Assembly (NCBI GenBank): GCA_029055565.1
Contig: JAIDCZ010000019.1
Span: forward strand, 1 to 36,207
Length of the DNA stretch: 36,207 nucleotides
Reading direction: 5' to 3'
DNA from: Clostridiales bacterium
GTDB taxonomy: Bacteria > Bacillota > Clostridia > Christensenellales > Pumilibacteraceae
Shown here: positions 1-36,207 of the stretch, piece by piece
Layout of the letters: the number at the start of each line of letters is the position of its first letter
How positions within the stretch are numbered: position 1 is the stretch's first letter
Made by a program: the position numbers and the translations under genes
The notes under the pieces: model-generated
Database searches by the model: none
What the model saw: the letters and a program-made list of their open reading frames with translations, nothing else
Told to the model about the DNA's origin: nothing

Positions 1-2
1 CC

Positions 3-722
3 GACGAGGAACAAGAGGACGCTCTCCGCAAAGCGGAAGAAGAGGCCGAGGAAGCCAAGCGCAAAGCGGAAGAAGAGGCCGAGGAAGCCAAGCGCAAAGC
101 CCAAGAGGAAATCGAGGAAATGCGCCGTAAGGCCGAGGAAGAGGCGGAAGCCAAGCGTTTGGAAGAAGAAAACAAGCGTGCGGAAGAAGAAGCTCGCCAG
201 AAAGCGGAAGCCGAAAAGGCGGAAACTCTTGCCAAAAAGATCGCGTTGCGTAAGGATCAGATTGTTGCTATCCGCAACGAAATGAAAGAGCTTAAAGGCG
301 ACGAGGACGCCAAGAACCTTCGCGAACGTCTGTACAACTTGCAGCTTACGTTCGACGAGGATGAAAAAGGCTCCACCGAGCTTATGGACTTCTACAATAA
401 GACCATGGACGATATTCAAAACAGCGGTGAGATAGCGCGGTTGAAAGCCGAAAACGCCAAAAAGCCGCAACGCGTCGTCCGCAAGGTTACGGAGCGCGTC
501 AACCGTATAGCCAAGCGCAAACCGGCAAGTGCACGTCCCGGCGCACGTCCCGGCGCAAGACCTATGCGTCCCGGCGCACGTCCCGCAGCGGGAGCACGTC
601 CCGGTGCACGCCCCGCGGCACGTCCCGGTGCAAGACCGGCGGCACGCCCCGGTGCGAGGCCCGGCGCAAGACCGGCGGCACGCCCCGGTGCAAGGCCCGG
701 CGGTCCCAGAAGGCCGCGGTAA
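3..722 (+). CDS. Coiled-coil protein with Arg/Pro/Gly/Ala-rich basic tail, 5' partial
   Basis: The reading frame is open from the left edge, so the start lies outside the window. The visible part opens with an almost pure Lys/Glu/Ala/Arg coiled coil, including two identical 11-residue units (RKAEEEAEEAK) followed by degenerate ones. A mixed helical segment (LRKDQIVAIRNEMKELKG) comes next. The last 65 or so residues are a low-complexity tail built from GARP, RPAA and RPGA units with no acidic residues, so the tail is strongly basic. I do not recognise a family. A basic RPG-type tail could bind nucleic acid or an acidic partner; the next gene encodes a very acidic N-terminus, so a physical pairing is a reasonable guess, not a finding. 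The two genes are co-directional and about 100 bp apart, with no clear terminator between them. Confidence 0.8.
   Translation, partial: DEEQEDALRKAEEEAEEAKRKAEEEAEEAKRKAQEEIEEMRRKAEEEAEAKRLEEENKRAEEEARQKAEAEKAETLAKKIALRKDQIVAIRNEMKELKGDEDAKNLRERLYNLQLTFDEDEKGSTELMDFYNKTMDDIQNSGEIARLKAENAKKPQRVVRKVTERVNRIAKRKPASARPGARPGARPMRPGARPAAGARPGARPAARPGARPAARPGARPGARPAARPGARPGGPRRPR
27..92 (+). repeat. Two exact 33-bp tandem repeats coding an 11-residue coiled-coil unit
   Basis: Positions 27-59 and 60-92 both encode RKAEEEAEEAK. An 11-residue (hendecad) period is typical of long, slightly right-handed coiled coils. Further degenerate units continue to about position 230. Confidence 0.85.
530..718 (+). 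repeat. Low-complexity repeats coding the GARP/RPAA tail
   Basis: Short direct repeats of the type GCACGTCCCGGCGCACGTCC, with RPG, RPA and RPM variants, make up this stretch. Such sequence expands and contracts easily by slippage, so the tail length probably varies between strains. Confidence 0.8.
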
Positions 723-825
723 CGTTCGGCGCGAATAGACCGCAAGCTTTACGACCCAAATGATTCGATTCCGCTAAAGCGGTAGGAATTAGTGCAATTA
801 TAAATAACAAATGCGAGGAACATTT

Positions 826-3800
826 ATGGACAACCAAGACAAGACGACTTTTTCGTTGGACGACGATGAAATCGTAGAGGAAGAAGTTATCGAACGCGAC
901 GAAGAGTACGATGACGGCTACGAGGACGAGGAGTACGACGATTACGACGAGGATTACGGCGACGAGGACTACGGCGACGAGGAGTATGACGATGAGGATT
1001 ACGGCGACGAGGACTACGGCGACGAGGAGTACGACGACGGTTACAACGACGATTACTACGATGACCGTTTGAACAAAGTCCTCGACGAGCTTGCCGAATT
1101 AAAGAGGGGAATGGTACCGGCTACGCAACAACAACAGCAACAGCCCATGCCCATTATGCCGCCTCAGTACATTTACCAACCCACCGCACCGCCCGCCGGC
1201 AGCGAGGTTGTAATGTACAACGAAATATCGCGTTTGCGTGATGAGCTTGCTCGCAATCAGAACAGCTTGGAAATGCAAAAAGAGCTTACGCGTATCAAGG
1301 AAGATATGCAACGCGACCAAAAGTTTGCGGAAGCTCAGTACAACGCGGAGATCCAACGGTTGCAGAGTAAAATCGACGACCTACTAAAAAACGGGTCAAG
1401 CCCTCAAGGTGAACTTCCGGTCGGACAAGAACCGGAGCGCATTGAGGGCGGAAAATCTTCGTTGGACGTAGACAAGCTGCTTTCGATAAACGAGGCGATA
1501 TTGCGCGCCATGCGCGATACCGACGCGCGTGTGCAAAACGAATTGGCCCAGCTGAAAAAGCAGTTGGACGAAATGCCGTCCGTTAAGGAACTTAACGGCG
1601 CGGTTTCGTCTATGAAAAAAGCGGCTAACAGCATGGATACCGGAAATCTTACCAAGCTTTCGAGCGAGATTGCGGCGTTAAAGGCGGCGCTGGAGGGCGC
1701 ACCCATGCCGGTTGCAACCACTGCCGCCGAGCCTATAGTCACTGCAGCTGCTCCCGCTACCGCGGAGGTTGGCGCAGCCGAGCTTTTGCGCCAGCTTTAC
1801 GAAATAAAGACTGTTATCGGCAACGCTTCGCCGGCGGCCGTTAAGCGCGCACAAACGATTTCCGAGCTTGTAAACGACTTCAAAAAAGTTTCATACGATG
1901 TTCACTCGCAATCCGCATCATACAAAGACAAGCTCAACGCCGTGTACGCGTACGTAAAGCGCCTTACGGACTGTAACGAGCCGGACGCTATAGACTTGGT
2001 GCAAGCCACCAATTCGCTTATAGCCGAGCTGGGTGAGCAAACGCTTAACAAGCAGTCGTTCTCGGCCGTGGCAGAGTTCTGCGCCGAGCGCGGCATGACC
2101 ACTATCACGTCGGCCATGCGCGACAGCGCAGATCGCTTCTTTAACCTCGTAAAGAAGATTACCGACGCCAACGTGGAATCGTACGGTGACTACTTGCCCG
2201 ACTTAATTGAGGAAATTAACACACTTCAAGGCAAAAAGTACGAAGCAGAAAACGCCGCAGCCGTAGGCGAGATAACCAAAGAGCTACTCAGCGAACACTG
2301 CGATAAGTCGGCTGTTAAGGAAAAGGTGGAGCGCCTTGTAGAAATAACCGTTGCCGACGTTTTGGATTTGCCCGAGCTTGAACTGCCCAAGGCATACAAG
2401 CCCGCGCACGTCGAAAACGACGAAACGCTGTTTACCAAGCTTGCCGATCTTAAATCGGCGGTTATGGACAGACCGACGCCTACTATCATACCCACTTCGG
2501 AGGACGGCGAGCTGTCGGTTGACGAAGCGGCGTTACAGCAAATACTGTACGCAGTAGACGACCTTAAAAACAAGCTGGAAAGCGCTACCGGCAACAGCGA
2601 CGTGGCCGGTGCGTTGGAGGAGCTTCGCAACAACTATTTGGACATAACCAATCGGCTCGTCGATTTGTCCGAAAGGCTGCAAGAAATGCCTATCGCCGAG
2701 CAAGCGGCGGAAGGCGAGGCAGTCGTTGCTGAAGCACCCGTAGCGGCGGAAAGCTCCACGGCGTCCGAGGAACGTCAGATTATGCTGGACGATCTCGGTT
2801 ATATCCGCGCCAAGCTGGACGATTACGAAACGTTCTTTAACAATCTTTCGGGCTTGCGCTCCGAGCTTAACAATCAAACGCAGACCGGCGTAGGCGCGGA
2901 CGTTACCGCTCCGATTGCCGAGCAAATGACCACGTTGATGTCCGATATTACGGCGCAGTTCGACAAGCTGTACGAGGACGTAACCAACGTTATTATCGAA
3001 TCGGAATCCAACATTCTGGGCAAGATCGGCAACGGCGTAGCGGCCGGCGACCCTTCGGCTTCTGCCGTTACGGTCGATTCCACTGCCACGCTTGACGCCA
3101 TAGAGGCCGCCAAGGCGGACATTCTTGCCGAAACGCAGTACATCAAGGATTCGCTCGTAGGCGTCTCCAACGCTAACGGCGGGTACGACGTAAACGCTAC
3201 GCTCGACGCGATAGAGGCCGCTAAAGCGGACATTCTTGCCGAAACGCAGTACATCAAGGATTCGCTCGTAAACATGTCGGACAACGGCGGCGCATACGAC
3301 GCCAACACCGCGTACGACGCTAACGGCGGATACGACGCTAACGCTACGTTTGACGCTATAGAAAACGCCAGGGCAGATATTCTTGCCGAAACGCAATCGA
3401 TCAAGGAATCGGTTGTCGGCGTGTCCGACGCTATTTTGATGTCGCCGACGGCTGACGCTATCGAACAGCTCCGTGCCGACGTAAACGCGTTTATCGACAC
3501 CGCTTCGGTCAACAGTGAATCGGCCGCGTCCGACAGACAGCGTTTGCTGGACGATATAGCGTTCCTTCGCGAGCAAGCCGAGCTTGCCATTGCCGAGGGC
3601 GACCAGATTCCCGAGGCCGCGGAAGCCGTACAAGACACGGATAAGCTTATCGACTATATGGACGAGATAGCCGCGCGCGTATCGCTGATCAACAACGTCG
3701 CAGACGACGCCGCCGCTACCAAGGAAGCCGTTAATACGGTAGGCGAAAGCGTAACCGCTTTGTCGGACAACGTTGCCACCGTGTCGGACGCGCTCAACGC

Positions 3801-6800
3801 CGTTACGGACAGCGTTGCCGCCGCAAGCGACAGCATTGCCGCAATCAACGATAACTTCGTTGCCGTCAACGACAACTTTGCAGTAATCAACGACAACGTA
3901 AACGCTATGGGCGACAACGTTGCGGCCGCACGCGACGCGGCAACTTCTGCGCTCGACGCGCTCGCGCCCATAACCGAGCAGTTGAACGTTATACTGGAAA
4001 AACTTGACGCGCCGGTTGCGGAAACCGAACAGCATTACGACGAAAACGATACCGCCGCAGACGAGCTTGCAGTTATCCGCGACAACCTCAACGCCATACT
4101 CGACACGCTTACGCTTATGCCGCAGTCGGACGACGTTGTGGTCACGCGCGACAACACGCTTGCCACGCTCGACGCGCTTGCCGCAATGCCGCAAGCCGAG
4201 GACGTTGCGGTTATTCGCGACAACGTAAGCGCGGTGCTCGAATCGGTAAACGCGCTTTCCGAGCGCATATCCGCTATTGCGGAAACGCCGGTCGACAACC
4301 AGCCGGTTATCGACGAGGTATCGTCGCTCCGCGAAGCGATTGACGGCACTGCCGAGGACGTTAAGCTTTTGATTGAAAAGCTCGACCTCAGCGAGCAGTA
4401 CGCCGCTACCGATAAGCAAGAGATTATCGACGCGGTAAACGCGATTAAAGAAGAAATCCACATTAACACGCTGGACGAGAACATGTCCGCGTCCGGCATA
4501 GACGGCGAGACCCGCGAAGCGCTTTTGGGCGAGATAGCCGAAATACGCGAGCGCTTGGGTAATATCGAAAGCGCTACACAGTCTGCCAACGACGTAAGCG
4601 TTGCGGCAATCGACCAGATTTCCGCACAGCTTGCCGACTTGCAAGCGGTGCTGGAATCGCGTCTCACCGAGGAACAGACCGAGGACGCCGACCAAGCCCA
4701 GCTTGACGCGGACAACATGCAAGCGCTCATTTCCGAGCTTTCGTCCATCAAGGAAAAACTCGACGCGTCGTCCGAGTACGACACCGTGGAGGAGATACTG
4801 TCCTTGCGCGAGGACATTAAGGCCGCGCGCATAGTCGATCAGGACGAGGTTTCGGGCGAGCTGGAATCTATCAAGAACGAGCTTGCCGCCATATCCTCGG
4901 GTAACATACTGGACGAGATTCGCGCACTCCGCGAGGATATTGCCAATCTGCCCGTAGGCGACGACGGCGGTTCGGAAGCTACCGACGGCGAAATCAACCT
5001 CGTGCTCAACGAAATCGTGTCGTTGCGCGACGAAGTGTTTGCCTTTAAGGACGAGGTGCTTAACGCTACCGGCGTTGCGGAACCTCAAACCGAACCGACC
5101 GAACGCGTTGCGCAAAGCTCCGACGATATGTTCAGCGTACTTGACGAGCTGTCCGCACTGCGCGCCGACCAGACCGCGCTTAGCGAAAATATTGACGAGC
5201 TTAAAGACCTTGTCAGCCGCAGAGCAACCGTTGCAAGCGGCGACGAGGAAGGCGGAGCTCCGGTTCAGACCGAGGTGTCCAACGCCGACGAGCTTAACAT
5301 AGTACTTGACGAAATAATCAACCTCAAGAGCGACATAGATAGGATAGAGGAGAGCTTGGGCGGCGACAGACTTAACGCTATTGCCGAGCAAGTGGAGGAC
5401 ATCCGCGCCGTTCTTGACGAATTGAGAAACAGCGCTGCAACGCACACCGAAGCGACGACCGAGGCGACGACAGAGGGCGAAGGATACAATCCCGAATACG
5501 CCGCGTCGGTCACAGCAGAGGTAGACCTCACGCCGGTGCTTGAACAGCTTGACGCCGTAAATGCGGCTTTGGAAGAAATTAAGCTGGTGCAAGAAGCTAC
5601 CGTCGCCGAGGAAACGGGCGAGACTACCGGCACGCTGTCCGAACGCTTTGACGAGCTTTCGGCGGAAATGACGGAAATCAAGACCGTTATCGCCAATATG
5701 TCGCCCATAGATTACGCGGCGGAATTGGCGGAAATGCGCGCCGAAATCGAAGCGCTCCGCGCCGAGAACGCGCAGTTAAAGACGGACAATGCCGACGTAC
5801 TTGCCGTCCAGATCGACGAGATTAAAGAGCTTATACGCGAAATACCGGTACCCGAAACGACGACGTATGAAACGCCGGTTGTCGCGGCGGATAACAGCAA
5901 CGAAATGTTTGCAACGCTTATCGACGAGATACGCGGACTTAAGGAACAAGTGGCGGCCGTACAGACTGTGGCGCCGGTGCAAGCAGCTGCCGGACTTGAC
6001 GAGCAAGCGTTGCAAGAAATTCGCGACATGCTTGCCGCGCAAGCCGATCAAGGCGCTATGGCAAGCGAGCTTGGTGAGATACGCGACGAAATAGCTCAGC
6101 TCCGTTCGCTCACCACCGTAGCGGCGGAAAGCGGCGGCAACGTAGAGGTTCAGTCGCTTAGGGACGAGCTGGAAGCTATCAAGGCTATGCTCGCTTCGCC
6201 CGACAGCCTTATGGGCGTTGCTGAGGACGTAACGGCTATAAAGGCGGACGTTCAGACCTTGAAGGAGGAACCCGACCTCGGCGTTATGAGCGAAATTTTG
6301 GCTCTGCGCGACGAGTTCCAAGCTCTGCGCGAGCAGATAGAGGACGTAAAGCATATTGCCGAACGGACGGACAGCGAGTCGGACGATACGATTATAAACG
6401 AACTCCAGTCGCTCCGCGACCAAGTTGCGGCGGCCGGCTCGGACGACGCTATTATGACCGAAATCCAATCGCTGCGCGATCAGTTGTTTGCTATCAGCAT
6501 GGCCAACGTAAACGATCCCGCTTCCGGCCAGTCCAATTACGAAAGCTACAACAATATCATTCTAGACGAGATTGCGTCGCTTCGCGACCAAGTTGCGGCG
6601 GCCGGCTCGGCTCGGGATATAGAAATCGTTTCCGACGAGTTTGCCAAGCTGAAAGCGGCTATCGACAAGCGTGAGGCTATGGTCGAGGCGCTTGCTGACA
6701 GAGTGGCGGCGCTCGGCAACGACGCAACCAACAACAAGATTTTGGAAGAGCTTGCCGTACTGCGCACCGATATGGCCAACCAGCGCGACGCCGACCTTAC

Positions 6801-7866
6801 CACGCTCAACTTTATGTCGGAAATGGCGCACCTTTTGGAACGTCAAAACCAGTACCTTACGCAAAACGCCGGCACCAAGATTACCGACGAGATTGAAAGC
6901 CTTAAGGCTGAAATTGCGTCCAGCGACGCCGTGGCGGAAGAGGTTGCCAAGCTGCGCGAGGTCATGGTGCAATCGGGCAACGCCTCCGACAACGATACCA
7001 TTCTTGCCGAGCTTGCCGAGCTTAGGGAAGAGCTTAGCAAGGAGAAACCCAGCCAAGAAAACGCGCTTATACTCGACGCTATAGCACGGCTTCGCGACGA
7101 AATAACGACGCTTGCCGAACGCGAAAGAGTGCGCGACCTCAACGCCGACGCCGACCTTTCCGATTCGCTTTCCGACTTGAAGGAACAGCTTAACGAAATA
7201 GCCGGAATTATGGAACCCAATCAGTCCATACAGCGCGCACAGCCGGTCCAACCCGAGCAACCCTCTAAACCGGCGCAGTCCGCTCAGCCCGCGCAGTCCG
7301 TTCAATCGGCTCAGCCCGAAAAGAAACAGACCGCAAGCAACGCAAACGGCGGCAAAAAGCGCGGCAGAAAACCCGGCCACAAGAATTCCACTAAAGCGGG
7401 CGGCACGAGTAGTACCGCAAGCAACGCGAACGGCGCCAAAAAGCGCGGCAGAAAACCCGCTGCGCAAAAGCCCGCGCAAACCGAACCGGAAGTAGAGGAA
7501 GTAGTTATCAACACTCCCGCACCAGCAAGGGACGACTTTGACGCGCTGATCGATCGTCAAGCCGGTATGCTCGGCGGCGACGGCGATATGTCGCTCAATC
7601 CCACTGTAACTGTCGACACTATGGACGTAGCCGATAGGCTTGCCAAGCAAGTGGCCAACAAGCTGATAATGGAACAGCTTGTGGAACAGTTGGGCGACGG
7701 CGGCGTAAGCGAGGATAGGGTGGACGAAATTCTGCGCGACATACTGCCGCACGAATTCAACACCATAGCGGAAACGGAAGCGTCCGATAAGGTTCGTAGG
7801 CTTGCCAACCAGCTCGTACTTAACAAGCTCCGCGCAAGGCTCAACGGCAACAGAGATGACGACTAA
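826..7866 (+). CDS. Giant repetitive coiled-coil protein with acidic head and AT-hook-like motifs (2346 aa), unknown function
   Basis: I chose the ATG at 826 because GAGGA at 815-819 is well placed before it; an in-frame ATG at 811 lacks a ribosome site. Residues 15-80 are extremely acidic and rich in Asp, Tyr and Gly (DEDYGDEEYDD units). A Gln/Pro linker follows. Residues 110-2110 are predicted coiled coil with no membrane segment or signal peptide. About 28 degenerate copies of a motif like LDEIxSLRDxV are scattered through it, and residues 975-1044 are ten uninterrupted heptads. A Gln/Pro/Ala/Ser linker precedes two KKRGRKP motifs (residues 2177-2183 and 2205-2211) that resemble AT-hooks, minor-groove DNA-binding motifs. 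The last 100 residues form a helical region with two related segments (DRLAKQVANKL and DKVRRLANQLV). A role as a nucleoid-associated or cytoskeletal scaffold is inference only. A terminator follows directly. Confidence 0.85.
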   Translation: MDNQDKTTFSLDDDEIVEEEVIERDEEYDDGYEDEEYDDYDEDYGDEDYGDEEYDDEDYGDEDYGDEEYDDGYNDDYYDDRLNKVLDELAELKRGMVPATQQQQQQPMPIMPPQYIYQPTAPPAGSEVVMYNEISRLRDELARNQNSLEMQKELTRIKEDMQRDQKFAEAQYNAEIQRLQSKIDDLLKNGSSPQGELPVGQEPERIEGGKSSLDVDKLLSINEAILRAMRDTDARVQNELAQLKKQLDEMPSVKELNGAVSSMKKAANSMDTGNLTKLSSEIAALKAALEGAPMPVATTAAEPIVTAAAPATAEVGAAELLRQLYEIKTVIGNASPAAVKRAQTISELVNDFKKVSYDVHSQSASYKDKLNAVYAYVKRLTDCNEPDAIDLVQATNSLIAELGEQTLNKQSFSAVAEFCAERGMTTITSAMRDSADRFFNLVKKITDANVESYGDYLPDLIEEINTLQGKKYEAENAAAVGEITKELLSEHCDKSAVKEKVERLVEITVADVLDLPELELPKAYKPAHVENDETLFTKLADLKSAVMDRPTPTIIPTSEDGELSVDEAALQQILYAVDDLKNKLESATGNSDVAGALEELRNNYLDITNRLVDLSERLQEMPIAEQAAEGEAVVAEAPVAAESSTASEERQIMLDDLGYIRAKLDDYETFFNNLSGLRSELNNQTQTGVGADVTAPIAEQMTTLMSDITAQFDKLYEDVTNVIIESESNILGKIGNGVAAGDPSASAVTVDSTATLDAIEAAKADILAETQYIKDSLVGVSNANGGYDVNATLDAIEAAKADILAETQYIKDSLVNMSDNGGAYDANTAYDANGGYDANATFDAIENARADILAETQSIKESVVGVSDAILMSPTADAIEQLRADVNAFIDTASVNSESAASDRQRLLDDIAFLREQAELAIAEGDQIPEAAEAVQDTDKLIDYMDEIAARVSLINNVADDAAATKEAVNTVGESVTALSDNVATVSDALNAVTDSVAAASDSIAAINDNFVAVNDNFAVINDNVNAMGDNVAAARDAATSALDALAPITEQLNVILEKLDAPVAETEQHYDENDTAADELAVIRDNLNAILDTLTLMPQSDDVVVTRDNTLATLDALAAMPQAEDVAVIRDNVSAVLESVNALSERISAIAETPVDNQPVIDEVSSLREAIDGTAEDVKLLIEKLDLSEQYAATDKQEIIDAVNAIKEEIHINTLDENMSASGIDGETREALLGEIAEIRERLGNIESATQSANDVSVAAIDQISAQLADLQAVLESRLTEEQTEDADQAQLDADNMQALISELSSIKEKLDASSEYDTVEEILSLREDIKAARIVDQDEVSGELESIKNELAAISSGNILDEIRALREDIANLPVGDDGGSEATDGEINLVLNEIVSLRDEVFAFKDEVLNATGVAEPQTEPTERVAQSSDDMFSVLDELSALRADQTALSENIDELKDLVSRRATVASGDEEGGAPVQTEVSNADELNIVLDEIINLKSDIDRIEESLGGDRLNAIAEQVEDIRAVLDELRNSAATHTEATTEATTEGEGYNPEYAASVTAEVDLTPVLEQLDAVNAALEEIKLVQEATVAEETGETTGTLSERFDELSAEMTEIKTVIANMSPIDYAAELAEMRAEIEALRAENAQLKTDNADVLAVQIDEIKELIREIPVPETTTYETPVVAADNSNEMFATLIDEIRGLKEQVAAVQTVAPVQAAAGLDEQALQEIRDMLAAQADQGAMASELGEIRDEIAQLRSLTTVAAESGGNVEVQSLRDELEAIKAMLASPDSLMGVAEDVTAIKADVQTLKEEPDLGVMSEILALRDEFQALREQIEDVKHIAERTDSESDDTIINELQSLRDQVAAAGSDDAIMTEIQSLRDQLFAISMANVNDPASGQSNYESYNNIILDEIASLRDQVAAAGSARDIEIVSDEFAKLKAAIDKREAMVEALADRVAALGNDATNNKILEELAVLRTDMANQRDADLTTLNFMSEMAHLLERQNQYLTQNAGTKITDEIESLKAEIASSDAVAEEVAKLREVMVQSGNASDNDTILAELAELREELSKEKPSQENALILDAIARLRDEITTLAERERVRDLNADADLSDSLSDLKEQLNEIAGIMEPNQSIQRAQPVQPEQPSKPAQSAQPAQSVQSAQPEKKQTASNANGGKKRGRKPGHKNSTKAGGTSSTASNANGAKKRGRKPAAQKPAQTEPEVEEVVINTPAPARDDFDALIDRQAGMLGGDGDMSLNPTVTVDTMDVADRLAKQVANKLIMEQLVEQLGDGGVSEDRVDEILRDILPHEFNTIAETEASDKVRRLANQLVLNKLRARLNGNRDDD
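952..1041 (+). repeat. 45-bp tandem duplication in the acidic head
   Basis: Positions 952-996 and 997-1041 are nearly identical copies encoding DYGDEDYGDEEYDD(E/D). They differ only near the 3' end, which points to recent duplication. Confidence 0.85.
3088..3432 (+). repeat. Three in-gene repeats encoding TLDAIEAAKADILAETQ units
   Basis: Units start at 3088, 3199 and 3346. The first two share long blocks of identical DNA, including the codons for ADILAETQYIKDSLV; the third has diverged. A smaller YDAN repeat sits at the end of unit two. Confidence 0.85.
3748..3957 (+). repeat. Ten consecutive 21-bp heptad units ending in Asp
   Basis: Ten successive seven-residue units read SVTALSD, NVATVSD, ALNAVTD, SVAAASD, SIAAIND, NFVAVND, NFAVIND, NVNAMGD, NVAAARD, AATSALD. 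Every unit ends in Asp and has hydrophobic residues at positions 2 and 5. Confidence 0.85.
7330..7458 (+). repeat. Duplicated AT-hook-like module
   Basis: Two 45-bp copies (7330-7374 and 7414-7458) lie 84 bp apart. Each encodes TASNANG(G/A)KKRGRKP. The conserved basic core matches the AT-hook core in spirit, with RGRKP rather than the classical RGRP. Confidence 0.8.
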
Positions 7867-7881
7867 TAATTAAAGGTAAAC

Positions 7882-7912
7882 AAAAAGACCGCGGTTATAT
7901 CGCGGTCTTTTT
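7882..7912 (+). terminator. Rho-independent terminator after the giant gene
   Basis: A 12-bp perfect stem pairs 7882-7893 (AAAAAGACCGCG) with 7901-7912, with a 7-nt loop and a T-run in the 3' arm. It lies 15 bp after the stop codon. Confidence 0.92.
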
Positions 7913-8022
7913 GTTATGCTGTTAACTTGTAAAATTTGCAACTTAGTTGCAATAACTGCATGGATTTTGCATTGACGGTTGTTTGCGGAATAGGATATTA
8001 TAATATTGCGGATGGTGACAAT

Positions 8023-8391
8023 ATGGTTTTGCAGTTGATAGCGTTTTCGATTTTTATGCTAATAGAGTTTGCGTTGGAGTATAAGTTTGTTTTGTTGATT
8101 GATTTTCCTATTATATGTGGTAGCCGTATATTCAATGGGCAGGAATGTGGCAGTAACTATAAACCGTCCATTACGCGAGGTACGGTGGTGCATAGGTGTA
8201 TATTCGGCATATATACCGTTATATCTATCGTTTTAGCTGTGGTTGTATATGTCTTTTGTGGGGAAGATGGGTTTGGTATTTGCGCTTTTGTAGTAGTATT
8301 TATCCATCTGTTATTTCATTTAACGATAGCGATATTACGGCGTAAATACGATAAAGAACCGCACAGATATAAAAAAAGTAAATGGCTTTAA
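8023..8391 (+). CDS. Small membrane protein, unknown function (122 aa)
   Basis: The protein is mostly hydrophobic. One long or two short membrane segments lie in the first 35 residues, and a helical hairpin follows at about residues 65-110, ahead of a basic C-terminus (RRKYDKEPHRYKKSKW). I recognise no family. I prefer the ATG at 8023 because GGTGA (8014-8018) is correctly placed for the extended Shine-Dalgarno, and a TATAAT box lies at 7999-8004. The frame stays open upstream to a TTG at 7936 and an ATG at 7960, but neither has a ribosome site. The gene is visibly richer in A+T than the giant gene before it, as are the next three genes. Confidence 0.55.
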   Translation: MVLQLIAFSIFMLIEFALEYKFVLLIDFPIICGSRIFNGQECGSNYKPSITRGTVVHRCIFGIYTVISIVLAVVVYVFCGEDGFGICAFVVVFIHLLFHLTIAILRRKYDKEPHRYKKSKWL

Positions 8392-8394
8392 AGC

Positions 8395-8423
8395 TTGAAA
8401 AATGACTTAATTATTGATATAAT
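8395..8423 (+). promoter_or_regulatory. Sigma-A promoter for the zinc-ribbon membrane gene
   Basis: TTGAAA (8395-8400), a 17-nt spacer and TATAAT (8418-8423). Transcription would start near 8430, right at the ribosome site. Confidence 0.8.
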
Positions 8424-8439
8424 TTATTCGAGGTATCTT

Positions 8440-8976
8440 ATGAAGAAAAAGAAATCGCGTAAAAATAAATCGAGAGTTAATTTCAATCTTTTTGGCTTGC
8501 TTATTTGTCTTGTTTATATACCGATAATGTTTTGCATGTTTTTCGGAAGTAAAAAAATATGGGTTGAATTTGCAATCAGCCTATCGGTTGCCGTGGTTTC
8601 GTTTGTTTTACTGATTATATACGCACTGAAAAAGAAATTAAAACTAAGACTATATATTGCCATTCTGCTTGTCGTACTAATAGGCATAGCTATTGCGTTT
8701 TGCGTTATTTCCGGAATAGAGCGTGATTGGATTGGATTTTCCGTTTGCTTGTTGGCGGTAGTCGTAATGATAATTATCGTAATACCGTTGACGTATAGCG
8801 GCGATACTTACGAATGTCCTAATTGCGGACACGTATTTAAGGCAAATCCGTACAAAGTATTTTTTACAAACGGTATATTGAGAATTTTCGGTTTAGGAGA
8901 CGGAACCGGAAAAAGCGCGGAATTAAAATGTCCTAACTGTAAAACGAAAGATTGGTGCAAAAGACGTTCTAAATAA
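8440..8976 (+). CDS. Membrane protein with C-terminal zinc ribbon (178 aa), unknown function
   Basis: After a very basic N-terminus (MKKKKSRKNKSR) there are four predicted membrane helices, at roughly residues 18-35, 42-62, 70-90 and 98-118. A cytoplasmic tail follows with two CPNC motifs, C-x2-C (YECPNCGHVF) and C-x2-C (LKCPNCKTKDWC), spaced as in a zinc ribbon. This layout is common in small Firmicute membrane proteins of unknown role. The ATG at 8440 follows CGAGGT at the right distance, and the frame's earlier TTG at 8395 lies inside the promoter, so it is excluded. Codons are A+T-rich, consistent with an accessory gene. Confidence 0.75.
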   Translation: MKKKKSRKNKSRVNFNLFGLLICLVYIPIMFCMFFGSKKIWVEFAISLSVAVVSFVLLIIYALKKKLKLRLYIAILLVVLIGIAIAFCVISGIERDWIGFSVCLLAVVVMIIIVIPLTYSGDTYECPNCGHVFKANPYKVFFTNGILRIFGLGDGTGKSAELKCPNCKTKDWCKRRSK

Positions 8977-8987
8977 TTAGTATTTAC

Positions 8988-9016
8988 TTGAAATAATCCG
9001 AAATAAGTGATATATT
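8988..9016 (+). promoter_or_regulatory. Sigma-A promoter for the first GNAT gene
   Basis: TTGAAA (8988-8993), a 17-nt spacer and TATATT (9011-9016). The ribosome site AAAGGAG follows 8-10 nt later. Confidence 0.8.
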
Positions 9017-9036
9017 AAAGAGCAAAAGGAGATATT

Positions 9037-9579
9037 ATGGAACATAAAGGCACGCAAACGATAGAAACCGAAAGATTGATTTTAAGACGGTTCGAGCTTT
9101 CGGACGCACAAAATATGTTTGACAACTATTGCGGAAAAGAAAAGGTAACCGAGTTTTTGATTTGGGATGCACATAAAACTATAGAGGACACAAAAAGCTA
9201 TCTTGCGGGCGTTGTTTTGCCGGAATACGATAGGAATGATAAGTATCGTTGGGCTATCGTATGGAAAGAAAACAACCAAGTAATAGGCTGTATAGACGTT
9301 GTCGACAGCAACGAACGAAAACGCAGTGCCGAACTCGGTTGGGTATTAAGTGACGAGTATTGGGGAATTGGCGTTATGCCCGAAGCCGCAAAAAGCGTGT
9401 TAAAGTACTTGTTTGCCGTCGGTTATGAACGCATACAAGCGACCCATCATGTTCAAAACAAAAAGAGCGGCAGGGTAATGGAAAAAATAGGTATGCAATG
9501 CGAGGGCATACACAAAAAATTCAGTATGTTTAAAAACGATACTCTCGTTGATTGTTACTTGTGGGCTATAACAAGATAA
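9037..9579 (+). CDS. GNAT N-acetyltransferase, RimJ/RimL-like (180 aa)
   Basis: This family transfers an acetyl group from acetyl-CoA to an amine, often a protein N-terminus or a small molecule. The N-terminal IETERLILRRFELSDA block is the typical RimJ/RimL opening. The acetyl-CoA loop is visible as DEYWGIGVMPEA, followed by a C-terminal VQNKKSGRVMEKIGM block in which family members usually carry N-x-x-S-x-x-V-x-E-K-x-G. Length is normal. A strong AAAGGAG ribosome site precedes the ATG. The gene has its own promoter. The substrate cannot be told from sequence. Confidence 0.88.
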   Translation: MEHKGTQTIETERLILRRFELSDAQNMFDNYCGKEKVTEFLIWDAHKTIEDTKSYLAGVVLPEYDRNDKYRWAIVWKENNQVIGCIDVVDSNERKRSAELGWVLSDEYWGIGVMPEAAKSVLKYLFAVGYERIQATHHVQNKKSGRVMEKIGMQCEGIHKKFSMFKNDTLVDCYLWAITR

Positions 9580-9609
9580 AATATTTTTAATCATAATATG
9601 AGGTAAATA

Positions 9610-10044
9610 ATGGAGTATACAATAAAACAAGAACGCATGACGGCGGATGAATATATAGAATTTTTAAAAAAGTCGGATTTGGGTTCGCAGTATCCCAAAG
9701 AGAGATTTAAAGAGCGGATAGGAACTTTGGTGAACAAGGCTTCCATTAGTTTAGTAGCCAGAAATAATAGCGGGGATATAATCGGCGTGTGCTTTGGTAT
9801 TACCGATTTTGCGTATTGGCTGTTTATTACGGACTTGGGTGTTGTGCGCGAGTGTGTCGGACAAGGTGTTGGCAAAGCATTGGTGAGAAAGATGCATGAG
9901 TTAGCAGGTGGCGATAAGAATATAGCGATGTATACTTGCGCAAATAGCGGCGCAATTCCGTTCTACGAAAAAATCGGCATGACGCGTTCAACCGATGTAA
10001 TGGAATATAACCATATCGAATGGACTGGTTTCACTGTCGAATAA
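9610..10044 (+). CDS. GNAT N-acetyltransferase (144 aa)
   Basis: A second, unrelated GNAT-fold protein 30 bp after the first. The acetyl-CoA binding turn is RECVGQGVGKALVRKM (R-x-x-G-x-G pattern) at about residues 86-101, preceded by the beta-4 strand ITDLGVV. The late NSGAIPFYEKIGM block is the usual end of the GNAT fold. GAGGT at 9600-9604 serves the ATG. It is probably co-transcribed with the first acetyltransferase, since no terminator separates them and one follows this gene. The substrate is unknown. Confidence 0.85.
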   Translation: MEYTIKQERMTADEYIEFLKKSDLGSQYPKERFKERIGTLVNKASISLVARNNSGDIIGVCFGITDFAYWLFITDLGVVRECVGQGVGKALVRKMHELAGGDKNIAMYTCANSGAIPFYEKIGMTRSTDVMEYNHIEWTGFTVE

Positions 10045-10071
10045 ATGCTGTTAATTTTATCTTCAATTATT

Positions 10072-10102
10072 CCGTGCAATAAATATTTTTGCACGGTTTT
10101 TT
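10072..10102 (+). terminator. Rho-independent terminator after the GNAT pair
   Basis: CCGTGCAA (10072-10079) pairs with TTGCACGG (10089-10096), followed by six T. Confidence 0.9.
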
Positions 10103-10159
10103 GTCGTGCCGAATATCTGATATGGAATTAAAGGAGAAGGTTTTATTTTAAGTAATTTT

Positions 10160-10278
10160 CGGCTTCGCCTAGATTTCTCCGCTACGCGCTGACGCGCTTC
10201 GGTCGAAATGATGGGGTTAGGGCTGTTCAGTTCTATTCCCATCGCCCCGAGCGCAGTCGAAGGGTCTAGGCGAAGCCG
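10160..10278. mobile_element. 119-bp MITE-like palindromic element
   Basis: Perfect 14-bp terminal inverted repeats (CGGCTTCGCCTAGA at 10160-10173, its complement at 10265-10278) bound a non-coding GC-rich interior with REP-like blocks such as CTTCGGTCGAAATGATGG and CGAGCGCAGTCGAAGGG. It carries no open frame. It fills much of the 350-bp gap between the second GNAT gene and murA; the rest of that gap is a terminator and the short dispersed repeat described next. Confidence 0.7.
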
Positions 10279-10304
10279 CACAATTTTTAAAATCTATCCT
10301 TATT

Positions 10305-10340
10305 TTTAATTCTGCATTCTTAATTCTGAATTCTGAATTC
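10305..10340. repeat. Dispersed GAATTAAGAATT-family repeat, copy 1
   Basis: Runs of TTAATTCTGCATTCTTAATT type; the reverse complement carries the GAATTCAGAATTAAGAATGC pattern seen at four other places in the window. It lies upstream of murA, in the opposite orientation to the copy at murA's end. Confidence 0.7.
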
Positions 10341-10396
10341 GTATCGCACGCCCGCGCTTGCGTACACATATACTAACAAAGTAAGAGGAATGTTGT

Positions 10397-11653
10397 ATGC
10401 AAAAACTTATAGTACAAGGCGGGATACCGCTCGGCGGGGAGATTTCCGTTCAGACAGCCAAGAACGCGGCACTCCCTATAATAGCGGCGTGTATCTTGAC
10501 GGAGGAACCTATCGTCATAGAAAAGTGTCCGCACTTAAAGGACATTGACGCTATGATAAATATTATGCGGCATTTGGGGTGTAGCGCGCAATTTTTCGGC
10601 GACAATCTGCACGTTTGCTGTCGCGACGTGTCGTTAAACGTCATAAACGCCGATCTGACGGGTAAACTGCGCTCGTCCATATTTATACTGGGGTCAATCC
10701 TTTCGCGGTGCAGAAAGGCGTACATAAGCCATCCCGGGGGATGCGAGATAGGTTTACGACCCATAGATTTACATATTTCGGGACTGAAAGGATTGTCCGT
10801 AAAAATAGAGGACGACGGCGGCGTTATATGCTGTGACGGCGGCGATATGAAAAGCGGAGTGATAAACCTCGACTTCGCGTCAGTCGGCGCGACCGAAAAC
10901 CTTATGATGGCGGGTGCGCTATTGGACGGCGAAACGGTTATAGTCAACGCCGCGCGCGAGCCGGAGATAGTGGACCTTGCAAACTTTATCAACGCAATGG
11001 GCGGCGACGTGTCGGGCGCGGGCGGATCTATCATTCGCGTGCGGGGCGTGAAAAAGCTTCACGGCTGTACGTATAAGCCGATGCCGGACAGAATTTGCGC
11101 CGGAACCTTTCTTGCGGCGGTGGCGGCTACCGGTGGGTGCGCAACCGTTAAGGACGTAGTGCCCGAGCATTTGTTCGGCATTACCGAGCGGCTTAAAAAG
11201 ACCGGCGCCAAGCTGACCGTGCGCGGCAGTACTGTGCGCATTTGCGCCGACGGCAGACCCAAGGCCATACATAAACTGGAAACCAACGTTTACCCAGCGT
11301 TCCCGACCGATATGCAACCGCAGTTTTGCGCAATGCTGGCGCGTGCCGTCGGCAGTTCGGTTATAGTGGAAAACTTGTTTGAAAATCGGTTCGGCTATAC
11401 GACCGAGCTTATTAAGATGGGCGCCAACGTAACCGTTAAGGACAGAATTGCCGTGGTTGCGGGCGTGCCTAATTTACACGGCGCGGCAGTTAAGGCGTGC
11501 GACCTTCGCGGCGGTGCGGCGCTCGTTATTGCGGCGCTTGCGGCCGAAGGCAAGACCGAAATTTTCGGCACCGAACACATAGACCGCGGTTATGAAAGCA
11601 TAGAGCAGTCGTTTGCGGCGCTTGGGGGAAGGATTGAGAGAATTCAGAATTAA
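10397..11653 (+). CDS. murA: UDP-N-acetylglucosamine 1-carboxyvinyltransferase
   Basis: MurA catalyses the first committed step of peptidoglycan synthesis, moving enolpyruvate from PEP to UDP-GlcNAc in the cytoplasm. Residues K22 and N23 (TAKNAALP), the loop cysteine C116 in HPGGCEIGLRPIDLHISGL, D305 in FPTDMQPQ, and the DLRGGAALVIAALAAEG block near the end are all present. The cysteine is the residue that fosfomycin alkylates in the family, so the enzyme should be of the sensitive type. Length (418 aa) is normal. GAGGA precedes the ATG. It stands directly upstream of the ftsQ-like gene, as in many Clostridia. The last codons (IQN) and the stop lie inside a dispersed repeat, so the C-terminus may have been altered by its insertion. 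Confidence 0.96.
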   Translation: MQKLIVQGGIPLGGEISVQTAKNAALPIIAACILTEEPIVIEKCPHLKDIDAMINIMRHLGCSAQFFGDNLHVCCRDVSLNVINADLTGKLRSSIFILGSILSRCRKAYISHPGGCEIGLRPIDLHISGLKGLSVKIEDDGGVICCDGGDMKSGVINLDFASVGATENLMMAGALLDGETVIVNAAREPEIVDLANFINAMGGDVSGAGGSIIRVRGVKKLHGCTYKPMPDRICAGTFLAAVAATGGCATVKDVVPEHLFGITERLKKTGAKLTVRGSTVRICADGRPKAIHKLETNVYPAFPTDMQPQFCAMLARAVGSSVIVENLFENRFGYTTELIKMGANVTVKDRIAVVAGVPNLHGAAVKACDLRGGAALVIAALAAEGKTEIFGTEHIDRGYESIEQSFAALGGRIERIQN

Positions 11654-11667
11654 GAATTATGAATGCA
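11640..11667. repeat. Dispersed GAATTAAGAATT-family repeat, copy 2, overlapping the murA stop
   Basis: GAATTCAGAATTAAGAATTA and following bases. The TAA of murA lies in it. Between this copy and the next (11668-11732) there is a stretch (GATTCCTCATTGCGTTCGGA) that resembles a decayed REP-type repeat. Confidence 0.7.
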
Positions 11668-11732
11668 AAATGTAGCAGCGTTCGCGGCATTAAGGTTGAG
11701 ATTCCTCATTGCGTTCGGAATGACAAAATAAA

Positions 11733-11782
11733 ATGCAGAATTAAGAATTAAGAATGAACGTATAATTCCGAATTCCGAATTT
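11733..11782. repeat. Dispersed GAATTAAGAATT-family repeat, copy 3
   Basis: GCAGAATTAAGAATTAAGAA followed by AATTCCGAATTCCGAATT. It ends just before the promoter of the ftsQ-like gene. Confidence 0.7.
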
Positions 11783-11793
11783 GCTAATAATAC

Positions 11794-11822
11794 TTGCATT
11801 TTATAATATAGTTTGTTATACT
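11794..11822 (+). promoter_or_regulatory. Sigma-A promoter for the ftsQ-like gene
   Basis: TTGCAT (11794-11799), a 17-nt spacer and TATACT (11817-11822). The ATG lies only 8 nt after the -10, so the mRNA would be leaderless. A second possible -10 (TATAAT, 11802-11807) with a poorer -35 could give a longer leader. Confidence 0.65.
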
Positions 11823-11830
11823 TACTATGT

Positions 11831-12700
11831 ATGCGTAACAAAAAGCTGATTACATTGTTAATAGTGGTGTTGGTGCTGGTGATATTGGCTATCATTTGCG
11901 GCGCTACTTTTATCGTTAGGCATGTGGACGCGTACAGCTACTACGACAATCTGCTGATAGAGGAGTACGACAAAAAAATCGTATCCGCGTCGGGCGTTAG
12001 TAAAAACGGTTCAATGTTTTTCGTCGACGAAGCGGCGGTTAAGTCTAAGGTGGAAAAGGCCTTCCCCGACGTAGAGGTTATAAACGTTAAGCGCAGTTTC
12101 CCCGACAGAGTTACCATTAACTACGTTATTTACGAAAAATCGTTCCAGTACCAAAACGGCGACAAGTATTACCAATGCTATTCGTCGGGTAGGATAGGCA
12201 GCGCGTCGGACGTCAAGTCGGCGGGGTATTTTACGATCAAGCCGTCGTCGGCAACGTCCACTACCGTCGGCAGTTACTTCCAGTCCGGGGACGGAAGGGA
12301 CAGACGGTACGTCGACGCCATAATCAAGTTTTTGCGTTCCAAAGGTTTGATAGATTTTCAAATCAACCAGTTTATCAACTTTATAGATTTTCGCCGCAAC
12401 GGCTACGTGTACATTCGCACCAATGCCGGCTGTTCCATAGAGATCCACGACAACGGCGGCGCGGACTTTAACGCTATGCTCGAGCGCGGTTTTGCCGTGT
12501 ACTCCAAAATGGATCCACAGCTTACCGATATAAGGCAAACACAAGGACTTATAAAGGTTTATCCCAACCTCAGCCAAGGCGCTGACGATCCGGTGCGTTG
12601 CGTGTATCTTAGACCACTTCAAGACGAATATGATAACAAGGTTTACACCGACGAGGGGTATTACACTCGGCATTACGAGGACGTAGCGCAAGGCGCGTAA
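11831..12700 (+). CDS. ftsQ: Cell division protein FtsQ/DivIB-like (289 aa)
   Basis: FtsQ/DivIB is a bitopic divisome protein whose extracytoplasmic POTRA domain links early and late division proteins. Here a short basic N-terminus (MRNKK) is followed by one membrane helix at residues 6-31. A POTRA-like segment comes next (about residues 50-105) with the pattern FFVDEAAVKSKVEKAFP...VKRSFPDRVTINYVIYEKS. A beta-rich extracellular domain follows. Identity is low, so the assignment rests on topology, the POTRA pattern and the position just before ftsA-ftsZ. The ATG at 11831 has no Shine-Dalgarno; an in-frame TTG at 11813 has none either and overlaps the -10 box. Confidence 0.8.
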   Translation: MRNKKLITLLIVVLVLVILAIICGATFIVRHVDAYSYYDNLLIEEYDKKIVSASGVSKNGSMFFVDEAAVKSKVEKAFPDVEVINVKRSFPDRVTINYVIYEKSFQYQNGDKYYQCYSSGRIGSASDVKSAGYFTIKPSSATSTTVGSYFQSGDGRDRRYVDAIIKFLRSKGLIDFQINQFINFIDFRRNGYVYIRTNAGCSIEIHDNGGADFNAMLERGFAVYSKMDPQLTDIRQTQGLIKVYPNLSQGADDPVRCVYLRPLQDEYDNKVYTDEGYYTRHYEDVAQGA

Positions 12701-12723
12701 TTCAACTATTTTCAGCCGTACAC

Positions 12724-12752
12724 TTGACAACCATACTATGGTAGTGTATAAT
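12724..12752 (+). promoter_or_regulatory. Consensus sigma-A promoter for ftsA-ftsZ with a palindrome in the spacer
   Basis: TTGACA (12724-12729), a 17-nt spacer and TATAAT (12747-12752), an exact consensus. The spacer contains the perfect palindrome ACCATA-C-TATGGT (12730-12742), a candidate operator. Confidence 0.9.
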
Positions 12753-12783
12753 TTCAATCATAGATAGTATTAGGGGTAATGTC

Positions 12784-13995
12784 TTGAAACAAAGCGTTGC
12801 AATTCTGGATTTAGGCACGAGCAAGATAACCGTGTTGATCGGTAGCCGAGGCATAAACAATACGATAAACCTTGACGGAGTCGGGGTTTGCGAGTATGCC
12901 GGTTATTCGTGTGGGCAATGGTTGGACGGCGAAAGATTGTCGCACTGCATCGGACAAGCTATTTCGAGTGCGCAGTCTCGCGCGCGGCAAAAAATAGACA
13001 AGCTGTACGTAGGCGTGCCCAACGAATTTTCGCAGTGCCATGTCGTTGACGTAGGCATTTCGCTCAACAAAAAGCGCAGAGTTACCGAAAAGGACGTTCA
13101 AGCACTTTTGGACAGCGGCAACACCTTTGCCGACCCGACGAGAACGGTTGTCAATATGCAACCCATATACTACACGCTGGACAACTCGCACAAGCTGATA
13201 GAGCCGGTGGATATGACGTCCACCAAGCTTAACGGCAGTATTTCGTACATACTTGCGAGAAACGACTTTATAGAGGATATTACCGCCGCGGCGGGAATGG
13301 CGGAAATTGATAACGTAGAATTCCTTTCCGCGTCGCTTGCGGAGCTGATGTTGTTGTTTGACGACTTCCGTCGTGATAAATGCGTAATGCTGGCGGACGT
13401 AGGTGCGCTGGGCACTGCGCTGACCATAGGTAGGGGCGACGGCATTTGCGTGCAAAAATACTTTGCTTGGGGCGGTAGACGTATTACCGATGCGCTTGCG
13501 GAAAAGTTCGATATTCCGTATAAGTTAGCCGAACAGCTAAAGCGCAAGGTTATTCTGTCGCTCGAGCCGGACTTCGTTCCGCCGCCCGACGAGGCGGAGC
13601 CGCCAGTGGTTCAGACCGAATACGAGCTGGAAGTGGGTGGCGAGATTAGGCGCTTTGACGTTGCGGAAACCAACCTTACGGTGCGGCTGGAAATAGAACA
13701 GCTTGCGCGGTATATCAAAAAAGCGCTAAAGCAATGCAACTACGATTATCCGGAATATATACCGCTGTCCGTAACCGGCGGAGGCATTATTCCCATGCGC
13801 GGGGCAATAGAGTATTTGTCCGAATGCCTTGCGCACGATACCGAAGCGGTCAAGCCGTCCCAGCCTATGCTGGACAGTGCACCGTTGTCGTCCGCGCTCG
13901 GCATACTTAATATGGTACTGCTTAGCAATCCGGTAGACGACGGAGTGATAAAAAGATTTAAACGTTGGTTTTCCAAACGTAAACAAAAGGAGTGA
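12784..13995 (+). CDS. ftsA: Cell division protein FtsA
   Basis: FtsA is an actin-like ATPase that tethers FtsZ filaments to the membrane. The opening VAILDLGTSKITVLIG is the phosphate-1 motif; VMLADVGALGTALTIGRGDG corresponds to phosphate-2, and LSVTGGGIIPMRGAIEYLS to the adenosine region. The C-terminus ends in a basic amphipathic helix (GVIKRFKRWFSKRKQKE), as expected for the membrane-targeting sequence. At 403 aa it is slightly shorter than usual and diverged. The start is a TTG at 12784 with AGGGG 7 nt upstream; the nearby ATG at 12779 runs into a stop. FtsZ follows 5 bp later, its ribosome site lying within the end of ftsA. Confidence 0.92.
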   Translation: MKQSVAILDLGTSKITVLIGSRGINNTINLDGVGVCEYAGYSCGQWLDGERLSHCIGQAISSAQSRARQKIDKLYVGVPNEFSQCHVVDVGISLNKKRRVTEKDVQALLDSGNTFADPTRTVVNMQPIYYTLDNSHKLIEPVDMTSTKLNGSISYILARNDFIEDITAAAGMAEIDNVEFLSASLAELMLLFDDFRRDKCVMLADVGALGTALTIGRGDGICVQKYFAWGGRRITDALAEKFDIPYKLAEQLKRKVILSLEPDFVPPPDEAEPPVVQTEYELEVGGEIRRFDVAETNLTVRLEIEQLARYIKKALKQCNYDYPEYIPLSVTGGGIIPMRGAIEYLSECLAHDTEAVKPSQPMLDSAPLSSALGILNMVLLSNPVDDGVIKRFKRWFSKRKQKE

Positions 13996-14000
13996 TAGAT

Positions 14001-15221
14001 ATGGTAGATTCGCAATACGGTACGAATTTTCAGGACGACGATTCCGGTTCGCCCGTTAAAGTAATGATAGTAGGCGTCGGCGGCGGCGGCAGTAACGCCG
14101 TTGACAATATGATTGAGGCGCAAGTGAAAGTCAACGTTTTCATGGCTATCAACACCGACAAGCAAGCGCTTCGCATATCCAAGGCCACGCGCAGAGTGCA
14201 AATCGGGTCCAACATAACCAAGGGCTACGGCGCGGGCGCAAACCCCGAAAAGGGTAGGCTTGCCGCCGAGGAATGCCGCGAAACGCTGACCAAGCTTATA
14301 AAGGACATCGACTTGGTGTTTATTACCGCCGGCATGGGCGGCGGTACCGGCACCGGTGCGGCGCCAGTAATTGCGGAGATAGCGCACAACCTCGACAAGC
14401 TGGTCGTGGCGTTTGTTACCACGCCGTTCAAGTTTGAGGGCGAGGTGCGTATGCGCAACGCGCAAGCGGGCATTACCGAACTGCGCAAGTGGGTCGATTC
14501 CATAATAATCGTGCCCAACGAGCGGCTTGCTTCGGTTGCCAAGGACTTGACCACGCAAGAAGCCTTCAAGTACGCCGACGACATTTTGCGCCAAGGCGTT
14601 CAAGCATTGACAGATATTATAGTCAACCCCGGCAAAATCAACGTCGACTTTGCTGATATACATACCATACTCGAGGACGGCGGCGACGCAATTATGGCCA
14701 TAGGCCGTGCAAGCGGCGCCAACCGCGCCGTGGAGGCCGTTAAGCGCGCCGTAAACAATACCGTGCTTGATACTTCCATCGAAGGCGCTACCCGCGCTAT
14801 AGTCCAAGTCGAGGGTAGGGAAGTGAAAATGAACGAGGTGTCGCAAGCCGTAGAGCTCGTGCGCGACATTTGCGCCAAGGAGGCGAATATCGTTTTCGGC
14901 CACGCAATCGTTCCCGAGCTTAAGGATCAGCTTCAAGTCACAATTATCGCAACAGGCTTTAACCGCGGTGCCGGCGCGCCTCAAGCGCAACAGCAACAAG
15001 CCGTGCCGCAACCGCCGGTGCAGCCTATACCGCCGCGCCAAACTCAGCAGCCCATACCGCCGCAACAGCCGGTACAGCCGCGCCAGCCGCAAGGCAACGT
15101 TCCGCCGTTATTTTCCCAGCAGTACAGACAACAGCCGCAACGGCCGGTAGACGACGGCTACGTGAGCATGGACGACGACAGCGAGCAGTCGTGGCTTGAT
15201 AAGCTCAAAAAACGCCGTTAA
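14001..15221 (+). CDS. ftsZ: Cell division protein FtsZ
   Basis: FtsZ is the tubulin-like GTPase that forms the division ring. The tubulin signature GMGGGTGTG is at residues 111-119, the N-terminal GVGGGGSNAVDNMIE loop is intact, and the T7-loop region is present. After the GTPase core comes a Gln/Pro-rich linker of about 60 residues and a short tail (EQSWLDKLKKRR) that lacks the usual DIPPFLR-type FtsA-binding core, so binding to the diverged FtsA here may use a different tail motif. The ATG at 14001 is chosen because AAAGGAG (13986-13992) is 8 nt upstream; a GTG at 13992 overlaps that site. Confidence 0.97.
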   Translation: MVDSQYGTNFQDDDSGSPVKVMIVGVGGGGSNAVDNMIEAQVKVNVFMAINTDKQALRISKATRRVQIGSNITKGYGAGANPEKGRLAAEECRETLTKLIKDIDLVFITAGMGGGTGTGAAPVIAEIAHNLDKLVVAFVTTPFKFEGEVRMRNAQAGITELRKWVDSIIIVPNERLASVAKDLTTQEAFKYADDILRQGVQALTDIIVNPGKINVDFADIHTILEDGGDAIMAIGRASGANRAVEAVKRAVNNTVLDTSIEGATRAIVQVEGREVKMNEVSQAVELVRDICAKEANIVFGHAIVPELKDQLQVTIIATGFNRGAGAPQAQQQQAVPQPPVQPIPPRQTQQPIPPQQPVQPRQPQGNVPPLFSQQYRQQPQRPVDDGYVSMDDDSEQSWLDKLKKRR

Positions 15222-15489
15222 CTTGGCGACACATGCATCGTCGGATACGGCTACGTTTGCACCGCCCGCTCGGTTGCGTAGGTGGGTCTACGCGCCCATC
15301 GCGTGTGGTACAACTGTTGCTCGTCTGCGACGCGCCTTCGCCGCCAAGGCTTGTACAGTCTGTATGGCTTGTACAAATCAATATATTACATATGGACTAT
15401 CGCAATGTGCGGTAGTCTTTTTTCGTGCTAAAAAGTGAAAAACGGAATGTGACAAAATAGCCGCTAAACTTATAAAAAGCGTAGGGCGT
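15222..15489. other. ftsZ-spoIIGA intergenic region
   Basis: No supportable gene. It holds a small perfect hairpin (GCGTAG 15276-15281 with CTACGC 15288-15293), a direct repeat GGCTTGTACA near 15348-15371, and the ftsZ terminator. The GC-rich part up to about 15360 may simply be ftsZ 3' UTR. Confidence 0.5.
15395..15423 (+). terminator. Rho-independent terminator after ftsZ
   Basis: GACTATCGCA (15395-15404) pairs with TGCGGTAGTC (15408-15417) with one G-T pair, followed by six T. Confidence 0.88.
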
Positions 15490-15533
15490 TTCGACATAAT
15501 GGTAAAGACAATGCAAAACGGATTTGCTACAAT
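15490..15533 (+). promoter_or_regulatory. Candidate Spo0A box and promoter for spoIIGA-sigE
   Basis: TTCGACA (15490-15496) is an exact match to the Spo0A box in one orientation (TGTCGAA in the other). A -10-like TACAAT lies at 15528-15533, with AAGACA 17 nt before it as a weak -35. A second, one-mismatch box (TGACAAA) is at 15450-15456. In Bacillus the spoIIG operon is a Spo0A-activated sigma-A promoter with a poor -35, so the arrangement fits. Confidence 0.55.
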
Positions 15534-15555
15534 GTGCGTACCGAGGTTGAGTGCG

Positions 15556-16383
15556 ATGTATATTGAGTTCGTAATTGCAGATAATCTGTTGCTGACGTAT
15601 CTTGCCTTATCTGCGGCGGCCAAGCTGTGCCACTGCAAGGTTAGGGTTTGGCGGCTTATAGTTGCGTCCGTCGTCGGTACTGCCGTAGCCGTGTTCTATC
15701 CGTTTATCCGTTCCGCGTACGCTTCGATTGCCGTCAAGCTGTGCTTGTGGGTCGCGCTCAGCTTTATTGCGTACTTTGGCACGGCGCGGCCGATAGTTGC
15801 AGCGGTAGTGTTTTTGGGCTGTACGTTTGCGCTGGGCGGAGCGTGTTACGCGGCAGAGCTTTGCCTTTGCGGCGGGAAAAACGTGAGCGAGTTTATTGCG
15901 CGTTATCCCATATGCTTGGTGCTTATTTGCGGCGTCGCAGTGTACTGCGGTATGCGGTATTGCGTGCGGCGTTTGCGCGTACCGCGCGTACGAGCGCCGT
16001 ACGAGTACGGAACGGAGGTTTCGGTGTTCGATACCAAAATGAAGTTTGCGGCCTTTCTGGATACCGGCAACTGCGTATTTGACGCACGTTCCGGCCTACC
16101 GGTGGTGATAACCGATATAGATAGATTTACGGACAAGCTGAACGTAGAAGGGGCGGTTAAGTTTGCCAAATCGTTGCCCAAGCTGCGAACGATCAAAGCC
16201 AAAACTCCGGCTGGCGAAACGGTTATTTACTTGGTGCGGCCGACCGAAATATCGGTCTATTCGGACAGGCAGTGGCATAAAATAAATGCAATGGTAGGCC
16301 TTGTCGGCGGGCAAGGCAAACGGTTTTCGGACGTGCACGAAATGTTGCTGTGTCCGGCGGCCATGACGGATATAGGGAGGTAG
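15556..16383 (+). CDS. spoIIGA: Sporulation sigma-E factor-processing peptidase SpoIIGA
   Basis: SpoIIGA is the membrane-bound aspartic protease that removes the pro-sequence of SigE at the start of mother-cell sporulation. The N-terminal half has five predicted membrane helices (about residues 1-130) and the C-terminal half is the soluble protease domain. The catalytic motif FLDTGN places the active Asp at residue 169. The frame is open to an ATG at 15499, but that start would overlap the promoter region; [18 protein letters not shown] at 15556 is the usual SpoIIGA opening, with GAGG 9 nt upstream. The sigE gene starts 1 bp after the stop. Confidence 0.93.
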
Positions 16384-16384
16384 T

Positions 16385-17095
16385 ATGATACTTAACAGCA
16401 TACTTGCGGCTATTAAGCGCGCGTTGTCGGGCAATAGTGATTGCGATTTGGAATACGTAACCTCGGGCGACGGCTTGCCGCACCCGCTCGAACCGCAAGA
16501 GGAAGCGGACGCCATTGCTCGGCTTAAAACCGACCCTACCGTCAAGGCGCTTTTGATAGAGCATAATTTGCGGCTCGTCGTGTACATAGCGCGCAAGTTC
16601 GACAACACCGGCGTGGACGTGGAGGATTTGATTTCCATAGGCACGGTGGGGCTTATTAAGGCGGTAAATTCGTTTGATTCGGACAAGAACATCAAGCTTG
16701 CCACGTACGCCTCGCGGTGCATAGAAAACGAAATACTTATGCACTTGCGGCGTGTGGTGCGGTTGCGCGCCGAGGTATCGCTGGACGAGCCGTTGAACGT
16801 TGATGCCGACGGCAACGAGCTGGTTATGGCGGACATACTCGGCACCGACCCCGACGCAGTGGGTAAGGAGCTGGAAAACGAGGCCGAGTGTCGATTGCTG
16901 AACGAAGCGCTGGAGCGACTTAACAGTCGCGAGCGCGTAATTATGCAAATGCGGTTCGGCCTGGGCGGCAAAAGCGAAAAGACCCAAAAGGAGGTTGCCG
17001 ACCTTTTGGGCATATCGCAATCGTATATTTCGCGCTTGGAAAAAAAGATTATTTACAGACTTAAAAAGGACATAAGCAAGGCGTTGCAAATATAG
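16385..17095 (+). CDS. sigE: RNA polymerase sporulation sigma factor SigE (pro-sigma-E)
   Basis: SigE is the early mother-cell sigma factor, made as an inactive precursor. Residues 1-23 are the pro-sequence (hydrophobic, amphipathic); the mature part begins near [12 protein letters not shown]. Region 2 reads [21 protein letters not shown]...[14 protein letters not shown]...[20 protein letters not shown], close to Bacillus SigE, and region 4 ends in the helix-turn-helix [19 protein letters not shown]. Length 236 is typical. The ribosome site GGAGGT overlaps the spoIIGA stop, so the two are translationally close-coupled. There is no visible terminator before the convergent sigG, whose stop lies 11 bp away. 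Confidence 0.96.
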
Positions 17096-17106
17096 CGGAA
17101 TTGCCG

Positions 17107-17874
17107 TTAAACTACCTTGTTGTGAATGGCGGCTATTGCCGTTTTTTCGAGGCGGGATACTTGTGCTTGGGATATGCCTATCTCTTTGCTCACTTCCATT
17201 TGCGTTTTTCCGTCGTAAAAGCGCATCATAAGTATTTTGCGCTCGCGCTCGCTCAAATGCTCTATAGCGTCGTCTATATCTATCTTGCTGAGTCGGTTTT
17301 CGTCCGTGCTGTCGGCAAGCTGGTCCATTACGAGCACGGTGTCGTCGCCGTCGTGATACACAGGCTCGAACAACGATACCGGATCGGAAATGCCGTCCAG
17401 AGCGTACACTACTTCGGACACCGGAATATTCAGCGCGGCGGCAATATCGTCCAGCGTGGCGGTATCGCCGGTTTCGTGCTCTATTTGCTGGCGTGCTTGT
17501 AGCGCGTGGTAGGCGGTGTCGCGCACAGAACGCGAAACGCGTAGCGGCGAGCAGTCGCGCATGAATCTGCGTATTTCGCCTATAATCATAGGTACTGCGT
17601 AGGTAGAAAAGCGTAGGTTGTAGGATACGTTAAAGTTCTCCATAGCCTTAATAAGGCCTATACAGCCGACTTGGAATATATCGTCCACGCTCTGCTTTTT
17701 TTGCGCGAACCGTTGCGTTACCGAAAGGACGAGCCTAAGATTGGCCATTATAAATAGGTCGCGGGCTTGTTCGTCGCCGTTCTGCGCTTTAACGATTAGC
17801 TCCATCATTTCCTCGTGCTTCAGCTTGGGGAGGGTGGACGTATCCAGTCCGCAAATGTCTACGCGTGTTTTCAT
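17107..17874 (-). CDS. sigG: RNA polymerase sporulation sigma factor SigG
   Basis: SigG is the late forespore sigma factor. The opening VDICGLDTSTLPKLKHEEM is the SigG-type N-terminus, and region 2 (NLRLVLSVTQRF...DDIFQVGCIGLIKAMENF...RFSTYAVPMIIGEIRRFMRD) and region 4 (MEVSKEIGISQAQVSRLEK) are strongly conserved. Length 255 is normal. In Bacillus and most Clostridia sigG follows sigE in the same direction; here it is in the same place but inverted, so the two genes converge. AGAGGTG precedes the ATG, and a SigF-like promoter lies upstream, which fits SigG's role as a SigF target. Confidence 0.95.
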   Translation of the reverse strand: MKTRVDICGLDTSTLPKLKHEEMMELIVKAQNGDEQARDLFIMANLRLVLSVTQRFAQKKQSVDDIFQVGCIGLIKAMENFNVSYNLRFSTYAVPMIIGEIRRFMRDCSPLRVSRSVRDTAYHALQARQQIEHETGDTATLDDIAAALNIPVSEVVYALDGISDPVSLFEPVYHDGDDTVLVMDQLADSTDENRLSKIDIDDAIEHLSERERKILMMRFYDGKTQMEVSKEIGISQAQVSRLEKTAIAAIHNKVV

Positions 17875-17906
17875 ATGTGCACCTCTTTGGTCGGTATCGT
17901 TAAATT

Positions 17907-17937
17907 TAAGTTTGGCTGATTGGACGGCGCGGTATGC
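17907..17937 (-). promoter_or_regulatory. SigF-type promoter for sigG
   Basis: On the minus strand: GCATA (17937-17933), a 16-nt spacer and GCCAAACTTA (17916-17907). The forespore sigma-F consensus is roughly GYWTA, 15-16 nt, GGNRANANTW. The -35 matches fully and the -10 at most informative positions. Confidence 0.65.
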
Positions 17938-18044
17938 GTTAAATTGCGCGCGCTTTGCGCGAAAGCTGTAGCTTGCCGTCGAAAATGCAGTTCAATTACA
18001 AAAAAACGATAGCAAAACGCTTACTCGCCGCATATACAAGTGCT

Positions 18045-18446
18045 ATGGAAAACGAAATGACGTATTGCGAACTGAAACGCCGCGAGGTGATTAACGGCAG
18101 CGACGGACGACGAATGGGGCATATTATAGACCTTATTTTTGCAGTTGACAGCGGAAAGATTAAGGGCATAATATTGCCGTACGGCAAGCGTGGCGTGTTT
18201 GGCAAATCGCAAGATTTGTTCGTGCCGTGGCAGTGCATACAAAAAATCGGCGAGGACGTTATACTCGTCGAGATACATGATTTGTCGGGCGGAGCGCCTA
18301 CGTGCGTGCCCGCGCCAAAGCCCGAATTCTTGCCCGCACCGCCGCCAAAAAAGAAGGGCGGCGGCGGTAAAGGTTGCGACGGCCAGTGCGAAAAGTGCAT
18401 GTTGTTCGACTGCGCCGAGCGTTGGGGTTCGGCAACGGCCGAATAA
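18045..18446 (+). CDS. ylmC: YlmC/YmxH family PRC-barrel-like protein with Cys-rich tail
   Basis: The first 80 residues match the YlmC/YmxH family: small PRC-barrel-like proteins found beside sporulation genes, function unclear. TYCELKRREVINGSDGRRMGHIIDLIFAV and FVPWQCIQKIGEDVILVE are the recognisable blocks. Unlike typical members (80-90 aa), this one has a Pro/Gly/Lys-rich extension and a tail with C111, C115, C118 and C123 (CDGQCEKCMLFDC), which could bind a metal. I chose ATG 18045; ATG 18057 would match the family start more closely, and the longer frame from 17955 overlaps the sigG promoter. No ribosome site is seen; TATACA at 18033-18038 could drive a leaderless transcript. It sits between sigG and nrdR, its usual place. 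Confidence 0.8.
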   Translation: MENEMTYCELKRREVINGSDGRRMGHIIDLIFAVDSGKIKGIILPYGKRGVFGKSQDLFVPWQCIQKIGEDVILVEIHDLSGGAPTCVPAPKPEFLPAPPPKKKGGGGKGCDGQCEKCMLFDCAERWGSATAE

Positions 18447-18460
18447 GTTGCGTCGATTAG

Positions 18461-18489
18461 TGGACAAATATTTTTCTATATGATATAAT
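18461..18489 (+). promoter_or_regulatory. Sigma-A promoter upstream of nrdR (distal)
   Basis: TGGACA (18461-18466), a 17-nt spacer and TATAAT (18484-18489). It would give a leader of about 150 nt. Confidence 0.7.
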
Positions 18490-18564
18490 TAACCAAATCA
18501 CGATACGGATAGACCGTACGATAACAATACATTGTAAAGAAATCGAAAAATCAATCTGTGATTG

Positions 18565-18607
18565 TGATATAATACGCAAACAAACTTATTGCATGCTCAG
18601 TGCAATA
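18565..18607 (+). promoter_or_regulatory. Extended -10 promoter and hairpin upstream of nrdR (proximal)
   Basis: TGATATAAT (18565-18573) is an extended -10 with no good -35. Just after the likely start lies a perfect 7-bp inverted repeat, TATTGCA (18587-18593) and TGCAATA (18601-18607), a candidate operator or leader hairpin. Confidence 0.5.
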
Positions 18608-18645
18608 TCGTTTGTATGACATACTTACGAGAGGAAATACGTATT

Positions 18646-19092
18646 ATGAAGTGTATCTATTGCGGTAATGCGGAAAGCAAGGTCGTAGATTCGCGCTCCA
18701 CCGACGAGGGCAACAGCATACGCCGTCGTCGCGAATGCTTGCAGTGCGGCAAGCGGTTCACCACCTACGAGGTGATTGAATCGACGCCGGTGCTCGTAGT
18801 CAAGCAAGACGGAACGCGCCAGCAGTTCGACGCGCACAAGATTAAAAGCGGGTTGATAAGAGCTTGCGAAAAACGCCCCGTAGCTTTGCGCGATATAGAG
18901 GCGTTGGTTGCGTCGGTGGAAAAGCAGATTTACAATTCGCTCGAGCAAGAGGTTACGTCCAAAAAGATAGGCGAGCTCGTTATGGAAGGACTTAAGGAAC
19001 TCGACCAGATTGCGTACGTGCGGTTTGCGTCGGTGTACCGCGACTTCCGCGACGTGACGTCGTTTATCGAATTTATCAACGCGTTCAAGTAG
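18646..19092 (+). CDS. nrdR: Transcriptional regulator NrdR
   Basis: NrdR represses ribonucleotide reductase genes when dATP is high. The N-terminal zinc ribbon has CIYC (C-x2-C) and CLQC (C-x2-C), with the characteristic SKVVDSRSTDEGNSIRRRRECLQCGKRFTTYE block. The ATP-cone domain follows (VVKQDGTRQQFDAHKIKSGLIRACEKRPV). Length 148 is standard. The ATG at 18646 starts the protein at MKCIYCG, as in the family, and GAGGAA precedes it; the longer frame from 18589 is ruled out because it overlaps the leader hairpin. FeoA follows 15 bp later in the same run. Confidence 0.96.
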   Translation: MKCIYCGNAESKVVDSRSTDEGNSIRRRRECLQCGKRFTTYEVIESTPVLVVKQDGTRQQFDAHKIKSGLIRACEKRPVALRDIEALVASVEKQIYNSLEQEVTSKKIGELVMEGLKELDQIAYVRFASVYRDFRDVTSFIEFINAFK

Positions 19093-19107
19093 GAGTTGCA
19101 CTAAGTA

Positions 19108-19323
19108 ATGACGCTTTTCGATTGCTCGGTAAACGGTAGCGGCACGGTAACGCAAATCGGCGGCGGCGATGCTACGCACAGACGACTGGTCGATTTGGGC
19201 TTGCTTGGCGCGCGCTTTCACGTTAGGGCAAGGAATAAGCACTCCGTACTCGTAGACTTCGGACCGATGTCTTGCGTAATCCAATCGAGCGTTGCCGCAA
19301 ATATAACGATACTCGAAAGGTGA
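19108..19323 (+). CDS. feoA: Ferrous iron transport protein A (FeoA)
   Basis: A 71-residue SH3-like protein, the small cytoplasmic partner of the FeoB ferrous iron transporter. The family blocks RRLVDLGLLGARFHV and the terminal SVAANITIL are visible. The stop is 1 bp before the feoB start, and the FeoB ribosome site (AAAGGTGAT) lies in the end of this gene. AGGAG sits rather far (12 nt) upstream of the ATG. Confidence 0.88.
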   Translation: MTLFDCSVNGSGTVTQIGGGDATHRRLVDLGLLGARFHVRARNKHSVLVDFGPMSCVIQSSVAANITILER

Positions 19324-19324
19324 T

Positions 19325-21331
19325 ATGAAAATTGCGTTATGCGGCAATCCCAACGTAGGCAAGACCACGCTGTTCAACAGACTTACGCGGTCGGACGAGC
19401 CGGTGGGTAATTGGCACGGCGTTACCGTGGACGTGCGCACCAAGCGACTTTCGCGCGACGCGTACATATCCGATTTGCCGGGGGCATATTCTCTTTCCGC
19501 GCGCACTGCGGAGGAGCAGATAACGCGGGACGGCGTTCTGTTCGGCGACTATGACGTGATTGTGTACGTGGCCGAAGCCAACAATTTGCGGCGCAATCTG
19601 TACATGTTTATGCAGCTTGCAGAGCTGAATAAAACCGTAGTGCTCGCCGTAAACATGATGGACGAGGCGCGAGGCAAGATAGACTTAAAATTGCTGGCCG
19701 AGCGACTTGGCGTGCCGGTTATCGGCACGTCGGTTAGGGACAAGAACCCCAAAGCGGCAATACTCGCCGCGGCGGCGGAGGCGTTACGCAACAAACCGAA
19801 AATGCCCGATTACGCGTACCGTCCGCAAGTGCGAGAGCTGTGCAGAGCAATAAACGCAAAAGGCGGAAATTCCGGATTTACGAGTGAATTCGCCGCGCTT
19901 AAAATTATGGGGCGCGACGAGTATATAGCGGGTATCGTGGGGTATAATACCACCGGCTGTAAAGCTTGCGGCGGTTGCGATACCGATTTGCCCGCACGAC
20001 TGCGTTACGAATATATAGACCGAATACTATCGGGCGCGGCGCAAACCGTAGCCGTGCCGCAAAGTACTTTGAAAATAGATAAAGTTGCGCTTGGCAGGCT
20101 TGCGCTACCGCTGTTTTTGCTTGTTATGTCGGCGGTGTTTTTTGTGACATTCGAGTTGGGCAAGCCTATATCAGACCTCTTGGCAAGGCTTATAGAGCGA
20201 GCGCAAAGCGCGGTGTCGCTCGTCGACATGCCGCCGTGGTTGAGTTCGCTGTTTGCGGACGGGATAGTGGGCGGCGTGGGCGCGGTGCTTGCGTTTTTGC
20301 CGCAAGTGTTGCTTATATTTCTGCTGACTGCACTGTTGCAAGACAGCGGGTATATGAGCCGAGTGGCTTTCCTAACCGACGACTTTTTCAAAAAGTTCGG
20401 GCTTAGCGGCAGAGCGGCGTTTTCGGTAGTGCTCGGGCTTGGATGTTCGGCAACCGCAGTGCTTACCACGCGCGGCATATCGGGCGAGGGGCGGCGGCGC
20501 AGAGCGGCGTTTGCAACTCCGTTTTGTCCGTGCAGTGCGAGGCTTGCAGTGTTCACCGCAATATCGGCGTACTTTTCGCTGTCCGGCTTGGTGGTTGCGG
20601 CAATGTACGTTTTGGGCTTTGCCGCGGCGCTCGTCGTGCTTAAGGTAATGCAAGCGTTGTCGCGCGGCGAAAGCGCCGACGACGAGCTGATAATGGAAAT
20701 GCCGCCGTACCGCGTGCCAAGCGTAAAACGCGTACTCGGCGTAGTGTGGCACAACGTGCTGTCGTTTTTGTCGCGCGTCGGGACTGTGGTGCTTTGCGTA
20801 AGCGTTATCATGTGGGTGTTGTGCAATTTTTCGGTATCCGACGGATTTACCGGCGGGGTGGAAAACAGCGTTATGAGCACGCTGTGCAGCGTGATAGCGC
20901 CGGTGTTCGCGCCGCTCGGCTTCGGGTCGTGGCGCGCTACCGCGGCGCTCTTGTCGGGAGTAGCGGCCAAGGAAGCGGTGGTGTCCGTTATAAGCTCGCT
21001 GGGCGGTATGGACGCGGTGTTCGGCACTAGCGCGGCCGCTGTGTCGTTTATGATATTCACATGTCTGTACGTGCCGTGCATTGCCACGCTGTCGGCACTC
21101 GCTAAGGAGAACGGACTGAAAAGCGCGTTGCTGTCTGTTGGCGTGCATACGGCAGTCGCGTATGCGTGTTCGCTCGTATACTATCAATCGACGATCTGGT
21201 ACGCGGCGAACAAAGGCGTATTTTTCGCGGTAATAGCGTGCGCTGCGGCGTGTATCGTCGCAATAACTACTGTAACGATCGTAATACGGAAAAAACACGA
21301 TGGGAAAAAAATACGAGTTTCAAATAAATAA
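19325..21331 (+). CDS. feoB: Ferrous iron transport protein B (FeoB)
   Basis: FeoB takes up Fe(II) across the membrane using a GTPase domain. G1 is GNPNVGKTTLFNRL near the start, G3 is DLPGAYSL and G4 is NMMD. After the helical domain, residues C212, C215 and C218 form a C-x2-C-x2-C cluster (GCKACGGC), which is not part of the usual core. The transmembrane half begins near residue 255, with the Gate motifs GLGCSATAVLTTRGI and PCSARLAVFTA, and continues to a basic C-terminus. At 668 aa it is of usual length. It overlaps the next gene by 32 bp. Confidence 0.96.
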   Translation: MKIALCGNPNVGKTTLFNRLTRSDEPVGNWHGVTVDVRTKRLSRDAYISDLPGAYSLSARTAEEQITRDGVLFGDYDVIVYVAEANNLRRNLYMFMQLAELNKTVVLAVNMMDEARGKIDLKLLAERLGVPVIGTSVRDKNPKAAILAAAAEALRNKPKMPDYAYRPQVRELCRAINAKGGNSGFTSEFAALKIMGRDEYIAGIVGYNTTGCKACGGCDTDLPARLRYEYIDRILSGAAQTVAVPQSTLKIDKVALGRLALPLFLLVMSAVFFVTFELGKPISDLLARLIERAQSAVSLVDMPPWLSSLFADGIVGGVGAVLAFLPQVLLIFLLTALLQDSGYMSRVAFLTDDFFKKFGLSGRAAFSVVLGLGCSATAVLTTRGISGEGRRRRAAFATPFCPCSARLAVFTAISAYFSLSGLVVAAMYVLGFAAALVVLKVMQALSRGESADDELIMEMPPYRVPSVKRVLGVVWHNVLSFLSRVGTVVLCVSVIMWVLCNFSVSDGFTGGVENSVMSTLCSVIAPVFAPLGFGSWRATAALLSGVAAKEAVVSVISSLGGMDAVFGTSAAAVSFMIFTCLYVPCIATLSALAKENGLKSALLSVGVHTAVAYACSLVYYQSTIWYAANKGVFFAVIACAAACIVAITTVTIVIRKKHDGKKIRVSNK

Positions 21332-22151
21332 AAGCGAACGGCTGTCGTCGTTTTTGGCAAGTAACGTGCCTACGCTTACTTCGGCGCGCGCCGACCTATT
21401 GATAAAAAGCGGCGAGGTGCGCGTAAACGGCGTCAGATCCAAGCAAAACGCCGTACTGGCGGTTGGAGATAGGGTGAACGTTTTCGTGCCCGACGAGCTG
21501 AATAAACGCGTCGTAAACGTGCCTACCGTTTACGACGACGATAATATAGTGATTTTCGACAAGCCCAAACGCACTGCTTACGACGTGTTGCCGCAGTTGT
21601 ACGACGCGCCGCTTTTTGCCGTGCACAGACTGGATACAAACACCACCGGCCTTATAGTTTTTGCCAAAACCGAAAAAGCGCTTGCCGAGCTGTCGGACGC
21701 GTTTCGAGATAGGCGGGTAAAAAAGGTGTACGAGGCGGTAGTTTTGCCCGCGCCAAAGGCGGACGAGGCCACGCTTACCGCATACACCAAGCTGCTTAAC
21801 GACCGCAACCTCGCGCTGGTTACGGACAAGCCGAAGACCGGCTACAAAACTATGATAACCGAGTACGTCGTAAAACGGCGCATAGGCGACGCGGCGGTGC
21901 TTCGTGTATTTCCGCACACCGGCAGAACTCACCAAATCCGCGCGCACTTGCAGTTTATCGGCTGTCCGATAATAGGCGAGCATAAGTACGGTGTGCGCGG
22001 CGGGACGAGAGTAGACGGCGCACCCGATACGCAAATGCTCGCTGCGGTAGAGCTTACCTTTTCCGGACTTAAGGGTAAAATGTCTTATTTAAACGGAAAA
22101 ACTTTTACAGCGGACAGCGGGTTCGATTTGGATTTCTTAATTAAGAATTAA
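21300..22151 (+). CDS. RluA-family pseudouridine synthase
   Basis: These enzymes convert uridine to pseudouridine in rRNA or tRNA. An N-terminal S4 RNA-binding domain (about residues 13-70) precedes the catalytic domain; the active-site motif HRLDTNTTGLIVFAKT gives the catalytic Asp as D112. The later blocks RVFPHTGRTHQIRAHL and IIGEHKYG are conserved. Length 283 is typical. The start overlaps the feoB end. The target site cannot be told from sequence. The last codons (IKN) and the stop lie in a dispersed repeat. Confidence 0.92.
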   Translation: MGKKYEFQINKSERLSSFLASNVPTLTSARADLLIKSGEVRVNGVRSKQNAVLAVGDRVNVFVPDELNKRVVNVPTVYDDDNIVIFDKPKRTAYDVLPQLYDAPLFAVHRLDTNTTGLIVFAKTEKALAELSDAFRDRRVKKVYEAVVLPAPKADEATLTAYTKLLNDRNLALVTDKPKTGYKTMITEYVVKRRIGDAAVLRVFPHTGRTHQIRAHLQFIGCPIIGEHKYGVRGGTRVDGAPDTQMLAAVELTFSGLKGKMSYLNGKTFTADSGFDLDFLIKN

Positions 22152-22193
22152 CGTTTAATTCGGAATTCGGAATTATGAATTCGGAATTAACGA
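22137..22193. repeat. Dispersed GAATTAAGAATT-family repeat, copy 4
   Basis: TTAATTAAGAATTAACGTTT followed by AATTCGGAATTCGGAATTAT. It includes the stop of the pseudouridine synthase gene. The following bases to about 22250 (GGATTC...CTCGGAATGA) resemble the decayed REP-type stretch next to copy 2. Confidence 0.7.
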
Positions 22194-22349
22194 ATGTTTG
22201 GATTCTTCGGTGGGTAAAGAATGCTCGGAATGAAAAAATAATTATTGAAGATACTGAAAACAGTGGCGTAGAGCAATTTATAACGGCACGAAATTCATTG
22301 GGTGTAACGCAAAACAAATTACAAAAGCAAACACACGCCAGTAAAAGTA

Positions 22350-22378
22350 TTGACAAATTATTGCAAATACTGTAAAAT
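22350..22378 (+). promoter_or_regulatory. Sigma-A promoter for the DUF975-like gene
   Basis: TTGACA (22350-22355), a 17-nt spacer and TAAAAT (22373-22378). The ATG lies 7 nt after the -10, where transcription normally starts. Confidence 0.85.
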
Positions 22379-22385
22379 GTAGATT

Positions 22386-24044
22386 ATGATAGGCAAAGAC
22401 GTAAAAGGCGAGGCAAGAAAAAAGCTCGCGCTTAATATGCACCAAGCGATTATCGTATACACGGTAATGTTTACGATATTCATTACGCTTATAGCGTTGG
22501 TGGTTATGTCGTGCGTAAGTCTGGGCGCGGCGGTTAGTAAAATTGCCGCTATCGTCATGATTTGCTACGGCTCGATATTGCTTATTATAGCCATAGTCGG
22601 CGCGGGCATGATCAACTTTGCAATGACCGACTTTTACTTGGTGTCGTACAAATGCCAGCCGTACAACGTGCGGCGACTGGGCGAAACCATTGCGCGTAGC
22701 AACATAACCAAGGTATTGCTTATGAGCTTTAAGCGCACGATTATAGCGCTTTTGCTTTTGCTCTGCCTTATCGTCCCCGGTGTGATATATTTAATGCGCA
22801 CGTCAATGGCGTCGTATCTGTTGATAGCCAATCCCAAAATGAAACCGACCTCGGCCCTTACTGCGTCGAGCAAGGTAATGAGCGGCAAGACCGGCACGTA
22901 CTTTACGCTGTGCATGTCGCTTATGGGCTGGTACGTTTTGGGCGTAGCAACGCTTGGACTGGGATTTATATTTATAGCGCCGTATATCAATCTGGTAAAG
23001 ACGGTGTTTTACAAGCGCAACCTCCAAGGCGACAAGGGTGTGTACATGGTGTCCGCGCAAGCGCTGGCCTCGATGCCGGCAACCATGGCGCCGCAACAAG
23101 GCCAAGCTATGCAACAACAAGCCATGGCCAACGCACAGTACGCAGCGCAACAACAGCCGGCCGGCCCGGCGCCAATCGACGCCTTGGCCGACGAGGACGT
23201 TATGGACATGCACGCCGCAATACAAGACTTTGGCGGTGAGGTAGGCGAAAATCAAGCGTTCGTATCGAGCGTAGACGCCGTGCCGGAAGTTCCGCTTGCC
23301 GCGCCCAGCGGCAAAAAAGCCGATAAGGGCAAGTCTAAACTGGCGCGTGAGGAAAAGCGCGCGGCCAAGGAAGCAGCCAAGGAAGCGGCCAAGCGCGACG
23401 AGCACATGCACAAGATAGACGGTACCGGACTGGTGGAAACCGAGCGCACGCTCACCACGCAAGAGCTTGCCGATTCCGACGTGCTTCGCCGTAGCGAATT
23501 GGACCATATGTATTCCAACGCCGAGCGCAAGCGTTCAGCCGTCAATTACTTTGACAACTTGGTCACCAACGGCAACGACGACGAGTTTGACGACTTTGGT
23601 GTAACGCCGATCGACGCGGAGCCGATTGCCGAGCCTATTGTAGAGCCTATTATCGAACCGATAGTCGCAGAGCCGATGGCAAACGGCTTTGGCCAAGCGG
23701 GATTTGACGCGTTTAGCGGGGACGATCCGGCGGGCGAGCCGGTTATGAGCGAAAGCGAGCTTGACGAGTTTTTGCGCAACTTCGACGACGCGATAGAGCA
23801 AGACGAGCAACCGGCTAAAGTCGAACCGTTAAAAACCGAGCGATCGACAAATAATAGCAATAGAGCGGCGCAGAGCGCAATTGATAGACGAAAAGCGGCA
23901 GAGGAGCGCATAGAACGCGACCGTCGCGCAGCCGTCGAACGATTGGCAAACCGTCGTCCCTCGTCACCGCAGTCTATTGAACGCGCCGAGCGCATACGTC
24001 GTGAGCGCGAGGAACGCTTAAAAAAACAAAATCAAAAGAAGTAA
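22386..24044 (+). CDS. DUF975-like integral membrane protein with long hydrophilic tail (552 aa)
   Basis: The first 220 residues carry the DUF975 pattern: a charged amphipathic opening (KGEARKKLALNMHQAI), then about five membrane helices, the block TSMASYLLIANPKMKPTSAL and a late GWYVLGVATLGLGFIFIAPY. DUF975 proteins have no established function. Unlike typical members (200-250 aa) this one continues for 330 residues: a Gln/Ala/Met-rich segment, a Lys/Ala helix (EEKRAAKEAAKEAAKRDEHM), an acidic Pro/Ile/Glu repeat (EPIAEPIVEPIIEPIVAEP) and an Arg/Glu-rich last helix. No ribosome site precedes the ATG, consistent with a leaderless mRNA. The next gene follows 17 bp later. Confidence 0.8.
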   Translation: MIGKDVKGEARKKLALNMHQAIIVYTVMFTIFITLIALVVMSCVSLGAAVSKIAAIVMICYGSILLIIAIVGAGMINFAMTDFYLVSYKCQPYNVRRLGETIARSNITKVLLMSFKRTIIALLLLLCLIVPGVIYLMRTSMASYLLIANPKMKPTSALTASSKVMSGKTGTYFTLCMSLMGWYVLGVATLGLGFIFIAPYINLVKTVFYKRNLQGDKGVYMVSAQALASMPATMAPQQGQAMQQQAMANAQYAAQQQPAGPAPIDALADEDVMDMHAAIQDFGGEVGENQAFVSSVDAVPEVPLAAPSGKKADKGKSKLAREEKRAAKEAAKEAAKRDEHMHKIDGTGLVETERTLTTQELADSDVLRRSELDHMYSNAERKRSAVNYFDNLVTNGNDDEFDDFGVTPIDAEPIAEPIVEPIIEPIVAEPMANGFGQAGFDAFSGDDPAGEPVMSESELDEFLRNFDDAIEQDEQPAKVEPLKTERSTNNSNRAAQSAIDRRKAAEERIERDRRAAVERLANRRPSSPQSIERAERIRREREERLKKQNQKK

Positions 24045-24061
24045 AGTAGGTCAAGGTCATC

Positions 24062-25060
24062 TTGAAACAGAAACGCAATTATTCATTGACCGCCAAGGAA
24101 CGCAAGCAAAAGCGCATGGCGGAGCAAAACAAGCAAGCCGACGGAAAGTCGTATGTATCCAAACCGACGGTCGAGCAAAAGAGCGCCGCACCGGAATTGA
24201 GCGCCGAAGCGCAAATGGCAAAATCGCAAACGCAATCCAAGCGTATGACGATAATAGTCGGTTGCGTGATAGGCGTTGCAATACTGCTTATTATTGCCGC
24301 GCTTTTGGCGCCGGTAATTATGCACGTAGTCAATCCGTACCGCGGCTACGACGACGTTATTGCCAAGTTTACGCTGTCCAACGGTATGGAGCTGGAATAC
24401 GTAATAGACGAGGACGAATACGATACCACGGCGACAAACTTTATATTTTTGGCTAACAACAAGTATTTCGATAACACCGTGTTCTACGACGCGCAAGGCG
24501 GGTGGTTAAGGTTCGGCGGATACGTGGACCAGCCGCTTTCCAACAACACCTCGGACTACAAGCGTTCCAATCACCGCAGTGATAGCGAGGATTATTGCAA
24601 AGGCTTCGGCGCACTGCCCAACAACAGATTCAGCAAGGTTACGGAAAAGTTCGGATACAGACTTTACACGCGCCCCGACGACAGAAACGACAACCTCGTA
24701 AAACAGCTCGGTACGCTCACTTACAGAACGGATACCGCCACGGAGTTCCAGTTCTATTACGGCGATTATACCGAAACGGTGCCCACCAATATAAGCAACA
24801 TCGAATGCGCTATGGTCGGTCATGCGCTCAACGAGCAGACCAAAAAGAATCTTAAGTCCATACGCGCGATGGCCGCTATCAACTCGCACTTGAGCGACGG
24901 CTATTTGTGGAAGCCGCCCACGCCCAATATTAGGATCGAAAGCGTAAAGGTGTACAACCTTAACAGCTCCAAATGGGCTGACTTCGACTTTTTGAAGTAC
25001 CTCGAGGGCAAGGACAGCGACGGCAACCAGCGCTACACCAGCTGGTACGGCAAAGCGTAA
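24062..25060 (+). CDS. Membrane-anchored cyclophilin-like protein, probably without PPIase active site (332 aa)
   Basis: A basic, unstructured N-terminus (residues 1-60) leads to one membrane helix at 63-90, so the bulk is extracytoplasmic. The outer domain looks like a degenerate cyclophilin: VIAKFTLSNGMELEYVI, then NFIFLANNKYFDNTVFYDAQGG (family pattern NF..L...YYDGT.FHR...QGG), then GTLTYRTDTATEFQFYYGD (family pattern G.L.MA......SQFFI). The Arg of the FHR motif is replaced, so catalysis is doubtful. The start is a TTG with AAGGTC upstream; an in-frame ATG at 24118 is an alternative but would shorten the basic N-terminus. It is probably in an operon with the DUF975-like gene, and a strong terminator follows. 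Confidence 0.6.
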   Translation: MKQKRNYSLTAKERKQKRMAEQNKQADGKSYVSKPTVEQKSAAPELSAEAQMAKSQTQSKRMTIIVGCVIGVAILLIIAALLAPVIMHVVNPYRGYDDVIAKFTLSNGMELEYVIDEDEYDTTATNFIFLANNKYFDNTVFYDAQGGWLRFGGYVDQPLSNNTSDYKRSNHRSDSEDYCKGFGALPNNRFSKVTEKFGYRLYTRPDDRNDNLVKQLGTLTYRTDTATEFQFYYGDYTETVPTNISNIECAMVGHALNEQTKKNLKSIRAMAAINSHLSDGYLWKPPTPNIRIESVKVYNLNSSKWADFDFLKYLEGKDSDGNQRYTSWYGKA

Positions 25061-25067
25061 TGTGTAC

Positions 25068-25118
25068 AAAAAATAGCTCACTAACTTCGTAATGGAAGTG
25101 TAGTGAGCTATTTTTTTT
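25068..25118 (+). terminator. Strong rho-independent terminator
   Basis: A 16-bp perfect outer stem, AAAAAATAGCTCACTA (25068-25083) with its complement at 25101-25116, and an inner CTTC/GAAG, followed by eight T. Confidence 0.92.
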
Positions 25119-25123
25119 ATACG

Positions 25124-25262
25124 AGTGATATAGCTTGTTGTGCAAGCAGTGATATTTTTGGCCTACGGCCAAAAGTGATATTTTAGTCTAACGTCTAAAG
25201 TGATATAGCTTGCAGTTGAACGTTAACTTCGCGTTAGCGAAATATCACTTGCCGTAAGGCAA
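25124..25262. repeat. AGTGATAT small-hairpin array
   Basis: AGTGATAT occurs at 25124, 25148, 25174 and 25199 (spacing 24, 26 and 25 bp), and its reverse complement ATATCACT at 25242. Between them are small, different hairpins: GCTTG/CAAGC, TTGGCC/GGCCAA, TTAG/CTAA, TTCGC/GCGAA and TTGCC/GGCAA (25249-25262). No reading frame fits. It occupies the gap between the terminator and the DUF1614-like gene. Confidence 0.75.
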
Positions 25263-25319
25263 ATAGGACTGACATGTTCGTGTGTATATATCGGGATAAT
25301 CTTGGCAACAATCGTGCGT

Positions 25320-25988
25320 ATGATCATAGGACTCGTATTATTGGGCATAGTTGCCGTATTGCTGTTTTTCGGCGTTGCCGAGCGCGTGTTCAAAAGCTTC
25401 GGAGTAGCGTACTGGCTGGCGTTCGTTATGATAGGCGTGCTTATCGGCTGTGCGTTTATTCCCACCTTTACCGTGGGTGCGGTGCAGTTTAACGTAGCCG
25501 GTTTTTTTGCTCCGCTTATATTTGCCGCAGTGTTTTTTGCGCTCGCGTTCAGAATGCGCGAGGTGCGTAGGGCGCTTGTGGTAACGTCGGTTACCGCCGC
25601 GCTGTTTATATCGGTATGGTTGCTTATTGCGCCTATAACGTCGTCTACGGTGTGCGTTATTATAATCGGGTTTCTGTGCGGCGCGGTGGACTATCTTGTC
25701 GGCAAGACAAAAATAGCGGCGTTGTGCGGCATATTTTTGGGTATGCCTATAGGTGACGTCGTGGCGTCGGCAGTCGGAACGTACGTATACGAAACACCGT
25801 TGAGGTTCGGTTCGCCGTCGGCGTTCAACGCCATAATTCTCGCCGCGGTCACCGCCGTGGTGATATTCGAAAGCGTGTCGGCAATCAAGCGCACGATGAA
25901 CCACCGTGCCGGACAAAAGGCGAGGGCGGACGCCGAAATCGCCGAGGAGTTCGATCCGGACGAGTATAAAAAATACTTCGATAAATAA
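25320..25988 (+). CDS. DUF1614-like integral membrane protein (222 aa)
   Basis: The protein has about seven predicted membrane helices and a charged C-terminal tail (AEIAEEFDPDEYKKYFDK). The pattern AERVFKSFGVAYWLAFVMIG...IPTFTVGAVQFNVAGFFAPLIFA resembles DUF1614 (COG4089), membrane proteins of unknown function that often lie beside der in Clostridia; the assignment is from memory of the pattern and is tentative. The frame begins at a TTG (25302), but the ATG at 25320 opens at MIIGLVLLGIV and is my choice; neither has a good ribosome site. A dispersed repeat follows the stop. Confidence 0.6.
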   Translation: MIIGLVLLGIVAVLLFFGVAERVFKSFGVAYWLAFVMIGVLIGCAFIPTFTVGAVQFNVAGFFAPLIFAAVFFALAFRMREVRRALVVTSVTAALFISVWLLIAPITSSTVCVIIIGFLCGAVDYLVGKTKIAALCGIFLGMPIGDVVASAVGTYVYETPLRFGSPSAFNAIILAAVTAVVIFESVSAIKRTMNHRAGQKARADAEIAEEFDPDEYKKYFDK

Positions 25989-25992
25989 AATT

Positions 25993-26031
25993 TAATGCAG
26001 AATTAAGAATGCAGAATGCAGAATTAAGAAA
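25993..26031. repeat. Dispersed GAATTAAGAATT-family repeat, copy 5
   Basis: TGCAGAATTAAGAATGCAGA followed by ATGCAGAATTAAGAA, two tandem GCAGAATTAAGAA units, just after the stop of the DUF1614-like gene. Confidence 0.7.
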
Positions 26032-26046
26032 AAGTATATAAATTAT

Positions 26047-26075
26047 TTTACTTTTTTAAAAAGCTGTGGTAAACT
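26047..26075 (+). promoter_or_regulatory. Sigma-A promoter for der-plsY
   Basis: TTTACT (26047-26052), a 17-nt spacer and extended -10 TGGTAAACT ending at 26075. The start site would be near 26082, leaving a leader of about 5 nt before the ATG at 26088. Confidence 0.6.
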
Positions 26076-26087
26076 ATACGATAGATT

Positions 26088-27398
26088 ATGAAACCTATCG
26101 TAGCAATAGTCGGACGTCCAAACGTCGGCAAATCCACACTTATAAACAGAATAAGCGGACGGCGCGTCGCAATAGTAGACGATATGCCGGGGGTTACTCG
26201 CGACCGAATTTACGCCGACTGCGAGTGGTGTGGCAAGGAATTTACGCTTATCGACACCGGAGGCATTGACGAGAGCGACGACGATATTTCGCGCTCGGTC
26301 AAGCGCCAAGCTATGGACGCTGTGGAAATAGCGTCCGTAGTTGTATTCGTTACCGATATTAAGCAAGGCATGCTCGCCGGCGACGGCGATATTGCCGAGG
26401 TATTGCGCAAAAGCAAAAAGCCGGTCGTGCTGGCCGTAAACAAGGCCGACGCGGCTAACCGCGACAACGTGTACGACTTTTACGGTCTTGGTCTCGGCGA
26501 ACCCATACTCGTTTCAGCAGAGCACGGCTCGGGCGTGGGCGATCTTTTGGACGAGGTGTGCAAGGAGTTCGAGCTTGCGGAGGATTCGGGCGAAAACGCA
26601 CCGCTTAAGATTGCGGTCGTAGGTAAGCCCAACGTAGGCAAGTCGAGCCTTGTCAATAGACTGTTGGGCTACGAGCGTACGATAGTGTCAAATATTGCCG
26701 GCACTACACGCGACGCCATTGATACGCCGATCACCGTAAATGGCAAGGATTATATTTTAATCGACACGGCCGGTATGCGCCGCAAACGCGATATAGAGGA
26801 CAAGTCCATCGAGCGGTATTCGGTTATGCGCGCCATAGCCGCGATTAAGCGTGCGGACGTGGTGCTCGTAGTCATGGACGCGTCGCAGCCTATAGCCGAG
26901 CAAGACGAAAAGATAGCCGGACTTGTGCATGAATCGGGCAAGCCGTCCGTCGTTGTTTTGAATAAGTGGGACGCAGTGGAAAAGTCCACCAATACGCTTA
27001 AGGAAAAGACCGACGACCTAAAGGAACACCTCGCGTTTATGAGCTACTTTACAAGCGTGTCGGTATCTGCGCTTACCGGTCAGCGCGTGGAAAAGATTTT
27101 ACAGACCGCGGAATACGTTTGGCAAAACGTGTCGCGCAGAATATCCACTGGTTTACTTAACGAGCTTGTAGGCCAAGCCGTTGCCATGACCGAGCCTACT
27201 GCGCGAAAGGGGCGCAAGGCCAAAATTCTGTACGTATCCCAGCCGAGCGTTTGCCCGCCGCTGTTCGTGTTCAAGGTGAACGACGCCAAGCTGATACACT
27301 TTTCGTACGAGCGGTATTTGGAAAACGCGCTTCGGCGCGCCTTCGACTTTACCGGCACTCCAATTACACTTAAATTTATAGGACGTGAAGAAAAATGA
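26088..27398 (+). CDS. der: Ribosome-associated GTPase Der (EngA)
   Basis: Der is an essential GTPase for 50S ribosome assembly, unique in having two G domains in tandem. G1 motifs GRPNVGKS (residues 8-15) and GKPNVGKS (residues 179-186), switch motifs PGVTRDR and AGTTRDA, DTGG and DTAG, and the NKAD and NKWD guanine-recognition motifs are all present, followed by the KH-like C-terminal domain. Length 436 is normal. No Shine-Dalgarno precedes the ATG, consistent with the nearly leaderless promoter. Its last four bases overlap the plsY start (ATGA). Confidence 0.97.
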
Positions 27399-28111
27399 CG
27401 ATATCCGTACCTATGCAAATCCTCGCGGGTGCACTCGTAGCCGTAGGCTCGTACTTCGTGGGGAATATAAACAACGCAATACTTATAAGCCGCCTCAAGG
27501 GCAATGACATACGCCAATGCGGTAGCGGTAACCCCGGTACTATGAACATGCTTCGTACATACGGCAAGGCTCTCGGCGTGCTTACGCTTATACTGGACGT
27601 CCTAAAGGGCGTGGTGCCGTGCTTGCTCGGTTGGTTGTTTATGGGCAATGGGCAGTTTTTGCGGCTCGGTTCGGATAGAATAGGAATGTACGTGGCCGGT
27701 ATATTCGCCGTGCTCGGACATATTTATCCGGTTACTATGAAGTTCCACGGCGGCAAGGGCGCGGCTACCATTATAGGCGTGTGTCTTACTTTGCAGCCGC
27801 TGTACACGCTGGTTACCTTCGTGTTCGGAGTCGTATTCTTGATAGTTACCAAGGTCGGCTCGCTGACTTCGTTTATAATAATAAGCGCACCGCTCGCGCT
27901 GGAGGGCTTGCGCGCCGCGCAAAACCCCATAGGCGTGTACGCGTCGATAATACTATTTGCCATGTACTTGCTAAGTTTGTTTGCGCATCATAAAAACGTA
28001 AGCAAATCGTTTTACGGCAACGAGGGGCGGGTAGTGCTGTTCAAACCCAAAAAGGCCAAACCTCAACCCGACCGTTCGTTCGTGTACGAGGACTACGTAA
28101 TAGCCGAATAA
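27395..28111 (+). CDS. plsY: Glycerol-3-phosphate acyltransferase PlsY
   Basis: PlsY is an integral membrane enzyme that acylates glycerol-3-phosphate from acyl-phosphate, starting phospholipid synthesis. Conserved blocks are [21 protein letters not shown]...LDVLKG and [18 protein letters not shown], with a late AHHKNV. About seven membrane helices are predicted. At 238 aa it is longer than the usual 200, owing to a charged C-terminal tail. It is translationally coupled to der through the ATGA overlap. In many Firmicutes gpsA follows before spoIVA; here it does not. Confidence 0.93.
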
Positions 28112-28123
28112 TAAATTGCGATT

Positions 28124-28157
28124 AAAAACCGCCGCACGTATAAGCGCGGCGGTTTTT
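28124..28157 (+). terminator. Rho-independent terminator after plsY
   Basis: AAAAACCGCCGC (28124-28135) pairs with GCGGCGGTTTTT (28146-28157) around a 10-nt loop. Confidence 0.92.
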
Positions 28158-28234
28158 CGTGCAAAAAATAAAAACACATTATTGGTCTTTTAAAAAAATT
28201 ATTCGCATACATTAAACCGTAATCGATTGCGGCG

Positions 28235-28263
28235 GCATATTACGCATGCTCGCAACATATATG
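28235..28263 (+). promoter_or_regulatory. SigE-type promoter for spoIVA
   Basis: GCATATT (28235-28241), a 14-nt spacer and CATATATG (28256-28263). The mother-cell sigma-E consensus is about KMATATT, 14-15 nt, CATACANT. The -35 matches fully, the -10 at five of seven defined positions. Confidence 0.7.
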
Positions 28264-28294
28264 TAAGATTAGTAATCACGCCCATGGAGGTAAT

Positions 28295-29770
28295 ATGGAA
28301 GAGTACGACGTTTATAACGATATCAAGGAGCGCACCGGCGGAGATATTTATATCGGCGTCGTAGGACCGGTGCGATCGGGCAAGTCAACGTTCATAACCA
28401 ACTTTATGAACACGTTCGTTTTGCCGTCGGCAAGCGGATACGAGCTTGAGCGTATGCGCGACGAATTGCCGCAAAGCGCCGAGGGCAAGGCCGTTATGAC
28501 GACCCAGCCTAAGTTCGTTCCCGCCGAGGCCGTAACCGTAACGCTAAGCGACACTGCCAAAATTTCGGTGCGGCTTGTCGATTGCGTAGGCTACATGGTG
28601 GACGGCGCTACCGGACACAAGGACGGCAAGGAGGAGCGCATGGTCAAAACGCCGTGGAGCGATTCGCCCATGCCGTTCGAGCGCGCCGCCGAAATCGGCA
28701 CCAAAAAGGTGATTGCCGATCATTCCACCATCGGCGTGGTAATGACGAGCGACGGCTCTATAAAGACCGAACTGCCCAGAGACGCGTACGTGGCGGCGGA
28801 GGAGCGCACGGTAAACGAGCTTAAAAACTTGGGTAAGCCGTTCGTAATAGTGCTCAACTCGTCGGTGCCCAATTCGCAAGAAACCAAAAAGCTGGCCAAA
28901 GCGCTTGCCGAAAAGTACGGCAACGCCGTAATCCCGCTTAACGTAAGCGCGCTTACCAAGGCGGACGTAGTTAAGCTGTTTGAAACGGTGCTTTACGAAT
29001 TTCCGTTGCGCGATATTTATATCCAGTCGGCCAACTGGATTAAGGCCTTGGACGGCACCAATCCGATAGTGGGCGAGCTGCTTACGCGTTCGGTAGCCGT
29101 TGCCGAGGGCAAAACCAAAATGCGCGACTGCGTGGCCGGCGCTACCGAGCTTGACAGCGAGTTTTTCGATACCGTGGAGCTTAAAAGCGTGGAGCTTGAC
29201 AAGGGTCGTGCTGTGTATGCCGTAAAGGAAAAGGACGGACTGTTCTACCGTGCGTTGCAAGAGGAATGCGGACTGGAAATCAAGGACGAGTTCGACCTTA
29301 TGGCAATGCTCGGCGACTTGGTCAAAGCTAAGCGTCAGTTCGACAAGCTTAGCGCCGCGCTAAACGAAGTGGCGGAAACCGGCTACGGCGTTGTTACGCC
29401 CACCATCGACGAAATGTCGCTTGACGAGCCGCAAATATTCAAGCAAGGCTCGCGCTTCGGCGTCAAGCTTAAGGCATCGGCGCCCAGTCTGCACATAATG
29501 CGCGTGGATATAGAAACGGAGGTTTGTCCGGTAGTCGGCACCGAACAGCAAAGCGAGGATTTGGTTCACTATCTGCTTAGCGAGTTCGAGCAAAACCCCA
29601 AGGGTATTTGGCAGACAAATATGTTCGGCAAACCGCTCGACTGTCTGGTAAACGAAAACCTAAACAACAAGCTTTCCGCAATGCCCGCCGAAACGCAAAA
29701 GAAAATGCGCAAAACCTTGTCTCGCATTATCAACGAGGGTAGGGGCGGCATAATTTGTATACTGCTGTAA
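28295..29770 (+). CDS. spoIVA: Stage IV sporulation protein A, coat ATPase
   Basis: SpoIVA polymerises by ATP hydrolysis on the forespore surface and is the base layer of the spore coat. The opening NDIKERTGGDIYIGVVGPVRSGKSTFITNFM contains the Walker A motif (GPVRSGKS, residues 24-31), and the LVDCVGYMVDGATGHKDG block is characteristic of SpoIVA. Length 491 and the C-terminal end (INEGRGGIICILL) match the family. GGAGG (28286-28290) serves the ATG. It follows a SigE-like promoter and precedes a terminator, so it is a single-gene unit. Confidence 0.97.
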   Translation: MEEYDVYNDIKERTGGDIYIGVVGPVRSGKSTFITNFMNTFVLPSASGYELERMRDELPQSAEGKAVMTTQPKFVPAEAVTVTLSDTAKISVRLVDCVGYMVDGATGHKDGKEERMVKTPWSDSPMPFERAAEIGTKKVIADHSTIGVVMTSDGSIKTELPRDAYVAAEERTVNELKNLGKPFVIVLNSSVPNSQETKKLAKALAEKYGNAVIPLNVSALTKADVVKLFETVLYEFPLRDIYIQSANWIKALDGTNPIVGELLTRSVAVAEGKTKMRDCVAGATELDSEFFDTVELKSVELDKGRAVYAVKEKDGLFYRALQEECGLEIKDEFDLMAMLGDLVKAKRQFDKLSAALNEVAETGYGVVTPTIDEMSLDEPQIFKQGSRFGVKLKASAPSLHIMRVDIETEVCPVVGTEQQSEDLVHYLLSEFEQNPKGIWQTNMFGKPLDCLVNENLNNKLSAMPAETQKKMRKTLSRIINEGRGGIICILL

Positions 29771-29790
29771 CGCTGTGTGTAGTAATAGTG

Positions 29791-29827
29791 AAAACGCTTT
29801 GTCGGTATTATGACAGAGCGTTTTTTT
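29791..29827 (+). terminator. Rho-independent terminator after spoIVA
   Basis: AAAACGCT (29791-29798) with TGTC inside pairs with GACA and AGCGTTTT, followed by a T-run ending at 29827. Confidence 0.88.
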
Positions 29828-29850
29828 GTTTTACAGCGCCGCAAAATTCA

Positions 29851-29879
29851 TTGACAAAAAAATTCTGCGGTGGTAAAAT
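29851..29879 (+). promoter_or_regulatory. Sigma-A promoter for the ABC exporter
   Basis: TTGACA (29851-29856), a 17-nt spacer and TAAAAT (29874-29879) with an extended -10 TGG. Confidence 0.9.
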
Positions 29880-29924
29880 TTACATGTAAGATAGATTATA
29901 GATTAAAGGATAAGAGAGATTATT

Positions 29925-31700
29925 GTGATTAAAGTTCTTATGAAAAGCGTAAGGGAATACAAGCTTGCGTCAATACTTTCGCCCGTTTTCGTCGGACTGG
30001 AAGTGGTAATGGAATGCCTTATTCCGTTTGTTATTTCCAAGCTGGTCAATTCCATAGACGTGGCTAACGGTGCTACGGTTAAAATGAGCGAAATATGGAC
30101 GTACGGCGGCATACTTATTGCTATGGCGTTTGCTTCGCTTGCATTCGGAGCGTTGGCCGGTGCGTTTTGCGCCAAGGCGTCGGCGGGGTTTGCAAAAAAT
30201 CTGCGCAAGGATTTGTACTACAAGGTGCAAGATTTTTCGTTTGAAAATATCGACAAGTTTTCAACCCCGTCGCTTGTTACGCGTATGACCACCGACGTTA
30301 CCAACGTGCAGTTCGCGTATATGATGATTATACGCGCCGCGGTCAGAAGTCCGCTCATGATGGTATTCTCGCTGGTTATGACCTTTATAATGGGCGGCAA
30401 CCTCGGCTGGATATTCGTCGCGGTAATCCCGCCGCTGGCGTTCTTGTTGTTCTTTATAATGAAAAAGGCAATGCCGCTGTTCCACCGCGTATTCAAAAAG
30501 TACGACAACCTTAACGAGTCCATACAAGAGAATATTCGCGGAATGCGCGTCGTTAAGTCGTACGTGCGCGAGGACTACGAAAAGCAGAAGTTCGACCACG
30601 CAGCGACCGACGTTCAAATGGACTTTACCAAGGCCGAACGCATACTCGCGTGGAACCACCCGATTATGCAATTCTTTTTTTACGGCGTACTGTCGGCGGT
30701 GCTGTTTTTAGGCTCGTATTTTATACTGAAGTCTAACGGCGCCACCAGCGTGGGCGAGGTGTCCCAACTCGTAGTGTACGGCATGCAAATACTTATGTCG
30801 CTTATGATGTTCTCCATGGTATTTGCAATGATAGTTATGTCGATCGAAAGCGCGCGCCGTATTTGCGAAATCCTCGGCGAGGAGAGCACTATCAAGAGTC
30901 CGGAAAACGCGGTTACCGAAGTGGAAAACGGCGATATAGATTTTTCGGGCGTCAACTTTAAGTATTCGGCTACGGCCGAACGTTACGCCTTGGAGGGCGT
31001 CGATTTACATATTAAATCGGGCGAGACCATAGGTATAATCGGCGGCACGGGTTCAAGCAAGACTACGCTCGTAAATCTCGTTTCGCGGCTGTACGACGCC
31101 ACAGACGGCGCCGTATGCGTCGGCGGGCGCAACGTCAAGGAATACGACCTTACCGCACTGCGCGATTCCGTGGCCGTCGTGTTGCAAAAAAACGAGCTGT
31201 TTTCCGGCACCATCAAGGAGAACTTGCGCTGGGGCGATCCCAACGCTACCGACGAGGAGCTTGTGGAAGCGTGCAAGCTTGCTCAAGCCGACGAGTTTAT
31301 TCAAGGCTTCCCCAACGGCTACGATACTTATATAGAGCAAGGCGGCACCAACGTTTCGGGCGGGCAAAAGCAACGGCTTTGCATAGCGCGCGCGTTGCTT
31401 AAAAAGCCTAAGGTTCTTATCCTCGACGATTCCACCAGCGCGGTGGATACGCATACCGACGCGCTCATTCGCAAGGCGTTTAGGGAGTACATACCCGAAA
31501 CGACCAAGATTATAATAGCGCAACGCACGTCGTCGGTGGAGGACGCCGACCGTATAGTTATTATGGACAACGGCAAGATTAACGCCGTCGGCACGCACAA
31601 GCAACTCCTTGGCACCAATCCCATTTACACCGAGGTCTATACCACGCAAAACAAAAAGTCCAACGACGACGCTATGGTAGGAGGTGGCGACAATGAGTAA
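29925..31700 (+). CDS. ABC exporter subunit with degenerate nucleotide site (591 aa)
   Basis: A half-transporter: an N-terminal domain of six predicted membrane helices (about residues 1-320) and a C-terminal ATPase domain. The Walker A is GGTGSSKT (residues 373-380), with Ser in place of the usual Gly before Lys. The signature VSGGQ is intact (residues 477-481). After Walker B the catalytic Glu is Asp (ILDDSTSAVD, D502). This pattern is that of the non-catalytic subunit of heterodimeric exporters such as TM287/288. The start is a GTG at 29925; the ribosome site is weak. The second subunit overlaps its end by 8 bp. Substrate is unknown; such pairs often export drugs or lipids. Confidence 0.9.
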   Translation: MIKVLMKSVREYKLASILSPVFVGLEVVMECLIPFVISKLVNSIDVANGATVKMSEIWTYGGILIAMAFASLAFGALAGAFCAKASAGFAKNLRKDLYYKVQDFSFENIDKFSTPSLVTRMTTDVTNVQFAYMMIIRAAVRSPLMMVFSLVMTFIMGGNLGWIFVAVIPPLAFLLFFIMKKAMPLFHRVFKKYDNLNESIQENIRGMRVVKSYVREDYEKQKFDHAATDVQMDFTKAERILAWNHPIMQFFFYGVLSAVLFLGSYFILKSNGATSVGEVSQLVVYGMQILMSLMMFSMVFAMIVMSIESARRICEILGEESTIKSPENAVTEVENGDIDFSGVNFKYSATAERYALEGVDLHIKSGETIGIIGGTGSSKTTLVNLVSRLYDATDGAVCVGGRNVKEYDLTALRDSVAVVLQKNELFSGTIKENLRWGDPNATDEELVEACKLAQADEFIQGFPNGYDTYIEQGGTNVSGGQKQRLCIARALLKKPKVLILDDSTSAVDTHTDALIRKAFREYIPETTKIIIAQRTSSVEDADRIVIMDNGKINAVGTHKQLLGTNPIYTEVYTTQNKKSNDDAMVGGGDNE

Positions 31701-33660
31701 GTCACCTATGAACGAAAAAGCTATGGGCAAGCCGCCCAAGCGCAAAATGGAAAAGGGCGTACTGTGGCGCGCGATAAAAGCCGTGTTCAAGTGCTATCCC
31801 AAAATGATGACGTTCACGCTCGTTTTTATAATAGTAAACGCCATTATCAGTTCTATTCCGTCAATCTTTATGGAGCGCGTATTCTCCGTCGCGGGCGAGG
31901 CGCTCAAGCAGCTTAAGGTTACGCCCACGCTCAATCTATGGGCGGTGTACGGCAAGGAGATTGTTACGGACCTACTCATACTTATCGGCTTGTACGTAAT
32001 TTCGCTCGTTATGGGCGCAGTCGATAAGCAAATGATGGCTATTATCACGCAAGGCTTCCTCAAAAAAATGCGCGGCCGTATGTTCGACGGAATGCAAAAC
32101 TTGCCTATCAAGTATTTCGATTCAAACAGCAACGGCGATATAATGAGCTACTACACCAACGATATCGACGCGCTTAGGCAAATGATTTCCCAGTCGTTGC
32201 CGCAGTTCCTCACTTCGGCCATAATGGTGCTTACTCTGTTCTGCATTATGCTGTACTACAGCTTTTGGCTTACGCTCATAGTGCTCGTCGGCGTATTCTT
32301 TATCGTTTTGGTAACCAAGATCGTCGGCGGCGGTGCCGGCAAATACTTCGTGGGTCAGCAACGCGCAGTCGGCAAGACCGAGGGCTTTATTGAGGAAATG
32401 ATGAACGGCCAAAAGGTCGTCAAGGTGTTCTGTCACGAAAACGCGGCCAAGGCCGATTTCGACAAGGTAAACGAATATTTGTACGACCAGTCCAACCGCG
32501 CCAACCGTTATGCAAATATGCTTATGCCCATACTCGGCAACATCGGTCACGTACTGTACGTTGTGGTTGCGCTGGTGGGCGGCGCGTTCATTATCGGCGC
32601 AGTGTCCAACGTATCTATCGGCTCTTTGGTGGGCGACGATCTTGCTGTGTTCAACATTGCGCTCGTTGTTGCGTTTTTGCAAATGACGCGCCAGTTCTGC
32701 AACAACATCAACCAAGTTTCCAACCAAATCAACTCTGTTGTTATGGGCGTTGCCGGCGCTAAGCGCGTGTTCGACCTTATCGACCAGAAGCCCGAGGCCG
32801 ACGACGGCTACGTTACGCTCGTCAATGCACGCGAGGTGGACGGTGTTATTACCGAGTGCGAGGAGCGCACCGACGTTTGGGCGTGGAAGCACCCGCACGG
32901 CGACGGCACGGTGACGTACACCAAGCTTTGCGGCGACGTCGTTCTGGACGAGGTCGACTTCGAGTACGAAAAGGGTAAGCCGGTTTTGCAAGACGTTTCA
33001 ATCTTTGCCAAGCCCGGACAAAAGGTCGCGTTCGTAGGTGCTACCGGCGCTGGCAAAACCACTATTACCAATCTTATCAATCGTTTCTACGACATTGCCG
33101 ACGGCAAAATACGGTACGACGGTATCAATATCAACAAGATTAAAAAGGCCGACCTTCGGCGTAGCTTGGGCATAGTTTTGCAAGACACCAACTTGTTCAC
33201 CGGCACGGTTATGGATAATATCCGCTACGGCAAGTTGGACGCCACCGACGACGATTGTATAGCGGCGGCCAAGCTGGCGGGCGCGGACGACTTTATTAGG
33301 CGCTTGCCCGAAGGCTACGACACTATGCTCACCAGTAACGGCGCCAATCTGTCGCAAGGCCAGCGCCAGCTCGTATCTATCGCTCGCGCCGCGGTTGCCG
33401 ACCCGCCGGTAATGATACTGGACGAAGCCACTTCGTCCATAGATACTCGCACGGAAGCTATAGTGTCGCGCGGTATGGACGCGCTTATGCACGGCAGAAC
33501 GGTGTTCGTAATAGCGCATAGGCTGTCTACCGTCAAGAACTCCGACGTCATCATCGTGCTCGACCACGGCCGAATAATCGAGCGCGGCAGTCACGAAAAA
33601 CTGATAGAACGAAAAGGTCAGTATTACAGACTGTATACCGGCGCGTTCGAGCTGGAATAG
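31693..33660 (+). CDS. ABC exporter subunit with catalytic nucleotide site (655 aa)
   Basis: The partner half-transporter. Six predicted membrane helices (about residues 25-335) are followed by the ATPase domain. Walker A is canonical (GATGAGKT, residues 449-456) and Walker B ends in the catalytic Glu (MILDEATSS, E578), but the signature is LSQGQ (residues 553-557) rather than LSGGQ. Together with the first subunit this gives one good and one degenerate ATP site. An insert of about 45 residues between the membrane and ATPase domains (around DVWAWKHPHGDG) lengthens it. ATG 31693 follows GGAGGT; a GTG at 31684 lies inside that site. Confidence 0.92.
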   Translation: MSKSPMNEKAMGKPPKRKMEKGVLWRAIKAVFKCYPKMMTFTLVFIIVNAIISSIPSIFMERVFSVAGEALKQLKVTPTLNLWAVYGKEIVTDLLILIGLYVISLVMGAVDKQMMAIITQGFLKKMRGRMFDGMQNLPIKYFDSNSNGDIMSYYTNDIDALRQMISQSLPQFLTSAIMVLTLFCIMLYYSFWLTLIVLVGVFFIVLVTKIVGGGAGKYFVGQQRAVGKTEGFIEEMMNGQKVVKVFCHENAAKADFDKVNEYLYDQSNRANRYANMLMPILGNIGHVLYVVVALVGGAFIIGAVSNVSIGSLVGDDLAVFNIALVVAFLQMTRQFCNNINQVSNQINSVVMGVAGAKRVFDLIDQKPEADDGYVTLVNAREVDGVITECEERTDVWAWKHPHGDGTVTYTKLCGDVVLDEVDFEYEKGKPVLQDVSIFAKPGQKVAFVGATGAGKTTITNLINRFYDIADGKIRYDGININKIKKADLRRSLGIVLQDTNLFTGTVMDNIRYGKLDATDDDCIAAAKLAGADDFIRRLPEGYDTMLTSNGANLSQGQRQLVSIARAAVADPPVMILDEATSSIDTRTEAIVSRGMDALMHGRTVFVIAHRLSTVKNSDVIIVLDHGRIIERGSHEKLIERKGQYYRLYTGAFELE

Positions 33661-33721
33661 AACGAATACAAAAAGCGACGAGGCAAAGCACACTTCCCAT
33701 AGAGAATTATTATAAAAACAA

Positions 33722-33764
33722 ATAGTCCACTATTTTCACTTACGAAAATGGTGGACTATATTTT
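33722..33764 (+). terminator. Rho-independent terminator after the ABC exporter
   Basis: ATAGTCCAC (33722-33730) and ATTTTC pair with GAAAAT and GTGGACTAT (33751-33759), followed by a T-rich tail. Confidence 0.82.
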
Positions 33765-33801
33765 ATGTTTGGTTAGATAAATTGAAAATTGTACAACGAC
33801 T

Positions 33802-33886
33802 CGTCATTGCGAGGGAGCAACGCGACCGCGGCAATCCAGACTTAAAGTATTTTTTCTGGATTGCTTCGCTTACGCTCGCAATGACG
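33802..33886. repeat. REP-like imperfect palindrome (85 bp)
   Basis: CGTCATTGCGAG at one end and CTCGCAATGACG at the other, with GCAATCCAGA and TCTGGATTGC inside. This CATTGCGAG...CTCGCAATG type of intergenic palindrome is widespread in bacteria. It lies between the ABC terminator and the minus-strand gene. Confidence 0.8.
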
Positions 33887-33914
33887 GTAAAACGCTAAAT
33901 TGAAATTTATTAAA

Positions 33915-34253
33915 TTATTTTTTTGATTGCAACTCATTATAACAATTTTCGCATAGCCAATCAAACTCATCTTCCGACAAATAAACTTTTTCCGTTGTAT
34001 GTTTATCTATGGTCTTAAAACATACTGCACAATGGTCATGCCAAATTTCCGAAAAATCGCCGTTAGTAACTTTCATTAACTCATCAGCTTTACTTGCAGG
34101 TATAATGCGTTCATACCATAATGCAACATTGTTAAAAAACATTTCTTTCAGTTTTGCCGCATATTCTTGCGGAGAAACGAGCGCAAATTTTTCGTTCTTA
34201 ATCTCGTCAGAAATATCCACAATATCTACCTCCGCTAAATTACTGTTTGCCAT
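33915..34253 (-). CDS. Small protein with paired CxxC motifs, unknown function (112 aa)
   Basis: The C-terminal half has CAVC and CENC motifs (C-x2-C ... C-x2-C), spaced as in a small zinc finger. The first half is acidic and helical (EYAAKLKEMFFNNVALWYERIIPASKADELM). I recognise no family. The start MANSNLAEVD at 34253 is chosen because the TATAAT box lies 6 nt before it; the frame's other ATG at 34271 would overlap the -10. Codons are A+T-rich compared with neighbouring genes, suggesting an accessory gene. It is the only minus-strand gene besides sigG. Confidence 0.7.
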   Translation of the reverse strand: MANSNLAEVDIVDISDEIKNEKFALVSPQEYAAKLKEMFFNNVALWYERIIPASKADELMKVTNGDFSEIWHDHCAVCFKTIDKHTTEKVYLSEDEFDWLCENCYNELQSKK

Positions 34254-34259
34254 TCTATT

Positions 34260-34288
34260 ATTATACAACAATCAAATTAAAAGGTAAA
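34260..34288 (-). promoter_or_regulatory. Sigma-A promoter for the minus-strand gene
   Basis: On the minus strand: TTTACC (34288-34283), a 17-nt spacer and TATAAT (34265-34260). The ATG is 6 nt after the -10, so the mRNA should be leaderless. Confidence 0.7.
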
Positions 34289-34293
34289 GCAAA

Positions 34294-34327
34294 AGCGCAC
34301 TGCCTTGCTCGCAAGGTATAGTGCGCT
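34294..34327. repeat. Long hairpin between divergent genes
   Basis: AGCGCACT (34294-34301) pairs with AGTGCGCT (34320-34327), and CCTTGC with GCAAGG inside. Neither side has a T-run of terminator quality, and both neighbouring genes point away from it, so it may be a leftover bidirectional terminator or an operator. Confidence 0.6.
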
Positions 34328-34347
34328 ATACTTCTATTCTATTTCTG

Positions 34348-34449
34348 TGGTAAAATTCCCTATGGGAACTACGGTAAACGCCTTGCCGCTTTTTTGTTGT
34401 TGAACGCCGTGTTGTCGGCGTGCATATACCGACAGTAGGGTATATGCAC
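34348..34449 (+). promoter_or_regulatory. mntP leader: promoter, attenuator-like hairpin and start-codon hairpin
   Basis: Extended -10 TGGTAAAAT (34348-34356) has no clear -35. TTCCC-TAT-GGGAA (34356-34368) overlaps the likely start site. CGGTAA/TTGCCG (34372-34388) followed by six T (34390-34395) looks like a terminator inside the leader. ACGCCG/CGGCGT follows. Last, a perfect 11-bp stem, GTGCATATACC (34420-34430) and GGTATATGCAC (34439-34449), includes the ATG at 34444. Confidence 0.55.
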
Positions 34450-35019
34450 GTAAGCGGAATATTTTATCTAAATAGCTTAATGCTCGGCGTTGGCCTTGCC
34501 GTGGACGCGTTTATAATCGCGCTCGGCAACGGCGTAAACTGTATCGGCGGCAAGCGTGGCTGCGCGGCGGCAACGTTGCTTGCGGTTTTTCAGTTCGCCG
34601 CCGTAATATCCGGCTGGGCGGTTGTGCATGCGGCGTACGCGCAGTACGACGGTATTAGGATAGTTTTTTCTTGGGCGGCCGCCGTCGTGTTTTTGTATAT
34701 GAGCGTAAAAATGTTTATATCGGCGGCGCGAAAGGATGGCGAAAAATCGACGGCCAAACAAGGCGTAGCGGCGGTGATATTGCAAAGCGCAGCGGCATCG
34801 GTGGACGCACTTACGGTCGGATTTACGGTAGAGGAATACGGCGCGGTCGCCGCAATAGTATGTTCGGCCATTATTGCCGCGGTAACGTTTATAGTGTATC
34901 TGTCGGGACATTTTTTGGGTAAACGCTTCGGCGTTAAGCTTGGTAAGGGCGCAAGCATAATCGGCGGCTTGGCGTTTATCGCAATCGCAGTGGAAATAAT
35001 CGTTTCCACGTACTTGTAG
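34444..35019 (+). CDS. mntP: MntP-like manganese efflux pump, first copy
   Basis: MntP exports Mn(II) and has six membrane helices in two inverted halves. Both half-motifs with their key Asp are present: GLAVDAFIIALGNG (D21) and AASVDALTVGFTV. The protein is 191 aa, the usual size. The frame begins at a GTG (34420), but ATG 34444 is preferred; AGTAGGG lies 3 nt before it, unusually close. ATG 34480 is a further option. The start codon sits in a hairpin, so translation may be controlled. The second copy follows 14 bp later. Confidence 0.87.
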   Translation: MHVSGIFYLNSLMLGVGLAVDAFIIALGNGVNCIGGKRGCAAATLLAVFQFAAVISGWAVVHAAYAQYDGIRIVFSWAAAVVFLYMSVKMFISAARKDGEKSTAKQGVAAVILQSAAASVDALTVGFTVEEYGAVAAIVCSAIIAAVTFIVYLSGHFLGKRFGVKLGKGASIIGGLAFIAIAVEIIVSTYL

Positions 35020-35033
35020 CGGCGGCGGGCAAT

Positions 35034-35600
35034 ATGGCGCTGTTAAACGGCTTTCTGCTGGCGATAGGGTTAGCGTTCGAGTCTTTTGTCGTCGCAATGG
35101 CAAATGGGCTTCACAACGCAAATTTCGGCCTAAAAAAGGCGGTTCGCATTGCATTGTTGTTTGCGGTATGTCATGCCGTCGCGCTTGCGGTAGGGTATCT
35201 GCTCATAAAGACGGTCGCGCAAAGCGTGCAAAAAATTGACGGATGGTTGGCGTGGGTGGCGGCAGTCGTACTCGTTTTGCTCGGCGTAAAAATGATAGCG
35301 GAGGGTGTGCGGTGCGCAAAGGGTAATGACGAAAAGCCGGCGCGCACGAATACCGAATTTTTGGTGCAAAGCGCCGTCGCGTCATTCGACGCGTTCGCGT
35401 CCGGATTGACTATGGCGAGCTACGACGTGTGGTTCGTTCTGTTCACGGCGGTAATCGTATGCGCAGTGATAATGCCGTTTTACGTCGTCGGTTTTTGGGC
35501 CGGCAAAAAGTGTGGAACGAGGTTCGGCAAGTATTCGGCATTGCTCGGTGGGCTCGTGTTTATCGGTTTGGCCGTCGAAGTTATTGTCGGCGCATTGTAG
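35034..35600 (+). CDS. MntP-like protein, second copy with D-to-E change
   Basis: A paralogue of the gene just before it, with the same six-helix layout. The second-half motif SFDAFASGLTM keeps its Asp, but the first-half motif reads GLAFESFVVAMANG, with Glu (E16) in place of the Asp that is important for Mn transport in MntP. The change is conservative and could alter metal preference, or the two proteins might work as a pair. Ribosome site is weak. No riboswitch is seen between the two genes. It is followed by the tRNA-Leu promoter. Confidence 0.85.
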   Translation: MALLNGFLLAIGLAFESFVVAMANGLHNANFGLKKAVRIALLFAVCHAVALAVGYLLIKTVAQSVQKIDGWLAWVAAVVLVLLGVKMIAEGVRCAKGNDEKPARTNTEFLVQSAVASFDAFASGLTMASYDVWFVLFTAVIVCAVIMPFYVVGFWAGKKCGTRFGKYSALLGGLVFIGLAVEVIVGAL

Positions 35601-35617
35601 CATAGCCGAATAAATGC

Positions 35618-35646
35618 TTGCGTATTTCAATCAGTTGTGATATACT
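35618..35646 (+). promoter_or_regulatory. Promoter for tRNA-Leu
   Basis: TTGCGT (35618-35623), a 17-nt spacer and TATACT (35641-35646), 21 nt before the tRNA. Confidence 0.78.
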
Positions 35647-35667
35647 TAATTCGGTAATAATAATTAT

Positions 35668-35750
35668 GCGAGCGTGGCGAAATTGGCAGACGCGCCGGAC
35701 TTAGGATCCGGTGGGCAACCATGCAGGTTCAAGTCCTGTCGCTCGCACCA
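35668..35750 (+). tRNA. tRNA-Leu (anticodon UAG)
   Basis: An 83-nt class II tRNA with CCA encoded. The acceptor GCGAGCG pairs with CGCTCGC. The anticodon arm is CCGGA-CTTAGGA-TCCGG with anticodon TAG at 35702-35704. The variable region is longer than in ordinary tRNAs and the T arm contains GGTTCAAGTCC. It reads CUA and, by wobble, other CUN codons. Confidence 0.96.
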
Positions 35751-35783
35751 AACTGACTAATGCGCATGCGTTAGTCAGTTTTT
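35751..35783 (+). terminator. Rho-independent terminator after tRNA-Leu
   Basis: AACTGACTAA (35751-35760) pairs with TTAGTCAGTT (35771-35780), followed by T. It begins directly after the CCA end. Confidence 0.88.
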
Positions 35784-35870
35784 GTATGATATGACTTGAA
35801 CTGTTTGTTGATTTTGATTATAATATATGTGTTACTGTCTTTACGTAAGTGAGAGTAATGTAGTTATAAT

Positions 35871-35942
35871 CGCAAAGTAACGGAGGTAACGCGCAAAGTA
35901 ACGGCCAACGGTATTTACTTGCGGCAAGCGCTGTGCTATAAT
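35871..35942 (+). promoter_or_regulatory. Direct repeats and promoter upstream of the XRE gene
   Basis: CGCAAAGTAACGG occurs at 35871-35883 and 35892-35904, exactly 21 bp apart (two helical turns). TTTACT (35914-35919), a 17-nt spacer and TATAAT (35937-35942), with an extended -10 TGC, form the promoter. The repeats are a candidate operator. Confidence 0.7.
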
Positions 35943-35971
35943 TCGGAAAACGGCGTAAGGAGGTAAACGTT

Positions 35972-36207
35972 ATGCAGTTTAACGAAAAGCTGAAAGAACT
36001 TCGCACTAAAAAGGGTGTTTCGCAGTCCGAGCTTGCCGACGGAATTTACGTAAGCCGAAGCGCGGTAGCTAAGTGGGAAAACGGATTGGGCTTGCCCAGC
36101 AACGAATCGTTGCGCTTGCTTGCAGAATACTTCGAGGTAAACGTTGACGAATTGTGCGCCGACGGCAATACCGAAAAGGTTATCGTGAACAAAAACCAAA
36201 TAATATC
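35972..36207 (+). CDS. XRE-family helix-turn-helix regulator, 3' partial
   Basis: The visible 78 residues form a classic XRE/Cro-type DNA-binding domain: KLKELRTKKGVSQSELADGI, then YVSRSAVAKWENGLGLPSNES and LRLLAEYFEVNVDEL. The gene runs off the right edge, so any C-terminal domain is unseen; many Clostridia relatives continue with a membrane or ligand-binding part. AAGGAGGT (35957-35964) is an ideal ribosome site, 7 nt before the ATG. Two 13-bp direct repeats upstream suggest self-regulation. Confidence 0.9.
   Translation, partial: MQFNEKLKELRTKKGVSQSELADGIYVSRSAVAKWENGLGLPSNESLRLLAEYFEVNVDELCADGNTEKVIVNKNQII

Follow-up and report, generated by a model that had tools for sequence, protein, structure and literature searches.

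Eukaryotic links of the integrin-talin and LINC type join an ectodomain, a membrane pass and a cytosolic tail to a long cytosolic linker. Mycoplasmas live without a cell wall. The attachment organelle of Mycoplasma pneumoniae, as described in PMC4959525, comprises surface adhesins, HMW1 with a part enriched in aromatic residues and glycine, and HMW2, a protein of 1818 residues with 11 predicted coiled-coil regions. Here we describe three giant adjacent genes, A, B and C, found in some little-studied Clostridia; we found no description of the locus in the literature on these genera and their family, on nucleoid tethers and on RCC1 and AT-hook proteins, as covered mostly outside subscription journals. 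Like the organelle as it appears in that source (PMC4959525), A-B-C combines surface proteins, low-complexity segments and an internal protein that is long, coiled-coil and comparable in size to HMW2; organism and gene order are unrelated. Pfam and NCBIfam scans of A, B and C, made with family models, returned none of the attachment-organelle families. We know of no charge-paired basic tail in that organelle. The likeness to integrin-talin and LINC links is one of layout only, with no homology, and docking in A-B-C would instead occur by low-complexity charge pairing. A resembles RCC1-repeat proteins (PF13540, PF00415) in its RCC1 repeats and differs from them as a predicted membrane protein with a further ectodomain and a cytosolic tail and with no sign of a chromatin role. 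C shares a weak coiled-coil match with SMC and other bacterial coiled-coil proteins, scoring 31 bits against TIGR02168 (cutoff 567) over the stretch 576-1112 only, which lies within the coiled-coil part of C, and it has no Pfam ATPase match.

The window, a contig of 36,207 nucleotides from a Clostridiales bacterium, had been described as a two-gene locus. That frame arose from the contig cut, and the locus has three genes, with A preceding B. The upstream frame (3-722) has no start codon because the contig begins inside gene B. The genes of the source genome are split over contigs: most of B is on G000:C2, which matches residues 11-1500 of B from the named strain Anaerocaecibacter muris CLA-AA-M11, a carrier of all three genes, and A is on G000:C15. 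The features of the window are as follows.

3..722, + strand: 3' end of gene B (239 C-terminal residues), with charged single-helix-like ER/K repeats, conserved pre-tail domain and RPGA tail
195..515, + strand: conserved pre-tail domain of B (IRNEMKELK...LTFDEDE...VVRKVTERVNRI), from alignment
516..719, + strand: basic Arg/Pro/Gly/Ala tail of B
826..7866, + strand: gene C, 2346 residues from the ATG at 826, a giant helical/coiled-coil protein without membrane segment
856..1080, + strand: acidic Asp/Glu/Tyr/Gly head of C
1756..2568, + strand: conserved N-terminal globular part of C, a helical bundle predicted by AlphaFold2
6442..6699, + strand: the YESYNN module (LRDQLFAISMANV...YESYNNIILDEI), which of all modules of C is shared most widely
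7354..7374, + strand: KKRGRKP, first AT-hook-like motif (residue 2182), seen in the window's genus only
7438..7458, + strand: KKRGRKP, second AT-hook-like motif (residue 2210), seen in the window's genus only
7606..7863, + strand: C-terminal domain of C, sharing 57-71% identity with the aligned members of other genera
10397..15221, + strand: murA, ftsQ, ftsA and ftsZ, then spoIIGA and sigE, a genomic anchor outside the A-B-C system

A, B and C are consecutive and in the same direction on a single contig in 24 genomes of seven genera, and their usual position is between serC and murA-ftsQAZ. B and C are neighbours in every genome where a single contig shows both, although G035 and G094 have a small head-only gene separating the two; the pair is still adjacent in the three genomes (G022, G024 and G035) where the locus lies outside serC/murA. 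In G027, the serC-murA gap measures 220 bp and the whole locus is absent; since some relatives lack it in this way, A-B-C is not essential across the family. C also occurs with no B beside it, in six of seven genus-g8 loci and in G068, all of which have serC directly upstream, and in family f19, and must therefore act also without B. The head charge of such C proteins is middling (-14 to -26). Substitution ratios indicate that the genes of the locus are under purifying selection: dN/dS is 0.12-0.13 for C overall, 0.04-0.07 for its head (73-76 codons) and 0.15 for A, a value above those of B and C in one comparison with G004, the ratios for A, and for C against G007, being rough at a dS near or above 1.2.

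A measures 1750-2030 residues and is predicted to consist, in order, of a signal peptide, RCC1 repeats, a transmembrane helix and a short cytosolic tail of about 155-230 residues. The repeats fall in the predicted outer part and reach 54.9 bits for PF13540 (cutoff 22) and 30.1 bits for PF00415 (cutoff 21.7) in A. muris, with PF13540 above its cutoff also in A of three other genera; beyond them, A has no match in any library searched. Full-length B in relatives, about 1700 residues long and without a match to any family searched, has a predicted signal peptide, an ectodomain of about 560 residues, one transmembrane helix, a cytosolic rod of about 1080 residues and the RPGA tail. Topology was read from hydrophobicity (19-residue means), not from a trained predictor: every full-length A and B checked has a hydrophobic segment at the N terminus and a single strong one further inside, and C has no mean above 1.8, three C proteins touching 1.63-1.77. 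The earlier claim that membrane segments and signal peptides are absent thus holds for C and fails for B, whose full-length form has signal-peptide-like and transmembrane-like segments.

The open frame 3-722 ends, as first described, in a basic Arg/Pro/Gly/Ala tail; the most basic 60 residues of the window's B carry +18, in a stretch that starts just before the tail. Among 418 other ORFs (200 or more residues, no BLAST match to A, B or C), 11 contain a 60-residue stretch of +15 or more, so that a basic tail of this type is not rare by itself. The head of C is nearly all Asp/Glu/Tyr/Gly, in agreement with the initial reading, and its most acidic 60 residues carry -39. None of the 418 ORFs reaches -25 in any 60-residue window, which, together with the low dN/dS of C and of the head, argues that the acidic head is not due to chance. 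The C frame opens at 811 (811-7866, 2351 residues, net charge -289), and a GAGGA stretch resembling a ribosome site precedes the ATG at 826. "Mostly coiled coil" stands as far as C shows heptad-range periodicity above shuffles (z 1.9-4.9, blocks of residues 90-2130); it does not extend to residues ~340-520, which are predicted to form a compact helical bundle (AlphaFold2 on the N-terminal part, block pLDDT 76-91 over model residues 41-200). In genus g18 the YESYNN module forms the core of the mini-C proteins as well, and C has no match to any family searched.

The match in charge between the B tail and the C head is supported by their joint change in evolution. In 22 B-C pairs, with head charge taken over a fixed 60-residue window, a basic tail accompanies a strongly acidic head (15/15) and the absence of a basic tail a weak head (7/7), the cut-offs of +15/+10 for tails and -25/-16 for heads having been drawn after the values were seen. 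Tail and head charge correlate at a Spearman coefficient of -0.86. Phylogenetic contrasts on a GyrB tree of 20 tips, which lacks the pairs G029 and G090 that were added to the table, give r = -0.88 (sign-flip p = 0.036), a covariation carried by about three large contrasts and hence by few independent events. The table omits G004, G002 and G013 (g1) and G088 (g2), each of which pairs a basic tail with an acidic head, as well as the B-less G072 (head -25 by the motif-based measure). A Fisher test on the 15/7 split was set aside because it ignores relatedness, and an earlier table (24 pairs, Spearman -0.64; lineage means -0.85) was dropped because the motif used to place the head did not work in G022 and some other cases. 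In G094 and G035 the genes that separate B from C encode free-standing "head" proteins (179 and 206 residues). G103, from another family, carries a diverged B-C pair, its C-terminal domain scoring E = 5.8e-8 prior to inclusion in the profile, and this pair retains an RPGA tail as well as a D/Y/F/G head. The charge match had been taken to suggest binding or a condensate; adjacency and covariation support the pairing, while binding and condensation are still what we infer from it.

Based on topology features, gene order, conservation and covariation, all read from sequence, we infer docking, assembly and function as follows, with our confidence evenly divided for and against: A-B-C may be a surface-anchored envelope scaffold in which the B tail docks on the C head. 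A, with its RCC1-repeat ectodomain, and B would both be anchored in the cell membrane and expose large portions to the exterior. Docking between the basic RPGA tail of B and the acidic Asp/Tyr head of C would rely on numerous weak contacts, both by charge and between Arg and Tyr, and might take the form of a condensate. C would extend through the cytosol as a long scaffold, and its globular N-terminal bundle, its YESYNN module and its C-terminal domain could bind further partners. In this way, whatever the assembly binds at the exterior would be coupled to a scaffold within the cell, perhaps for shape, polarity or division, which fits the usual place near ftsQAZ. If real, docking would mean that bacteria can use low-complexity segments of paired charge to connect a membrane protein with a scaffold inside the cell, and naturally occurring gains and losses would be available for study; the named strain with all three genes makes location and binding testable. 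Alternative targets of the B tail could lie elsewhere on C, which is acidic throughout, or be RNA, DNA or phospholipid heads.

The same layout, comparable to that of the Mycoplasma attachment organelle, could instead serve adhesion or signalling, the ectodomains of A and B binding host mucus or other cells and C being only a stiff or clustering base. We consider this possible though rather unlikely. It would suit the large, changeable ectodomains (the dN/dS of A given above; a first part of B only 22-47% identical to A. muris B), the RCC1 repeats above Pfam cutoffs and the gut origin of A. muris; however, no adhesin domain appeared in the Pfam or NCBIfam scans, and C and B persist in genera with no B ectodomain and no A seen. 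It is unlikely, in our judgment, that head and tail do not bind and are independent low-complexity expansions growing with protein size. The largest heads and tails do occur in the largest proteins, and six of seven C proteins with no B seen keep heads of -18 to -26, but the low dN/dS of the head and the head-only proteins adjoining B argue against this reading, as do G024 (g6) and G103, which have no B ectodomain and no A shown, yet possess both tail and head.

The two KKRGRKP motifs are indeed present in the window; the proposal that they hold DNA fared less well. KRGRKP occurs in 15 of 17 members of the window's genus (C-terminal part examined) and in 0 of 12 genomes outside it, two of which are cut before the C-terminal part; C has no AT-hook match in Pfam, and a GRP-type core is absent from the window's C and from the relatives examined. 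Since the motifs are seen in one genus only, DNA binding is unsupported. We hold it doubtful that A-B-C is a nucleoid tether linking chromosome and envelope, with the basic linker of C (KKRGRKP or Lys/Ser-rich) and its C-terminal domain holding DNA. The window's motifs, a Lys/Ser-rich stretch at the same position of C in members of g15, g10, g5, g17 and g4, and the strong conservation of the C-terminal domain would fit this role; besides the restricted motif, the net charge of C, the existence of forms without that domain (G034, G024 and genus g8) and the lack of anything informative for it in the PDB by sequence all weigh against it. Very unlikely is a trans-envelope linker of the integrin-talin/LINC kind from unrelated parts, in which surface receptors A and B, a membrane-spanning rod with an Arg-rich tail that co-condenses with the Asp/Tyr head, and a giant scaffold in the cytosol, additionally holding DNA in the window's genus, would couple surface, division site and nucleoid. 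A phage or defence element is highly improbable: the G103 B-C pair adjoins phage head genes in that one genome, but no PHROGs family matched A or B of A. muris, the window's C or the G103 pair, the only PADLOC match was a weak one to a CARF-TM model in the region of the B membrane segment (E 0.0028), pattern matches in viral contigs yielded no confirmed relative, and most loci read, as well as family f19, have the chromosomal serC-murA position.

Returning to the putative scaffold, its C component is present, in one form or another, in 14 of 18 genera examined in the family (one weakly). The C-terminal profile matched one of 391 genomes across the class, the window's own, and 20 of 396 across the order at E <= 0.01. 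Two of these 20, G176 and G352, come from other families (E 0.006-0.008) and are taken as chance, the ORF having been inspected for G352 only. Weak matches to the YESYNN profile in families f6, f29 and f17 look unrelated, and a 954-residue ORF adjoining serC (L188, family f15) is not a convincing relative (E 0.061 in direct comparison). The YESYNN profile matched 23 of 248 at E <= 0.01. The family-f19 matches, weak in this profile (E 0.001-0.006), were accepted on shared motifs, the same place and BLAST (E 4e-16 to 2e-11 with the low-complexity filter on, values that coiled coils inflate). A, B and C together take up about 1% of these small genomes.

The window, which comprises contig C11 of genome G000 in full (36,207 bases), opens within a giant gene, B, and continues with the whole of a second one, C:

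3-722: 3' end of B, a frame without a start, open at the left end; 239 residues with a terminal Arg/Pro/Gly/Ala (RPGA) tail
811 onward: gene C; the ORF opens at 811, but GAGGA precedes an ATG at 826, from which C has 2346 residues

C begins with an acidic Asp/Glu/Tyr/Gly head, displays heptad-range periodicity over most of residues 90-2130, carries two KKRGRKP motifs and ends with a short C-terminal domain. Downstream of it lie two small frames, the second being membrane-protein-like with a zinc-ribbon match under the curated cutoff, and beyond these two GNAT acetyltransferases are followed by murA, ftsQ, ftsA, ftsZ, spoIIGA and sigE. The murA and fts names are assigned by sequence and agree across the relatives compared. 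Further on, a 552-residue membrane-protein-like ORF (22386-24044) matches DUF975 at residues 53-211 and extends for about 340 residues more.

The original prediction of a two-gene locus was right about the RPGA tail and wrong about the upstream gene, which is cut by the contig end and is preceded by another gene in relatives. In Anaerocaecibacter muris CLA-AA-M11 and other relatives, the tail is the terminus of a ~1700-residue protein, B, which is itself preceded by A, of about 1750-2030 residues. In G000, most of B (1512 residues) takes up contig C2 (4605 bases), whose end contains repeats of the same kind as those at the window start; the assembly break (window 27-191 and the C2 end) falls in near-identical 33-base repeats encoding an ER/K helix of B. 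A is located on contig C15, where the 1.5 kb seen upstream of it holds a 300-residue membrane-protein-like frame, not serC.

Consecutive A-B-C genes on one contig were found in 24 genomes of seven genera (g1, g2, g4, g5, g10, g15, g17), a count that includes loci truncated where a contig or stretch ends, two with runs of N in B, and G035 and G094, in which a small head-only gene lies between B and C. The usual order is serC / A B C / murA ftsQ ftsA ftsZ; in G022, G024 and G035 the genes are away from this place, yet still grouped. A search with whole C matched 30 of 61 genomes (30/37 in the family, 0/24 in other families), and one with YESYNN, its most widely shared module, matched 56 of 74 family genomes in 11 of 18 genera. 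Other evidence places C in three further genera, g17, g12 and g11 (weak for g11, at the same locus). In g9 and g14 the surroundings of serC showed no C, and neither did the 2.6 kb of sequence that could be read there in g7; g3 gave no serC match. A 133-residue coiled-coil-like ORF in G093 of g14 (L186 2287-2688), at a distance of ~1.1 kb from serC in the direction expected for C, might be another miniature C. NCBI taxonomy assigns A. muris to Pumilibacteraceae, Clostridia, presumably the family called f1 in this analysis.

The proposed pairing of the B tail and the C head by charge is supported by covariation across 22 B-C pairs, by low head dN/dS and by head-only proteins. For each pair, the 60-residue stretch of lowest net charge near the C start was compared with that of highest net charge among the 150 C-terminal residues of B. 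With cut-offs set after the values were seen, the tail reaches at least +15 in 15/22 pairs, all 15 with a head of -25 or below, and is at most +10 in the other 7/22, all seven with a head of -16 or above. The two charges are correlated (Spearman -0.86), also as phylogenetic contrasts on a GyrB tree with 20 tips (r = -0.88). As the signal comes from about three of these contrasts, the sign-flip p is 0.036. Head charges range from -14 to -26 in the seven C proteins for which no B was seen. Among background ORFs, -25 is reached in 0/418 and +15 in 11/418, so that the head is rarer than the tail. dN/dS is 0.04-0.07 in the head (73-76 codons), lower than the 0.12-0.13 of whole C (three comparisons), and is 0.11 for B and 0.15 for A (one comparison each). 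Free-standing acidic-head proteins between B and C occur in G094 and G035:

L198 309-848: 179 aa
L046 12063-12683: 206 aa

Together, covariation, rarity, low dN/dS and the head-only proteins favor head and tail as working parts acting on each other, the contact itself being unproved.

Each full-length B listed has an N-terminal hydrophobic segment and one strong internal segment near residue 600-650 (at 689-692 where the frame opens early); besides an N-terminal segment, each full-length A listed has a strong internal segment at residues 1552-1840. By signal-peptide logic, the first ~560 residues of B and ~1500-1800 of A would be outside the cell, and the ~1080-residue rod of B with its RPGA tail inside. 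RCC1 repeats in A score above Pfam cutoffs. A motif like LGFDPYxP is present in 24/26 B proteins, with or without the ectodomain (G029 and G103 lack it), and SGSGxxS, common to both forms, in 20/26. Directly upstream of A in G035, a 472-aa, probably secreted protein (L200 9070-10488) matches A over a short stretch. For the conserved region near the N terminus of C (window 1756-2568), structure prediction gives a helical bundle (mean pLDDT 75.6; block pLDDT 76-91 over model residues 41-200), for which no structural neighbor stands out.

Based on these data, we read A-B-C as a putative surface-anchored envelope scaffold. A and B would hold the outside of the cell; the rod of B would extend into the cytoplasm, where its tail would dock on the C head, and C would spread further inside, binding partners via its conserved modules. 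The sequence itself gives the topology and the gene order, and covariation supports docking; we infer the remaining steps. Several lineages have C but no B, which suggests an independent role for C, perhaps one connected with the division genes close to its usual place.

The suggestion that AT-hook-like motifs of C hold DNA found no support. KRGRKP is present in 15 of 17 genus members with the C-terminal part examined, some with cut ends (absent from G017 and G018), and in 0/12 genomes outside the genus, two of them cut before this part; members of five other genera have a Lys/Ser-rich stretch at this position. Neither a GRP core, in the window or the relatives examined, nor a Pfam AT-hook match was found in C, whose net charge is -289. 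DNA binding by C is possible but unsupported.

B and C are named by no family library searched, and a literature search, with most subscription journals outside its reach, found no description of the locus. Nearest in layout is the Mycoplasma attachment organelle (parts as described in PMC4959525), with no homology to A-B-C seen in the family scans.

Other forms also occur. In g16, g12, g13, G022 and G024, B has an N-terminal membrane anchor and lacks the large ectodomain; it is accompanied by C, and no A was seen. In genus g8, a C of 983-1134 residues adjoins serC directly in 6/7 loci read, the exception being G026, whose contig begins at C; in G068, too, C stands by itself, its open frame coding for 837 residues. 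Some forms of C lack the C-terminal domain. Genus g18 has proteins of 112-129 residues with a YESYNN-like core at the C position, and family f19 has C relatives of about 1200 residues without B or A:

L085 10019-10387, L087 7053-7442, L183 1372-1710: g18 mini-C
L138 8371-11994, L139 1682-5305, L140 2-3514: f19 C relatives

The f19 protein of 1207 residues, complete in two genomes and cut in a third, lies between serC and murA, so that the C locus may predate the family.

A diverged B-C pair is found in the one genome of family f31 that was covered (G103:C12; L079 774-15378, L143). This locus adjoins genes for a phage terminase, a portal protein and a major head protein, a setting that would fit either prophage insertion beside the locus or phage carriage. 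The pair consists of an RPGA-tailed protein of 1172 aa and a D/Y/F/G-headed protein of 1775 aa, followed on the same strand by a 1842-residue zinc-ribbon-like/coiled-coil/membrane protein.
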